From Halorubrum californiense DSM 19288 (lineage in GTDB: Archaea > Halobacteriota > Halobacteria > Halobacteriales > Haloferacaceae): DNA of 51,877 nucleotides. Shown here piece by piece: positions 1 through 51,877 of this stretch (its first letter is position 1; the number at the start of each line of letters is the position of its first letter). The position numbers were made by a program, and so were the translations under genes. The stretch is taken from assembly GCF_000336875.1 (NCBI RefSeq), contig NZ_AOJK01000067.1, forward strand, positions 62,921 to 114,797, in the 5' to 3' direction. Below the pieces are notes generated by a model, which did no database searches, was not told the DNA's origin, and saw nothing but the letters and a program-made list of their open reading frames with translations.

Positions 1-1302
1 GTATCCTTAGAATTGTTTTCCTCTCTAAATGAGGATCCCGAATATCTGGGCAGCGATACTGTTTTTCGCCCGGAATTTATTCACGGGATTACAACGGAAG
101 GGGAGAGAGTCACCCTAAAAAACTGTATTCGAGGGAGCTATTCTATGTCCTCTTCACAGGGGGTAGGAGTGACCAGCTCCAGTTACCAAGCAATCTCTCT
201 CCTTTCAGGAGCACATTTTTCAGAGCAAATCAATTTCGATAGATTCCGTGTCCAATTCCCCCTTCTCACAAAGTGGTCGGGAGTCACCGGCGTCAACTAT
301 TCGGGGTCTGTTCTTGAAGGAGGAGAAGTATCTGCGGGAGATACGTTTGAGATCACCTATGAATTTCCGGAATCAATTATTGCAGAACTGGATAATGCGG
401 AACTCAAGCTAATTTTTAACGCTGATTTTAATATGGGTCGAGTGGGCGGTGTATCAATTGATGAAGAGGTCTACTTTGATATTATCCCTGATTCAGACCA
501 GATTTCATATGACGATTCAATTAACTACTCTGGAACACTACAAGATTTCATCACCTTAGCAACCGGCAAAGAAGTTCAAGCGTCTATGATGCTCGGACGT
601 TTAGAACGAAATGAGCAGCCAGGATATAATGATGTAGAAATAATGTTTTCTACAAGTGGCGATCTCAAGTTGCCGGATAGTCTCCATCCGCTGAAAGCGA
701 ATTTTGTCCTTGCCGATATCGTTGATGACTTTTCTGAGGTTATGAACAATTGGTTTGAGCACTACGAGGAATTAGAACCTGTTTATAATCTCTATTTCAG
801 CGTACAGTATAACTCAGAAATGTATCTTCAAAATCAACTCCTCTCTCTCACACAGGCGATAGAGACATATCATCGAAGAGAAATTGGTGGTCAATATCTC
901 ACCGATGACGAGTTTGAGGAGTTTTATGATAATCTTTGTGAGAGTATCCCTGATAGATTTGATGAGAGTTTCCGAGATCATCTGGAGCAGGGGACATTCA
1001 AATATGCGAATGAGTATTCTCTCAGAAAGAGATTATCTCAAATGGTTTCAGAACATGAGAATATCTTTGAGGAGCTACCTATGGATATCGAGGCAACCGT
1101 GAATGAGATTGTGAATACTCGGAATTATCTGACTCATTATGACGAGAGCATTACTCCCCGGGCTGACACAGATGAACTTCATCCTCTAATTCTACGATTG
1201 AGAGCTATCCTCGAAACTGTACTTCTGTCGAATCTAGGAATACCAGAAGATCAGATGGTGGAACGGTTACAACAGCGTTACTCTGAACTCACAAGATCGT
1301 AA
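1..1302 (+). CDS. ApeA-like HEPN-domain protein (5' end cut by window)
   Basis: The reading frame is open from the first base; the first possible start is a TTG at 13, so the true start probably lies outside the window. Numbered from 13 there are 429 residues. The N-terminal part is beta-rich, with an IHGIT...VTLKNC stretch like the N-terminal domain of ApeA anti-phage proteins. The C-terminal part is helical and contains RNYLTH (residues 370-375), matching the RxxxxH motif of HEPN ribonucleases. ApeA-type proteins are thought to cut RNA and arrest growth on infection; that role is inferred here from family likeness. The segment is AT-richer than the following TnpB region, suggesting transferred cargo. 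The ApeA assignment is likely but was not checked by profile search. Confidence 0.65.
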   Translation, partial: VSLELFSSLNEDPEYLGSDTVFRPEFIHGITTEGERVTLKNCIRGSYSMSSSQGVGVTSSSYQAISLLSGAHFSEQINFDRFRVQFPLLTKWSGVTGVNYSGSVLEGGEVSAGDTFEITYEFPESIIAELDNAELKLIFNADFNMGRVGGVSIDEEVYFDIIPDSDQISYDDSINYSGTLQDFITLATGKEVQASMMLGRLERNEQPGYNDVEIMFSTSGDLKLPDSLHPLKANFVLADIVDDFSEVMNNWFEHYEELEPVYNLYFSVQYNSEMYLQNQLLSLTQAIETYHRREIGGQYLTDDEFEEFYDNLCESIPDRFDESFRDHLEQGTFKYANEYSLRKRLSQMVSEHENIFEELPMDIEATVNEIVNTRNYLTHYDESITPRADTDELHPLILRLRAILETVLLSNLGIPEDQMVERLQQRYSELTRS

Positions 1303-1385
1303 AATCAGGGTCTTCAGTTCCAGCGGCTTGATTCAACGAAGATAGTCGTCTCGTACCTTACTTCGGTCCATCGTATGCAAATATT

Positions 1386-1419
1386 CTGTTTTTTGAGCGC
1401 CTGCAAAGGGTGCAGGCGC
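1386..1419 (+). promoter_or_regulatory. T-box plus GC hairpin, family member 1
   Basis: A TTTTTT run (1389-1394) is followed by a perfect 9-bp stem, GCGCCTGCA (1397-1405) and TGCAGGCGC (1411-1419), around the loop AAGGG. It precedes the 58-residue gene and tnpB by about 90 bases. It belongs to the + strand family described under findings. The T-box could be a TATA element; whether the hairpin acts as RNA or as a DNA operator is unknown. Confidence 0.6.
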
Positions 1420-1508
1420 GGTCAATCGAACCTGCACAGCACAGGTGATTCGAGATGCGACACTACCAACAGCAACAGGTGAATCGACAGTCGGAGGCTC
1501 GATAACCG

Positions 1509-1685
1509 ATGTCGGTTGACCTCACCGAAATCGAGGAGGCTGAAGTCGACCTAGAAGAGTGGTTGGTCGAACAAGCCGAGGACGGCATCCCCGAAATCGT
1601 TCTTGTAGGGCTTCTCCGAGACTACGCGGACGATATCGAACAGCTGGGCTACGTACCGCGAATGTGGGGCGAGTCCGACCGATGA
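1509..1685 (+). CDS. 58-residue acidic protein overlapping tnpB
   Basis: ATG at 1509 opens a 58-codon frame starting [18 protein letters not shown] and ending MWGESDR. Its TGA stop (1683-1685) overlaps the tnpB start codon (1682-1684) in an ATGA arrangement typical of translational coupling. The protein is strongly acidic with a short hydrophobic stretch ([13 protein letters not shown]), and no known domain is recognisable. The tight overlap implies co-expression with TnpB, so it might be a regulator or accessory factor of the element. That is inference. The overlap also sets the tnpB start, because the tnpB frame is open further upstream. Confidence 0.6.
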
Positions 1686-2923
1686 GACGAACCAACTCCT
1701 TCGAGGTTGTACCCCAGTCGGAACAGGCCGACACAATCCTCCGACGACTCCTCGATGCGTCAGCGAGCCTCTGGAACCAACTCACCTACGAGCGCCGGCA
1801 GCAGTTCTTCGCCGGCGAGAGCGTCTGGGACTGCGAAGACTACTACGACGAGTACGTGGACGTCTTAGGGTCGGCGACGACGCAGCAAGTCACGCGCGTC
1901 AACGACGCCGCTTGGCGGTCGTTCTTCGAGACGGTCGAGGAGGCCGCCCAGGAGGTCAGTCCACCCGGCTACTGGGGGAACCAAGCCGATGGCCGCGACT
2001 TGCGGACCTACATCCGCAAGGACGCCTACACGATCAGCTGGGGCGAGCGCTCTCGGCTTGAAGTGCCCATCGGCAGCCAGCTCAAAGACGAGTACGGCTT
2101 CAGTCGGTTCGAGCGGCTCCGGGTTGCGGTCCAAGGCGACCCGCATTGGCAGGGCGAGCAGGGCCGTCTTCACCTCACTTACGACGACATCAACGAGACG
2201 TATCGTGCCCACCAGCCGGTGACGGTCTCCGACCAAGGGCAGGCGACGCCGACTGGTTCGGACGTCGCCGCGCTCGATATCGGCGCGAACGTCCTCGTGG
2301 CGTGTACGACGACGGCCGGCGACCAGTACTGCTACAGCGGCCAGGAGCCGTTCCGACAGTTCCGTGAAACCACCGAGCGCATCGCCGACGCCAAGGCAAA
2401 GCTGCCGGATGGACAGCAGACCAGCAAGCGAATCCAGCGGCTCTATCGGAAGCGCTCTCGCCGACGAGACCACGCCGTAAACGCGCTCCTCCGTGATCTG
2501 GTTGAGCGTTTGCACGACGATGGCGTCGCAACCATCTATCACGGCGATCTCACCGGCGTCCTCGGCGAGTACTGGTCGGTCGAGGCGAACCTGAAAGCCC
2601 GCACCTTCTGGGCACACCGGCAGTGTCTCGATCAGCTAGCGAACGTCTGCGAAGAGTACGGGATCGACGTGGCAGCAACCTCCGAAGCGTGGACCTCCCA
2701 GACGTGTCCGGAGTGCGGCGAACGCGAGCAGACGCGCCGGCATCGCGAGACGTTGACCTGTCCGTGTGGCTTCGAGGGGCACGCCGACCTCGTCGCCTCG
2801 CGGACGCTGCTCGAACAGGCGACGAACACTGCGGTCAGGCCGACGGCACGGCCCGTGCGGTTCCAGTGGGACGACCACCAGTGGTTCCCCGTCGAGGAGG
2901 ACGCGGTGGCTCCCAACGAATAG
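1682..2923 (+). CDS. tnpB: TnpB family RNA-guided nuclease-like protein, variant RuvC-II
   Basis: A 413-residue IS200/IS605-IS1341 TnpB (OrfB) protein. The RuvC-I Asp is D199 in ALDIGANVL. The zinc ribbon is CPEC (342-345) with CPC (360-362). The RuvC-III Asp is D369 in GHADLVAS. The RuvC-II position, where active TnpB has Glu in a hydrophobic-E-D-L motif, reads YHGDL with Gly288, so the usual catalytic Glu is absent. Active TnpB uses an omega RNA to cut DNA at the donor site; this copy may be nuclease-poor and could bind without cutting. There is no TnpA gene nearby. The start at 1682 was chosen for its ATGA overlap with the upstream small gene. The 3' flank is highly structured. Confidence 0.85.
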
Positions 2924-2949
2924 CGTACAGACCCGTAAGGTGCCGCCGT

Positions 2950-3024
2950 GGTGTCGCTGTGACACCAGCGAGCGGACGCTCCGGGGTTCCGGAGTGGATG
3001 TCGATCCGCTGGTCGCTCGCTTTT
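2950..3024 (+). ncRNA. Structured tnpB 3' flank, candidate omega RNA or terminator
   Basis: Three nested stems follow the tnpB stop. GGTGTC/GACACC pairs at 2950-2955 and 2961-2966. AGCGAGCG (2967-2974) pairs with CGCTCGCT (3014-3021). Inside it, CTCCGG (2979-2984) pairs with CCGGAG (2989-2994). The fold ends in TTTT. TnpB guide RNAs are made from this side of the gene, so this is a reasonable candidate scaffold, but a strong terminator would look similar. The element's right end cannot be fixed by eye. Confidence 0.35.
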
Positions 3025-3389
3025 CAAGCTGGTTGTACTTTCAGTACTGCTCTTCTTGGGCGTTGTGTAGCCGCCTATATTCGCAGCTGATCGAACGATT
3101 CAGCGGCAGCGTATTCAGCCAGCAGTAGGTTCCTCGGCTGGCTGGTGTGATACTCATCGGCTCGCACCGCTCGCCGCTTTCCGCCCTCCGCGTCGCTCGC
3201 GACCGACCATTCCGGACGGTCTGCCTGCAGTAGCGGGCGGACTGCCGGGCTAAAATGAATGTGCCCTCGACGCCAGCGGGAAAGCGCGGGGGGCTGCGCG
3301 GCGTGGCTGCTCACCCCCCACGCTTTCTCCGCTGGTCGCTCGCTCCGGGCGGGTCGGCGCGCGGTGCTGGTTGGGATCGCCGCACTCGG

Positions 3390-3499
3390 GCGCGCTCTCG
3401 CTCGCGCCCAGTAGGGCGCTCGCGAAGGCGCGAGCGAGAGCGCGCAGATGGTTCTGTCGGTCGTTGTCGTCGGAAAACCGCGATGTTGGAGCATCGCGG
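3390..3499. repeat. 18-bp inverted repeat with nested hairpins
   Basis: GCGCGCTCTCGCTCGCGC (3390-3407) and its exact reverse complement (3428-3445) flank a 20-base spacer. Two shorter hairpins compete with the long stem: GCGCCC/GGGCGC (3404-3409, 3414-3419) and CTCGCG/CGCGAG (3419-3424, 3429-3434). A further 8-bp hairpin, CCGCGATG/CATCGCGG (3478-3485, 3492-3499), follows. No gene was seen between 2924 and 3537 on either strand, so the whole 614-base gap is structured and noncoding apart from the tnpB 3' flank. It may be a cruciform, a leader for the next gene or a transposon end. Confidence 0.5.
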
Positions 3500-3537
3500 T
3501 GTCGGCGCGTGCGCGCCTTCGGTCTTTGGTGAGACCA

Positions 3538-4437
3538 ATGTCAAGTAACAGCTCTAGTAGCAAGGTCGTTACGGTGGATGAACAGGCATTCGAGAAAGCG
3601 GGCGGTCAGACGGTCGATGAAGACGGCTTCCCGGTCGTCGACGAGACGCCGGAGTTCGAGGCGGCAGTCAAGCAGGAGACGCAGGCAAAGGTGGATGCGA
3701 ACCACCCGAACGGGATCGCGGACACGAGCGAGGAACGGATTCACGGTGTCACCCTCGAACAGGAAGAGCGCATTCAGGCGCGGGAAGCAGAACTGGAGCG
3801 CATCAGTGCCCAGGCCGAGCTGGGAACGCAGGAGGGCCGGGAGCAGCGCACGCGGGAGGTCGCCGCCCAAGGGAGCAAGCAGCGTCGGCAAAAATTCCAG
3901 AAGCGTGCCGCGAGCCTGGATCCGATGGCCGACCCCGAACGAGATGATCCCCGAGCGGAGCTCACCCAAGACGAACTGGCGACGGTGAACACGGAGGCAG
4001 ACCGACTCGCGACACGGTTGGATGGCTGGTCGCGGGCGGCGATCAGTCGACGCCTGGCCGACGCAGTCGTCGACGGCTCGGACATGACGAGTGCGGTCGT
4101 GCGGGTGTTCGAGGAGTTGCAGACAGCCCCGGGGGGCACCGTGCCCATCGACGCCCTCGAGGATGTCGATCGCAAAGAAGTGAGTGTTGAAGGTCAAATC
4201 GAGGTGCTTTGGGATAGTGACTCGCCAGCCATCGCTCAAGTTGGCCTCATCGCGGATGAGAGCGGGCAAACGAAGGTAACGATCTGGGAGAAATCGAATG
4301 CTCCCTGGGTTGAAGAGGGTGAACGGGTGCGCATCCACGGAGCAGCGAGAAATTGGTACGAAGGACGCGTCTCACTAGCGGTCACTGGCTGGTCGACCCT
4401 TCATTTCCCAGAGCGCGGCCGCTGGTGGGACGAATAG
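3538..4437 (+). CDS. OB-fold (RPA/SSB-like) nucleic-acid-binding protein
   Basis: 299 residues from ATG 3538, chosen because the upstream extension runs through the repeat-rich leader and because GGTGAG (3528-3533), an SD-like sequence, lies just before. The N-terminal two-thirds is charged and helical, with coiled-coil-like EEERI...REAELERI. The last 90 residues read VSVEGQIEVLWDSDSPAIAQ..., then KVTIWEKSNAPWVEEGERVRIHGA, an OB-fold pattern seen in archaeal RPA/SSB-like proteins. A role in binding single-stranded DNA on the plasmid is inferred. The pairing GGTCT (3521-3525) with AGACC (3532-3536) would partly mask the SD, which could limit translation. Confidence 0.6.
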   Translation: MSSNSSSSKVVTVDEQAFEKAGGQTVDEDGFPVVDETPEFEAAVKQETQAKVDANHPNGIADTSEERIHGVTLEQEERIQAREAELERISAQAELGTQEGREQRTREVAAQGSKQRRQKFQKRAASLDPMADPERDDPRAELTQDELATVNTEADRLATRLDGWSRAAISRRLADAVVDGSDMTSAVVRVFEELQTAPGGTVPIDALEDVDRKEVSVEGQIEVLWDSDSPAIAQVGLIADESGQTKVTIWEKSNAPWVEEGERVRIHGAARNWYEGRVSLAVTGWSTLHFPERGRWWDE

Positions 4438-4673
4438 ACAATCGGAGCAGCCTCTTTTTTATTGAGTGCCGGACCCGACCCAAGCCCCACCTCCCCACCC
4501 ACCGCTCCGTGCTCGCTTCGCTGCGCGCGCAGCCGAGATCTCGTCTTTGGGCGTGTGTGCTGAGAGAATTGGCCGCTATCGAGACAGGACCAGTTATTTG
4601 TCCCTTGGAGGGGTGGAGTTGATATTGAGATAGGATTAGAATATATAAGAAAATATACCTTTTTTGGAAATGC

Positions 4674-5045
4674 TCAATTGTCAGCTGTATAATCAGTTAG
4701 TTGTCTCTGCTTAACTCTCATTTTTGAGGCTCTGTAGAGGTATGTAAAATGCTTGTCACAAAGTAGCCAGAATTCATGAATATTATTTCCGTCATCAAAC
4801 GTCATTGTGCCCAGTGATTTTGTAGTCTCAAGCTCCCAGGTTGCATATTTCGCTAGTGAGCCACAAAACGCGCACAATCTTTGACCTCCCGCACGTCTCC
4901 TAAGCTCGATCAGACAGCTGTTACAAAGCTGAATGTTGCGGTCATCTGTTCCTATAAATCTATATACCTGATTCTGTACAGACCCAGAGCCGCAGTTAGC
5001 GCAAGCACGGTCTTTGAAGACCTCAGCAAGTGGATTTGTTTTCAC
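4674..5045 (-). CDS. Small zinc-binding protein, two Cys pairs
   Basis: 123 residues beginning MKTNPLAEVFKDRACANCGS. It has paired cysteines CANC...CNSC and then CAFC...CDKH, consistent with two zinc knuckles or one treble-clef-like fold. Its start overlaps the stop of the membrane-protein gene upstream by 4 bases (5042-5045), so the two form a coupled operon read leftward. The pair is visibly AT-richer than the flanking high-GC genes. No family is recognised. It could be the regulatory or sensing partner of the membrane protein, but nothing in the sequence proves this. Confidence 0.6.
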   Translation of the reverse strand: MKTNPLAEVFKDRACANCGSGSVQNQVYRFIGTDDRNIQLCNSCLIELRRRAGGQRLCAFCGSLAKYATWELETTKSLGTMTFDDGNNIHEFWLLCDKHFTYLYRASKMRVKQRQLTDYTADN

Positions 5046-6142
5046 GGGAACTCTGATAAAGTGTGGTTCGTTCGGGAGCTTGGTTTGCTCCGAATCTCCC
5101 CCGATCTCTCGTTGTACACCAAGTACCCAGCTTCTTCCAATTCTGAGAGGCGGTACTCCAATGATGACTCTTTTTCTCTAACCAACCTTTTTAAAACTGA
5201 GATAGAAATCGTACCTGTCTCTGAGACAATAGTTTTGATTGCTTGTTGTTTTGTCCACCTATTTTGCCACTTTTGTTCATCCCTTCGATCATCAAAATCT
5301 GAGGCAATTTTATCGACTGATGCCTCAATGTTCGCGGCACTAGAAGCCAAGGAATCAATGGGGTCCACCTCCCATATCTCACTCGCCTCTTGTCTCTGAC
5401 TCATGACGCCGAAATCAACTGTGCCGGAGAAGGTATGGGCCATATCCATCTGATCCTCACATTTAATTGTGAAGTCAATATCAAGCGAATTACCATTGTC
5501 CTCTAAATAGTCTCGTATTTGATCTGTGTTCATAATCCATCCATCATCATCATCCACGACTACTGGAAACGCAGCGGTGTCGCCCGGTGCGAGGTCTGGT
5601 GTCTCCCACTTTCGTGTTTCACCAGCTACTTCCCACTCTGCTGTAATATTATGCGCATAGTCTTCCCCGGTATTTCTAATCACAAATTGGGTAGTGACGG
5701 CACTCCGGTTTTCTAAATCACCCGTTAGATATGGTTGGTACTGTTGTGCTAATACTCGCGCCTGGCGATCATATAAGATAACCAAACCAAATGAGAGAGC
5801 AATTGAGCCAAAGGCCCCAAAGACAGGAGCCATTATGGTTAATTGATTATCTCCCTGCGAGGGGACGAGATCAATGGTCTGGTTTAATTCTAACACAGCT
5901 GTAACAGAGGCCAAGAGGATCGCTCCATAAGCCAACAGAACTCCCTTGCGTAACCACCCTTTTCGCAAGGCACGCCGGATATGGTTGAGGGCATTTACCG
6001 GTTGTTTTTCCCCCAAGTCATCAATTACTGGCTTGAATTTCTTCCATACGGGTACGATTATAAGAAAAACCAAAGTGGTTGAAATAACCCCTATGTAGAA
6101 TGGCGATATCCCAATATTTTCGATTATGGGTACACTTGGCAT
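5042..6142 (-). CDS. Three-TM membrane protein with Ig-like and winged-helix domains
   Basis: 366 residues. Hydrophobic segments lie at about 14-33 (FYIGVISTTLVFLIIVP), 67-86 (GVLLAYGAILLASVTAVLEL) and 103-125 (IMAPVFGAFGSIALSFGLVI). A beta-rich stretch at about 150-210 (FVIRNTGEDYAHNITAEWEV) resembles an Ig or CARDB fold. The C-terminus is a helix followed by a winged-helix-like segment (TISISVLKRLVREKESSLEYRLSELEEAGYLV). It is co-translated with the zinc protein at 4674-5045. Membrane-anchored proteins with cytosolic DNA-binding-like tails in AT-rich accessory islands are often defence or stress effectors; that is only a hypothesis here. Confidence 0.6.
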   Translation of the reverse strand: MPSVPIIENIGISPFYIGVISTTLVFLIIVPVWKKFKPVIDDLGEKQPVNALNHIRRALRKGWLRKGVLLAYGAILLASVTAVLELNQTIDLVPSQGDNQLTIMAPVFGAFGSIALSFGLVILYDRQARVLAQQYQPYLTGDLENRSAVTTQFVIRNTGEDYAHNITAEWEVAGETRKWETPDLAPGDTAAFPVVVDDDDGWIMNTDQIRDYLEDNGNSLDIDFTIKCEDQMDMAHTFSGTVDFGVMSQRQEASEIWEVDPIDSLASSAANIEASVDKIASDFDDRRDEQKWQNRWTKQQAIKTIVSETGTISISVLKRLVREKESSLEYRLSELEEAGYLVYNERSGEIRSKPSSRTNHTLSEFP

Positions 6143-6330
6143 ATCTTCTCTACCAGAGATATTGTTAAGAAAGTTGTTTAATCCAACTGTATTTTAGGTC
6201 CGCCAGAGCCCATCCACAGTAAATATAAAATTAAAATTTCAAGATCTTTTTTCCAAATAGCTAATATTATTGTCAGTAAATGAATGAGTCTATTACTGCC
6301 TTTGACACCTGAGTCATATCCAAACGATAG

Positions 6331-6362
6331 CGTTTATTTTCCCTTCAGAGGGTGAGGGGCGC
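6331..6362 (+). promoter_or_regulatory. T-box plus hairpin, family member 2 (ahead of TFB)
   Basis: CGTTTATTTT (6331-6340) is followed by CCCTT (6341-6345), loop CAGAGGGT and GAGGG, with one G-T wobble. It matches the family layout with GGGTG in the loop. It lies about 35 bases before the TFB start, linking TFB to the same set of genes. Confidence 0.5.
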
Positions 6363-6397
6363 GCCGTTCTGGCGGGTTCCTGAACACGGTGAGACCG

Positions 6398-7324
6398 ATG
6401 GCAACCAGAGACATCTACGAGAGCGGATTTGACGAAGACGTCCAAGCCGAACCGACCACAAACCAGTGTCCCGAGTGCGACGGACGAGTCACCACGAACG
6501 CGGTCGAAACGGTCTGCGAGGACTGTGGGCTGGTCATCGATGAACAGCGAATCGACCACGGGCCGGAGTGGCGGGCGTACGACGACGAGGAGCGCGAACG
6601 AACGGGCGCCCCACTCACTGCTGCTCGCCATGATCGCGGCCTGTCGACGGAAATCGGTCGTGGCACCGACGCGAAGGGGAACGAGATCTCTGGGCAGAAG
6701 CGACGGCGACTCGCGCGGATGCGCCGTGAGCAGACCCGTGGTCGCTGGCGGTCGAAAGCAGAACGGAATCTCGCCCACGGGCTGGGTGAAGTGCGCCGGC
6801 TGGCGAGCGCCCTCGAACTCTCCAATTCGGTCCGCGACCAGGCGTGTCAGCTCTTTCGGAGCGCTCAGAACGAGGATCTGCTTCGTGGCAGATCCATCGA
6901 AGCCATCGCCGCGGCCAGCGTCTACGGAGCCTGCCGGTGTAACGGCCTCTCGCGGTTAGTGGACGACGTCAGCGAGATGGCCCGCGTCGCGGAGTCACGG
7001 GTCACGAACGCGTACAAAACGCTGAACGAAGAGCTGGGCCTCCCTGCTAAGCCCGTCTCCCCCAGCATGTTCGTGCCGCGGCTCGCCTCGGACCTCGAGT
7101 GTCCGGACGAAATCCGACAACGGGCCCGAACCCTCGCAGAGCAGGCCGAAGAGCGCGGCGTCACGACGGGTGTCCATCCAGCCGGGTTCGCCGCGGCCTG
7201 CCTCTACAAGGCCGGTCGCGACAAGGGCCGATGGCTGACGCAATCCGAGGCCGCGGACGTGGCGAACGCCTCGAAGGCGACTGTCCGGGCACACCGAGAT
7301 ACGTTGGAGGAACAGGTCGCCTGA
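6398..7324 (+). CDS. tfb: Transcription initiation factor B (TFB)
   Basis: 308 residues from ATG 6398; a GTG at 6389 would add three residues but overlaps the likely SD GGTGAG (6388-6393). The N-terminal zinc ribbon is C24-x2-C27 and C40-x2-C43. A B-reader/linker follows (GAPLTAARHDRGLSTEIG), then two cyclin repeats (RRLASALELSNSVRDQACQLF and IAAASVYGACRCNGLSRLVDD; LASDLECPDEIRQRARTLAEQ and AAACLYKAGRDKGRWLTQSEA). TFB recruits RNA polymerase to TBP-bound promoters. Haloarchaea carry many TFBs with partly distinct regulons. Because this gene has the T-box/hairpin element in front, it could serve the accessory genes that share that element (inference). Confidence 0.95.
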   Translation: MATRDIYESGFDEDVQAEPTTNQCPECDGRVTTNAVETVCEDCGLVIDEQRIDHGPEWRAYDDEERERTGAPLTAARHDRGLSTEIGRGTDAKGNEISGQKRRRLARMRREQTRGRWRSKAERNLAHGLGEVRRLASALELSNSVRDQACQLFRSAQNEDLLRGRSIEAIAAASVYGACRCNGLSRLVDDVSEMARVAESRVTNAYKTLNEELGLPAKPVSPSMFVPRLASDLECPDEIRQRARTLAEQAEERGVTTGVHPAGFAAACLYKAGRDKGRWLTQSEAADVANASKATVRAHRDTLEEQVA

Positions 7325-7428
7325 GGCAGTCCACTGTCTCTCCGTCTGTACTGCACATCGGTCTATCCACGCTACGACTTAAACACGAAGACGAACGAAA
7401 TTCTCTGTAGACTACTCTGTAAGCTAAC

Positions 7429-7444
7429 CCGTCTAAAGAGACGG
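7429..7444 (-). repeat. tnpB right-end hairpin
   Basis: CCGTCT (7429-7434), AAAG and AGACGG (7439-7444) form a 6-bp hairpin spanning the stop codon of the minus-strand tnpB. Subterminal hairpins mark IS200/IS605 ends, and the guide RNA of TnpB comes from this side. The exact right boundary probably lies between 7325 and 7428 but cannot be fixed. Confidence 0.4.
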
Positions 7445-8662
7445 ACCTTCACCATGGACTCCCGCTCTAACCGAATCCGGTATGGGTTTGACTCCGTTCG
7501 CGTTCAGCATCCCGGTGTTCAAGCGCACGCCTACGGGTGCGCCTCCTTCGCCGCCAGTTTGGTTGCGAAGGAGTCGATAGCCGATGTTCTTCGATGCGTT
7601 GTAGTCCGCGTGATTCTCATACCCACAGGACTGACAGCGAAAAGTGTCCTGCGACGGGCGGTTGTCCTCGTGGGTGAATCCACACGACGAACACCGCCGG
7701 GACGTGTTCTTCGGGTTTACCTGCTCAACTTGAATTCCGCGTTCCTCGGCCTTGTACGAGACAAAGTCATACAGGCGGTTGAATGCCCACTCGTGGAACT
7801 TGCGGACGTCGGGCATCCGATCTCGGATATCCGTCAGGTCCTCGAAGGCGATTACCGTACAACCGCTCTCGCTCGCTTCAGCGACGAGGTCGTTCGCGAT
7901 ATGGTGAAGGTACTGCTCGAAGCGGCCCGTCTCCTTGCGTCCGACCGCTTGGACATTCTCGTGGGCCCACCGCGAGCCACACTCCTGCAGCGACTTGCGG
8001 CGCTCGACGTACTCCTGCCGCCAGTGGTTGAGTTCGTCGGCAGACCAGAACACACCAGTCGAGGTGACGGCTATGTTCTCAATCCCGAGGTCCACACCGA
8101 GGACCGTTCCGTTCTCGGCGGGTTTGGGATCGTCCACATCCGCCTTTGTTCGGACGTGGAGGTAGAAATCGCCACGACGGTAGTGGAGTGTCGCGCCTGT
8201 CGTCTCCCACCGTTCAGAATGCAGGTACTTCGAGTGGGGCGTGTCACGGGCCCTGTCGGGCAAGGCGTACTCGACGGTGACACGTCCATCGACAGTAGAC
8301 AACACGGCGTGGTCGTCGTGGAACGTGGCGTTGCGCTGGTTGTATTCGCAGAACGGCGAGGAGAACGTCGGAATCGAAGCGTACTCGCCGTTCTTCCACT
8401 CGGCGACGACGCTCTTGAGCGCGTCAACAGCACGGTTACGAGCCGATTGGACGTGGTTGCTGTGGAGTCGCGTCTGCTCGCGAACTTCGTCATAGGTCAT
8501 CTCATGCAGGGCGGACGAACGGGTTTCAGCCCATTCGCCGTCCCACGCAGCGTCCACGACGTAATTGGCTGCCCACAGGAACTCGCCAATCGTCTCGTGA
8601 AGCAGGTCCGCCTGCTCGTCAGTCACGTCGAGTTTGACTGGGACAGTCCGACGGACCTCCAT
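7433..8662 (-). CDS. tnpB: TnpB (IS1341-type), intact RuvC triad
   Basis: 409 residues from ATG at 8662 ([17 protein letters not shown]); a longer frame upstream starts in the element's flank and was rejected. The RuvC residues are all present: D191 in [10 protein letters not shown]274 in IAFEDLTDI and D353 in HADYNASKN. The zinc ribbon is CSSC...CQSC. The tail after [12 protein letters not shown] is the glycine-rich extension typical of haloarchaeal IS1341 copies, whose coding end overlaps the guide-RNA region. There is no TnpA, so movement would need one in trans. It sits between TFB and the 8807 gene in opposite orientation and may have separated that gene from its original promoter. Confidence 0.9.
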
Positions 8663-8806
8663 GCAACTCACAACTCGATCTATGCTTAAATGTATTAATA
8701 TAGTCAGGTGGAGAATGGAGTCTTCCACCGGCAACGGCGGTAGCGTAGGCAAGCGAAAACAATCCTTCCCTCAGCTGCGAGGTCCGGTTTCCGCAGGGTG
8801 GTATCT

Positions 8807-9688
8807 ATGAACGGTCGTTACTCCGACTTTGAGGAACTGCGGCCGACCGGCGAGGCGTCCCACATTCCGGATACGCGGCTGGACGACGGGTGTGAAGGTG
8901 ACCCCCGACGGCAACGCGTCGCGAAGAGCACGGGGGGTTACCCCGATGCGCCGACGGTAACCGACGGCGAGTGCCGGTCCTGTGGGGCGTCAGTCCCAGA
9001 CGGGCAGACGAAATGCCGGTTCTGTCTCACCAACCATCTCGGAAGTGACGCCACTAGAACGAACGAGACAGCGTCGACGACGTTCCTCGGTATCGTCCAC
9101 CTGATCGTCGAGTCGACCACGTTCTACGGCGCCGTGGCGAAGGGCGGCGCCGCGGCGAACCTCCTCTCCGCCAACGAGGCGGAGCCGGCCGTCGACGACT
9201 ACACCCTCATCTACGATCTCGACGAACCACCGGCGCGCCAGCTGGTCGAGCAATGGCCCTCACTCCCCGACGCGGTACAGGTGGCCTCAGAGGAGGGAGA
9301 GCGGCTTCTCAGTGCCGCCCGTGACCGGGCTGGGTGGCACGAGCAGGGAGCGTCGGAGCGTCAGGAGCAGGCCCCGACGCGGCTCTACGACCAGCGTGGG
9401 GACGGCATCCGCGACGCGTCGCGTCTCGGTGCGGTCCTCGACGACGCCGACGACGCGGTGTGGCTGGTTCCAGCGATGGCGCTGACCGAATCCACTGGCG
9501 CGGCTGCGGCTGATCGCCAGGTGTCGTCGGTACCGACGACGCAGGAACTCGACTGTCAAAACTGTGGACGGGCGACCGACCACCAGTTCAAGACCCACGA
9601 GTCGGTCCCGAATGGGGTGTGGACGGGGCAACCGATGTGGGAGTGCCGGGTGTGTGGCTCGGCTCGCTACGGACCCAGTCTCGAGTAG
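8807..9688 (+). CDS. Zinc-ribbon protein with N- and C-terminal Cys motifs
   Basis: 293 residues from ATG 8807, chosen over GTG 8798 because AGGGTGG lies just upstream as an SD. The N-terminal zinc motif is CRSCGASVPDGQTKCRFC. A middle region follows with FLGIVHLIVESTTFYGAVAKG and a charged DDYTLIYDLDEPP stretch. The C-terminal zinc motif is CQNCGRATDHQF...WECRVCGSARYG. It looks like a known haloarchaeal plasmid-borne family, but I cannot name a function. Its upstream region is the tnpB left flank and lacks the T-box/hairpin carried by its neighbours. Dyad copy 1 begins 20 bases after its stop. Confidence 0.7.
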   Translation: MNGRYSDFEELRPTGEASHIPDTRLDDGCEGDPRRQRVAKSTGGYPDAPTVTDGECRSCGASVPDGQTKCRFCLTNHLGSDATRTNETASTTFLGIVHLIVESTTFYGAVAKGGAAANLLSANEAEPAVDDYTLIYDLDEPPARQLVEQWPSLPDAVQVASEEGERLLSAARDRAGWHEQGASERQEQAPTRLYDQRGDGIRDASRLGAVLDDADDAVWLVPAMALTESTGAAAADRQVSSVPTTQELDCQNCGRATDHQFKTHESVPNGVWTGQPMWECRVCGSARYGPSLE

Positions 9689-9707
9689 GGCCAGTGCTGG
9701 GCATCGA

Positions 9708-9749
9708 TTAACCAACACCCTGCGAGTAGTGTCGAGGTTCGTTGGTTAA
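9708..9749. repeat. TTAACCAAC dyad, copy 1
   Basis: TTAACCAAC (9708-9716) and GTTGGTTAA (9741-9749) are exact inverted 9-mers separated by 24 bases. The copy lies between two + strand genes and 35 bases before the start at 9785. Confidence 0.85.
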
Positions 9750-9784
9750 GGCCGCGAGCTCCTGCAAGCCCGACGCCAGTCTCG

Positions 9785-10015
9785 ATGGGGAGTCGTTCCG
9801 CGCCGGCGAGCGGTGAGGCGCTTCCGATGGAGCAAGAGTTCAAACAAGGGTACCGGATGCATCGTATACTCAGCAATCTCAACCGACTCGACGTCGACCG
9901 GTTGGACGACGCGGATCGAGAGCGAGTCGAGTCGGCGAGAGACCTCCTGGAAGAGGTGAGCCTTCTCACGAGGCCGGGCGACGAAGCCGGGGCGGATGCC
10001 CACGCAGACTCCTAA
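9785..10015 (+). CDS. Small helical protein, unknown
   Basis: 76 residues from ATG 9785; an internal ATG at 9827 (MEQEFKQGYRMHRIL) is an alternative start. The sequence is helical and charged, with HRILSNLNRLDVDRLDDADRERVESARDLLEEV suggesting a helical hairpin. No domain is recognised. It follows dyad copy 1 and is the only gene of its group directly behind a dyad without the T-box/hairpin. Codon use matches the high-GC neighbours, which supports it being real. Confidence 0.55.
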   Translation: MGSRSAPASGEALPMEQEFKQGYRMHRILSNLNRLDVDRLDDADRERVESARDLLEEVSLLTRPGDEAGADAHADS

Positions 10016-10058
10016 CTGGAGTCGCCGGCCGCGCCTCGGGAGGCACCTCTCGCGTCTG

Positions 10059-10087
10059 TTTTTCGCCCCCGACAGGGGTGCGGGGGC
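10059..10087 (+). promoter_or_regulatory. T-box plus GC hairpin, family member 3
   Basis: TTTTT (10059-10063) precedes GCCCCCG (10065-10071), loop ACAGGGGTG and CGGGGGC (10081-10087), a perfect 7-bp stem. It ends 19 bases before the start at 10107. Confidence 0.65.
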
Positions 10088-10106
10088 GACCCCGTGAAGT
10101 CCAGAT

Positions 10107-10487
10107 ATGGCGACACTACAAGCTGCGACGACGTCAACCGGCGCGATCGTATCGGATCCGCAGGCAGTCCGCGAGCTCTGTGAGAGCTACTGCTTCGGGA
10201 CGCTCGATTGGGAGGTTACCGAAGAGGGAGAGCTCACCATCTGGGGGTACGATGACTTCGAGGTGTACGAGGCGCGGGAGAACGGCCTCCCGGACTACGA
10301 GGGCGGTATCGTGACCCACGAGTTCTTGCGAGAACTCGCCGACCACCTCGAAGCCGACGAAGAACTCGATATCCAGACAGCGGGGTTCACCAAGTGCCGC
10401 TTCCCAGTCCTGGCCAAGCGGTACGTCGTTCGCGACGGCGAAGTTCTCCACGCGGACCTCGGTTCCCTCAGCCCGATCGACGAGTAG
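10107..10487 (+). CDS. 126-residue acidic protein, unknown
   Basis: 126 residues from ATG 10107 (MATLQAATTSTGAIVSD). The sequence alternates predicted strands and helices (ELCESYCFGTLDWEVTEEG, VTHEFLRELADHLEADEEL, RFPVLAKRYVVRDGEVL). No known domain is recognised. It sits between two T-box/hairpin elements, so it is probably its own transcription unit, 67 bases before the DUF6735-like gene. It is one of many small plasmid-type genes on the + strand here with similar composition and leader structure, which is the main support for its being real. Confidence 0.6.
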   Translation: MATLQAATTSTGAIVSDPQAVRELCESYCFGTLDWEVTEEGELTIWGYDDFEVYEARENGLPDYEGGIVTHEFLRELADHLEADEELDIQTAGFTKCRFPVLAKRYVVRDGEVLHADLGSLSPIDE

Positions 10488-10490
10488 CGT

Positions 10491-10518
10491 TGTTCGTCCC
10501 CCGGGAGGGGTGCGGGGC
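10491..10518 (+). promoter_or_regulatory. T-box plus GC hairpin, family member 4
   Basis: TGTTCGT precedes CCCCG (10499-10503), loop GGAGGGGTG and CGGGG (10513-10517). A separate strong SD, GAGGTGATT (10541-10549), lies before the start at 10555, so the hairpin loop is not the ribosome binding site of that gene. Confidence 0.6.
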
Positions 10519-10554
10519 GATCCAGTCGCGGTCGCTCCGTGAGGTGATTGCTCG

Positions 10555-11217
10555 ATGGGACACCGCGCACTTGTTGCGTACGAACGCACAGACGGACAGT
10601 ACACGCTCCACTACAGCCACTGGGGCGCAGCGAACCTGAAGCTCAAGCACCGAATCTCGGCTGAGTCGCCGTTCGGTGGCGACGACACCGACTCAAAGTG
10701 GGCGAAACAGTGGGTGGCGGAACTGGCCGATGGCCTCGAGGCAGATTCGGTCGACGGCTACCTCGCCGGCGAGGATCGACCGTCGACGGTCGTCGAGCCG
10801 AAGCCTCGCGCCACCGGGCTCCCCCTCGACGAGATTGTCGCTGACCATCTCGACTACCTCCACCACGAGGCGTTCTTCGTGGTGTCGACGACGTTCGAAG
10901 TGACCGCCTATCGGACGCTGTGGTTCGGTCTCCAGTACGACTCGGAGACAGTCGAACAGGGGGAGACGGTCGGGAATGGCGCGCTCGCGACGGTGCGTTG
11001 GTACGACGGCGAGCCGGTCGGCGATGGCCACCTGCAGGGACAGTTCGCGACCCTCAAAGACGTCGTCGGCGATATGCTCGACAAAGGCGTCTTCACGCCG
11101 TCGACGGCGAGGCAGTACCTGAAACGGAAACTGGCCGAGCGAGTCGGAGACCGACAGGAGCTGCTCATTCCGACCGGAGAATCACCCTTCGAAAAGGCGA
11201 GTCTCGACAAGCTGTAG
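10555..11217 (+). CDS. DUF6735-like haloarchaeal protein
   Basis: 220 residues from ATG 10555, with SD GAGGTGATT starting 14 bases upstream. The opening MGHRALVAYERTDGQYTLHY and the following SHWGAANLKLKHRISAESPF are typical of the DUF6735 family, which is common on haloarchaeal plasmids and has no known function. The C-terminal part is helical (TPSTARQYLKRKLAERVGD). The ~220-residue length is normal for the family as I recall it. It is convergent with the large gene at 11364-16277. A small hairpin overlapping its stop could terminate transcription. Confidence 0.75.
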   Translation: MGHRALVAYERTDGQYTLHYSHWGAANLKLKHRISAESPFGGDDTDSKWAKQWVAELADGLEADSVDGYLAGEDRPSTVVEPKPRATGLPLDEIVADHLDYLHHEAFFVVSTTFEVTAYRTLWFGLQYDSETVEQGETVGNGALATVRWYDGEPVGDGHLQGQFATLKDVVGDMLDKGVFTPSTARQYLKRKLAERVGDRQELLIPTGESPFEKASLDKL

Positions 11218-11229
11218 AAGATTTTCTAC
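11214..11229 (+). terminator. Short hairpin over the stop codon
   Basis: GTAGAA (11214-11219), GATT and TTCTAC (11224-11229) form a 6-bp stem at the end of the DUF6735-like gene, between two convergent genes. No long T-run follows, so a terminator role is tentative. Confidence 0.3.
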
Positions 11230-11363
11230 GTAGCAGAACGGCTCTCCTCACCGGTTCACAGAAAATAATTGCTCTCGACCGTTACTCAGTCGGTGGTTGA
11301 CTTACTCTATACAAATCGGGGGCGAGATGGTGCATTTTTACCTCGAATAAGGCACCTGAGTCT

Positions 11364-14300
11364 TCACTCCTCCCAGTGAATTGCGCGCTCAACAACCTCT
11401 TGATCTTCCGGATGGAACTCCGAGAGCTTCACCTGAACTTCCCGACTCTGTGACCGAACGGTTCGCTCACGCGAATCGAGCGTTGAGAACGGATTCGGGA
11501 CCTGAATTAGTCTTGCATCGCCGCTCTTTCCGGATTCGAGCTCCACGGCGACGTAAAGATAGTACGCTTCTCGGAGGTTTTCGTTTCGCGCCGACTTCCA
11601 CTCATTCCAGCTGACCGACGGCCGCCGCGTGTTCGAACCGGACGATTTTAGCTCGATACACCGTTCTGGCTCGCTCGTGTCCCGAGCCACCACAAGGAAG
11701 TCAAACCCTGGATATGGCTTGGATATCACGCCCCGCTCCTCCAATGATTCGAGAACTGGGCCGGCGATGTCGTCATTCCTCGCTTCAAGATACAGATCAC
11801 GGGTGTGGACGTCATGGATGTACTTCTCCGGTTCCGTACAGCCCTCCTCGCGAAGACGCTGGAGTTCAGCGTGGTACGTTGCTTCCATCCCAAACTCATC
11901 GACTTTGTCGATATAGTTCGCTGTCACCTTGGTCTGTCGTGACGACGACTCCCCGGAACTTCCACTACTAGTGTTCCCGGATGCTTCCGAGTGTGAACTG
12001 CCACCCGTAGCCGTGTTCCCGACTGAGAGCGTGGAACTGTCGCCAATTCCATTCAACTGTTCAGCTGACGGTACTCGTGACCCGTCCCGAACCGTTGTAC
12101 CAGAATCAGAGGATTCAGATGAAGGTTCACCCGAGTTCGCAGATCCAGTAGCGGTCGACTCGTTGTCATTCGTCGTGATCTGCTCGCCGTCAAATCCGGT
12201 GCTGGCGACAGTTTCAATTTGAGGTTGTTCCGCTCGTCCCTCGTACGCTGCCCGTCTGGCCTCAAGCTCTCTCTGGCTAGCTGGCGCACCAGCTGCCTCC
12301 AGTTGCGATTGCATCGCCGTCACGTCGGGCGAATTTTGTAAGAGTACGTATAGCGACTCCCAGCTTCCTAAGCCGTGATACTCTGCAAACGCTTTTGAGA
12401 TCGTTTCCATCGGAGCATCCCGAATCGGATCGGAGCTGTCCGCAACGACATACACTCGCATCCGATTCCCGTGCTCGTCCCGCTCGATGAAGTACTCCGC
12501 CGGCCGCGTCAAAGGATCCGTTTTCCGGCTATTCCGAAGCTCATAATTGACCTTCAGAGAGCCAACGAGGACTATTTGATCGGCGAACCGGGACAACCCA
12601 GTTGCGTCCTCTTGCTGGCTGCTCCGCGTCGCTTTCAACCGACAAAGTACGTATGGTGCTGCTACGTCCAGCCATTCCTCTCGAAATCGCTCTGTCACCG
12701 CAATACGTTCCTCGTCGATCTGGGGCGTCTCCTCAACGGCCTCGACCAAGTCGATCATCCCAAAGTGCTTACCGATCGCCGGCGTATCCTCGCGAGTTAA
12801 TACGAAGATAGGAACCGCCAGTTCCTCAAACCGTAATGCTTCCTCGTGACTCCGCGTAAAGTACGTCTCTGAAGCCTCGTGGAACTGTATCTCATCACCG
12901 GCCATAGAGGGGACCGGTACCGAATTGAGCCCGGTTTCATTCGGATTCCATCTTGAAGACTGGATCTGACCTTGATTGTCGAGAGGCGGCAAGTCCTCGC
13001 TCAGATTGCTGTACGCCGCCTCGATTTCAGAGAGATAATATGCGCTTGGACCAGTCTCGTTCCCCATTTCCCTTACGACCGATCTGATTCGTTCTGCAAC
13101 CGTTCGGGCGTCCTGTGGCGAGAGAGTCCGTGTCTCAACACGCCGCCGAATCGATAGTGCATCGAGTAGATCAGGAGCATTTTCAGCCAGTTCCCCATAC
13201 GCTTCTCGGCGGAGCGTCGGTAAGAGCGGATGTCGACTGTCGCCGATGTCAACCGAGTATCGCTGTAAATCCCTGTAGTTGAGTAACCACGCGTCCTCAG
13301 GGGGGACTTGCCCGAGCGTACTCGGCAACCAGGGGGCACGCCGGAGCTGCCAGAGCCAGAGATTCGGTAGGACGCCTTCAATCTCGTCCTGATCGAACAG
13401 GTAGGTCGTCTGATACCGGAGTCGGTTGTTGGAATAGAGCGCGACGGTTGCGTCCGCGTGCTCCGAGATCTTCCCCCACCACGTGTACAGGTGCCCCATC
13501 AGCAGTTTGCCGAACTCCGGATCCTTCCCTGCCTCGAGTAGTGCGTGATCGTACTCTAGTCCATTGACTTGCCAGATGTACGGTCGCTCCCCGTCATCTT
13601 CGCTCACCGCATCGTATGCAGCAGACTCCAGCTTCGTCAGGTACGTATCGAGGTCGCCTTCGGAGAGCGTACTCGGACTGAACTGGCTCTCCGGATCAAG
13701 CGTGGAATTAGACCCAGGATCGATGTGTTCCGTGGCGCTGTAGCGGTGTGACTGGGTAGGATGGAAGAACGGTGTGATACGAATATGCTCGCAGACCCCG
13801 ACCCACTGGAAGAACTCACGCCACTTCGACCAGTCGTCAGAGTCGTCTAGCCCGAACTCCCTCGGCGGTGCCAGCACCGGTGGCGATACCCCTGCCGTCT
13901 GGAGGAGTTGCTCTACTCGGCCCGCAGTGGGCTTGTTACGCTGCCAGCTCGCACCGAAGTATACCTCATAGGCACGCGCCCACCCCCCATCCGCCGTTGG
14001 GACCGGAAGCATACATAAGTCGTAGTAAGGATCGTTGCTGCGGTACGTGTACGGTAGCGGCTCCTTCGGGGAGGCTGGCGGTTTCCCTGTCGTGCTACTC
14101 GTCGCCAATCGCTGGACGAACTCGAGTACCTCTGGATCACGTAGCGGGCTGTCGTCGACGTCGCCGGATGATGGCCCTGGGAGGAGCGGGAAGACACCCT
14201 TTTCGGCAATATCCTGGAACCCGAAGTCGTTGATGTCCCAGAGTGCATCCAGAACGCTCTCGTACTCCCCGCCATCGAGGAGCTCAGTCCGAGCATCCGA

Positions 14301-16277
14301 ATCGGCCTTTTGAGAGCCCTCTGTGTAATAGAGTTCATTCGGGAACAGACGAATCCCCGCGAGTGCATCCGTCGGGACACTCTGTTGTGGTGGGAAGAAG
14401 CATTCGACCGACTCCGGCGTCGGCTCGTGTTTGTAGTACTCGCCGTGAGTTCCAACCAAAGGATCGCCGACCGGGAACCCCGCTTCCGCCCGAGCAGCCT
14501 CAGCGAGCCGTCGCTTATCCGCACTGTCAGTAAGCGTTAGCCACGTTTCCGCCAGAGCGAACACGATAGGGTCGACTGTAAGTCGCTCAGGCGCATCTCG
14601 ATACTGAAGGATGGCATTTTCGTCCGGTGCGGCACCGAGAACAGCGGGGGGGTGATGGGGCCTGAGTCGAGTTGCCCCCAGCTCTTCAAGGATCGCAGCA
14701 ACATCGTGTTCGAGTAGTGGTGTTGCGGGGAACCAGCCCCCTATTTCAGCGTCATCGTTCACCAGCTCAAAACGGTCTTGCCCGTACACCATCGCCGTAA
14801 GAGGACCGACTCGCGCTGCGTCCGGATGCGTGTATGGAAGAACAACTTCAGAAAGCGACCGCCGATCCGCGTCGGACGTCGAATCGCCAGACGCCACTTG
14901 TTCTAACCGAGGAACAAAGGCCACTCCTTCGAAGGCATCCTGAAGTGCCTCCACAAAGCAACGGTTCACCGGGTTTGTCCGCGTCGTCTCGTCGGCGTTT
15001 ACTGCCGTAAAGTCAATCGTCCGGAGGAACTCGTCGAGCGCCGTATCGGTCTCTTTAACGAAGGATAGGACGTCGGCGGCGAGGAGGTCGGCCACCCGCT
15101 GAAACAGCCAGCCATTCAACCCCATGACGGCACCAGTTTCCGGGTTAGTTGGCATATTTAGACTTCTTCGAGAGGTGCTCACCTGGAATGTCCCGTTCAG
15201 CAGTGCGGGAATAGGGCTTCGCTCCTCAGTCGGCAAGAAAACGTGGACAAACGGGCGCTCATTCGCGTCATCGCCGGCAAATAACGGTCTGAGAGATGTA
15301 TTGTTGTCATCCTCGAGTCTAAACGCGACACTCAACCGCAATTTACCGATATCGTCGAGAATAGCCGAGTCGATTCCTGCAAACGACCGATCCGGAACAT
15401 CGTACTCGCGGGCGAAGGAGATGAGTTCTTCCGAGGTCTCTTCAGGAGTGTCCGGATCAAGATCACCACGTCGTTCGATCCCGATAACGGATGCTGCGGT
15501 ATTTCCTCGCCAGTCCCGCCGGGTCTTCTCCCAGACGCGTTGACGGTCATCGACGACGAACTCGACACGATCCGTTTTCGGAAGCAACGCAACAGTCTCC
15601 CGCGTGACCTGCTCCTTGAACGTCGACTCAATCGTCTCGAAGATCCGTTCTTGACTCTCGTCTTTGAGCGGCAGTCGAAACACCGTCGAATATCCTGTTT
15701 TGAGCAGTTCCGAAACGCGAGTACCGGGTTCACTTGGGAACGGAATCGACATCAGCGGGACGTTGTGGATCTCTTCGTCGGTCTCGACGCCCTCCTTACG
15801 CAGTTTTTTCTCGATCTCGTCACGTGTCTTTTCCCGATCGAACTCGGCAGCAAGCAGCCCGCCACCATTTTGCGAAAAAATCGCCGGGTTCGATGTGATA
15901 TCTAGAATCGAGGTAAAGCCCCTCCCCTTGTGCCCGATAGTGGCTTCATCACCTTCGTCACCTTTCGTTGTCTGTGTGAGCGTCGTAATTGCATCCAGAT
16001 CCGCAGCATCGAATGGCCGCCCATTGTTGGCAACAAGCAGACAATCTCCGCGCAGTTCGAATCGAACCTTTCGTGGCTTGTCGCTATCTTCCGGCATCTC
16101 GTCATCCGCATTCTGCAAGAGTTCGAACACAAACCGTCGACTATAGTCTGCACTATCCGCCGCCTCCAGTTTGAAGTCCTTACTCACCAACGGCGGCTCA
16201 TTCGCATACGTTCCCAGCTTCGTTTCTCGAATATCCTGCAGATTATTGATAGCCCGTTGTTCCGCCATTATCCCCAT
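11364..16277 (-). CDS. Sacsin-like ATPase with C-terminal DUF3883-type nuclease domain
   Basis: 1,637 residues. The N-terminus is a GHKL/Hsp90-type ATPase of the sacsin kind: FELLQNADDE (51-60), LVANNGRPF (81-89) and IGHKGRG (114-120) supply the ATP-binding Asn, Asn-Gly and glycine motifs. A long middle region of unclear fold and a Ser/Gly/Thr-rich linker (about 1400-1470) follow. The last ~170 residues contain GFDFLVVARD...CIELKSS, a PD-(D/E)xK-like core as in DUF3883/NO VEIN proteins. Such fusions recur in bacterial and archaeal defence islands; a defence role is inferred. It has no coupled neighbour and faces the + strand genes on both sides. The start could also be 16268. Confidence 0.8.
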   Translation of the reverse strand: MGIMAEQRAINNLQDIRETKLGTYANEPPLVSKDFKLEAADSADYSRRFVFELLQNADDEMPEDSDKPRKVRFELRGDCLLVANNGRPFDAADLDAITTLTQTTKGDEGDEATIGHKGRGFTSILDITSNPAIFSQNGGGLLAAEFDREKTRDEIEKKLRKEGVETDEEIHNVPLMSIPFPSEPGTRVSELLKTGYSTVFRLPLKDESQERIFETIESTFKEQVTRETVALLPKTDRVEFVVDDRQRVWEKTRRDWRGNTAASVIGIERRGDLDPDTPEETSEELISFAREYDVPDRSFAGIDSAILDDIGKLRLSVAFRLEDDNNTSLRPLFAGDDANERPFVHVFLPTEERSPIPALLNGTFQVSTSRRSLNMPTNPETGAVMGLNGWLFQRVADLLAADVLSFVKETDTALDEFLRTIDFTAVNADETTRTNPVNRCFVEALQDAFEGVAFVPRLEQVASGDSTSDADRRSLSEVVLPYTHPDAARVGPLTAMVYGQDRFELVNDDAEIGGWFPATPLLEHDVAAILEELGATRLRPHHPPAVLGAAPDENAILQYRDAPERLTVDPIVFALAETWLTLTDSADKRRLAEAARAEAGFPVGDPLVGTHGEYYKHEPTPESVECFFPPQQSVPTDALAGIRLFPNELYYTEGSQKADSDARTELLDGGEYESVLDALWDINDFGFQDIAEKGVFPLLPGPSSGDVDDSPLRDPEVLEFVQRLATSSTTGKPPASPKEPLPYTYRSNDPYYDLCMLPVPTADGGWARAYEVYFGASWQRNKPTAGRVEQLLQTAGVSPPVLAPPREFGLDDSDDWSKWREFFQWVGVCEHIRITPFFHPTQSHRYSATEHIDPGSNSTLDPESQFSPSTLSEGDLDTYLTKLESAAYDAVSEDDGERPYIWQVNGLEYDHALLEAGKDPEFGKLLMGHLYTWWGKISEHADATVALYSNNRLRYQTTYLFDQDEIEGVLPNLWLWQLRRAPWLPSTLGQVPPEDAWLLNYRDLQRYSVDIGDSRHPLLPTLRREAYGELAENAPDLLDALSIRRRVETRTLSPQDARTVAERIRSVVREMGNETGPSAYYLSEIEAAYSNLSEDLPPLDNQGQIQSSRWNPNETGLNSVPVPSMAGDEIQFHEASETYFTRSHEEALRFEELAVPIFVLTREDTPAIGKHFGMIDLVEAVEETPQIDEERIAVTERFREEWLDVAAPYVLCRLKATRSSQQEDATGLSRFADQIVLVGSLKVNYELRNSRKTDPLTRPAEYFIERDEHGNRMRVYVVADSSDPIRDAPMETISKAFAEYHGLGSWESLYVLLQNSPDVTAMQSQLEAAGAPASQRELEARRAAYEGRAEQPQIETVASTGFDGEQITTNDNESTATGSANSGEPSSESSDSGTTVRDGSRVPSAEQLNGIGDSSTLSVGNTATGGSSHSEASGNTSSGSSGESSSRQTKVTANYIDKVDEFGMEATYHAELQRLREEGCTEPEKYIHDVHTRDLYLEARNDDIAGPVLESLEERGVISKPYPGFDFLVVARDTSEPERCIELKSSGSNTRRPSVSWNEWKSARNENLREAYYLYVAVELESGKSGDARLIQVPNPFSTLDSRERTVRSQSREVQVKLSEFHPEDQEVVERAIHWEE

Positions 16278-16385
16278 TCAAACACGTCACACGCATAACG
16301 TTGAGGCACTAGCGAACCGGCAATCAAGGTCAGCATTTGGGTACAGATTGCAGAAGAACCGCTTTCAGGAACCATTCAGAGGAGC

Positions 16386-16414
16386 TGTTTTTCAGGGTAG
16401 CAATGGGTGAGCCC
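16386..16414 (+). promoter_or_regulatory. T-box plus hairpin, family member 5 (weak stem)
   Basis: GTTTTTCAG precedes GGGTAGC (16394-16400), loop AATGGGT (16401-16407) and GAGCCCC. The stem has internal mismatches, but the T-box, the loop and the position 21 bases before the start at 16435 match the family. It is divergent from the large minus-strand gene. Confidence 0.45.
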
Positions 16415-16434
16415 CGCCATAGGCTCGTGATTCG

Positions 16435-16851
16435 ATGACCACAGAGGACGACCCGTTTCACGACTGCGAGTTGGATCCCGAGGCGATCCTCGGGACACAC
16501 ACCTTCGAAGACGTCCTGTTCACCGACGACACGGAAACTCCGGTGAACGTGCTCACCGGTGAGACACCGGCACATTCGCAAGCAACCGTCGAGGAAGCGA
16601 AGGAGTTCGCTGCGAGTATCGATACGGGGATGCCCCAGATCGCCCTTCCAGCTTCTGTCGAGTCGCAGGTCGAAACACAGAACAAGCCCTACACGGCGGC
16701 CGCATTCTTCCACTTCAAGGCGACTGGCTCGCTCGAACGGCACCGCGCCTACCACGCAGCCCACAACTCGGACGCGTTCGCCGTCGATTTCGAGGCCGAC
16801 TACGAATCGGGCGATCTGACCATCACTGTCGAACGAGCGGACGAAGCCTGA
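16435..16851 (+). CDS. 138-residue acidic protein, unknown
   Basis: 138 residues from ATG 16435 (MTTEDDPFHDCELDPEAIL), with GTGATT just upstream. It contains LGTHTFEDVLFTDDTETPVN, a helical ATVEEAKEFAASIDTGM and a strand-rich end (DAFAVDFEADYESGDLTITV). No domain is recognised. It heads a + strand run of accessory genes to 18941, each with its own T-box/hairpin or closely spaced behind another gene. Composition is typical of haloarchaeal coding DNA. Confidence 0.6.
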   Translation: MTTEDDPFHDCELDPEAILGTHTFEDVLFTDDTETPVNVLTGETPAHSQATVEEAKEFAASIDTGMPQIALPASVESQVETQNKPYTAAAFFHFKATGSLERHRAYHAAHNSDAFAVDFEADYESGDLTITVERADEA

Positions 16852-16872
16852 GAATCCGCCGTCACGACGAGA

Positions 16873-16904
16873 GTTTTTCGAGCGCCGGCGATGGGTGCCG
16901 GCGC
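16873..16904 (+). promoter_or_regulatory. T-box plus GC hairpin, family member 6
   Basis: TTTTT (16874-16878) precedes a perfect 8-bp stem, GCGCCGGC (16882-16889) and GCCGGCGC (16897-16904), with loop GATGGGT. Member 8 shares the same arms and loop. Confidence 0.65.
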
Positions 16905-16955
16905 AGCTGGAGCGAGCAACGACCCCCGGTGCGTCGGCGTTTCGAGGTGTTCAAG

Positions 16956-17447
16956 ATGCACATGGTGATTTACGCTCTGGTAGAAGAATCGACCCACGAC
17001 GACGCCCTGGCCACCGGAAAGGCGGTGTTCAACCGCTTGGTCGGGACGGACCCACACGCCGGCGCCGTCTTCGACTACCACGTGACTTTCGATGAGGAGG
17101 ACACGTCCGTTGCGGGGACGGCGCGATGGGGTGAGTTGCCGACTGCAGCCCCCGTCGACTCCGATGACGGCCAAGACCTGCTTGAGCGTGGCTGGGAGGC
17201 GACGAAAGAGGAGTTCGAGCGGAATCTCGACCGGGTGAGGGAAGCACTTGACGAACTCTCCGACGAGGAGATCATGCGCGACGAAGATCTCGCTCGGCAC
17301 GCGTTCCACCAAGTCGGCGCCTACGACGGGCCAACGATCTTCCTGTATAACGAATACGCGAACGGTATCCGTCACCGTGAGCAGCTGGATCGAGTGCTGG
17401 AGGAGAGCGAGGAACTCTGGATCGTGCCCGCCGACGTCCACTTCTAA
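16956..17447 (+). CDS. 163-residue acidic protein, unknown
   Basis: 163 residues from ATG 16956 (MHMVIYALVEESTHDDALAT). The start is set by SD GAGGTG (16944-16949) six bases upstream; a GTG at 16929 would lie before the SD. The protein looks alpha/beta: MHMVIYALVEES is a strand, then a helix (DALATGKAVFNRLVG), later EEFERNLDRVREALDELSDEE and GPTIFLYNEYANGIR. No family is recognised. It is followed three bases after its stop by the DUF7568-like gene, so the two are probably co-transcribed from family member 6. Confidence 0.6.
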   Translation: MHMVIYALVEESTHDDALATGKAVFNRLVGTDPHAGAVFDYHVTFDEEDTSVAGTARWGELPTAAPVDSDDGQDLLERGWEATKEEFERNLDRVREALDELSDEEIMRDEDLARHAFHQVGAYDGPTIFLYNEYANGIRHREQLDRVLEESEELWIVPADVHF

Positions 17448-17450
17448 CAG

Positions 17451-17816
17451 ATGTCCCGGATCACAAATTGGAAGCGCGAGAGTCGCACACCCACACTCGC
17501 ATACCGGAATACCGAGACCGGAGCTCAAGCTGTCTTACACCGAGCACCGGGCTCGTACCGCTACAAATGGCGTGGCGCAATCCTCGTCGACGGCTACCCA
17601 GTGTGGTCACGGGGGTACGAGACGAAAGACGCCAAATCGTTCCGTGACGAGCTCCGTGACCGGCCAGCGCCCGAACTGAGTTGTCCCGAGTGTCTGAACA
17701 GCGACGTGGCAATCGGTGGGAAAACGGCTGACGGCGCGAAGATTCAGCGCTGGTTCGAGTGTCGGAGCTGTGGGTACGAAGCATCCTCGCAAATCGTGTA
17801 CGGCGCTGAGCGCTGA
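17451..17816 (+). CDS. DUF7568-like zinc-ribbon protein
   Basis: 121 residues from ATG 17451. The start MSRITNWKRESRTPTLAYRN and the middle YKWRGAILVDGYPVWSRGYE look like a widespread haloarchaeal family, which I believe is DUF7568. The C-terminus has a zinc ribbon, CPEC...CRSCGYEA. Function is unknown. It lies three bases after the 163-residue gene and 77 bases before the DUF7567-like gene, a neighbourhood that seems to recur on haloarchaeal plasmids. Confidence 0.7.
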   Translation: MSRITNWKRESRTPTLAYRNTETGAQAVLHRAPGSYRYKWRGAILVDGYPVWSRGYETKDAKSFRDELRDRPAPELSCPECLNSDVAIGGKTADGAKIQRWFECRSCGYEASSQIVYGAER

Positions 17817-17841
17817 TTGATGTGAGCGTATCTGCGGTGAC

Positions 17842-17883
17842 GTTTATTTTGGGCCGGAATGGGTGGCCCGTCTCAATCGGGCC
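17842..17883 (+). promoter_or_regulatory. T-box plus hairpin, family member 7, with competing stem
   Basis: GTTTATTTT (17842-17850) precedes GGGCC (17851-17855), loop GGAATGGGT and GGCCC (17865-17869). The same GGCCCG (17865-17870) can instead pair with CGGGCC (17878-17883). The two folds exclude each other. The start codon is at 17894. Confidence 0.55.
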
Positions 17884-17893
17884 AGATCCATAG

Positions 17894-18289
17894 ATGAGTC
17901 TGGAAGTCATCGACCGCCACAGCGAAGCACTGTTCGAGTTCCTCTGGTGTCCCGTCTGCGGGCACCAGGTATTCAGTCACATTCCCTTCGAAGGAGTGTT
18001 CTGCAAGAACTGCAACACGCAGGTCGAACTCCAAGAGTCTCGAGAGACACGCGGCTACGAGGAGGCCGTGCTCGCCTGCTTCAACACCGACTCGACCTGG
18101 AACCTTCACGTCGACGAGAAACTGCGCCGCGACCTACCTGATGGGTCGGCGCGCGTGAAGGTCTTCGGCGCACCGGGCTCCTACGAGGTCGACTGGTGGA
18201 GTCCAGCACCTGGGGAGGACTGGGAACCGGTCGAACGTGGTGAATTCGACGACGTGGAGGAACCAGACGAGGTATCACATCTCGCGTAG
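17894..18289 (+). CDS. DUF7567-like zinc-binding protein
   Basis: 131 residues from ATG 17894 (MSLEVIDRHSEALFEFLWCP). Zinc ligands are CPVCGHQ...CKNCNTQ. The second half, NTDSTWNLHVDEKLRRDLPD and GAPGSYEVDWWSPAPGEDWE, is characteristic of a haloarchaeal family I believe is DUF7567. Function is unknown. It lies directly behind family member 7 and just downstream of the DUF7568-like gene, so it may be expressed from both its own element and the upstream unit. Confidence 0.7.
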   Translation: MSLEVIDRHSEALFEFLWCPVCGHQVFSHIPFEGVFCKNCNTQVELQESRETRGYEEAVLACFNTDSTWNLHVDEKLRRDLPDGSARVKVFGAPGSYEVDWWSPAPGEDWEPVERGEFDDVEEPDEVSHLA

Positions 18290-18317
18290 CGGATTGCAAT
18301 CCCGCAACGACTGCGTG

Positions 18318-18352
18318 GTGTTGTTCCTGCGCCGGCGATGGGTGCCGGCGCA
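18318..18352 (+). promoter_or_regulatory. T-box plus GC hairpin, family member 8
   Basis: GTGTTGTTCC precedes TGCGCCGGC (18328-18336), loop GATGGGT (18337-18343) and GCCGGCGCA (18344-18352), a perfect 9-bp stem. It precedes the start at 18372 by 19 bases. Confidence 0.65.
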
Positions 18353-18371
18353 CACGCGCCGGCGAGTATCG

Positions 18372-18941
18372 ATGTCGACACGGAGTCAACTCCGATTCGT
18401 CCAACGAGTCGAACAGATTGGTGAGACAGATGGCAGTGCCGACCGCGTCGCGCAGGTGTACCGGCATTCGGATGGCTACCCGGGGAGCGTCCTCCGGGAT
18501 CTCACACAGCTGAAAGAGCTTCTCGATGCGACCCGTGCGGAGCGCGGACCGGGGTACACAGCGGCGACGTTCATGTTCCTCGACAAGCTCTCGACGGTCG
18601 ACCTCTATCTGGATGGCGACCCAGAGCGAACGATCGACACGGCTCAGCCAGAGGATCTCCTCAAGCCGGCCAATATGGACCACCTCGACCAGCCACTGTT
18701 CCTGCTTGGCCACGGCGTCGAGGATCCAGCTGACGGCATTCACGGCGACGAGGAGTATCTCTACGTCGTGGAACTCCCGACGGAGAACCCGTTCGACGAG
18801 CCGACAGAGTGGACAGTCAAAGTGAGCGGTCGCTCTGCATTCCCCCGCTGGGACGGCCCGACCGACGAGGCTTTCGAACGGGCAAACTGGCAATTCCGCG
18901 GACCTCTCGAGGACGCACTCAGAGACGTCGTCACCGAATAG
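18372..18941 (+). CDS. 189-residue acidic protein, unknown
   Basis: 189 residues from ATG 18372 (MSTRSQLRFVQRVEQIGETD); the frame is open upstream, but that stretch holds the hairpin leader. Notable segments are VAQVYRHSDGYPGSVLRDLT, AATFMFLDKLSTVDLYLDGD and PLFLLGHGVEDPADGIHGDE. The last two resemble proteins annotated as hypothetical on many haloarchaeal plasmids; no function is known. The region near its end (RSAFPRWDGPTDEAF) is Trp- and Pro-rich. The next genes, the toxin-antitoxin-like pair, have their own TATA-type promoter. Confidence 0.65.
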   Translation: MSTRSQLRFVQRVEQIGETDGSADRVAQVYRHSDGYPGSVLRDLTQLKELLDATRAERGPGYTAATFMFLDKLSTVDLYLDGDPERTIDTAQPEDLLKPANMDHLDQPLFLLGHGVEDPADGIHGDEEYLYVVELPTENPFDEPTEWTVKVSGRSAFPRWDGPTDEAFERANWQFRGPLEDALRDVVTE

Positions 18942-18971
18942 GAGATTTGTCAACCTAAATCCAAAAGCGTA

Positions 18972-18977
18972 TTTATA
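18972..18977 (+). promoter_or_regulatory. TATA box for the wHTH/nucleotidyltransferase pair
   Basis: TTTATA lies 26-31 bases before ATG 19003, the distance expected for a leaderless haloarchaeal transcript. No hairpin of the accessory family is present, so this operon is controlled differently from its neighbours. Confidence 0.5.
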
Positions 18978-19002
18978 CGAGTGAGTGTTAAGGTATACAC
19001 GG

Positions 19003-19953
19003 ATGATTTCAAAGGCCGGACTTGCCGTGATTGACGCGCTGAGTACCGGTCGCGAGGCGACGCCAGTAGACCTCGCAACGGAAACCGGGTATTCACAGGC
19101 ACACATTTACGAGGTGCTCGATGACTTGCTGGACGCGGGGCTCTTGGTCGAACGCCGTGGGCCCAACAACCAGCGGCAAGTCCGTGTCGCGGACCACCCG
19201 GTCATTGAAGCATACCGGACGTTGCAGTCGGAACTCAGCCACATTGAATGGGCCGACCTCCTCTCGCCTGCTACCCTCCAGGTGTGCTGGTTTCTTGATG
19301 AGCCCCGCCGAGTATCCGAGATTGCAGAGCGACTCGAGATTACTCGACAAGGCGTTCATAAGGCGCTGTCGCCGCTCAAACATCGGGCGATGCTGTCCCC
19401 GTCCGGCCCCGAGTATGCGGTGAGTGAGGACCTCGTGCCACTGCTGGCATTCGCGCAGGCCGTCGTGACCCACGAACACCGATCACGAGCACGGGAGATC
19501 GCGCCGAGTGCGACTGTCGAGTGGTGCGATCCGAAACGCGCACTCGTCCGTGTGCAGACCACCGAGGATACGGACACGCTCCTAGACAGACCTGATTGGC
19601 AGGTCACTGGACTCGGTCGATTCGAGGAGTACGGGCTACAGTTCTTCCTCGCGGGCGAACCCGCGTTCTGGTATGCACCCGACGAGGAACTCACGCCCGC
19701 CGACGTAGTGTGTCACACCCTCGTCCGCAATAGTGAATCCCGTCGCGTTAGCTATGCAATGCTGTTGATCGAAAAGTTGGACATCGACCAAGAGACGCTC
19801 ACAGACACTGCAACGTGGTACGATCTGGAATCCATGATCGCTGCGATGTACCAGGCACTGCAGGAAGGGGTTGAGGACTCGGACGAGTTCCCTGTCGTCC
19901 TTCCAAGTGAATCAGAATTTATGGCGCTCAAAGAGCAGTACGGAGTCGCATGA
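19003..19953 (+). CDS. Tandem winged-helix regulator, probable AbiE-like antitoxin
   Basis: 316 residues from ATG 19003; an earlier ATG at 18985 lies at the likely transcription start and was rejected. Two winged-helix segments are visible, at about 21-55 (TPVDLATETGYSQAHIYEVL) and about 97-130 (RVSEIAERLEITRQGVHKAL). A mixed alpha/beta domain follows, with WYAPDEELTPADVVCHTLV. Its TGA overlaps the start of the nucleotidyltransferase gene by four bases. In AbiE-type systems a winged-helix antitoxin represses the operon and counters a nucleotidyltransferase toxin; the same logic is inferred here. Confidence 0.75.
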   Translation: MISKAGLAVIDALSTGREATPVDLATETGYSQAHIYEVLDDLLDAGLLVERRGPNNQRQVRVADHPVIEAYRTLQSELSHIEWADLLSPATLQVCWFLDEPRRVSEIAERLEITRQGVHKALSPLKHRAMLSPSGPEYAVSEDLVPLLAFAQAVVTHEHRSRAREIAPSATVEWCDPKRALVRVQTTEDTDTLLDRPDWQVTGLGRFEEYGLQFFLAGEPAFWYAPDEELTPADVVCHTLVRNSESRRVSYAMLLIEKLDIDQETLTDTATWYDLESMIAAMYQALQEGVEDSDEFPVVLPSESEFMALKEQYGVA

Positions 19954-20819
19954 CTGTATTCAAGGGTGGGGAAGCGATCAAAGATTTCCTCGAAGAGTTC
20001 GACAGTTGGCTGTCGGAGTCCGTGACGGTCTATCTCCTCGGCGGATCAGCGATGACGGTCCGGGGATTGAAAGACCAAACCGAAGATATCGATCTTGCGG
20101 TGGGTGTTGTTTCTGAGTTTGAACACGTCTACCAGACGCTCACGTCACAGGGATTCACGGTTGTCGACGAACCAACAGAGTCGTTCGAGGGCGTCGGAAA
20201 AACCGTCGAACTGCATCACGACAAGCGCGGGTTTCGAATCGATATCTTCGAACAGCAAATCGTCGGGAAAGTCTGGATCACAGACCGGATGCGCGACCGG
20301 GCCGAAGAGTTCTGGACCGGGAGTTTCGTAACAGCGTTCATCCTCTCGGATGAGGATATGTTCCTGCTGAAAGCGGTTTCCGGCGGTGATCTAGCGAGTG
20401 GCCGTCGACGCGACATTGAAGATATGCGGAAATACGCCCAGCGTGGCCTGGACTACGAGTCAATCCTTACTGAGATCGACGAACAGCGACCGTTCAATAC
20501 CGGCACGACTGAAGCACGGCAGATCCGTGATCGTTCGCATCCCCTATTCACTATCGAAATGGCAGTAAACTCACTGTCGGGGCTCCCAAACAAGTTCACC
20601 GCTCGTATCGCAGAGTTCGCGACGGAGTTCGAGGTCGAATATACCGTTCTGGGTGCTGTTGACGATGGGATCGACAACGTCAAAGTACTTCGAGATAGAG
20701 TTCTCGCGAATGTGCGAGCACTTTCGGACGACCAGGAAGACACCGTCGATGAAGCGATTGATCGACTAGTCGCAAAGCAGATTCTCGAGTGCGACGGAGA
20801 TACAGTTCGACACCGGTGA
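19950..20819 (+). CDS. Nucleotidyltransferase, probable AbiEii-like toxin
   Basis: 289 residues starting inside the stop of the upstream gene (ATGA). The Pol-beta-type motif is YLLGGSAMTVRGLKDQTEDIDL: Gly31-Gly32-Ser33, then Asp46 and Asp48, with the third Asp probably D98 in FRIDIF. The fold is that of DUF6036/AbiEii-like nucleotidyltransferases. A helical C-terminal half follows. AbiEii-type toxins transfer nucleotides to RNA and block growth; whether this one is toxic is unknown. Translational coupling to a winged-helix protein supports a toxin-antitoxin pair. It converges with the Mrr-type gene at 20891-22255. Confidence 0.75.
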   Translation: MTVFKGGEAIKDFLEEFDSWLSESVTVYLLGGSAMTVRGLKDQTEDIDLAVGVVSEFEHVYQTLTSQGFTVVDEPTESFEGVGKTVELHHDKRGFRIDIFEQQIVGKVWITDRMRDRAEEFWTGSFVTAFILSDEDMFLLKAVSGGDLASGRRRDIEDMRKYAQRGLDYESILTEIDEQRPFNTGTTEARQIRDRSHPLFTIEMAVNSLSGLPNKFTARIAEFATEFEVEYTVLGAVDDGIDNVKVLRDRVLANVRALSDDQEDTVDEAIDRLVAKQILECDGDTVRHR

Positions 20820-20890
20820 GCAGGTACTACGTGTTTGAGTACGGATTGACTCGCCTCCCCGTCGCAGGACTAGCGAATCGGAGTACGGAC

Positions 20891-22255
20891 TTAGATGATG
20901 CCGCCACCCACGAGCAGGACAATAACCGCCAGAAGCGCCGCGACCACACTCCCTCCGGCCAGTAGCTTGTTCTCCATCGCTTTCTCGTGGAGGGGCATCG
21001 CCGCGTACTCCTCGCGGAACGCCTTGAGGTTCTGTTCGTCGTAGAAGTACTTCGTCTTCAACGCAAATCGCTCGGTGACCGCACACCCCGTACACACCGG
21101 CTCCTGCTCAAGCCGTTCGGTCTTGCTGTGACTGTCGCAGGCGATTGCCCCGCAGTTCGGACAATACGTGTACGGCTCGTCGACGCCGCTCGTGTCACAG
21201 TGGACGCACCGATGGATCCCGTCCTCGGCGGTCACTCTGGACGGACCCGCTGCGTAGTACTCGTAAGGATAGGTATACTCCTGAAGGTCAGTGGTGTGCC
21301 GAACCTCGGGGAGGTACACTGGTTCGATCGACTGGACGGAGATGTCCGAGCGGTTCGGCTCGCAGGTCTTGTTGTACGTGACGTTGTTGTCGCCGGTGTA
21401 GGTGACCGTCGTCGTGTGGTGCTGTTGGAGCCGCTCGACGGCCCACTCCTTGTACTCGGTCTGCGTCTGGCCGAACCGGTTCTCCTCGACGTCGTCGAAC
21501 ACCTCCGCGAACTTCTCCGCGTCGAGGTCGACCGTCGCGTGGAGGTTCTCGGTGACCAGGGTCGCGACGTCCTCGTCGACGACCTGCGGCTGCCCGCGCT
21601 CGGCGTGGACGACGAACCGCGTCCGCTCATTGACGCGGTGGATGACGCCCACCGACGTCTCGAAGACGGCGTTCGTGTCGGCGGTGACCGCAACCACCGG
21701 GCGGAACGTCACCGCCGAATGTGGTTCCGGGAGGTCGGCGCTCTCGATGTTCTCGATGTCGCGAAATGCCTCCTCGACGGGCGCGTCGACGTCGGCCGCT
21801 GGGTCGTACGGGCGTAGCGTCTCGTCACAGAGAATCTCGATGCGTCCGTTGTAGAGGTCGAGGCCGATCTCGTCGGCAATCTCCCGGAGGTCCTCGCCGT
21901 CGAGCAGCTCGATTGGATGTGGGTCGTCGTTTTGCTGGAGTCGATGCGCGTACTCCTGGGCGGGATTCGTGAACCGGCCGGTCGTGACGACCATTCCGCG
22001 TTTCGGGCCGTCGAAGTCGAACGTCGCGATTGCTGAGTGGAGCTTCTGGACGACCGGTCGCCCGACCGTCCCCGTGTGCTTGCACTCAACGATGATCGCG
22101 CGCCGCGTGCCGTCGACGACCTCCTCCATGATGACGTCGCGACCCTCGTCGGCGGTTCGGTCGGCCTGACGGACGTTCTCGTAGCCGAGATTGCGGAAGA
22201 CGTCCTCTATCACGTCCTCGAACTCGAACCCTGAGAGATCGTCCAGTACAGCCAT
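20891..22255 (-). CDS. Mrr-type restriction endonuclease-like protein with C-terminal TM segment
   Basis: 454 residues from ATG at 22255 (MAVLDDLSGFEFEDVIEDVF); a longer in-frame extension upstream is less likely. The N-terminal Mrr_cat core is visible: D40 in DEGRDVIMEE, E57-C58-K59 in IIVECKH and Q70 in VVQKLHSA. A middle domain of unknown fold follows. A zinc ribbon (CVHC...CPNC, then CTGC) precedes a single hydrophobic helix at the extreme end (LAGGSVVAALLAVIVLLVGG). Mrr proteins cut modified DNA. The terminal membrane anchor is unusual and could place the nuclease at the membrane to meet incoming DNA (inference). Confidence 0.8.
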   Translation of the reverse strand: MAVLDDLSGFEFEDVIEDVFRNLGYENVRQADRTADEGRDVIMEEVVDGTRRAIIVECKHTGTVGRPVVQKLHSAIATFDFDGPKRGMVVTTGRFTNPAQEYAHRLQQNDDPHPIELLDGEDLREIADEIGLDLYNGRIEILCDETLRPYDPAADVDAPVEEAFRDIENIESADLPEPHSAVTFRPVVAVTADTNAVFETSVGVIHRVNERTRFVVHAERGQPQVVDEDVATLVTENLHATVDLDAEKFAEVFDDVEENRFGQTQTEYKEWAVERLQQHHTTTVTYTGDNNVTYNKTCEPNRSDISVQSIEPVYLPEVRHTTDLQEYTYPYEYYAAGPSRVTAEDGIHRCVHCDTSGVDEPYTYCPNCGAIACDSHSKTERLEQEPVCTGCAVTERFALKTKYFYDEQNLKAFREEYAAMPLHEKAMENKLLAGGSVVAALLAVIVLLVGGGII

Positions 22256-22317
22256 CCCGATATACCTGGACAGTACGTTGCAACTGTCAAATACGTTGCC
22301 GAACGCAGCTACGTCCT

Positions 22318-22349
22318 GTTTTTGAACCCCCGAGAGGGGTGCGGGGGGG
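22318..22349 (+). promoter_or_regulatory. T-box plus GC hairpin, family member 9
   Basis: GTTTTTGAA (22318-22326) precedes CCCCCG (22327-22332), loop AGAGGGGTG and CGGGGG (22342-22347). The start at 22378 is 30 bases after the stem. It is divergent from the Mrr-type gene. Confidence 0.65.
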
Positions 22350-22377
22350 ATCAAACGAGCCTCCCGCGAACCAACCT

Positions 22378-22782
22378 ATGAGTGGAATCAGCGACCCACG
22401 CTCACACGTACAGTCACGGACGACGGCTGATCCCGACGTCATCTACGTCGGTTACCGTAGTCAAGGCCGCGCCATCGTCGAGAAGCAATCAGACCAACAA
22501 CAGCTCACGCCAGAGCGGAGTCTCGAGCTGGCGAATCACAGTCCTTCGGGCTTCGAATGGGGATATGGTGGCAGCGGGCCGGCCCAACTCGCACTCGCCC
22601 TCCTGCTCGATTACACCGACGATGAGGAGGTAGCGCTTGCGGAGTACAAGGCGTTCAAGACCGAAGTAGTGAGCCAGCTAGAGTGTACAGGACCCGACGG
22701 CTTCTGGCGACTCACCGGACGCGAGATAGATGCTAACCTTCATGAGATAGTCGACGACCCAGTCGCACCGTCCGTCAACTAA
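22378..22782 (+). CDS. DUF6166-like protein, copy 1
   Basis: 134 residues from ATG 22378 (MSGISDPRSHVQSRTTADPD). The conserved block is VIYVGYRSQGRAIVEKQ, then FEWGYGGSGPAQLALALLLD and YTDDEEVALAEYKAFKTEVV, matching DUF6166. Function is unknown. A clear paralogue lies at 29858-30544, about 30% into a longer protein. The gene is followed by the DUF7389-like gene after 19 bases, so they probably form an operon behind hairpin member 9. Confidence 0.75.
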   Translation: MSGISDPRSHVQSRTTADPDVIYVGYRSQGRAIVEKQSDQQQLTPERSLELANHSPSGFEWGYGGSGPAQLALALLLDYTDDEEVALAEYKAFKTEVVSQLECTGPDGFWRLTGREIDANLHEIVDDPVAPSVN

Positions 22783-22801
22783 CGATCACAGAGCGCAATC
22801 A

Positions 22802-23080
22802 ATGTCAGAACACACCCAGCAGCCTCGTGCGGCCGCAGAATCGCCGCAGAACCGTGAGCGTCAGGCACCAACCGAGTACGTCGAGCGAAGCGATGTCGGC
22901 GTCTCACTCACCGTCAAACTCACTCGTGGTACCGGCACCCGCGATCAAGACAAGATCACGGCCAAAGTGAAGGCCAAGACGCTCGAAGACGCCCGCGAGG
23001 ATATGGAAACCCTCCGCGAGTATATCCACGACCTCGCTGAGGACACTCGCCAGATCCAGCCAGCCGACCCACACGAATAG
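22802..23080 (+). CDS. DUF7389-like small protein
   Basis: 92 residues from ATG 22802. The core VSLTVKLTRGTGTRDQDKIT and VKAKTLEDAREDMETLREYI match a small haloarchaeal family I believe is DUF7389. The shape, two strands followed by a helix, resembles small RHH-unlike DNA-associated proteins, but no function is known. The first 30 residues are disordered (QQPRAAAESPQNRERQAP). It is probably co-transcribed with the DUF6166 gene. An inverted repeat, AATAGT/ACTATT (23076-23081, 23092-23097), spans its end and may terminate the unit or serve the next gene. Confidence 0.65.
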   Translation: MSEHTQQPRAAAESPQNRERQAPTEYVERSDVGVSLTVKLTRGTGTRDQDKITAKVKAKTLEDAREDMETLREYIHDLAEDTRQIQPADPHE

Positions 23081-23120
23081 TACTTCTTTTGACTATTGCA
23101 CAGAATTGTGTAACCAAAGG

Positions 23121-23780
23121 ATGTACGAAGTGTGCGGTGAGAAGGAACTCAAGATCATCCTCGCGCTTGACCCGGGCGATTCCATCTCAGGCGTCGCGCG
23201 GAAGATCGACGAGAACCGGGAGACGATCCGTCGCGTCGTGAATCGCCTCGAGGAGGCGGGATACGTCGCGGGCGACGATGGGCTTCATCTCATCGATCAA
23301 ACGCTCCGAGACGCCGGTCTCGAGTTCCTGACGGCGTCAGCAGACTTCTCGCCACCGTCGATCTCAGAAGCCTATGTCCTCCCGCAGTTCGCGGGGATGG
23401 AGTATGCATACACTGGCATCGATGCGGTCTACGTCTGGACCCGCGGTGGCTACCAGGTCGCTCGCGACCCAGAGGACTATCCGCTGTTCATCGCCGTCCA
23501 CGAGTCTGACCTCGATGTCTGGACGGCGTTCTTCGATCGGTTCGAAATCCCGACTGCGGAAGAACGCCTGCCCGCTGCCGACCTCGATGGTTCGATACAG
23601 GTGGTACTCAAGCCGCGGCCACAGATCGAGGCCGAGATGGTCGACGGACGGCCCGTCATCCCACTCGAAGAAACTGTGGCGTTCGCAAACGAGCACTACG
23701 CGCACTTCCAGTCAGCGCTCGACATGCTCGGCCGCATGTACGACAGCGTCGACACTGACGCGAACTACCGTCCAAACTGA
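23121..23780 (+). CDS. Winged-helix regulator, paralogue A
   Basis: 219 residues from ATG 23121 (MYEVCGEKELKIILALDPGD). The N-terminal winged helix is DSISGVARKIDENRETIRRVVNRLEEAGYV. A larger alpha/beta domain follows with YVLPQFAGMEYAYTGIDAVYVWTRGGYQVAR and IPTAEERLPAADLDGSIQVV. The protein at 34244-34945 is a clear homologue along its whole length (same FAGMxxAYTxIDxVYVWTxGGYQxAR block), and a decayed third copy lies at 38871-39107. The C-terminal block resembles the nucleotidyltransferase-like parts of regulators that bind ligand, but that is uncertain. It is probably a transcription regulator. Confidence 0.7.
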   Translation: MYEVCGEKELKIILALDPGDSISGVARKIDENRETIRRVVNRLEEAGYVAGDDGLHLIDQTLRDAGLEFLTASADFSPPSISEAYVLPQFAGMEYAYTGIDAVYVWTRGGYQVARDPEDYPLFIAVHESDLDVWTAFFDRFEIPTAEERLPAADLDGSIQVVLKPRPQIEAEMVDGRPVIPLEETVAFANEHYAHFQSALDMLGRMYDSVDTDANYRPN

Positions 23781-23830
23781 CTTGGGGTTCTGACAAGGAA
23801 TTTCTTCGACTGGGAGTGGCCTGGCCGCTG

Positions 23831-23860
23831 TTTGTTGTCGCCTTGAGAGAGCGAAGGCGA
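23831..23860 (+). promoter_or_regulatory. Hairpin before start, weak family member 15
   Basis: TTTGTTG precedes TCGCCTT (23838-23844), loop GAGAGAGCG and AAGGCGA (23854-23860), a perfect 7-bp stem. It has the T-rich lead and position of the family but no GGGTG in the loop. It ends six bases before ATG 23867. Confidence 0.4.
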
Positions 23861-23866
23861 ACAAAA

Positions 23867-24097
23867 ATGAGCGATTCGTTGAATTCATCCGTCGAATCAG
23901 ACGGTCTCACACCGGAACAGCGTCTTGAACCGCCAAACACCCGACTCATCAATGCTGGTATCGCGACGATTCACGACATGGAGACGCTCCGAGCCTGCGT
24001 CGCCTACGAGAACGCGAACCAGCAGCGCGTCCAGATTCTTCGCCAGCTCAAAGATCGGGCCAGCGAAATCCGCGCACAGGACGATTGCAATAGTTGA
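23867..24097 (+). CDS. 76-residue protein, unknown
   Basis: 76 residues from ATG 23867 (MSDSLNSSVESDGLTPEQRL). A disordered acidic start leads into helices (HDMETLRACVAYENANQQRV, QILRQLKDRASEIRAQ), and there are no known motifs. The MRNA-like pattern INAGIATIHDMETLRACVAYE with NANQQRVQILRQLKDRASEI suggests a helical hairpin of the kind found in small haloarchaeal plasmid genes. It is the last high-GC gene before the AT-rich STAND region. The start is supported by the hairpin leader directly upstream. Confidence 0.6.
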   Translation: MSDSLNSSVESDGLTPEQRLEPPNTRLINAGIATIHDMETLRACVAYENANQQRVQILRQLKDRASEIRAQDDCNS

Positions 24098-24133
24098 CCG
24101 CGGGGTCAAATGAGCGATATGCCCGAGATCGCC

Positions 24134-24153
24134 CATATCCCGGAGGGGATATG
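24134..24153. terminator. 8-bp hairpin before the AT-rich island
   Basis: CATATCCC (24134-24141), GGAG and GGGATATG (24146-24153) form a perfect stem in the gap after the 76-residue gene. No gene was seen from 24098 to 24388. It may end the upstream unit or mark the edge of the inserted AT-rich segment. Confidence 0.4.
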
Positions 24154-24388
24154 ATAGCGTATCAGATTTCCACGCGGTAAATAACCCAGATAACGATGAC
24201 TCGTAGATGGTCGAGCCGCTTGGCTACCAACAATCAGGTCTACGGTGATTTCGACACTCAGTAAACCGATTACCGAGCTGAATATGTAGAAACCAAACCC
24301 GAGTTCTACGCTATCTAACAAGAATCGGTCTAAAGGAAGAGTGACGCGGCGGTAATGTTATATCTTAAAATCCGTTTTTCTATCTACA

Positions 24389-27300
24389 ATGAGACAAGGG
24401 GTCGAGCTGGTGGATGAAGATATTTCATCATTTGAACCGAAGCAGGCAGTCAAATTCTTTCGTGATCTAATCTGGGCTTCTGCGCCCGATGCGGGAATTC
24501 AATCGGAGACCCACGTGAATCTAAATATCTACACATCAGATGGTGGAATTGACGCTGAGGCAGAAAATGAATTTGAGGTAGAAGTGACCACTGCTGACAA
24601 AACAAATCTAATTCCGGAGGGAAGAACCGGATACCAAATAAAAACTGGCAGCAAGCCATCAACGTCAGATTGTCAAAATGAATTATTGAATAGTGATGGT
24701 CACATTAAATCATATGTGAAGGATGTCGTGTCTTCTGGTGGGAATTATGTATTCGTCACGTTCTCTCAACTGACCTCTGAAGAGAGGGATGAACGCATCT
24801 CGGCGATTGAAAACCAGCTCAGTGAGAAGGGCTATGACAAGGGGAATGTACAGCTTTTCGCCACCAACCAATTGGTCGAATTTGCCAATCAGTTCCCCGG
24901 CCTCATTTTCAAATACACTTCTATTGAGGGGGGCGGTATTGATATTGGGACTTGGTCTGAACGGAAATCTAATCGAGTTCCAGAAACCTTTGTCGAAACC
25001 GATGATCGAAGAGAAGCCAAGGAGAAGCTAAGATCCCTTCTCAAAAGAACGGATAAGTTTGAAGACATTGACAAGTGCCCAGTTTGTAGAGTCCGAGGAA
25101 CCTCTGGGTTGGGGAAAACCCGCTTAGTATACGAGTCTGTAAATCACGAACAATTTTCGAATCGAGTTATCTACGAAGACGCAGATGATTTTGAAGGATG
25201 CGAGTTAGCGACGACCTTGGAGATAGATGAGAGTCGGCAAGCAATCATTATCCTCGATAACTGTTCAAGAGAACAGCACCGGGCCTTCAACAATAGGTAC
25301 GGTTCCTACGATCGATTGGCGTTGATCACAATCTCGACTGACCGAAGCAAGGTCGCTTCTGATCTTACTTTGACGATTGATCGGTTGCAAAAGGATGATT
25401 TGAGGGAGATTTTAGGAAATGAGTATCCAGAGGTACCAAGCCACACCGTAGACCGCTTCGCAACAATTGCGGACGGGTACCCTGAGATGGCATTGCTTTT
25501 AGCGGAGCGGTACACCAGAGATGATACGGAAGAGAGCGTCGTTGAAGTCTCTGATTCGACGATCTTTGACCGTCTACTGGTGGGGGACGAGCAAGATGCG
25601 CCTGAGCTCAGAGCTGTAAAGCGGATCTTGACGCCCTTTGCATTCTTTGACCGGATTAATTGGTCAGATAACGAGAGCCATCGAGAGTGGATTGTCCGAG
25701 CGTTTAATCTGAAATCTGATTACTCCGATGAGGTCATTTCTGAAGTTGTTCAGTATGAGAAGAACCGGGGTGTGCTAAGCGGTGACGACGTACTCTCGCT
25801 GCGAACGATTCCATTGGCAACCTACCTGATGAGATCTGCGCTTGAAAGGGATGCTTCGATCCTTGATTCAATATTCCATGAGAGTTGTCCGCCGAGGCTG
25901 TTGTGGAGCTTTGCTGAGAGAATTCCCTATGCCAACACCATAGACCAAGCGGTGGAGTGGTCCACAATAACACTCCTCAGAACAGAGTGGTTTGGGAGCT
26001 CTGGGTTCAAAGCGAACATTGGACCAGTCTTCCGAGGTCTTGCCGAAGTAACTCCGGGAGAAGCTTTAGAGATACTAGAGAGGTTCTTGGGACCGATGGA
26101 GCGTGAAGAATTGGAGGATATTGGGGGACGGAGACCTATCCTAGAAAGCCTGCGTCGGATTGCGGTTTGGGAGACGCACTTCTTTGGTGCAGCTCTACTC
26201 CTCAAGAAGTTGGCCGAGGCTGAAAATGATGACAAATTTGTAAACAACTCCACAGGATTGTTCGCGGATTTATTTTCGCCACACTATGGCCCATACGCTC
26301 CAACCGAGGTTGCTCCAATGGATCGATACCCACTTTTGGAGGATTTGCTAACTTCGAGGGACTCCGAAAAACACAGGGTGGGATTAGAGGCAGCCGAGCA
26401 AATATTGTCGATTAGAGGTAGTAGGGGTGGTGGAATACCCCACCGACAAGGTGCCAAGCCAGCACCAGACTTGTGGGTGCCCGAAAATAATGAACAGAGA
26501 ATCGAATATTTTAGAGAAGTATGGAAGCTAGTAGAAAAGAACCTCGGACGGTTCCAAGAAAAGCACTTTGAGAAGGCACTAGATATTCTCTTGAACAATT
26601 GCCGGAAGCTGGCTGAGGGCGAGGACCTCACCCCCATTATTCAGGATACGTTTCGTAATTTGCTGGACCACAAGGACGTGGACGCGAACGACGTGATCTC
26701 CGCCACAAGTGGGATTGTCCATTATGACGCAGATGAATATCCGATGGAGCTCCGCGAATCTTGGGAGGAGTTCGAAAAGGAGATCACAAACCGCGATTTC
26801 CACACGAAGCTTAAACGATACGTAGCAGGCTATAACTTGGTAGATCGTTCTGAAGAGCGTGAAGAAATAACCGAGAGGAGGATTGCCTCTCTTGCCGAGG
26901 AGATCACGGAAAATCCGGCCCTCATCACCGATGAGTTAGAATGGATGCACGAAGCCTCTTCTGAAAATGCTGGAGATCTTGGTCGGGAAATGGCAAAGCG
27001 AGACAACGATCTCGAACTTATTGACATTCTCCTATCCGGTTTACATTCGGTCAAGCCAGATGCCTCGTGTAGGCTATTTGGAAGCTACCTATACGAAGTG
27101 GTAGATTCCTGTGAGGAAGCCCCCAAGAACATTTTTGATCGAATGATAGATGATCAACATCTCATCAACTTCTTCCCCTTCTTAGTTCGCAGAGCAGACC
27201 CATCGGACGAAGCAGCTGAACTGATTTTAGATACTGTCCAAAATGGTGATATTCCACTCCGTAAGATCAGCCAGATCGAGACTATTGCGCGAAGTGGAGA

Positions 27301-28090
27301 ATTATCTGAGGAAATGTTCTTAAAGATCGGGTCTTACTTGATCGATAAAGATTCAGGTGAAGCAGTTGCGATATTGGTCAATTTGGCGGAAGACTTCTAT
27401 AGGCGGGATGATGCTCCGAGTATCAATGAAGATTTAATTATACAGGCACTCACTCACCCCAGTCTCGTCAATAAGGAATCTGAGGTGGCCGTGGGCGGGC
27501 ACTGGATCGAGTGGGAACAATTAGCAGAAATGACAATTAAACAAAATATAACTAACGGATATGACATCGCTGGTCCAATCATTGGTTCATTGGGAACGAA
27601 GGGAAGCATCGCCGGAATCCGAGAGATCCTCGACGTCGTCTTACGACCATTATTGGAAGAAGATCCGGAGAAGGCCTGGGAGCTGGTTGTGGATGGATTC
27701 GACACCGACTCCAGCCGAGTTAGAATAGAAGCTTGGTTAGCGGGAACTGGAATAGATTCAGATGATCCTGCTATTCTGTTAGTTCCTGAATCTGTCTTAT
27801 GGGATTGGGTTGATGTGAACCCGGAAGAACGTGGTCCACAACTAGCACGTTGTATACCACCAATGGAACACGACGGATGGTGGAATTTAGCTCACGAAAT
27901 ACTCATTCGTTATGGGGATATCGATGACGTTGTTGAGGATTTGAACGCCATAGAACAAGGTGGAAGGTGGGGGAATGACATATTCCGAAATCGTCGAGAT
28001 AAACTACAGCGATTGCGTTCGAAATCTTCGGACCAAAACGTTCGCCGATGGATATCCCAGAAAATTCGTGAGGTTGAGCGATTTCTATAA
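24389..28090 (+). CDS. Large STAND-type NTPase with N-terminal nuclease-like domain (Avs-like candidate)
   Basis: 1,233 residues. The first ~190 carry a PD-(D/E)xK-like core of the Mrr/Cap4 sort: D55 in SDGGIDAEAE and Q83-I-K85 in GYQIKTG. A P-loop follows, GTSGLGKT (237-244), with Walker B AIIILDNC (D290), then a winged-helix-like region and about 700 residues of helical repeats with no recognised family. Nuclease-NTPase-helical repeat is the layout of antiviral STAND (Avs) proteins, which sense viral proteins and then degrade nucleic acid. The gene stands alone, is AT-rich against its surroundings and has a TATA-like CTTAAAA 19-25 bases before the ATG. Defence is inferred from layout. Confidence 0.75.
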   Translation: MRQGVELVDEDISSFEPKQAVKFFRDLIWASAPDAGIQSETHVNLNIYTSDGGIDAEAENEFEVEVTTADKTNLIPEGRTGYQIKTGSKPSTSDCQNELLNSDGHIKSYVKDVVSSGGNYVFVTFSQLTSEERDERISAIENQLSEKGYDKGNVQLFATNQLVEFANQFPGLIFKYTSIEGGGIDIGTWSERKSNRVPETFVETDDRREAKEKLRSLLKRTDKFEDIDKCPVCRVRGTSGLGKTRLVYESVNHEQFSNRVIYEDADDFEGCELATTLEIDESRQAIIILDNCSREQHRAFNNRYGSYDRLALITISTDRSKVASDLTLTIDRLQKDDLREILGNEYPEVPSHTVDRFATIADGYPEMALLLAERYTRDDTEESVVEVSDSTIFDRLLVGDEQDAPELRAVKRILTPFAFFDRINWSDNESHREWIVRAFNLKSDYSDEVISEVVQYEKNRGVLSGDDVLSLRTIPLATYLMRSALERDASILDSIFHESCPPRLLWSFAERIPYANTIDQAVEWSTITLLRTEWFGSSGFKANIGPVFRGLAEVTPGEALEILERFLGPMEREELEDIGGRRPILESLRRIAVWETHFFGAALLLKKLAEAENDDKFVNNSTGLFADLFSPHYGPYAPTEVAPMDRYPLLEDLLTSRDSEKHRVGLEAAEQILSIRGSRGGGIPHRQGAKPAPDLWVPENNEQRIEYFREVWKLVEKNLGRFQEKHFEKALDILLNNCRKLAEGEDLTPIIQDTFRNLLDHKDVDANDVISATSGIVHYDADEYPMELRESWEEFEKEITNRDFHTKLKRYVAGYNLVDRSEEREEITERRIASLAEEITENPALITDELEWMHEASSENAGDLGREMAKRDNDLELIDILLSGLHSVKPDASCRLFGSYLYEVVDSCEEAPKNIFDRMIDDQHLINFFPFLVRRADPSDEAAELILDTVQNGDIPLRKISQIETIARSGELSEEMFLKIGSYLIDKDSGEAVAILVNLAEDFYRRDDAPSINEDLIIQALTHPSLVNKESEVAVGGHWIEWEQLAEMTIKQNITNGYDIAGPIIGSLGTKGSIAGIREILDVVLRPLLEEDPEKAWELVVDGFDTDSSRVRIEAWLAGTGIDSDDPAILLVPESVLWDWVDVNPEERGPQLARCIPPMEHDGWWNLAHEILIRYGDIDDVVEDLNAIEQGGRWGNDIFRNRRDKLQRLRSKSSDQNVRRWISQKIREVERFL

Positions 28091-28421
28091 CCATTCCGGG
28101 TACCTTCTGTGATGCTAATCCAGCTCGATAACCGATGAGGGACATCCACGATGCTGTATTTCGCCATGTATGCTGCACGCCAATTCTTTCAGAGTTGGAG
28201 TAGATCCCGAATTTAGCTTTCCTCCCCGAACACCATCGTGATGCACTCATGCTCTCTATTCACCTATGGAAACGCTGCTATCTACACAAACCACCGTTTT
28301 CGACAAAATGGTTACGCCGTCCTGTAGTCTGCTGTTCTCCTAGCCGGCAGGCGGCCGATATCTTCAGGCGGTGCGGCCGCGGTACGGCGATAGCTGTCGC
28401 TAACGCTGGCCCCGACCGGCC
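28091..28421. other. Noncoding gap left of the IS110 element
   Basis: No convincing gene on either strand. The base composition changes from AT-rich at the left, like the STAND gene, to GC-rich near 28340. The left end of the IS110 element probably lies in this interval, but no terminal repeat is visible. Confidence 0.4.
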
Positions 28422-28452
28422 ACTGAGGGCCGCCGGGCGGGCGGCCCTCAGT
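28422..28452 (-). terminator. 13-bp hairpin after the IS110 transposase
   Basis: ACTGAGGGCCGCC (28422-28434) and GGCGGCCCTCAGT (28440-28452) pair perfectly around GGGCG, nine bases beyond the transposase stop. Either a terminator or a structural part of the element's end. Confidence 0.5.
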
Positions 28453-28460
28453 TCCCTCGT

Positions 28461-29459
28461 CTACGCACGCACATCAGGTGGATCGTATACCTCGCCTCGG
28501 TCTAGCATGTGGTAGATTGACACCAGCATTTTCCGAGCGCAGGCGACGATCGCCTTCTGTGAGTTCTTCCGGCTCGCTAGCCGCTCATAGAAGCGGCTTA
28601 GGTACTCATCGTTACAGGTGTGAACCGCTGTGTTTGCAGCCTGGACGAGCAGCCACCGGACACGACCCGATCCACGTTTCGAAATACTCCCCTCGATCCG
28701 CGAGTCGCCTGACTCGCGGATCACCGGGTTCAATCCGACATAACTGACGACCGATTTATCACCGTCAAACCGACTGATCTCGCCTAACTCGGCGTAAATC
28801 GTCAACGCCGTATAGTAACTCACGCCGGGAATGGTCATCAGCAGCTGGGTCTCCTTCAGAGACCCAGCGCGTTCTTCGATCGTCTCCTCCAGATTACGAA
28901 TCTCTTCGTTGAGCGTCTCAATCAGCTCAATGTACGACTCTAGCAACGAGTCCCATGGCGTCGGGAGCGAGAGTTCCCGCAGGAACTCTCGTCCCTCCTT
29001 AGTCAGCGGCTTCACGTCCTCAGTGATGCCGTGATTGGAGAGGAGTCCGTGAATCTTGTTGGCGTACTTGGTACGGTTTTCAACCAACGTCTGTCGCCCG
29101 CGCACGAGTGCGCGGGCTTCCCTGACTTCGTCGGTTGGAACGTAGCTTTCGGGAACGGAGTTCAACCGTACCATCCGCGCTAGCTCTTTAGCGTCGACGC
29201 GGTCAGTTTTCTTGTCAGTGTCGGCGATCTGATTCAGCTCCTTCGGGTGAGCGACAGTCACATCCAAATGTTCCGACAGCGTATCGTGGATGTGGTAGTA
29301 ATTGCCGGTCGCTTCGATTGCGGCTTGGGAACCAGCGTACCGCTGGGCGAGGTCATCGAGGTTCGCGTTCTCGACGCGAACCTCTTCGACGATCTCACCG
29401 GCCTCATCCATTACTGCCACCTGTGCGTACCGTTTGTGGACATCAATTCCGAGGTACAT
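28461..29459 (-). CDS. IS110 family transposase
   Basis: 332 residues. The N-terminal DEDD RuvC-like domain shows D6 in YLGIDVHK, E49 in AAIEATGNYY and the DTDKKTDRVDAKELARM motif. The C-terminal transposase_20 domain is LLMTIPGVSYYTALTIYAEL followed by SYVGLNPVIRESG and the conserved Ser region EGSISKRGSGRVRWLLVQAA. The length is normal and no frameshift is seen, so it may be active. IS110 enzymes use a bridge RNA made from the noncoding end next to the transposase start to pick target and donor. The 5' flank here holds a strong hairpin that could be part of it. Confidence 0.9.
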   Translation of the reverse strand: MYLGIDVHKRYAQVAVMDEAGEIVEEVRVENANLDDLAQRYAGSQAAIEATGNYYHIHDTLSEHLDVTVAHPKELNQIADTDKKTDRVDAKELARMVRLNSVPESYVPTDEVREARALVRGRQTLVENRTKYANKIHGLLSNHGITEDVKPLTKEGREFLRELSLPTPWDSLLESYIELIETLNEEIRNLEETIEERAGSLKETQLLMTIPGVSYYTALTIYAELGEISRFDGDKSVVSYVGLNPVIRESGDSRIEGSISKRGSGRVRWLLVQAANTAVHTCNDEYLSRFYERLASRKNSQKAIVACARKMLVSIYHMLDRGEVYDPPDVRA

Positions 29460-29515
29460 GGTCTGTTCACCCGGGACGCCAGTGCGTGAAGCAGAGATTC
29501 ACCTATTCGGGCTTT

Positions 29516-29544
29516 CCCGGATGCCGCGCCCCGCGGCATCCGGG
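29516..29544 (-). ncRNA. 13-bp hairpin in the IS110 5' flank, candidate bridge RNA part
   Basis: CCCGGATGCCGCG (29516-29528), loop CCC and CGCGGCATCCGGG (29532-29544) form a perfect stem 57 bases upstream of the transposase start. Bridge (seek) RNAs of IS110 elements come from this region and contain stem-loops, but the guide loops are not identifiable by eye. The rest of 29460-29800 shows no gene. Confidence 0.4.
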
Positions 29545-29804
29545 CTGTAACGCCCATGACTCGGCTTCTTTCGCACACGGACCAGTCAGCACGACGTGCT
29601 CTGTGGCACGGAATACAGGTCGGTCTCTTGCGCCCCATGTCTTAATTCACGCTCGCATGGCGTAGCAGCGTTTCCATCGAGTCAGCACCGTCGTGAGATC
29701 TATTACTAATTGAGGCCTTCCAACAAGGCCGAATTGCTATAGTCTGAACTATGATAGCCTGTGTTCCAACTTTAGAGCGATACTGAGGAACAGAACCGGT
29801 GGTA

Positions 29805-29833
29805 GTTTTTTGGCCCCCAGCAGGGGTGCGGGG
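29805..29833 (+). promoter_or_regulatory. T-box plus GC hairpin, family member 10
   Basis: TTTTTT (29806-29811) precedes CCCC (29814-29817), a loop containing AGCAGGGGTG and GGGG (29830-29833). It lies 24 bases before the start at 29858. Confidence 0.55.
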
Positions 29834-29857
29834 AATCCGAATGCCCGCATTCAACCG

Positions 29858-30544
29858 ATGGAGACGAATTCGACTACCTACCCACGAACAGTCGTACAGG
29901 ATACGGATGAGCGCTGGCAGGCGAGTACAGACCGCGTTGAGTACGTCGGGATGCGTGTCGACGGAACGCCAGTGGTCCTGAACCTCACCGCACACGAACG
30001 CCTCTCCCCTAATCGAAGTCTCGATCTCGTGCGCCATAACCCGGCGGGATTCGACTGGGGCTATACGGGAAGCGGACCGGCACAGCTCGCTTGTGCGCTC
30101 CTCCTCGATTACACCGACGACGAAACCGTCGCCCAGCAACACTACATCCAGTTCCGCAACGACGTGGTCAGTCAGTTGGTGTGTGATGGCCCGGCCGACT
30201 GCTGGCACCTCACCGGGAAGGATATCGAGGTGGCACTCGCCGAATTCGAAGAGTACCGAGCACTCACGCCAGATGGTGGGACGCCGTCATCGTCACTGCC
30301 GGCAAACTGGAGTGCGGTGAGCCGGACAGATCGGACAGTCTTCCAACGTCGGGATATCGACCACTACGTCGTCCTCGCCGAAGGGAGCGAAGAGTGGTTG
30401 ATCATACTTTGCGCGCAGGGCGACCGGGCGTATCCCGCCCCGCTCGACCATCGAACGCTTCCGGTCGAAAATGACCCTGCTTCAGCCGTTCAGGAACTCG
30501 TCGCTGAGAGTAACGACCTCGTCGAGCCAGAGGTGGACACCTGA
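29858..30544 (+). CDS. DUF6166-like protein, copy 2, with extra C-terminal domain
   Basis: 228 residues from ATG 29858 (METNSTTYPRTVVQDTDERW). The block VEYVGMRVDGTPVVLNL, FDWGYTGSGPAQLACALLLD and YTDDETVAQQHYIQFRNDVV is paralogous to the gene at 22378-22782. The last ~90 residues (NWSAVSRTDRTVFQRRDIDH, YVVLAEGSEEWLIILCAQ) are absent from copy 1 and look like a separate small domain. It heads a three-gene operon: its TGA shares one base with the next ATG (30544), and that gene overlaps the third by four bases. Function is unknown. Confidence 0.75.
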   Translation: METNSTTYPRTVVQDTDERWQASTDRVEYVGMRVDGTPVVLNLTAHERLSPNRSLDLVRHNPAGFDWGYTGSGPAQLACALLLDYTDDETVAQQHYIQFRNDVVSQLVCDGPADCWHLTGKDIEVALAEFEEYRALTPDGGTPSSSLPANWSAVSRTDRTVFQRRDIDHYVVLAEGSEEWLIILCAQGDRAYPAPLDHRTLPVENDPASAVQELVAESNDLVEPEVDT

Positions 30545-30699
30545 TGGAGAACAGCCGACTCTCGCGAGCAACGTACCAGCTCATCGAACGTGCCGTCACG
30601 GTGCTGGAGCGCATCGGCCGAGAACTCGAGCGATACAACGACCGGCACGAACGAACAGCTGGGAAAGACACAGACGAGACGAATCCCGGCGAATCATGA
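30544..30699 (+). CDS. 51-residue basic/charged helical protein
   Basis: 51 residues from ATG 30544, which overlaps the previous TGA by one base. The protein is one long amphipathic helix (RATYQLIERAVTVLERIGRE, LERYNDRHERTAG) with a polar tail. It overlaps the next gene by four bases (30696-30699), so it is translationally coupled on both sides. That is the main argument that it is real. No family is recognised; it may be a small adaptor or dimerisation peptide. Confidence 0.6.
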   Translation: MENSRLSRATYQLIERAVTVLERIGRELERYNDRHERTAGKDTDETNPGES

Positions 30700-31232
30700 C
30701 TGGCGAAGCGACGCTTGACGACTTCAAGATCGAGAATTCAGCCGGTGAGTCCCGCTCGCTCACGCTGGAAGAGCGACTCCTCGCCCCAATTTCCCCGTCC
30801 ATCGGTCTGCGGGTGATTGCCGGTCGGGGCGATCCGTTCTATCTCCAAAATCGGGGAACAGAACGGTATCTCTTCCGCGACGACCATGACCGATGGTTCA
30901 TTCTTCAACCCTCGGCGAAGGACTCAGAGGACGCGTTCGTCCGGTGGGTGTATCTCCCAGCAGACCGGCCCGAACGGCTGGCGCAGTCGGCGCTTCGTCG
31001 ACGGACAGTGATCGGCTATGATTACGTTCAGCGGTCGGCCGCACCAGATCCAGTCAGGTCGACGGTAACGGCGATGTTCGTCACGGAACGCTGGCGCGAG
31101 ACCGCCTACAAGTGTGGGTCGTGTGAGGCGCTGTTCGGTACGGCACGAGAGCACGCCCTCCACTGCTGGAACGCACATCCGTGGGTGCCTAATCCTGAAC
31201 AGGTGCGCCGTCGACGCCACGCCGACGAGTGA
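30696..31232 (+). CDS. C2H2-type zinc-finger protein, unknown
   Basis: 178 residues from ATG 30696 (MTGEATLDDFKIENSAGESR), the ATGA overlap with the upstream small gene fixing the start. The middle is strand-rich (PFYLQNRGTERYLFRDDHDRW, FVRWVYLPADRPERL). Near the C-terminus CGSCEALFGTAREHALHCW with HP gives a zinc-finger-like CxxC...H...H pattern. It is last in the DUF6166 operon, and dyad copy 2 begins 40 bases after its stop. Nucleic-acid binding is a plausible but unproven role. Confidence 0.65.
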   Translation: MTGEATLDDFKIENSAGESRSLTLEERLLAPISPSIGLRVIAGRGDPFYLQNRGTERYLFRDDHDRWFILQPSAKDSEDAFVRWVYLPADRPERLAQSALRRRTVIGYDYVQRSAAPDPVRSTVTAMFVTERWRETAYKCGSCEALFGTAREHALHCWNAHPWVPNPEQVRRRRHADE

Positions 31233-31272
31233 ACCTGAGAGTCGAAGCCAGGTATCGGGGGTATTCATGTAA

Positions 31273-31314
31273 TTAACCAACGGTATGCGGATTCTGGAGG
31301 CTAGTGTTGGTTAA
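31273..31314. repeat. TTAACCAAC dyad, copy 2
   Basis: TTAACCAAC (31273-31281) and GTTGGTTAA (31306-31314), spacer 24 bases. It lies between the zinc-finger gene and hairpin member 11. Confidence 0.85.
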
Positions 31315-31330
31315 CGCCGGGCTGCGGCTC

Positions 31331-31361
31331 CGTTTATTGCCCCTCCGAAAGGGTGCAGGGC
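31331..31361 (+). promoter_or_regulatory. T-box plus GC hairpin, family member 11
   Basis: CGTTTATT (31331-31338) precedes GCCCCT (31339-31344), a loop with AAAGGGTG and AGGGC (31357-31361), one base bulged. It starts 17 bases after dyad copy 2 and ends 31 bases before the start at 31393. Confidence 0.55.
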
Positions 31362-31392
31362 GGCTGGATTCGCCCTCGCACGGTCGTTACTC

Positions 31393-32394
31393 ATGTCGCT
31401 CGAAATCAATCCCAGCAACAGCACTGAACGCGAGATTGCCGCTGCCAGACAAGCCGACGTCGTGACGTTCCTTCATCGAGCGCCGTTCGCTCTGGATGCG
31501 TATCGGCTCGGATTCTTGCCCGGGTTCCGAGAAGACTGTGGGTACCAGCAGACCCAGTATCAGGACCTGAACATCTCCGTTGGAATGTTGGATAACGACT
31601 TTCGTAATCCCGATCTGGATCGGTACGTCGCCCGATTTTTCGAATACGAACCCAAGGTTGGCGTGATCGGAGATGTGTACGAGGGAGACGACGTCGACGA
31701 GTACGTGGCCGCTGCCCGCGAGATTCAGGCAAGTTATCCCAACGCAGAACTCGTTATCGTCCCCAAGTGCCGCGAGGTGATCGACACAATTCCCGATGAC
31801 CTCGTGGTCGGCTACTCGCGGGGGTATGCCGATCGATTGGCCCACGAGTTCTCCGAGCCGACCGACTGGCGGGGCCGTCGTGTTCATATCCTCGGTGGAA
31901 GCCCGCCGAAACAGGGGGACGTCATCCAACAGTTGACCCGACCGACACTCACAGACGACCCACCGGCCGACATCGTCGGCCTCGATTGGAACGGGCTGCA
32001 TCGCGGCGCGCAGTTCGGGGAGTTCTGGACGGCTGACGGCTGGGATGATAGCGGTCGTGACGCCTCCCACGTCACAGTTCGGAAGACGGTCCGGCATAGC
32101 CTCAGCCGTCTCAAGGCGTTCTGGCAGTCCCACGGCGTCTGGCCCGACTCAACGCCACATAGCGACATCCTCGAAATCGAGTACGAGGGCCCGTCACCAA
32201 CCGATCTCGATAGTGCTGCGTGTACCGAATGCGAAGCGAACGTCTGGACGACTCGGCGCGGTCCCTTCATCGCTGAGTATGATACCGGCGTGCTCTGTGG
32301 CTACTGCAGCTACGAGTGCTACTTCTCGCATCGCCATCGAAACAACCTCGAGGAGATCGCCGGCGAGCAGAGCGTGTACATTCCGCCGGCGTGA
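31393..32394 (+). CDS. DUF6610-like protein, possible TGT/DpdA-type barrel
   Basis: 333 residues from ATG 31393. The core reads FLHRAPFALDAYRLGFLPGF, then KVGVIGDVYEGDDVDEYVAA, ELVIVPKCREVIDTIPDDLV, VGYSRGYADRLAHEFSEP and VHILGGSPPKQ. The alternating strand/helix order and the VGYSRGY and HILGGSPxKQ blocks resemble tRNA-guanine transglycosylase/DpdA-like barrels as used for 7-deazaguanine insertion into DNA. The C-terminus has a zinc motif, CTECEANVW...CGYCSYECYF. I believe it falls in DUF6610; a DNA-modification role is possible but unproven. Confidence 0.6.
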   Translation: MSLEINPSNSTEREIAAARQADVVTFLHRAPFALDAYRLGFLPGFREDCGYQQTQYQDLNISVGMLDNDFRNPDLDRYVARFFEYEPKVGVIGDVYEGDDVDEYVAAAREIQASYPNAELVIVPKCREVIDTIPDDLVVGYSRGYADRLAHEFSEPTDWRGRRVHILGGSPPKQGDVIQQLTRPTLTDDPPADIVGLDWNGLHRGAQFGEFWTADGWDDSGRDASHVTVRKTVRHSLSRLKAFWQSHGVWPDSTPHSDILEIEYEGPSPTDLDSAACTECEANVWTTRRGPFIAEYDTGVLCGYCSYECYFSHRHRNNLEEIAGEQSVYIPPA

Positions 32395-32404
32395 CGCCAC
32401 GAGT

Positions 32405-32434
32405 GGTTTTTCGCGCCCTAGAGGGGGCGAGGGC
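32405..32434 (+). promoter_or_regulatory. T-box plus GC hairpin, family member 12
   Basis: GGTTTTTCGC precedes GCCCT (32415-32419), loop AGAGGGGGCG and AGGGC (32430-32434). The loop has GGGGGCG in place of GGGGTG. It precedes the start at 32470 by 35 bases. Confidence 0.55.
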
Positions 32435-32469
32435 TCGATCCAGAAAGTCCTCCGAGAAGGTGATTTTCC

Positions 32470-32817
32470 GTGAGTCAACAACAGCGTCCGAACGACGTCT
32501 CGATCGACGACATTCCAGTCGACGTATCGAACACCCAATCAGGCGAGGTCGACCCCGCTGAGGTACCCGAGGAAATCCGGTCGATCACTCGTGGACTCGC
32601 AAGCGAGCAACCGCCGACGAATCCGCTCGTCGTCCTGAAGGCAGCCCGCTGGTGGTATATACATGGCAAGGGCGGAACCGATCCCGCGTTCCAGTGGGCG
32701 ATCGAGTGGGCACGACATCTCGCGACCGACACGCCGAGCGATGTCGACCAGTTCGACGCGTTCCTCCAGTATCTCGTCACGATCGGCTTCGCTGACGAGA
32801 AGGCAGCGCTTCGCTAA
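32470..32817 (+). CDS. 115-residue protein, unknown
   Basis: 115 residues from GTG 32470. The GTG start is supported by AAGGTGATTTT seven bases before it and by the absence of a nearby ATG. The first ~45 residues look disordered. The rest is helical: LVVLKAARWWYIHGKGGTDP, AFQWAIEWARHLATDTP and VDQFDAFLQYLVTIGFADEK. No family is recognised. It is convergent with the small zinc-protein gene at 32909-33064, with a hairpin between them. Confidence 0.6.
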   Translation: MSQQQRPNDVSIDDIPVDVSNTQSGEVDPAEVPEEIRSITRGLASEQPPTNPLVVLKAARWWYIHGKGGTDPAFQWAIEWARHLATDTPSDVDQFDAFLQYLVTIGFADEKAALR

Positions 32818-32822
32818 CCGAT

Positions 32823-32843
32823 CCCCCATTCACACTGTGGGGG
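32823..32843. terminator. Hairpin between convergent genes
   Basis: CCCCCA (32823-32828), loop TTCACACTG and TGGGGG (32838-32843). It lies just after the 115-residue gene and could end transcription from either side. Confidence 0.4.
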
Positions 32844-32908
32844 GCTGCTGGACACTACCGGCCAGAAGTAGTGCTGACCGTGATCTGTGCAGACAAAACG
32901 AAATTCGC

Positions 32909-33064
32909 TTAGAACTGGTAGCAGGCAACCTCTTCTTCACCACAGGTCGGACACGTTTCGGCGTCCTCGGAAAGGGTCGTTCCGCAGTGTCGGCACTCAT
33001 ACAGGGTGGAGATCGTGGACATACGAGTCCCAATGATCCCGCGGAGCGTTTCGACGAGACCCAT
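32909..33064 (-). CDS. Small CPxCG-type zinc-ribbon protein
   Basis: 51 residues from ATG at 33064 (MGLVETLRGIIGTRMSTIST); a longer frame upstream is possible. The ribbon is CRHCGTTLSEDAETCPTCG, with the common C-terminal acidic/aromatic tail EEEVACYQF. Haloarchaea encode many such proteins of under 70 residues with roles in regulation and stress; this one has no assigned role. It is divergent from the ArdC-like gene, whose hairpin element begins about 80 bases upstream. Confidence 0.7.
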   Translation of the reverse strand: MGLVETLRGIIGTRMSTISTLYECRHCGTTLSEDAETCPTCGEEEVACYQF

Positions 33065-33144
33065 CCTCCCTGTGCTTGTGTCGCACTGGTTGTTAATCCC
33101 AGCCTCCGATAGCACCCCGATCAAAACCCCCCGAAGTCGCGCCG

Positions 33145-33177
33145 ATGTTTATTGTGCGCCCCCGAGGGGTGCGGCGC
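33145..33177 (+). promoter_or_regulatory. T-box plus GC hairpin, family member 13
   Basis: TGTTTATTGT precedes GCGCC (33156-33160), a loop with CCCGAGGGGTGC and GGCGC (33173-33177). It is ahead of the ArdC/zincin gene. Confidence 0.6.
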
Positions 33178-33223
33178 GTCCTGACTTCTCGGAGACGTCG
33201 TCGTACTCGATGTGATGCAATCC

Positions 33224-34153
33224 ATGATGACAGCCAGTGAGTCGGGGGTCTCGTTCGAGGAGACCGACACCCGACACGACGAGATGCACAGTACGATCGA
33301 AGACTGGATCGACGAGCTCGTCGCAGACGTCGACGAGGCAAAAGCCAGCCAACAGTTCCAGGAGTGGCTCGATGTCCAGTCCCGATTCCACGACTATTCC
33401 CATCGCAACACCCTCTTGATCAAGCTCCAGTGTCCCGGGGCAACCCGCGTGGCAGGCTACAATACGTGGCGGTCGGAGTTCGACCGGCACGTCCAAGAGG
33501 GCGAACAGGCGATCTGGATCTGGGCACCCATTATTACGAAGCAGTGCCCTGAGTGCGAGAACTCGCCGAGCTACCACGAGCAAAGCGGCTGTGACTATGA
33601 CGAGACACCACCCGGGGAGTGGTCCAAAGGACTGGTTGGATTCAAACCAACGGCAGTCTTCGATGTGTCTCAAACCGAGGGCGAACCGCTCCCCGAGTTG
33701 GAAACCGAGGCCACAGGTAACGCCGACGACTTGGTGCCAGCGCTCCTTGATGCGGCAGCTACTCTCGATGTCGACGTCCGTGTCGTCGACGCTGCTGAGT
33801 GGGAGCACGGCGACGCGAAAGGCGTCTGCAAACACCGGACTCTCCACGAGTGTCAACCCGTCGTCGAAGCGAAAGCTCGCTCGAATCAGGCCGATCTCGC
33901 CGTGACGCTGATTCACGAGTACGCCCACGCGCTGCTTCATTTCGATGTCGACCTCGAACCCGAGCGTGCAAAACGCGAGATCGAAGCCGAAGCCGTTGCA
34001 TACATCGTCGGGCGGTATTTCGACCTGGATACGAGCGGTTCAGCGTTCTATCTTGCCGCGTGGCAGGACGACGATCCAGAAGTGATCCAAGATCGTCTCA
34101 ACCGGATCAGTTCGACCGCGCAGGAGATCATCAGTGCGGTCGACGAGGACTGA
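33224..34153 (+). CDS. ArdC-like antirestriction protein with zincin domain
   Basis: 309 residues from ATG 33224; ATGs at 33215 and 33227 and a GTG at 33212 are alternatives. The N-terminal ArdC-type domain has FQEWLDVQSRFHDYSHRNTL, LLIKLQCPGATRVAGYNTW and an inserted zinc knuckle (CPECEN...C). The C-terminal zincin motif is HEYAHALLH (H231, E232, H235), with the second Glu likely in EIEAEAVAYIVG. ArdC proteins shield incoming plasmid DNA from restriction through ssDNA binding; the metalloprotease half suggests peptide cleavage as well. Presence on a plasmid that also carries Mrr and TnpB genes fits. Confidence 0.8.
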   Translation: MMTASESGVSFEETDTRHDEMHSTIEDWIDELVADVDEAKASQQFQEWLDVQSRFHDYSHRNTLLIKLQCPGATRVAGYNTWRSEFDRHVQEGEQAIWIWAPIITKQCPECENSPSYHEQSGCDYDETPPGEWSKGLVGFKPTAVFDVSQTEGEPLPELETEATGNADDLVPALLDAAATLDVDVRVVDAAEWEHGDAKGVCKHRTLHECQPVVEAKARSNQADLAVTLIHEYAHALLHFDVDLEPERAKREIEAEAVAYIVGRYFDLDTSGSAFYLAAWQDDDPEVIQDRLNRISSTAQEIISAVDED

Positions 34154-34171
34154 ACACGCATTCCTGTACCG

Positions 34172-34212
34172 TTAACCAACGTCCGAATTGTTATTCCTAT
34201 TTTGTTGGTTAA
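34172..34212. repeat. TTAACCAAC dyad, copy 3
   Basis: TTAACCAAC (34172-34180) and GTTGGTTAA (34204-34212), spacer 23 bases. It lies between two convergent genes, where no promoter is needed. Confidence 0.85.
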
Positions 34213-34243
34213 TTCATTCAACGTTCGACCCCGGGTGTTTCGA

Positions 34244-34945
34244 TCAGTCCCGAAATATACCCCACGGACGGTCGATGTTATGAGGCGGATCCTCGTGGGA
34301 CGCGTCGATATCGCGGTCATATTCATCGGCGATCATCTCCAACGCCGGCTCGTAGTTCACCCGGTACTCCAACATGTGCTTGATCGTCTCGTCCAACGGA
34401 ATAACCGGATTGCCGTCAACCCACTCGCGAGTGATTTCCCCACTCGTCGGGAACAACACGTACGAGACGGTCGCGTCGTAGTTGGTCGCATCCGGCCGCT
34501 CTTCGATCCGGCTCGGAATCCCGAATTCATCGAAGAACGCCGTCCACTGCTCGACGTCCTGGTCGGCGACCTGGATGAAGATCGGATAGTCGTCGTGGCC
34601 GCGGGCGATCTGATAACCACCGTGGGTCCAGACGTAGACGCCGTCGATTTTCGTGTACGCAAAAGGCATCCCGGCGAAGTGCGGAATAACGTAGCCGTCG
34701 TCGATCGAAGGGGGAACAGCGCGAGAAATGGCCGAGACGAGATCGTAGTAGCGATCCCTGACAACGTAATTCTCGATGAAGACGCCGTCATCCCGGCGGA
34801 TGAAGCCTGCATCCTCCAACCGCTCGATCCAGTCGTAGACCCACGAGTAGGAGCCGTCGATCTTCTGGGCGATTCGACGGATCGAGTCGCCCGGCCGGGC
34901 CGCGACCATAATTTTCGCCGCAGTCTCGTCGACGTACTCCATCAT
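34244..34945 (-). CDS. Winged-helix regulator, paralogue B
   Basis: 233 residues from ATG at 34945 (MMEYVDETAAKIMVAARPGD); the second ATG at 34942 is equally possible. The winged helix is DSIRRIAQKIDGSYSWVYDWIERLEDAGFI. The C-terminal block, YVIPHFAGMPFAYTKIDGVYV with WTHGGYQIARGHDDYPIF, is homologous to paralogue A at 23121-23780. It is the only gene between dyad copies 3 and 4, on the minus strand while the neighbours are on the plus. This makes it look like a mobile single-gene segment. It is probably a transcription regulator; the ligand is unknown. Confidence 0.75.
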   Translation of the reverse strand: MMEYVDETAAKIMVAARPGDSIRRIAQKIDGSYSWVYDWIERLEDAGFIRRDDGVFIENYVVRDRYYDLVSAISRAVPPSIDDGYVIPHFAGMPFAYTKIDGVYVWTHGGYQIARGHDDYPIFIQVADQDVEQWTAFFDEFGIPSRIEERPDATNYDATVSYVLFPTSGEITREWVDGNPVIPLDETIKHMLEYRVNYEPALEMIADEYDRDIDASHEDPPHNIDRPWGIFRD

Positions 34946-35076
34946 CGCTAGTTATCGGTATCGCATCTAACAGTATTAGTCTTGTCCCCCGTATTCCCTA
35001 TGAAGTTATCGCTATACAGATATACCCTTCTTAGCTCTGGTAGTCCGATCCGGCTCAGCATTCGAACAGAGAAGGT

Positions 35077-35118
35077 TTAACCAACAGAGGATACGATTGA
35101 TCGGTATTTGTTGGTTAA
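35077..35118. repeat. TTAACCAAC dyad, copy 4
   Basis: TTAACCAAC (35077-35085) and GTTGGTTAA (35110-35118), spacer 24 bases. The right arm runs directly into the T-box of hairpin member 14, so a bound protein could affect that promoter. Confidence 0.85.
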
Positions 35119-35150
35119 GTTTTTCAGCGCCCGCCAAGGGGCGGAGGCGC
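35119..35150 (+). promoter_or_regulatory. T-box plus GC hairpin, family member 14
   Basis: TTTTT (35120-35124) precedes GCGCC (35127-35131) and GGCGC (35146-35150) around a loop with AAGGGGCGG. The start at 35171 is 20 bases after it. Confidence 0.55.
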
Positions 35151-35170
35151 ACTCCCGTCTCCACCGACCC

Positions 35171-35998
35171 ATGACCGACCGATATCTAACGACCGTTCTC
35201 GACGAGGCAGAGCGAGTCGCAGAGCACCATAACCAAGTTGCCCGATCTTCAGACAATCCGAACCACGAGTATCTCCGGTACGCCGTCCTTCGGTTGCTCG
35301 AAGACGAGGCTGACGAGACATCGGTGGAGATACCGCAGATCGACGGCATAACCGTCGGATACGGGGAGAATAAGGCGATGTACGAGAGCTGGGACGACGA
35401 CGTCGAGTGGTGGGAGGCGGTTCCGCCGCAGGCGGAATGTACTCGCTTCCGGATGTTCTACCCCGACGAGTACGAGGCTGTTCCGCGAGTCATCGTCGAC
35501 GTGATGGCAGCACTCGGGGCGTGGCGTGTCTGGAGTGGGAGCGCTGCCGCCTGTGGCTCCTACGATCATCGCGAGCGGCGGGAAGTCCACTATCTGTGGC
35601 CGGAAGGTCATCCGATTGAAGACCTGCTGCAGGATCGGCTCCAGAGTCCTACCGGCGCCGTCGCGCCGGACGGTGGACGAACTGGCGATCTTCGCGACCG
35701 GATGGTCGTCATGGAGGACTCGAGCCAGTATGTAGACCTCGAACCGCGAACTCGACGAGCCGTCGACGAAACAATGGCAGTCTCGCTGCTCGAAAAGGGT
35801 GGTCGTTACGAGGTGCAGTCAGCCTCGGGGAGCTGGTACGAAGTCGACGTAATTAGCGAATCCTGCACCTGTCCGGACTGGCAACAACGAGCGCCCGAGG
35901 GCGGTTGCAAACACATCCGCCGGGTAGATCACGAAATCAAGCAGGGACGAGTTCCCCGACCGGACGGGCGACTCCCGACCGGATCGAACCGGACATAA
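35171..35998 (+). CDS. SWIM zinc-finger protein
   Basis: 275 residues from ATG 35171 (MTDRYLTTVLDEAERVAEHH). The N-terminal half is helical then strand-rich (TRFRMFYPDEYEAVPRVIVD). The C-terminal SWIM motif is CTCPDWQQRAPEGGCKHIRR, CxC...CxH. SWIM domains bind DNA or proteins and occur in transposases and repair factors. The gene is the only one between dyad copies 4 and 5, and copy 5 starts at the base after its TAA stop. This tight fit suggests the gene and dyad travel together. No specific role is known. Confidence 0.75.
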   Translation: MTDRYLTTVLDEAERVAEHHNQVARSSDNPNHEYLRYAVLRLLEDEADETSVEIPQIDGITVGYGENKAMYESWDDDVEWWEAVPPQAECTRFRMFYPDEYEAVPRVIVDVMAALGAWRVWSGSAAACGSYDHRERREVHYLWPEGHPIEDLLQDRLQSPTGAVAPDGGRTGDLRDRMVVMEDSSQYVDLEPRTRRAVDETMAVSLLEKGGRYEVQSASGSWYEVDVISESCTCPDWQQRAPEGGCKHIRRVDHEIKQGRVPRPDGRLPTGSNRT

Positions 35999-36039
35999 TT
36001 AACCAACAGAACTATGGATTGATGCCTATTGTTGGTTAA
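35999..36039. repeat. TTAACCAAC dyad, copy 5
   Basis: TTAACCAAC (35999-36007) and GTTGGTTAA (36031-36039), spacer 23 bases. It abuts the stop of the SWIM gene and lies 16 bases before the next start at 36056. Its spacer shares GATTGATnnnTATT-like sequence with copy 4. Confidence 0.85.
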
Positions 36040-36055
36040 TACGAGGCGACAACCA

Positions 36056-36379
36056 ATGCCCTACCAGCCACCGACCCCGCCTGCAGGACTTCCAGCCGAA
36101 TTAGTCGATACTCTCAACGAGGCATCGCCGGAACAGCTTCGGGACGTAGCGCACTACGCTGAGGGGCTAGCCGAACACAAGGAACGGGAAGCCCGTCTGG
36201 AGGAGGAATCGGCCGAGAAGAATATCGAGGAACGTCCCGACGATCTCCCAGACGACGTTCCCTCAAAAGCGACGATCACAATCAAGGAAATTAACGACAA
36301 TCGCTACTACTACTGGCAGTGGAGAGAAGGAGAAAAAGTGACGTCGAAGTACAAGGGACCGGTTAATCCTGACGAATAG
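36056..36379 (+). CDS. 107-residue protein beside the origin, unknown
   Basis: 107 residues from ATG 36056 (MPYQPPTPPAGLPAELVDTL); upstream sequence is dyad copy 5. A helical middle (SPEQLRDVAHYAEGLAEHKE) leads to a strand-rich end, ATITIKEINDNRYYYWQWRE and GEKVTSKYKGPVNP. The last block resembles a small domain found in haloarchaeal plasmid proteins that I cannot name with confidence. It is the last + strand gene before the replication origin. Because the dyad lies only 16 bases upstream, dyad-binding could affect its expression. Confidence 0.65.
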   Translation: MPYQPPTPPAGLPAELVDTLNEASPEQLRDVAHYAEGLAEHKEREARLEEESAEKNIEERPDDLPDDVPSKATITIKEINDNRYYYWQWREGEKVTSKYKGPVNPDE

Positions 36380-36527
36380 GCAATATAACGTCCCAGTTGG
36401 ATGGCCAGTTGTTCGGAGGTAGGCGTCTGCGAAGTGAAAGACGGAAGCTGTCAGTGCTCGGATCACGGAGCAGTCTCGCATCGTTTGACCTCGGTTTTTC
36501 ACTCGGTCGTAGATTCGAAGACAGGCA

Positions 36528-37361
36528 CCTCTATCGATTTGTTCAACAAAACCACCTGCATGCGGAGGGTCGCCCCTATCGATTTGTTCGTCGAGAAGTC
36601 ACCCATCGGAGACCGGTATCGAAGCAATGGAGAGAAATGACGAGATTGAGTATAGAACTGCCCCGACACGTGATCGGCTGGATCTATCGCGAGCGGGTCA
36701 AGGGGACCACACACCCACCCCTATCGATTTGTTCTGGCGAGAAAGGGGGGGGAGGGGGAGTCAATCCCGAAGAAACCCAGGTAGATATGATTCCTCAGAA
36801 TGATGTCTCTCGACTATACCCATCTTTATTAACCTGATATCTATCATAATCGGTGTATGGAAAGTGTATTAGACAAATCGATAGGGGAGGGTATAGAGTA
36901 GTAAAGTCAAGGAATAGAGAGAACAACAAGACGTCTCTTGCCGTAATATACAAGCAGTCCAATTCTGCTCTTCGTCCTTCGGTTTTTCATCGGTGTTTAA
37001 ATACTCTATCAGGAGGTGGATAGAGTGAATGAGAGTGGTTAGAACAAATCGATAGACGTGCGTTCTTCTAGCTAGCTAGTAACTAGAACTAGAAAGAAGA
37101 AAAAGAGAAGATGAAAGTGACTCTCGATTCCGCCCTAACCGTGACGTAGACGAGACGGTAGTCCATTTTGGAATTCGGCACCCCCTCCCCTTCTTGATGG
37201 TTGAAACAAATCGATAGGGGTGAGAGGGTGTGTGGGAACTCTCGTGGATTCAGTTGAGATGAAGAGCCTAACAAATCGTCGGAGGTCATAGGAGATGACT
37301 GTGTATCCCTCTGAAAACCCGGTTCTGGCTACCATACCGGTAGAAAAGAAATCGACAGGGG
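36528..37361. other. Replication origin with inverted ORB-like repeats
   Basis: The repeat is GAACAAATCGATAGGGG. Three copies face left (36528-36544, 36573-36589, 36718-36734) and three face right (36874-36889, 37042-37058, 37203-37222); a degenerate copy lies at 37343-37361. Between the two sets is an AT-rich stretch (around 36780-36860) that could unwind first. This arrangement, inverted origin recognition boxes with terminal G-strings around a duplex unwinding element beside orc1/cdc6, is typical of haloarchaeal origins. No gene was seen from 36380 to 37395. Confidence 0.85.
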
Positions 37362-37395
37362 AATCTTTTAGTGTCCTGATAGAGAGAGATGCGGT

Positions 37396-38721
37396 ATGCC
37401 CACGGATCCTGGTCCCGAGGAAACACCTGAGTCCACGGGTTCTATCAAAGATCTCATTCTCGAGCAGGAGGAAGCCGCGAGTCTAATCAAGAACCGGTCA
37501 CTCCTTGAACCGAATGAGATCGTTGACGAGGAACGTATCGTTGGTCGCGACACCCAGCTCACCGATATCACCCAACATCTTCGCGTCGCGATCAGTAACG
37601 AACGACCGCCGAACCTCTTCCTCTATGGACCGTCTGGGACCGGGAAATCCCTCATCATCAACGCCGTCTGTCAGAACATCGTCGAACTCTGCGAAAGTCG
37701 TGATATCCGGTTCGGCGTCATCCAGATGAACTGCCAGAACGTGGGAACCCTCGGCGCAGCCGTCTACGAACTTGCACGGAAGGTAGCGAACGACATTGGA
37801 ACGACTGTCGATGTCCCGGAGCATGGGGTTCCAAACAAGAAAAAATGGCGCGAACTCTACCGACTCATCAACGAACACTACGATACAGTCGTATTCATTC
37901 TCGATGAACTCGACATGCTCGTCGGTCGTCGCGATATGGACGAGCCAGCTTTCTCCCGCCTACTCTATCAGCTCTCTCGTGCCGGAAGCACCGATGAGAT
38001 CACCGCCCAGGTTTCCGTGACCGCCATCACAAACGATACGAAGATGATGGAGAGCGTGGGGAGTCGCGCTCTCAGTTCGTTCACCCCTGAGGACGTTCAC
38101 TTCAGTGACTACGACGCCAACCAGCTCCGGGAGATCCTCTGGGCTCGGGAGGACGCCTTCCACGAGGATGCGCTCAGTGACGACGTCATTCCACTCGCAG
38201 CGGCATTCGCCGCCCAAACTAACGGTGATGCACGGAAGGCGATCGACCTGATGCGAACAGCGGGGTCGATTGCAGAAAAAACAGGAGCGGACAAAGTCCG
38301 TGAGGAGCACGTCCGAGAGGCCCAAGATAAGGTCGAGAAGAACCGCGTATTAGAGGTAACGCGTGGGATTAGTACGCAGAAAAAGCTCTGTCTGTTCGCG
38401 ACTGCAGCTGTGGCCCGTGAGGCTGGAACTGGGGCAGCGAGAAGCCCAATCGGATACCGAGTGTATCAGTACTTGACGGGCACCCTGGATTCGGACCAGT
38501 ATCATCAAGAGACGTACGTGAACAAGATGAAGGAACTCACGACGTATTCGTTGGTCGAGACAGAGCGGAAGAGTCAGGGACCACACTCGGGCAGCTATCT
38601 CGAATTCACGTTTGGTGAGAACCCGGAAACCATTATCGAGACGCTTCGGGAAGATTCGCGGCTGGACGATGTCCACGATGACGAACTCCGTACTGTCGTG
38701 AACGCACAGCTCAACCAGTAG
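37396..38721 (+). CDS. Orc1/Cdc6 family replication initiator
   Basis: 441 residues from ATG 37396. The AAA+ Walker A is GPSGTGKS (78-85) and Walker B is FILDELDML with D170-E171. Sensor-1 is likely in VTAITNDTKM and the Orc/Cdc6 motif in NGDARKAIDLMRTAG. The C-terminal winged helix includes RSPIGYRVYQYLTG. The protein binds the ORB repeats and loads the replicative helicase. ORB-like repeats lie on both sides of the gene, so it probably acts at this origin and may repress itself. Length is normal for the family. Confidence 0.95.
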   Translation: MPTDPGPEETPESTGSIKDLILEQEEAASLIKNRSLLEPNEIVDEERIVGRDTQLTDITQHLRVAISNERPPNLFLYGPSGTGKSLIINAVCQNIVELCESRDIRFGVIQMNCQNVGTLGAAVYELARKVANDIGTTVDVPEHGVPNKKKWRELYRLINEHYDTVVFILDELDMLVGRRDMDEPAFSRLLYQLSRAGSTDEITAQVSVTAITNDTKMMESVGSRALSSFTPEDVHFSDYDANQLREILWAREDAFHEDALSDDVIPLAAAFAAQTNGDARKAIDLMRTAGSIAEKTGADKVREEHVREAQDKVEKNRVLEVTRGISTQKKLCLFATAAVAREAGTGAARSPIGYRVYQYLTGTLDSDQYHQETYVNKMKELTTYSLVETERKSQGPHSGSYLEFTFGENPETIIETLREDSRLDDVHDDELRTVVNAQLNQ

Positions 38722-38731
38722 GCTGTATCTC

Positions 38732-38850
38732 GAACAAATCGATAGGGGTGAGGGTGTTCTCAATGACTCAGCATCATCGCTGACTGGAACAAGTCGATAG
38801 GGGTGGGTCTACACACTGTGGTGGCCGCTCACACAACAAATCGATAGAGG
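38732..38850 (+). repeat. Three ORB-like repeats after orc1/cdc6
   Basis: Copies at 38732-38750, 38787-38805 (GAACAAGTCG variant) and 38835-38850 (ending GATAGAGG), all in the same direction, spaced 45-55 bases. They may be part of the origin or an incompatibility/copy-control set. Confidence 0.75.
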
Positions 38851-38870
38851 CGACTGTCCAAGAGTTCGTG

Positions 38871-39107
38871 TCACCGATATTCTACAGTTGTTGTGACACT
38901 GGGCTCTTCGAACTGGTCGACTTCGTCGAGGAAGACGACGGAGAGGCCGTCGTCATAGGTAATGTAGCCTACGTCTACGAGACGGTTCACGGCCTGTTTC
39001 ACCGTCTCCTACGGCGTGTGGAGGTGGTGGGCGACACGGCGGATGGAGTCACCACTCTCGATAGCGAGGATGACCTGCGCCGCCGTATCGTCGAGCACCT
39101 CGTACAT
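38871..39107 (-). pseudogene. Decayed third copy of the winged-helix regulator
   Basis: The minus strand from 39107 reads MYEVLDDTAAQVILAIESGD, then SIRRVAHHLHTP, an in-frame TAG, ETVKQAVNRLVDVGYITYDD and GL. This matches the N-terminal winged helix of the proteins at 23121-23780 and 34244-34945. After GL the match is lost, and the frame ends at 38873, so the whole C-terminal domain is missing. Both the internal stop and the truncation mark a pseudogene. It sits between origin repeats and the Bax1-like gene. Confidence 0.75.
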
Positions 39108-39177
39108 CTAGTAGTTGCCAATACTCTGGTAATAGCTAAAAATATCACCCGACTGTGGCCTTCGATGGGCTCGCTGT

Positions 39178-40527
39178 TCAATCAGAAGGATGTGGCGATA
39201 CCGCAAACTGTTCAGCCAATTCAACCACATCGTAGACATGTCCCCCGGTTTTGAACCACAACAGCCGATCAGAGGCACCCCCAAACTCCTCACTTGCGCA
39301 ATCCAGCCGCTCCGAGACAGCCAGCACGAAATTGTCGGCCTCCACCTGTCGGATCTTCTTTAGCTTCGCGTCCAAGTACTCGGGCGTCCAGAAGCCGACG
39401 ATCTCGAGAATCGCACGCCTACCATCAGGATGTTTGATCGCGAAGTCGGGAATCATCACCTCAGCACCAAGGTCGAAGACGTCGTCTTCTCGCACCAACT
39501 CCCAGTCCGTATTCGCTCGCTCCCACTTCTGGGTGAGCGTCCGCTCGACGTCGCTATCGAACTGGTCGCCCGCGCTGTAGTGTGAATCGAGGTCCTCCGT
39601 CTGGTCGAGCGCGAACCGTCGGGTCTCGCCGGTCGTCTCGTCGACGAGGATCTCGGCGGTCATCTCCCACCGATCACAGAGCGGCAACGCCGGTAGGAAG
39701 TTCGCCATCCGGATTCCGTATTTCTGCGATTGCGAGAATAGCGACGCCGGCCCGTCCAGTACGGCCTCATAGCCGGCGGCTTGGTCCGTGCTCGTGACGC
39801 GCTCCCCGTCAGCGTCGATCGGATAGATCCGGTGCATCAGTCCGAACAGCTTCACGTAGCTGAAGACCGTCCCGAAGTGATCCCACACGCGAATCCGCAT
39901 TTCCGTCGCGTCGTAGAGCACCGCTTGGGCGAGCGCGAGATTGTAGCGGGTCAGGAGCCAGTCCACGGTGAGGTCGGTGTGTTCGTACTCCGCATCGCTG
40001 CTGCCGGTCAGCGTGGTCGTCGACGTCGACCCATCACCATCACTGGCGTACTGCTCGGCCGTTCGCGTCCCGACCCGGACGAGTCGCTTGTTATCGTCGA
40101 GATCGGCGTACATTCCCCGATAGCACTCCTCGAGTGACAACCCGAGGTCGTCGGCGACCGCGCTGTACACCTCCAGTTTCTGTGTATCCTCACCGAGCGT
40201 GGGCTGGCGAACGATGGGATACCGATCGTTGGCTTTCTCGAAGAGCCGCCGGCGTATCTCACGCGGTTCGACGGTGGCAACGATCTCGAATTCGCACTCG
40301 TCTTTGAGGAGTTTCTCGAGGCCCTGGACGATCTTGTAGTCGGTATCCGCGACGGTCAGCTCGTCAATCGCGTCTTCGAGCTCACCTTTCGACTCGTCGA
40401 GATGGTCCTCAAACAGCTGGATGAGTTCCCGAGCAGTCTTCCGGTAGCGCTCTTCGTCGGGATCGATGAATAGCGGCGTCACCGTTTCGTCGGTCGTTCG
40501 TGATCGTGCGAGATCAGCCGTCAGCAC
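39178..40527 (-). CDS. Bax1-like nuclease (DUF790), partner of XPB
   Basis: 449 residues (MLTADLARSRTTDETVTPLF). The helical N-terminal region (ELIQLFEDHLDESKGELEDA) and the C-terminal nuclease core (VMIPDFAIKHPDGRRAILEIVGFW, then KLKKIRQVEADNFVLAVSERL) match DUF790/Bax1 proteins. D of PDF and E of LEIVGFW belong to the PD-(D/E)xK site. Bax1 binds XPB helicase and cuts damaged DNA in archaeal nucleotide excision repair. Its start overlaps the XPB gene stop by 14 bases, supporting one complex. Confidence 0.85.
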   Translation of the reverse strand: MLTADLARSRTTDETVTPLFIDPDEERYRKTARELIQLFEDHLDESKGELEDAIDELTVADTDYKIVQGLEKLLKDECEFEIVATVEPREIRRRLFEKANDRYPIVRQPTLGEDTQKLEVYSAVADDLGLSLEECYRGMYADLDDNKRLVRVGTRTAEQYASDGDGSTSTTTLTGSSDAEYEHTDLTVDWLLTRYNLALAQAVLYDATEMRIRVWDHFGTVFSYVKLFGLMHRIYPIDADGERVTSTDQAAGYEAVLDGPASLFSQSQKYGIRMANFLPALPLCDRWEMTAEILVDETTGETRRFALDQTEDLDSHYSAGDQFDSDVERTLTQKWERANTDWELVREDDVFDLGAEVMIPDFAIKHPDGRRAILEIVGFWTPEYLDAKLKKIRQVEADNFVLAVSERLDCASEEFGGASDRLLWFKTGGHVYDVVELAEQFAVSPHPSD

Positions 40528-41926
40528 TGGTGGTCACCCCCTCGCGGCGTCGCTGGGAGACGTACGTCTCCATCGTGTCCTCGGTAATGATCTCGTAGAG
40601 ACGAGCCGGATCGCGGTCGTCCGTGGGCCGTAGGATGCGGCCGAGTCGCTGCGCATACTGGCGTTTCGAGGCGCTCCCCGAGAGGATGATTCCGACGTTC
40701 GCCGCTGGGACGTCGATGCCCTCGTCGAGGACCTGCGAGGTCACGAGCATCGAGTACTCCCCGCTGCGGAATCGTTCCAGAATCTCGGTGCGTTCGTCGG
40801 TTTTCGTCTGGTGGGTGATACAGGGAACGATGAACTCTTGGGAGATGTCGTAGGCGAAGTCGTTGTTGGCGGTAAAGATTATCGCGCGGTCGTCGTGGTG
40901 GCGCTTGCTGAGATTGTCGAGCGTGTCGAGCTTCTTCTCGGCGGTCCGGGCGATCCGCTCGGCGCGTTGCTTGGCGATGAGTGCCCGTCGCCCCTGTGGA
41001 TCGTAGGACGTGCGCTTGAGAAACTCCGCATAGCCGTCCTCTTTCCAGAGGTCGAACTCGTGGCTGTCGACGTAGTCGCGATAGATCTGATACTCCTCGT
41101 CGTATTCCGACCGTTCGTCGGCCGTGAGGTCGACCGACATGTGGATTGTCTCGTACTCGCTGAGGTACTCGCCAGCGAGTTCGTCGACGTCCTCCCGATA
41201 GACGACGGGACCGAGGAGGTCCTCGAGAAGTTCGTGCTTGCCATCGGGCCGCTCGTAGGTCGCCGTGAGGCCGAGGCGATGGGGGGCGATCATCATCTCG
41301 GGGATCTGCCGGTAGGTCGGAGCTGGCAGGTGGTGTTCCTCGTCGACGACGAGCAGGCCGAACTGGTCGCCGTACTCGTTGACGTAGCGATAGGCACTGT
41401 CGTAGGTTGTGACCGTGATTGCGGTGACGTCGTGGCTGCCGCCGCCAAGCACGCCAACCGGTTCCGTGAGTTGGTCGCCGAAGGCGTTGGCGAGGGTGGC
41501 GTGCCACTGGTTCATCAGGTCAATCGTCGGAGTCACGACGAGCGTGCTCACGCCGGCGTCGGCAATGGCCTGGAGACCGAGGAACGTTTTCCCGCTGCCC
41601 GTGGGGAGGACGACACTGCCTCGGCGGTCGTGGTCGATCCAGGCGTCGAGGGCGGCCTGCTGGTAGTCACGCGGTTCGATGTGGAGCGCCGGCGTGAGGT
41701 CGAGATCAGGATAGGTTCGGGCGGCGTCTTCAAGGGCGTGAGCGAAGCCGTCTTGTAACGTTGCCTGCTCGTCTCCGTCTGTCCACGTGCCAGCCCATTC
41801 GAGGAGAGATCGATATCGATACGCTTGGGATCGGTACTCGTCGACGCGGTCGTCCCACTCCGCAAAGGGCACGTCCTCGGGGGCATTTTGGAGCAAGAGA
41901 GTCCCGTCGTCGAATTCGATTCGCAT
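40514..41926 (-). CDS. XPB/Rad25-like DNA helicase
   Basis: 470 residues. The N-terminal damage-recognition-type region precedes helicase motif I PTGSGKT (108-114), motif II DEEH (195-198), motif III LGLTATYERPDG and motif VI QRLGRILRP near the C-terminus. An RED-like loop is expected near YERPDGKHELLEDLLGPVVY. XPB unwinds DNA at lesions and is paired with Bax1 in archaea. The 14-base overlap with the Bax1 gene shows co-translation. Haloarchaeal plasmids often carry such repair pairs near the origin; whether this duplicates a chromosomal copy cannot be told here. Confidence 0.9.
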   Translation of the reverse strand: MRIEFDDGTLLLQNAPEDVPFAEWDDRVDEYRSQAYRYRSLLEWAGTWTDGDEQATLQDGFAHALEDAARTYPDLDLTPALHIEPRDYQQAALDAWIDHDRRGSVVLPTGSGKTFLGLQAIADAGVSTLVVTPTIDLMNQWHATLANAFGDQLTEPVGVLGGGSHDVTAITVTTYDSAYRYVNEYGDQFGLLVVDEEHHLPAPTYRQIPEMMIAPHRLGLTATYERPDGKHELLEDLLGPVVYREDVDELAGEYLSEYETIHMSVDLTADERSEYDEEYQIYRDYVDSHEFDLWKEDGYAEFLKRTSYDPQGRRALIAKQRAERIARTAEKKLDTLDNLSKRHHDDRAIIFTANNDFAYDISQEFIVPCITHQTKTDERTEILERFRSGEYSMLVTSQVLDEGIDVPAANVGIILSGSASKRQYAQRLGRILRPTDDRDPARLYEIITEDTMETYVSQRRREGVTTSADG

Positions 41927-42044
41927 TCAGTATTGAGATGAATGTTCCCAGGAGGATTCAATATGTGGGTTCTTGGAGTTTCGTTGCGGCGCGACGCTGT
42001 ACACGTCTGCGGATGAGGATGGTTCTATCGGGGACTTTGCGTTG

Positions 42045-42401
42045 TTAGCGGTTGAGCCAGTACTGCCAGTCTGCGATCGCTTGTTCCGTGTCATCACTGG
42101 CTTCGACAGGCTCCAGTTGCTCCAGTGGCACGCCAAGCTCCCTGCCCATCCACTCTATCGTCACGAACATCTGGCTGAGAGTCGGATCTGTCGGGGACAT
42201 TCCGACCACGCGTATCGTTTCGCCTTCCTCTAGAGGTGACTCCTCCTGCTCGGTGACACAGCGCGCTTCGAACGGGAAGTCCATCGTATCCCCCAGATAG
42301 GCGGACCATCCCCATGCTTGCTCTTCAGGGCTGTAGGTATCGACGATGATCCGCATCTTGATGCGTTCTTCCCGTTCTTCGTCTTTCTCGGCCCGTGTCA
42401 T
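42045..42401 (-). CDS. Calcium-binding-like small protein (PF11535-like)
   Basis: 118 residues (MTRAEKDEEREERIKMRIIV); a start at the second Met (residue 16) is possible. The core reads AYLGDTMDFPFEARCVTEQE, then SPLEEGETIRVVGMSPTDPT and VPLEQLEPVEASDDTEQAIA. The pattern of PFxA, SPLxxG and VPLxxL is that of the small calcium-binding family PF11535 as I recall it. The function of that family is poorly known. It is transcribed leftward from a region that contains dyad copy 6, 114 bases upstream of the start. Confidence 0.65.
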   Translation of the reverse strand: MTRAEKDEEREERIKMRIIVDTYSPEEQAWGWSAYLGDTMDFPFEARCVTEQEESPLEEGETIRVVGMSPTDPTLSQMFVTIEWMGRELGVPLEQLEPVEASDDTEQAIADWQYWLNR

Positions 42402-42515
42402 GCTTACCCGTACTTATCCAGACCTCAAGACGCTCGGGGTGGCCGAAACAACTCGCCGACCGATTCAGAAAGCGCTCAATCCGCCCGCAGAACGGATCTG
42501 AGTTGCCCGACAAGA

Positions 42516-42557
42516 TTAACCAACGAATGCGAGACAACGCTGTTTGATGTTGGTTAA
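42516..42557. repeat. TTAACCAAC dyad, copy 6
   Basis: TTAACCAAC (42516-42524) and GTTGGTTAA (42549-42557), spacer 24 bases. It lies between two minus-strand genes, upstream of the calcium-binding-like gene. Confidence 0.85.
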
Positions 42558-42634
42558 GATGATAGTTGGGATTGTCTGCTGACGAGTGCGGTTCGCTCTC
42601 GGCGAAAACCAGCCGATAGAGACTACTATTTCTC

Positions 42635-43717
42635 TTATCCCTCGGACGTGTCCACATCAGCTAACCGGCGTTCGAGGTCGTCGATCCGGTCAGAGACGGT
42701 TGCTGGCTGTTCGAGGGGGCCTTCGGCATTCAGCGCCTGCTCGTACAATTTTACGGCGCGTTCCAGCTCCTCGGCTGTGGGCTCGTCAGCTCCCTCCCGC
42801 CAGTAGCTATCCGCGAGTTTCTTGTACGCCCACGGGTCCTCGGGGTAGTCTCGAATGAGCGTCTCGAACTCGCTCCTGCTCTCAGTTACTCGTTCCAGCG
42901 CTGTCAGCGAGTCAGCGACGAAGTGGCGGAAGTCAAGGAGTAGCTCGTCGGGTGCATCCGGAAATTGGGTACAGACCTCCCGACAGAACTCGAGGCGTTG
43001 CTCGTGATAGATGGGGTCGTCCGCTGCCAGGGTGGCAAGGTCGTTGTCGAGTGATCGCAGGAATGCTTCCAGGGAGAGCACATTCGGGAGGTGATCGTCA
43101 GCCGTCTCGATTGTCGTGATGTCGTCCGGCGTGACGGCGACGATGATCTCCCAGGCACTCAGCCACTGTTCGCAGGCTTCGGTGTCGTCCCCCTGCTCAC
43201 GGAGTTCTCGACCGTCCTGTACTAGGTCGTAAATCCGTTCCCGATAGGGGAGATCGGGTGCCCATCGGCTCCAGAGCACTTCAGCTGCCATCCAGATAAA
43301 ATCCTGATCGTATCCCGACGTGTCGACGTCGTGGTCGTCCTCCCACTGGTCGGCGAGTGCCATCGCCGAGTCAACCGCGGCCGCACGGTCACAGAACGAC
43401 GCTTCGGTCGTGTCGATACCGTACTCGGCAAGCTTGTCCGTGATCTCCCTCGTCGATAGCGCTTGTACGTCATGTAACTCCCACCGCTCATCCGACTGGC
43501 GGTTGGTCGCCGCGGTCATGCGTGCCGCTTCGTCCGTGTCTTGCTGCGCACGGGTGGCATCGTCGTCGCTTTCCTCGAGGTCGTGGTCGTCGATGTACTG
43601 CTCAACCCGTTTGGTGTCGATCCGACCGAGTTCGTCGGACTCGTGGTCTTCATAGAGATGCTTGCGGATCTCGGATTCGTCCGCGAAGGATCGCTCACAG
43701 TACGGGCAGTCGGTCAT
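42635..43717 (-). CDS. C2H2 zinc-finger protein with helical repeats
   Basis: 360 residues from ATG at 43717 (MTDCPYCERSFADESEIRKH). The N-terminal C2H2 finger is CPYC...H...H. The rest is helical, with TPR-like stretches near the C-terminus: PEDPWAYKKLADSYWREGAD and LERAVKLYEQALNAEGPLEQ. It is third in an apparent three-gene leftward operon with the SWIM protein and the pRiA4b-like protein; the gap to the gene before is 62 bases. Repeats of this kind mediate protein contacts. A DNA- or RNA-binding adaptor is a reasonable guess. Confidence 0.7.
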   Translation of the reverse strand: MTDCPYCERSFADESEIRKHLYEDHESDELGRIDTKRVEQYIDDHDLEESDDDATRAQQDTDEAARMTAATNRQSDERWELHDVQALSTREITDKLAEYGIDTTEASFCDRAAAVDSAMALADQWEDDHDVDTSGYDQDFIWMAAEVLWSRWAPDLPYRERIYDLVQDGRELREQGDDTEACEQWLSAWEIIVAVTPDDITTIETADDHLPNVLSLEAFLRSLDNDLATLAADDPIYHEQRLEFCREVCTQFPDAPDELLLDFRHFVADSLTALERVTESRSEFETLIRDYPEDPWAYKKLADSYWREGADEPTAEELERAVKLYEQALNAEGPLEQPATVSDRIDDLERRLADVDTSEG

Positions 43718-43779
43718 TGACTGCGCGTTCGAGGAGTGCGGTGAAAAAGAGCGGGGCAACTGTCCGCTCGTGGCTATTG

Positions 43780-44565
43780 TTAGGGTCGTTTCTCGTTGAT
43801 GATCGCGGCTGTCTCGGTCGCTGCGATCGGGTCACGTTCTTCGAGGAGTTTCTCGATCTCCCCTGGATCGTACACCTCCTTGACGATGCAGTAATAGCGC
43901 GAGGGGGTTCCAAAATCGTAGACCATGCTGAGTTTGTCGCCGTCCCAGAGTGTCGCACGTTCGGCGACGTCAGCAATCGTTACCTCGCTTGCGTTCGTGT
44001 ATGAGGGGTCTCTAACCTCGGTAAACTGCTGATCCGGGATGACGTTGAGTGTCGAATCCATGTATTCGTCTTCGAGACCGTACATGCGAAGATGGAGGTC
44101 ATCGAGCGTGGTGAACCGACAGACGAGCCTGTCGAGTTCCGTTATGGTTGTTTCGGGCCGGACGACGATGTCGTACCACTCTTCGCGGGCACGCCCCTTC
44201 TGCTTCCATCGGAGACGGTACCCGACTGTCCCGATACGGTCGTCGACGTCATCGCGTTCGTGCTGTTCTCCTCGCTTAGCATGTTCGACTACCGCTGTCC
44301 AGCAATACGAACATACCTCGTCCGGCGCATCACCTTCGAAAGCCGTCTTGTCGAAACCTCTCCAGTCGGCGTAGTCCCGAAGTGTGATGTACTCGCTTGC
44401 GGGTGAGCGTGTACTCCGGTCACACAGCTTTTCGCCCGGCAAGTCCTGTCGAGGGGCGTACGGCGACCCGTCCGCTGAGTCTGCTTCGAGATCGACGATG
44501 TGGTCGACAGTGCCCACTTGGCTGACTTCGATGACGAATCGATCTGTGGTGTCCGTGTCAGTCAT
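43780..44565 (-). CDS. pRiA4b ORF3-like domain protein
   Basis: 261 residues from ATG at 44565 (MTDTDTTDRFVIEVSQVGTV); a longer frame upstream overlaps the SWIM gene. A CSYCW zinc-type motif lies near residue 85. The C-terminal half, YRLRWKQKGRAREEWYDIVV, LDRLVCRFTTLDDLHLRMYG and LSMVYDFGTPSRYYCIVKEV, has the layout of the plasmid pRiA4b ORF3/IS1096 OrfB-like domain (PF07929), including the YDFG motif. Its function is unknown. The start is 13 bases after the SWIM gene stop, so they are probably one transcript. Confidence 0.75.
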   Translation of the reverse strand: MTDTDTTDRFVIEVSQVGTVDHIVDLEADSADGSPYAPRQDLPGEKLCDRSTRSPASEYITLRDYADWRGFDKTAFEGDAPDEVCSYCWTAVVEHAKRGEQHERDDVDDRIGTVGYRLRWKQKGRAREEWYDIVVRPETTITELDRLVCRFTTLDDLHLRMYGLEDEYMDSTLNVIPDQQFTEVRDPSYTNASEVTIADVAERATLWDGDKLSMVYDFGTPSRYYCIVKEVYDPGEIEKLLEERDPIAATETAAIINEKRP

Positions 44566-44578
44566 GATCTCCGTTGTG

Positions 44579-46366
44579 CTATCGATCTTCGAACTCCTCG
44601 AGTAACTCTTCCAACATCGGTCGGAGCTTGTACTTTTGAGAGTGTGCATCCCGGAGATCCTGTACGTAGGCCCGCCACTCGTTGAGCTCGCCCGCAGCGT
44701 CGGCCGCATTTCCGGCTGTCGCTAGCCAGTCTACGGCGTGTCGATACTGCTGTGATTTCCCCTCCTCGATGATCGGTTCGACCTGTGCTTTACAGGCGTC
44801 GATCGTCCACTCCGGGCGCTCCTCGAAGACGGCGTCGGCGACCGGTTCGACCACCATGTCGTTCGAAAACCGGTCCGCGATGGCGATGGCCTCGTCGTAC
44901 CGCTCGGCGTACAGGAAGATCTCGACATGTCGTTGCGCATTCCGCTTGGTCGTGTCTCGGTTCGCAAGCGATTCCAGTATCTCCTCGCGAACAGCCGGCC
45001 AGTCGTCACCAGCGAGTTCTTCTGTCGCCTGGTAGGCCGCGAGTGTGGGTGCGGCTTCGAACGCGGCGACGGCCGCCTCTAGCGCCACCTCCGGTTCGTC
45101 CAAGCTGGCGGCTCTGTCGTGGAGCCACTCGGCCAGATCTGCCTTCCCGTTGCCGTCCAGGGACAATCCGTACTGGGCTATCTCCAGGGCTGCCTGTGGT
45201 CGGTCGTGTTCTCGGAGTGCTCTGGCCAGCGTGAGTGCGTTGTCGGGCGCGTGCAGGTTCTGCTGGCCATACTCGATCGCCTCGTCGATACGGCTCTCCT
45301 CGACGAGCATCGTAGCGTACGCGTCGATCTGGTCGGTGGCGGCCGCCAGATCCAGATATTCGTCGACGCGGTTCTGTCGTTCGAGGACGTTGAGTCTGGC
45401 TTTGATGACGTCCTCGGCGTACCACGGCGAGTTACCGTCCCAGAGGGCTGCGTACCTACTGTTTGCTCTCATCTCTCGCTGGACGACGTCGAGGGCGACG
45501 CTGTACGGTGGTCGGTCCGTATAGCTCCCCATCTCACGCTGCCACGTTTGCAGTCTCGCCTCCCAGTCATCGCGTTCGGCGTCGGAGAGATCAGCCGTGA
45601 GTAGCGCTTCGGCCAGCGCCGTGTCGACCTCATCAAAAAACTCGAAAATGGCCTGGGAATCGTCGTATGAGAGTGCAAGCCACGCTTCGTTCATCAGCTC
45701 ATCTGTGAGTGGTTCGAGAACATCCAGGGCCGTCCCGCCGTCATCTGCTTCGATGGCCGCCCACGCTTGATCGAGTAGGTCGCCAAGCTTCTTGACATCG
45801 GTTTCGACTGCTGTATACGGGTCCTGCGTTCGGCCTCCACGCCCCTTCGGGGGCTGGAGGACATACTGAACTTGCTGTCGAATAGAGTCCCGATTTATGT
45901 CTGGGCTCTGGTTACCGGAGTCGTCAACAGTAGCGTCCGACTGGGCCGTCTTGAGTCGCGATTCGATCCATTCTTCGAGGTCGGGTTGGCGTTCGACGAG
46001 ATCAACGAGGAGGTCTCGGAGTTCCGCTGGATCTGTGTCGGCGACCAGTTCGGAGATCGGTGGGCGCTGGCTAACCTCGTCGGGGTTGCGGCTGTACGTC
46101 AGGAGGACGGCCACACGATGCTTACAGATTCCACCCTGATCGTACGGGCAGGAGCACGCCGTGTCCACGACGCCAGTCTCATCCAGATTGATCTGGACCT
46201 GATAGGGCTCGTACTGACTGCCGTCGACCGACGCTCGCAACCGGTCGCCCCGACGCGTGATGTCACGGACAGCCCCCTGCTCGTAGTAGTCCTCACCTCG
46301 ATCGTATGACTGCGGTCGAGCGAGGGTGCGGATCGCTGCCTCGGTAATAGTCGGTGTCTGTGCCAT
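44579..46366 (-). CDS. SWIM zinc-finger protein with TPR-like repeats
   Basis: 595 residues from ATG at 46366 (MAQTPTITEAAIRTLARPQS); the frame is open upstream without a good start signal. The SWIM motif is CSCPYDQGGICKHRVAVLL (near residue 70). A long helical region with repeated helix pairs follows, for example IDEAIEYGQQNLHAPDNALT and DRPQAALEIAQYGLSLDGNG. SWIM plus helical-repeat proteins are common in archaea and bacteria with no defined role. It leads the operon that continues with the pRiA4b-like and C2H2 genes. A second SWIM protein is encoded at 35171-35998. Confidence 0.8.
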   Translation of the reverse strand: MAQTPTITEAAIRTLARPQSYDRGEDYYEQGAVRDITRRGDRLRASVDGSQYEPYQVQINLDETGVVDTACSCPYDQGGICKHRVAVLLTYSRNPDEVSQRPPISELVADTDPAELRDLLVDLVERQPDLEEWIESRLKTAQSDATVDDSGNQSPDINRDSIRQQVQYVLQPPKGRGGRTQDPYTAVETDVKKLGDLLDQAWAAIEADDGGTALDVLEPLTDELMNEAWLALSYDDSQAIFEFFDEVDTALAEALLTADLSDAERDDWEARLQTWQREMGSYTDRPPYSVALDVVQREMRANSRYAALWDGNSPWYAEDVIKARLNVLERQNRVDEYLDLAAATDQIDAYATMLVEESRIDEAIEYGQQNLHAPDNALTLARALREHDRPQAALEIAQYGLSLDGNGKADLAEWLHDRAASLDEPEVALEAAVAAFEAAPTLAAYQATEELAGDDWPAVREEILESLANRDTTKRNAQRHVEIFLYAERYDEAIAIADRFSNDMVVEPVADAVFEERPEWTIDACKAQVEPIIEEGKSQQYRHAVDWLATAGNAADAAGELNEWRAYVQDLRDAHSQKYKLRPMLEELLEEFEDR

Positions 46367-46456
46367 CGATGCCTCTTCCGTCTCGCTTCTACGATGTCGC
46401 TCGATAGAAAAGGCTAGGAATCGCGCTCGTTGGTAGCCTTCCACAGTAGGCGGAAT

Positions 46457-46759
46457 TCAGGATACAGTGCGAACTAAATCGGTGGTTGCCAGTAGTTCAT
46501 CGAGGAACGTTGTGACGAGATCATCCGGGTCGCGCGGAAGGCCGTCCGGCGGCTCTTCCCAGAGTTCGACTGTAAATTCCCGTGTTTCCGTTGCCTGTCC
46601 CTCACTGGCGATAACCATCAGAATCGCGTGCTGATAGATCACGATCGTCCGCTGGTCGTCGACATCGAGATACTCGATTGCGGCCGCCTCGAGTGCTGCT
46701 TGAATATCCACCGGCTCGTCCACCGTGCAATGGTGGACCGGCTCATCCTCGTCCGTCAT
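46457..46759 (-). CDS. 100-residue acidic protein, unknown
   Basis: 100 residues from ATG at 46759 (MTDEDEPVHHCTVDEPVDIQ). Predicted strands and helices alternate: IQAALEAAAIEYLDVDDQRT, IVIYQHAILMVIASEGQ and REFTVELWEEPP. No domain is recognised. It is 90 bases upstream of the SWIM gene start and in the same direction, so it may be the first gene of that operon. It is divergent from the gene at 46995. The start was chosen because the longer frame covers likely promoter sequence. Confidence 0.6.
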   Translation of the reverse strand: MTDEDEPVHHCTVDEPVDIQAALEAAAIEYLDVDDQRTIVIYQHAILMVIASEGQATETREFTVELWEEPPDGLPRDPDDLVTTFLDELLATTDLVRTVS

Positions 46760-46922
46760 GGCCGATGCTACCACCCGTTCGTACAAGTATGCGCGGACGG
46801 CAAGATTTCGGTAGCCGTTCGTCCGCTTCGCTGTTGATGCGGTCACGCGCACCGACAGTATTGATGAGCTGTTTGGGGGGCGTGGATCGCTTTCGGAGGG
46901 TACGCCAGTTTGTCGATCCTCT

Positions 46923-46970
46923 GTTGACGGCTCTGTCAACACTGCAATCCAGACGAACTGGGGATTTTAA
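46923..46970 (+). promoter_or_regulatory. Promoter with inverted repeat for the 46995 gene
   Basis: TTTTAA (46965-46970) is 25-30 bases before ATG 46995, a leaderless TATA position. Upstream, GTTGAC (46923-46928) and GTCAAC (46935-46940) form a dyad that could bind a regulator. Confidence 0.45.
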
Positions 46971-46994
46971 GCTCTCAGCAGTGAGAGTATAGAT

Positions 46995-47957
46995 ATGTCG
47001 TTCAGCGGGAACTGGCACACGCTCCTCGAAGCGGCCGAGGAGCTTTCTCCGGATGCCACTCTCATCACGCCGCTTTCACACACGCAGTTTCGTATCACCG
47101 ACACACAGGAACACCGCGTCATCATCGAAATTCTGGACTCGGATGATTCTCAACCGCTCCAGCGCGACCAGTTTGAAACGCTCTATCGTCGTGTCCAGGA
47201 TGCGAGCGGCGGCTTTGAGCTTGACCGACTTCCGCCGGATGCCGACCCCTATGCAGCCGTGTTGACGCTTCATCCGCAATTCGAGATTGACGAGGACGCC
47301 GGGATACTCGTTGAAACGGACACTCCAGCTGCCACCCAGGTGATTGATGAGGCTCCTGCCGAGACTGACGACCGAACTGAGCCGGATGTCAGCGTCTATG
47401 CTGATGCGCTCCTATTGATCGACGCATTAGAACGCCACGATCCGACCAGTATGGACACCCTGGATACGGAGACCCTCATCGACCTTTACACGCTGCTCTC
47501 GGACGTGCAACGTGGCGCGAACGACCTTCGAAAAGATATCGCCGACAGCCTCCTTGATCGCGTCCATCACGACCAGCCAGTTCATGCCCAGTACGGCTCC
47601 GTCCAGCGAACTTCTCGCCGCTCGAAGTCACTGAAGGACGATACAGAGGTCCTCGCTGCGTTGGAGGACGCTGGTATTGATCGGGATCGTGTGCTCGGTG
47701 TTGACCCGGACAAGGTCGATGATGCACTTGATGTGACTGACCTCCACGAACAGGATGTCTACGATATCGACGAGCGGGCGTACGTCAGGAAAGCCGACGT
47801 CGACGAGGACGTGAAAGAGACGCGATTGCAGGGATTGAAGGACAGGCTCGCGGCCACTGAAAACGAAGAAGCAGATGTGCTCCGTGACGAGATCGAGGAC
47901 TTGGAAGATCGGATCGATGAACTCACGAGCTTTCGCACTGGCTCCGAGGTGCAGTAA
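46995..47957 (+). CDS. 320-residue coiled-coil protein, unknown
   Basis: 320 residues from ATG 46995, the start set by the TATA position. The N-terminal ~110 residues are alpha/beta (FRITDTQEHRVIIEILDSDD, ETLYRRVQDASGGFELDRLP). The middle is acidic. The C-terminus is a coiled coil: KETRLQGLKDRLAATENEEA and VLRDEIEDLEDRIDELTSFR. No family is recognised with confidence. It is convergent with the DUF7509-like gene. The first ~90 residues look like a globular domain and the tail like an oligomerisation arm. Confidence 0.65.
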   Translation: MSFSGNWHTLLEAAEELSPDATLITPLSHTQFRITDTQEHRVIIEILDSDDSQPLQRDQFETLYRRVQDASGGFELDRLPPDADPYAAVLTLHPQFEIDEDAGILVETDTPAATQVIDEAPAETDDRTEPDVSVYADALLLIDALERHDPTSMDTLDTETLIDLYTLLSDVQRGANDLRKDIADSLLDRVHHDQPVHAQYGSVQRTSRRSKSLKDDTEVLAALEDAGIDRDRVLGVDPDKVDDALDVTDLHEQDVYDIDERAYVRKADVDEDVKETRLQGLKDRLAATENEEADVLRDEIEDLEDRIDELTSFRTGSEVQ

Positions 47958-48049
47958 GGAATGACGAGTATCGCTGTCGGGTAATTCTCGTAGCAAATCT
48001 AGTGGCGACAGCTCCTCCATCGAACGTCCCGGGCTGACCGCGAGTCCGA

Positions 48050-48718
48050 TCAGTCGAGACGATCAAGCGAGCCGTACAGCTCCCCGTTCTGAATGTGGGT
48101 GCAGAACTGTGCGCAGAGCTGACAGCAGTCCACGGCATCGGTGAACGTCCGGACGCTGGCATCCCAGCGTGCGTGGACTGCCCCGAGCATCGCACTTCGA
48201 ACCGATGGTTCGGTCGCGACCATGACCCGCCGTGCGCGCTCTGGTGACGTCGCGTCGGCTGCCGACCCCTGCATCTCATCCGTCGGCAGGAGATCCTCGA
48301 GGACGCTCCCGATCTCGATCCCGACGCCGAGGTTATCGCCGACCTGTGGGGCGATGAAAACCGTTGCATTACTCGCCTGCGCAAAGGCGATACTCTGTGT
48401 GGCGGCATCCATCTCCTCGAGCGGGATTCCCACGTCGATTGCGAGGAAGGCATTGAAGCCGCGGTCGCGGAGGCAGTCCCGTGTCTCCTGGAGGAGCCGC
48501 AGGACCTCGTCTTCGGCGTACTCGCCGCTGGTCTCATCCCACGTCGCAAACGACGGGGCATCGGTTTCGACATTGGCGTCTGCCGGCAACAGCGCGTCGA
48601 CGTCGAACGTCCGGTATGGGCCCATCAGATAGACGAGAAACTGTTCCCGCCGGACTGGGGTGAGCGCATCCGAGTCACCGGCCGCACGGGGGAGATTATC
48701 GATAATCCGTTGCCGCAT
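48050..48718 (-). CDS. DUF7509-like haloarchaeal protein
   Basis: 222 residues from ATG at 48718 (MRQRIIDNLPRAAGDSDALT). The core QFLVYLMGPYRTFDVDALLP, LQETRDCLRDRGFNAFLAID and ASNATVFIAPQVGDNLGVGI resembles nucleoside 2-deoxyribosyltransferase-like folds (YLMGPY near the N-terminus). I believe it belongs to DUF7509. The C-terminal CCQLCAQFCTH is cysteine-rich. It is transcribed divergently from the ArsR-type gene and shares a control region with a 15-bp palindrome between the TATA box and its start. Confidence 0.65.
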   Translation of the reverse strand: MRQRIIDNLPRAAGDSDALTPVRREQFLVYLMGPYRTFDVDALLPADANVETDAPSFATWDETSGEYAEDEVLRLLQETRDCLRDRGFNAFLAIDVGIPLEEMDAATQSIAFAQASNATVFIAPQVGDNLGVGIEIGSVLEDLLPTDEMQGSAADATSPERARRVMVATEPSVRSAMLGAVHARWDASVRTFTDAVDCCQLCAQFCTHIQNGELYGSLDRLD

Positions 48719-48719
48719 T

Positions 48720-48753
48720 CGAGTCGTCGACTCGGAACGGCAGTATATAAATA
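48720..48753 (-). promoter_or_regulatory. TATA box and operator-like palindrome before the DUF7509-like gene
   Basis: On the minus strand the TATA-like element lies at 48744-48753. CGAGTCG (48720-48726), T and CGACTCG (48728-48734) form a perfect 15-bp palindrome between it and the start at 48718. A protein bound there would block initiation. The ArsR-type regulator encoded divergently at 48829 is the obvious candidate (inference). Confidence 0.5.
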
Positions 48754-48828
48754 CCGGTGTTTTCAGGAATCTTCTAGTAGGGAATGACTAAGTACGTGGC
48801 ACTACAACTAGCGAACTGAGGCACCCAG

Positions 48829-49221
48829 ATGTCTGAAACCGATCGCCACCCCACGGAGGAGGTTCGCCAGCCCGAGCCGCCGCTCCCCGAAGAGAGCGGA
48901 TTGACGCTCGAGGAGTACCTCGCAATGCAACAGGCGATCGGTCACCCGACGCGCTTTCGCATTCTGCGAACGCTTGTCGCCAACGACGAACTGAGCGCCG
49001 GCGACCTGAAGGATACAGTCGATGTGGAGTCGCATAATTTCCACTACCACCTAGACGAACTGGTCGATGTCGGACTCGTCGATAAGCGCCAGCGACGGAC
49101 TGCCGACAGCCAGGGCTTTTACACGTACTATCGGCCGACCGCGATGGGGAGCGGTATCCTCGAACACGGCGTCGAGGAGCTGATGCGCCGTGAACGCGAG
49201 TTCAACGACGCGTATTCCTGA
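48829..49221 (+). CDS. ArsR-family winged-helix regulator
   Basis: 130 residues from ATG 48829. After a disordered start, the winged helix is LEEYLAMQQAIGHPTRFRIL, RTLVANDELSAGDLKDTVDV, ESHNFHYHLDELVDVGLVDK and the wing RRTADSQGFYTYYRPT. This is the ArsR/HTH_20 pattern. Such proteins are dimeric repressors. It probably acts on the divergent promoter with the 48720-48734 palindrome, since regulator and operator are adjacent. The C-terminal helix (ILEHGVEELMRREREFNDAY) would form the dimer contact. Confidence 0.85.
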   Translation: MSETDRHPTEEVRQPEPPLPEESGLTLEEYLAMQQAIGHPTRFRILRTLVANDELSAGDLKDTVDVESHNFHYHLDELVDVGLVDKRQRRTADSQGFYTYYRPTAMGSGILEHGVEELMRREREFNDAYS

Positions 49222-49360
49222 TTTGGCACAGGTGACTCCTATTCCACCTCCGATGGCATATTTTGACCGTATATTGGTGACTGTCATATGTCTCCCCTCT
49301 GCCGGATATTTAACTACTTTTGGCACGAATTGCTCTACATCGGACAGTTGAGTGTGACGT

Positions 49361-49603
49361 ATGTGGACAAACGAATCGCGATCACTTCCAAATTGGATCA
49401 AGGATGCCTATGAGATCCTTGTGTTCACGGCGGGAGGTAAGGAAGCTGAACTCTCTCGTGACCAAGCTCACGACCTGTTGCTTGATCACGACGCGTTCAC
49501 AAGCGAACCAGCTGATGCGGACTACGCAATCGAACGATTACTCGATTCCGGCTGGCTCTACGAGGTCGATGGATCCCTTCGCATTACCTACCCGGACCGC
49601 TAA
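49361..49603 (+). CDS. 80-residue winged-helix-like protein
   Basis: 80 residues from ATG 49361 (MWTNESRSLPNWIKDAYEIL). The pattern is one winged helix: WIKDAYEILVFTAGGKEAEL, DQAHDLLLDHDAFTSEPADA, DYAIERLLDSGWLYEVDGSL and RITYP. No recognition signature names a family. It lies 139 bases after the ArsR gene and in the same direction, and may be co-transcribed. A small DNA-binding regulator is likely. Confidence 0.6.
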   Translation: MWTNESRSLPNWIKDAYEILVFTAGGKEAELSRDQAHDLLLDHDAFTSEPADADYAIERLLDSGWLYEVDGSLRITYPDR

Positions 49604-49734
49604 TTGAGCATAGGTCCTTGTGAGCATCAATCCTCCTTATTTATCATCTGTTGACGTTTCGCTACGTATTGGTCATGCCTGTGAGGCTCCTGCCGCCGAA
49701 GACGTTGATTCCGCCGCGCGATCCTAAAATCCAA

Positions 49735-49753
49735 GAATCACTGATTCATTGAT
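49735..49753. repeat. Partition-repeat copy at the end of the par operon
   Basis: GAATCACTGATTCATTGA (49735-49752) is identical over 18 bases to 51248-51265 in the repeat field upstream of parA. It overlaps the stop of the parA partner gene, so repeats bracket the operon. Confidence 0.7.
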
Positions 49754-50198
49754 CGACGTCTTCCTTTGCCAATTCTCGAATCTTCTCTTTCGTCTCTTCT
49801 TGGTGCTCGCCGAACGCCACTTCAAAGATCCCACGATAGAAGTGCTTGTTCTTCTCCAGCGTGACGTTCTCCCGCTTCAACTGTTTTTTTAGTCGCGTGA
49901 ATGCGACCTCGATGTCCTCGCTTTGCTCTGGTTCAACGTATATCGTGGCTGAATCCCAGTCCTCCCGAATGTTCAACGGTCCTTCATCCGCTTTCGTTGC
50001 CTCCTCAGTAGAAAGTTTAGCATCCGCCGAGCCAGCACCCCTCTGCTGATCTGGTTGTTCTTCGGTGGCGGTTGCAGGTTCCTGGTCTTGTCTCTCTGTT
50101 TCCGACGTCGCCTCCGTTGTCTCGTCGTCGCTCGCGGCTTCCTCGTCTTCTGCTTCCTCTGACGGGTCATCAAATCGCTCATCCATTCCTCGGGGCAT
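49746..50198 (-). CDS. Acidic partner of ParA, candidate centromere-binding protein
   Basis: 150 residues from ATG at 50198, two bases after the parA stop. The first ~75 residues are very acidic and disordered (EEAEDEEAASDDETTEAT). The C-terminal half is compact: DWDSATIYVEPEQSEDIEVA, FTRLKKQLKRENVTLEKNKH and FYRGIFEVAFGEHQEET. Partition operons encode a small DNA-binding protein after parA, so this should recognise the repeat field. The disordered acidic tail is typical for halophilic adaptors. The DNA-binding role is inferred from position. Confidence 0.65.
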   Translation of the reverse strand: MPRGMDERFDDPSEEAEDEEAASDDETTEATSETERQDQEPATATEEQPDQQRGAGSADAKLSTEEATKADEGPLNIREDWDSATIYVEPEQSEDIEVAFTRLKKQLKRENVTLEKNKHFYRGIFEVAFGEHQEETKEKIRELAKEDVDQ

Positions 50199-50200
50199 AG

Positions 50201-51112
50201 TTACACCTCCACCTGCGTTTTGTCGAACGCCCGTTCCATTGTTTCAGCAACCTCTAGGAAGAGGTCGCGCTCGACTTGCTGGTCGTTGGTGTCCTCCCAT
50301 TCGAAAATATCGCAGCCGTTGTCCCACGCGCGCTGTATCGCTACCCGCATTGGAAGCTTGAAGATCGGCGCTAGTGACGCATATGACTCGTCAAATGCCT
50401 CCAGGAATTTCTGTGACTGGCCATCATCTCGATACATGTTTGCCAGCAGCCCTACGATCGCAATCTCGATCTGTTGGTTGTCCTCGATGGATTCCAGCTG
50501 ATCCCAGAGATCGTCTAGAGCATCCCGGGATGTCGCTTGGGTTTGCGCAGCCAGGAAGACGTTTTGCGCCGCGATGAACGCTGCATCTGTCAGGACCGAT
50601 AGATCAGGGGGGCAGTCGATCAAAATAAAATCGTAGTCGTAGCCGTCGTCGACCAACTCTTCGAGAGCAAGTTTCAACGAGAGACGAGCGCCTGCGTCGT
50701 CCATCCAATCCCGGGCAAGCCCCATGTCCTTGTGGCTCGGTACGAGATCGAAATTCAGGTGTTCGTAATCATCGCTGTGGATCATGATTTCTGAAAGAGT
50801 TGTGTCGTCCGTGCGCGGATTGTCGACGAGGACGTCGAGAAGATTTGCATCATCCGTAGCGAGCGTATTTGGAAGGTCGTTCTTCGGGCTTGAGGGGTCG
50901 TTGTCGTCGCCCGGGCCGAGTCCCAGGCCTTTCGTCATGTCCGCCTGTGGGTCCATATCGATTGCAAGAACATCGTGATCTCGCGAGGCTAGTGCCGCTG
51001 CACTGTTTATTGTCGCCGTTGTCTTCCCGGTCCCACCCTTCTGATTACCGAAGGCGATCGTGGGAATGCCAGTCGATGGTGTGACGCCCCAGCCACGAGG
51101 TGACTCGGTCAT
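50201..51112 (-). CDS. parA: ParA family partition ATPase
   Basis: 303 residues (MTESPRGWGVTPSTGIPTIA). The deviant Walker A KGGTGKTT (25-32) carries the signature first lysine. Walker A' is in VLAIDMDPQADMTKGLGLG, and the B motif is FILIDCPPDLSVLTDAA. The length is right for a small ParA without an N-terminal DNA-binding domain. ParA forms ATP-dependent patterns that separate plasmid copies, with the acidic partner bound to the centromere. The repeats at 51124-51513 lie upstream of its start and probably serve as both centromere and operator. Confidence 0.92.
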   Translation of the reverse strand: MTESPRGWGVTPSTGIPTIAFGNQKGGTGKTTATINSAAALASRDHDVLAIDMDPQADMTKGLGLGPGDDNDPSSPKNDLPNTLATDDANLLDVLVDNPRTDDTTLSEIMIHSDDYEHLNFDLVPSHKDMGLARDWMDDAGARLSLKLALEELVDDGYDYDFILIDCPPDLSVLTDAAFIAAQNVFLAAQTQATSRDALDDLWDQLESIEDNQQIEIAIVGLLANMYRDDGQSQKFLEAFDESYASLAPIFKLPMRVAIQRAWDNGCDIFEWEDTNDQQVERDLFLEVAETMERAFDKTQVEV

Positions 51113-51123
51113 AGTACGATCAT

Positions 51124-51513
51124 TGATTCAATGACTCATAAATCCACGTCAGACATCTAATCCAGCTCTGGGAATGGTAAAGTGCTGTATTCCGCGGCAT
51201 AAACCGCTAAAAGGCGCTTATGGCGTTGTACTTGGTGAAAAGTCAAAGAATCACTGATTCATTGAGTCAACGCATTCTGGAATCCTCGCTTGTTGATTCC
51301 TCGGGGATTGGGGCTTGCTACTGGCAGTTATTGAATCAGTGACTCTGTACTTCTCTTGGTAGGTGATTCATTGAATCTCTATCTCTTTGATTCACTGATT
51401 CATTGATTTAGTGCTTCACATATTCTTAGCGCTCCTCTATTATTCACTGAATCCTAAAATCAATCACTCAATAACTCTTTGATTCACTGATTCACTGACT
51501 CTGTGATTCACTG
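51124..51513. repeat. TGATTCA repeat field, candidate centromere (parS-like)
   Basis: Many copies of TGATTCA or its reverse TGAATCA, often as TGATTCAC octamers in tandem: near 51124, 51255, 51334, 51363, 51393-51410, 51442 and 51480-51513. They are concentrated upstream of parA, with a looser stretch between about 51140 and 51240. No gene was seen from 51113 to 51571. The heptamer is close to a palindrome (TGAATCA reads TGATTCA on the other strand), which would suit binding of a small dimeric protein. Confidence 0.75.
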
Positions 51514-51571
51514 AGATATGTCCTCAACCGTTCACCGGATAACAGACACGGATGAGATCACTCTGGCGCAG

Positions 51572-51877
51572 TCACTCCTCCCCGAAGGCGGCAGCTAGCT
51601 GGTCCCGCATATACTCTCGACGAAGCTTCCGGGCCCGCGAATCTGAGAGATAATTCTGCAATACGACGTCGGCACTCGCGCTTCCTTGTTCGGCCACAAT
51701 CTCATCGAGGCTTCCGAGGACGACGTCGAGTGACGAGGAATAGGCGTCATACCAGAAGCGTCGACCCATCTTTGGCGAGGGTGACACACCCCCGATCTCG
51801 TCAGGAAGGCCCGCTCGGTCAGCGAGTTGTGTAAAACGGTTCCAGACTGTCCATCGGGAAATCGAGCCGCCTGAGGC
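51572..51877 (-). CDS. C-terminal end of a probable tyrosine recombinase (5' end outside window)
   Basis: The frame is open to the right edge, giving the last 101 residues of a protein that begins beyond the window. A GTG at 51787 could start a shorter product, but the upstream frame reads SISRWTVWNRFTQLADRAGL and looks coding. The block SPSPKMGRRFWYDAY fits the HxxR region of integrases, with the His replaced, and QGSASADVVLQNYLSDSRAR fits the GHxxxxxTxxYxH end, with Tyr in QNYL as the possible nucleophile. Haloarchaeal plasmid integrases have similar ends as I recall. It probably resolves plasmid multimers or mediates integration. Confidence 0.6.
   Translation of the reverse strand, partial: ASGGSISRWTVWNRFTQLADRAGLPDEIGGVSPSPKMGRRFWYDAYSSSLDVVLGSLDEIVAEQGSASADVVLQNYLSDSRARKLRREYMRDQLAAAFGEE

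What the first reader, a model, noticed from the sequence alone, without database searches (positions are those of the whole stretch)
1509..3024. TnpB with Gly in place of the RuvC-II Glu, plus a coupled 58-residue protein
The first TnpB has both Asp residues (D199, D369) but YHGDL where the second, intact TnpB at 7433-8662 has AFEDL. Loss of that Glu would be expected to weaken or abolish DNA cutting, as in nuclease-dead TnpB-like repressors. The ATGA-coupled acidic protein and the folded 3' flank suggest a functioning unit. From memory, haloarchaeal relatives also have GDL here, so this may be a lineage with a different role or a shifted catalytic residue.
Basis: partly seen in the sequence, partly recalled or inferred. 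Interest (0 to 1): 0.6.

Follow-up and report, generated by a model that had tools for sequence, protein, structure and literature searches.

The report
Plasmid-bound TnpB with a frozen guide
This haloarchaeal TnpB has not lost its DNA-cutting centre: the missing glutamate sits 47 residues further on, as in Fanzors, and its lineage has swapped its transposase for a small protein and kept one guide sequence that matches a control region carried by many haloarchaeal plasmids, so it looks like a settled RNA-guided plasmid-targeting system rather than a dead enzyme.

Summary
In detail: D199, Gly288 (YHGDL) and D369 in TnpB (1682-2923), a 58-aa protein S (1509-1685) coupled by ATGA, and a folded 3' flank. 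The 'dead nuclease' reading does not hold. [12 protein letters not shown] puts E335 six residues before the zinc finger, the published alternative glutamate (Ealt) of Fanzors and some TnpBs. In haloarchaeal TnpBs, Glu at one site excludes Glu at the other (68 G/E, 22 E without alternative E, 0 E/E), and TnpB and S are under strong purifying selection. New here: S fills the slot that TnpA has in related IS elements; S-coupled TnpBs form one clade (support 0.98). In the window's group the 16 nt at the guide position (3005-3020) are conserved across 27 loci, whereas TnpA-coupled relatives have variable guides. They match a conserved element, R, upstream of a replication-factor-A gene on haloarchaeal plasmids. 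The sister subgroup interrupts R exactly at the guide start; intact R sites occur in many genomes, some with TTAC, the TAM inferred independently. S-TnpB plasmids rarely keep a TAM-bearing R (2/21 against 16/42, p = 0.02, exploratory). Most likely: an immobile, guide-frozen, cleavage-competent TnpB targeting R on plasmids lacking it. Cleavage, TAM use and the role of S are untested.

The parts
1389..1440 (+). T-run plus palindrome GCGCCTGCA-aaggg-TGCAGGCGC (arms 1397-1405, 1411-1419), followed by a third copy of the arm (CCTGCA): promoter/leader region of the S-TnpB operon
   Evidence: Conserved upstream of S in nearly all homologues; similar leaders elsewhere in the window
1509..1685 (+). S, 58-aa acidic protein, two predicted helices, in the slot that tnpA occupies in related IS elements
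   Evidence: dN/dS about 0.14; AF2 pLDDT 80
1682..2923 (+). TnpB, Ealt type; proposed catalytic triad D199 (2276-2278), E335 (2684-2686), D369 (2786-2788); Gly288 at the canonical RuvC-II Glu position
   Evidence: dN/dS about 0.15
2834..3004 (+). omega-RNA scaffold overlapping the 3' end of tnpB, ending GTGGATGTCGA (2994-3004), homologous to GAGGATGTCAA at the right end of TnpA-coupled relatives
   Evidence: Conservation, covariation, comparison with relatives
3005..3020 (+). Frozen guide TCCGCTGGTCGCTCGC, then a T-rich stretch (TTTT, 3021-3024)
   Evidence: Mean pairwise difference 0.076, against 0.305 at tnpB third codon positions and 0.62 in the flank
3141..3540 (+). R element: conserved plasmid intergenic region upstream of the replication-factor-A-like gene, with palindrome 3273-3286 / 3321-3335
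3328..3343 (+). Guide-matching site in R (16/16), preceded by TTTC (3324-3327) where four R copies elsewhere have TTAC
   Evidence: Only other exact match in the 3.68-Mb genome
3541..4437 (+). OB-fold / replication-factor-A-like plasmid gene downstream of R

Best explanation
The gene encodes a cleavage-competent TnpB with the rearranged (Fanzor-like, Ealt) RuvC site D199-E335-D369. Its lineage arose once from TnpA-carrying IS200/605-type elements when tnpA was replaced by the small gene S and the element became immobile. The group it belongs to sits in a cargo hotspot of haloarchaeal plasmids, inside or beside element R, upstream of a replication-factor-A gene. The omega-RNA made from the 3' end of tnpB carries a fixed guide that equals the half of R flanking the ancestral insertion. 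The RNP most likely cuts TAM-bearing intact R (TTAC, perhaps NTAT) on plasmids that lack the element, removing rivals or triggering repair that copies the hotspot cassette (homing or plasmid gene drive); resident plasmids would escape because their own R lacks the TAM or carries mismatches. Shown by sequence: alternative Glu, purifying selection, conserved guide, guide = R, interrupted and intact sites, replacement of tnpA by S. Inferred: cleavage, TAM use, biological outcome. Role of S: unknown; a coupled modulator of TnpB is my guess.
For: E335 fits the published Ealt pattern ExxxxxxCxxC and swaps with the canonical Glu: 68 G/E, 22 E with P or S, 0 E/E, the rest truncated or frameshifted; the same swap appears in a second TnpB group of this genome. 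Fanzor SpuFz1 coordinates Mg with D383, E541, D606. dN/dS is about 0.15 for TnpB and 0.14 for S. S-coupled clade support 0.98; tnpA sits in the same ATGA slot in relatives. Guide: 27 conserved loci against variable guides in relatives. R match: only two exact sites in the genome. Seven subclade-2 loci have ...GGGCATAT| on the left and |CCCGCTGG on the right, while intact R(c) reads GGGCATAT|CCCGCTGG, with 46 matches in 39 of 392 genomes and 0 for the control. Guides and targets vary mainly at the same positions (1, 9, 14), and exact 16/16 pairs exist. TTAC, inferred as TAM from relatives and from clade A2's interrupted gene, precedes four R copies. TAM-bearing R: 2/21 with S-TnpB, 16/42 without.
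Against: No cutting, RNA or TAM data. Several resident plasmids, the window's included, carry a 16/16 match in R (with TTTC in place of TTAC), so self-avoidance rests on the TAM assumption. G265 and G296 carry ATAT-type R with two mismatches. TTTC-type R also occurs on plasmids without S-TnpB. R(c) has ATAT, not TTAC. IMG/VR shows no excess of the 16-mer (28 against 41 for the reversed control). Part of the guide can pair with the scaffold. The AF2 model of TnpB is poor (pLDDT 49), so E335's geometry was not tested.
Confidence: 0.6

Rival explanations
1. RNA-guided regulator (TldR-like): the RNP binds R without productive cutting and controls the replication-factor-A gene or plasmid copy number.
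For: The guide is fixed and the target lies about 200 nt upstream of the RFA gene, often on the same plasmid with a full match, which a nuclease would have to avoid.
Against: All three acidic residues of an Ealt active site are invariant; a pure binder would not need them. Most residents lack a TAM-bearing R, which would also prevent binding.
Confidence: 0.17
2. Shifted right end: the 16 nt are an added part of the scaffold or a terminator stem, the true guide is the variable flank after position 3020, and the likeness to R is a relic of insertion.
For: A T-run follows in most loci; the 16 nt can pair with the scaffold in the single-sequence fold; IS607 TnpBs shift their reRNA boundary (PMC10711439).
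Against: The scaffold end GGATGTC aligns with relatives whose guide begins there; guide variants match naturally occurring R variants, including exact 16/16 pairs; the consensus fold shows no compensatory changes involving the 16 nt.
Confidence: 0.15
3. Ordinary TnpB retained by chance or by simple plasmid hitchhiking, with no selected target.
For: Haloarchaea hold many TnpB copies (40 TNB matches in this genome).
Against: Guide and proteins are conserved across subclades with dS near 1.2, and at least 17 of the 20 extended loci lie between R copies of one hotspot.
Confidence: 0.05
4. Nuclease-dead TnpB, because the RuvC-II Glu is lost.
For: Gly288 replaces the canonical Glu.
Against: E335 takes the alternative position, with perfect mutual exclusion across haloarchaeal TnpBs.
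Confidence: 0.03

Closest known systems
Ealt TnpBs with a D-Phi-G motif (Yoon et al. 2023, PMC10711439)
   Same: Alternative RuvC-II Glu six residues before the zinc finger, D-I-G at RuvC-I
   Different: That paper describes the class; the passages read do not mention archaea, S, loss of TnpA or a frozen guide
ISHhu1-type haloarchaeal IS200/605 elements (e.g. Halobacterium hubeiense pSTJ001)
   Same: TnpB about 60% identical, Ealt, same scaffold core and same ATGA coupling
   Different: They carry TnpA; such relatives insert after TTAC or CTAC and have variable guides
TnpB gene drive of IS in plasmids (Mears et al., PMC11870625)
   Same: TnpB guide records the insertion site and removes plasmids lacking the element
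   Different: Studied on IS200/605 elements that still transpose; here the element is immobile and one guide is conserved across genera
TldR, nuclease-dead TnpB-like repressors (from memory; paper not held)
   Same: Conserved guide, TnpB origin, separated from transposition
   Different: TldR has lost RuvC residues; here all three are present
Fanzor / pro-Fanzor
   Same: Rearranged glutamate
   Different: DPG motif and IS607 or eukaryotic context; here DIG and IS200/605 ancestry

Membership tests
TnpB (OrfB_IS605 / guided TnpB) | RuvC and TNB zinc-finger domains above curated cut-offs | tested here: met
   (NF040570, 126.9 bits against a cut-off of 100)
TnpB (RNA-guided nuclease) | Guide-dependent cleavage next to a TAM | not testable with these tools
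   Needs biochemistry
Ealt TnpB (D-Phi-G type) | ExxxxxxCxxC with no Glu at the canonical site; D-Phi-G at RuvC-I | tested here: met
   E335 AWTSQT C342; G288; D199-I-G
Fanzor / pro-Fanzor | DPG together with Ealt | tested here: not met
   RuvC-I reads DIG, DLG or DVG in the relatives aligned, never DPG
Active IS200/605 element | TnpA (Y1) gene in the element | tested here: not met
   S in the tnpA slot; the 4 Y1 genes of this genome lie on other contigs
Active IS200/605 element | Insertion site varies from copy to copy, giving variable guides | tested here: not met
   Guide conserved in 27 loci; same plasmid hotspot
TldR repressor | Inactivated RuvC triad | tested here: not met
   D199, E335 and D369 invariant
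TldR repressor | Conserved guide to a fixed target | tested here: met
Plasmid TnpB gene drive | Guide equals the empty insertion site on rival plasmids | tested here: met
   Interrupted against intact R(c); biased plasmid inheritance itself not tested
Plasmid TnpB gene drive | Resident plasmid lacks a cleavable site | tested here: inconclusive
   2/21 against 16/42 TAM-bearing R, p = 0.02, exploratory

The most novel reading that the evidence does not exclude
A transposase-free, guide-frozen RNA-guided nuclease operon (S-TnpB) that acts as a plasmid-against-plasmid or homing system: it cuts the conserved region upstream of a replication gene on rival haloarchaeal plasmids, spares its own plasmid through a TAM change (TTAC to TTTC), and is controlled by a coupled small protein that replaced the transposase.
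Probability: 0.4. Interest if true: 0.82.

Novelty: new variant of a known kind. Interest (0 to 1): 0.62.

Why it matters
TnpB is the ancestor of Cas12, and how a transposon nuclease becomes a host- or plasmid-serving system is an open question. This clade appears to be caught in between: active site kept (in rearranged form), transposase replaced, guide frozen on one natural target, natural intact and interrupted target sites available, and resident plasmids with altered TAMs. Each step can be tested directly in haloarchaea, and the guide, target and TAM are already predicted.

Tried and rejected
Dead-nuclease reading: rejected on E335 and the mutual exclusion. Viral target: IMG/VR shows no excess of the 16-mer (28 against 41). 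Genome-wide loose matching (2 mismatches) is at background in every genome, so only exact or R-anchored matches were used. AF2 of TnpB gave pLDDT 49 (17 sequences), so it was not used for a fold search; only its strand order was noted (strands 282-288 and 329-334, ending at G288 and just before E335). S has no PDB fold match. Viral-contig searches with TnpB or S found nothing; only an alignment found one relative. Rfam: nothing reached gathering scores in 1-9500. Alignment A4 contained two mis-oriented rows and was replaced by A5. My first idea that the sharp homology start at window 1390 was an IS left end was dropped: about 45 nt further upstream are shared by many loci. An early Fisher test on de-duplicated sequences was replaced by a per-plasmid count. 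Papers on TldR, on TnpB diversity (PNAS 2023) and on Fanzors (Sci Adv 2023) were not held.

Full report
Observation. TnpB1 is 1682-2923 (+), S is 1509-1685 (+), joined by ATGA. TnpB1 belongs to OrfB_IS605/TNB. RuvC-I D199 (LDIGAN), Gly288 in YHGDL, D369 (GHADLV). The second TnpB (7433-8662, -) has AFEDL with Glu274 in the same alignment column as Gly288. The window lies in a Halorubrum-like genome: two same-genus genomes coincide with Halorubrum rubrum and H. persicum records.

The glutamate is moved, not lost. Yoon et al. (PMC10711439) define Ecan (about 50 residues before the zinc finger) and Ealt (six residues before it), and report a D-Phi-G clade with Ealt. Here E335-AWTSQT-C342 fits exactly, 47 residues after Gly288. 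In 97 aligned TnpBs (some near-duplicates) the column pair is G/E in 68, E/P in 21, E/S in 1, and never E/E; the remaining seven are truncated, frameshifted or gapped at the motif. A second group in the same genome (GDLGG/GDLSD ... E......C..C) shows the same swap. Solved Cas12f proteins align with EDLT over GDLT and Pro over E335. In SpuFz1 the residues that bind Mg are D383, E541 and D606 (PMC10432273, PMC11423790), so this type of site cuts DNA elsewhere. D289 is not a substitute: several relatives have GAL. dN/dS is about 0.15 for TnpB.

S and the loss of TnpA. S is found upstream of all relatives at 72-92% identity where the region was readable; in one subclade a spacer of roughly 100-200 nt separates the two. 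In TnpA-coupled relatives tnpA overlaps tnpB by the same four bases (Halobacterium hubeiense ISHhu1); in S-clade plasmids a 58-aa 'hypothetical protein' lies there (Halorubrum salinarum pHAR02). The S-coupled TnpBs (window clade plus clade A2) are monophyletic, support 0.98, nested among TnpA-coupled Ealt TnpBs. S is under purifying selection (dN/dS 0.14), is predicted as two helices, and matches no solved fold. S homologues also occur without TnpB, often before a small two-CxxC protein, so S is an older haloarchaeal plasmid gene recruited to TnpB (inference).

Scaffold and guide. The RNA region (about 2834-3004) is conserved inside and after the coding end; its main hairpin keeps pairing through double changes (GGTGTC/GACACC to AGCGTC/GACGCT). 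In TnpA-coupled relatives the conserved part ends at GAGGATGTCA(A) and the following bases are random, about 0.1 bit per column. Two 99.8% identical copies in one genome show element ends just after TTAC and after GGATGTCAA, so TTAC or CTAC is the inferred TAM. In the S clade, GTGGATGTCGA is followed by 16 conserved bases, TCCGCTGGTCGCTCGC (3005-3020), then T-rich sequence and unrelated flanks: mean pairwise difference 0.076, against 0.305 at tnpB third positions and 0.62 in the flank.

The target. In the whole genome the 16-mer occurs exactly twice: at the end of the scaffold and at 3328-3343. The second site lies in element R, a conserved intergenic region that precedes a replication-factor-A-like gene on haloarchaeal plasmids. 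R has a constant right half, GCTGGNCGCTYGCTCCGGGCGGG, and several left halves: a (GCTTTC or GCTTAC|TCC), b (GGGGAA|TGC), c (GGGCATAT|CCC), d (CGGCTT|AAA). In seven subclade-2 loci the left flank is ...GGGCATAT| and the right flank, at the guide position, |CCCGCTGG[AT]CGCT[CT]GC, while intact R(c) is GGGCATAT|CCCGCTGG. This is the interrupted and the empty site. Intact R(c) gives 46 matches in 39 of 392 genomes and none for the reversed control. Guide variants equal natural target variants: L019's guide CCCGCTGGACGCTTGC is the exact R(c) of G104, G132, G369, G060 and G109; L020's guide CCCGCTGGACGCTCGC is that of G088 and G318. Guides vary mainly at positions 1, 9 and 14, the same positions that vary in a- and c-type targets. 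Clade A2 shows the same logic at another place: it interrupts a gene whose intact homologue stands at 16956 of the window, with TTAC|TACGTNACGTTYGAYGAGGA as empty site and the matching conserved bases at the guide position.

Context. Of 20 extended loci, at least 17 have R copies on both sides of S-TnpB, with variable cargo between: an ApeA/PDC-S58 gene in the window, SIR2-like, restriction-like, transporter or vitamin genes elsewhere. S-TnpB therefore lives in one plasmid hotspot. Plasmids with S-TnpB carry a TAM-bearing R (TTAC or NTAT) in 2 of 21 cases, others in 16 of 42 (Fisher p = 0.02); the two exceptions have two mismatches to the guide. Among a-type R, residents always have TTTC (10 of 10), while four plasmids without S-TnpB have TTAC. 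This test was devised after seeing the data, is not corrected for plasmid relatedness, and TTTC also occurs on plasmids without S-TnpB.

Mechanism, with steps marked. Shown by sequence: Ealt active site, selection, replacement of tnpA, conserved guide, guide equals R, interrupted and intact sites. Inferred: RNA-guided cleavage of TAM-bearing R on plasmids without the element, giving retention, gene drive or homing, as shown experimentally for IS200/605 TnpB in plasmids (PMC11870625). Guess: S modulates TnpB. The main rival is a TldR-like regulator of the replication gene.

Novelty. The Gly/Glu question alone is already explained by the literature. A TnpB clade with TnpA replaced by a small conserved protein and with one guide conserved across genera against a plasmid control region was not found in the papers searched, but that library is partial. 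I rate it a new variant of a known kind.

Noticed in passing
window 1389-1440, 10059, 16874, 22319 (+): Recurrent leader: T-run, GC-rich palindrome with a GGGTG loop, and in several cases a downstream third copy of the 5' arm that could compete for pairing; it precedes genes of haloarchaeal plasmid operons. Could be an operator between TATA box and start site or an RNA switch.
   Followed up: partly
L119-L150: S homologues without TnpB, preceded by the same leader hairpin and often followed by a small protein with two CxxC motifs; in L144/L145 S is coupled to a gene that looks Csc2-like by eye, and in L137 to a GIY-YIG-like one (both unchecked).
   Followed up: partly
window 13-1302 (+): ApeA-like HEPN protein (PADLOC PDC-S58, Cas13-ApeA), a putative defence gene just upstream of the S-TnpB operon inside the hotspot.
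   Followed up: partly
L086 / G000:C62:35264-38322: Second R-type locus of the same genome holds a remnant of S next to a different TnpB (EQL motif) upstream of another replication-factor-A gene: apparent replacement of one TnpB by another at the same site.
   Followed up: no
L063, L064, L077-L080 (same genome): A second, distant haloarchaeal TnpB group also has the moved glutamate (GDLGG/GDLSD).
   Followed up: partly
L130, L134, L136, L139, L146, L147: Clade A2: S-TnpB inserted in the gene whose intact homologue starts at window 16956, with the guide matching the interrupted gene.
   Followed up: partly
R element, window 3273-3335 and L313-L342: R's inner hairpin is exchanged between plasmids (types a-d) between constant inverted repeats CCAGCGG...CCGCTGG, like a modular recombination or replication site; its function is unknown.
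   Followed up: partly
window 8804-9685 (+): Protein matches NCBIfam MBSP1 (biosurfactant protein 1) strongly (459 bits).
   Followed up: no
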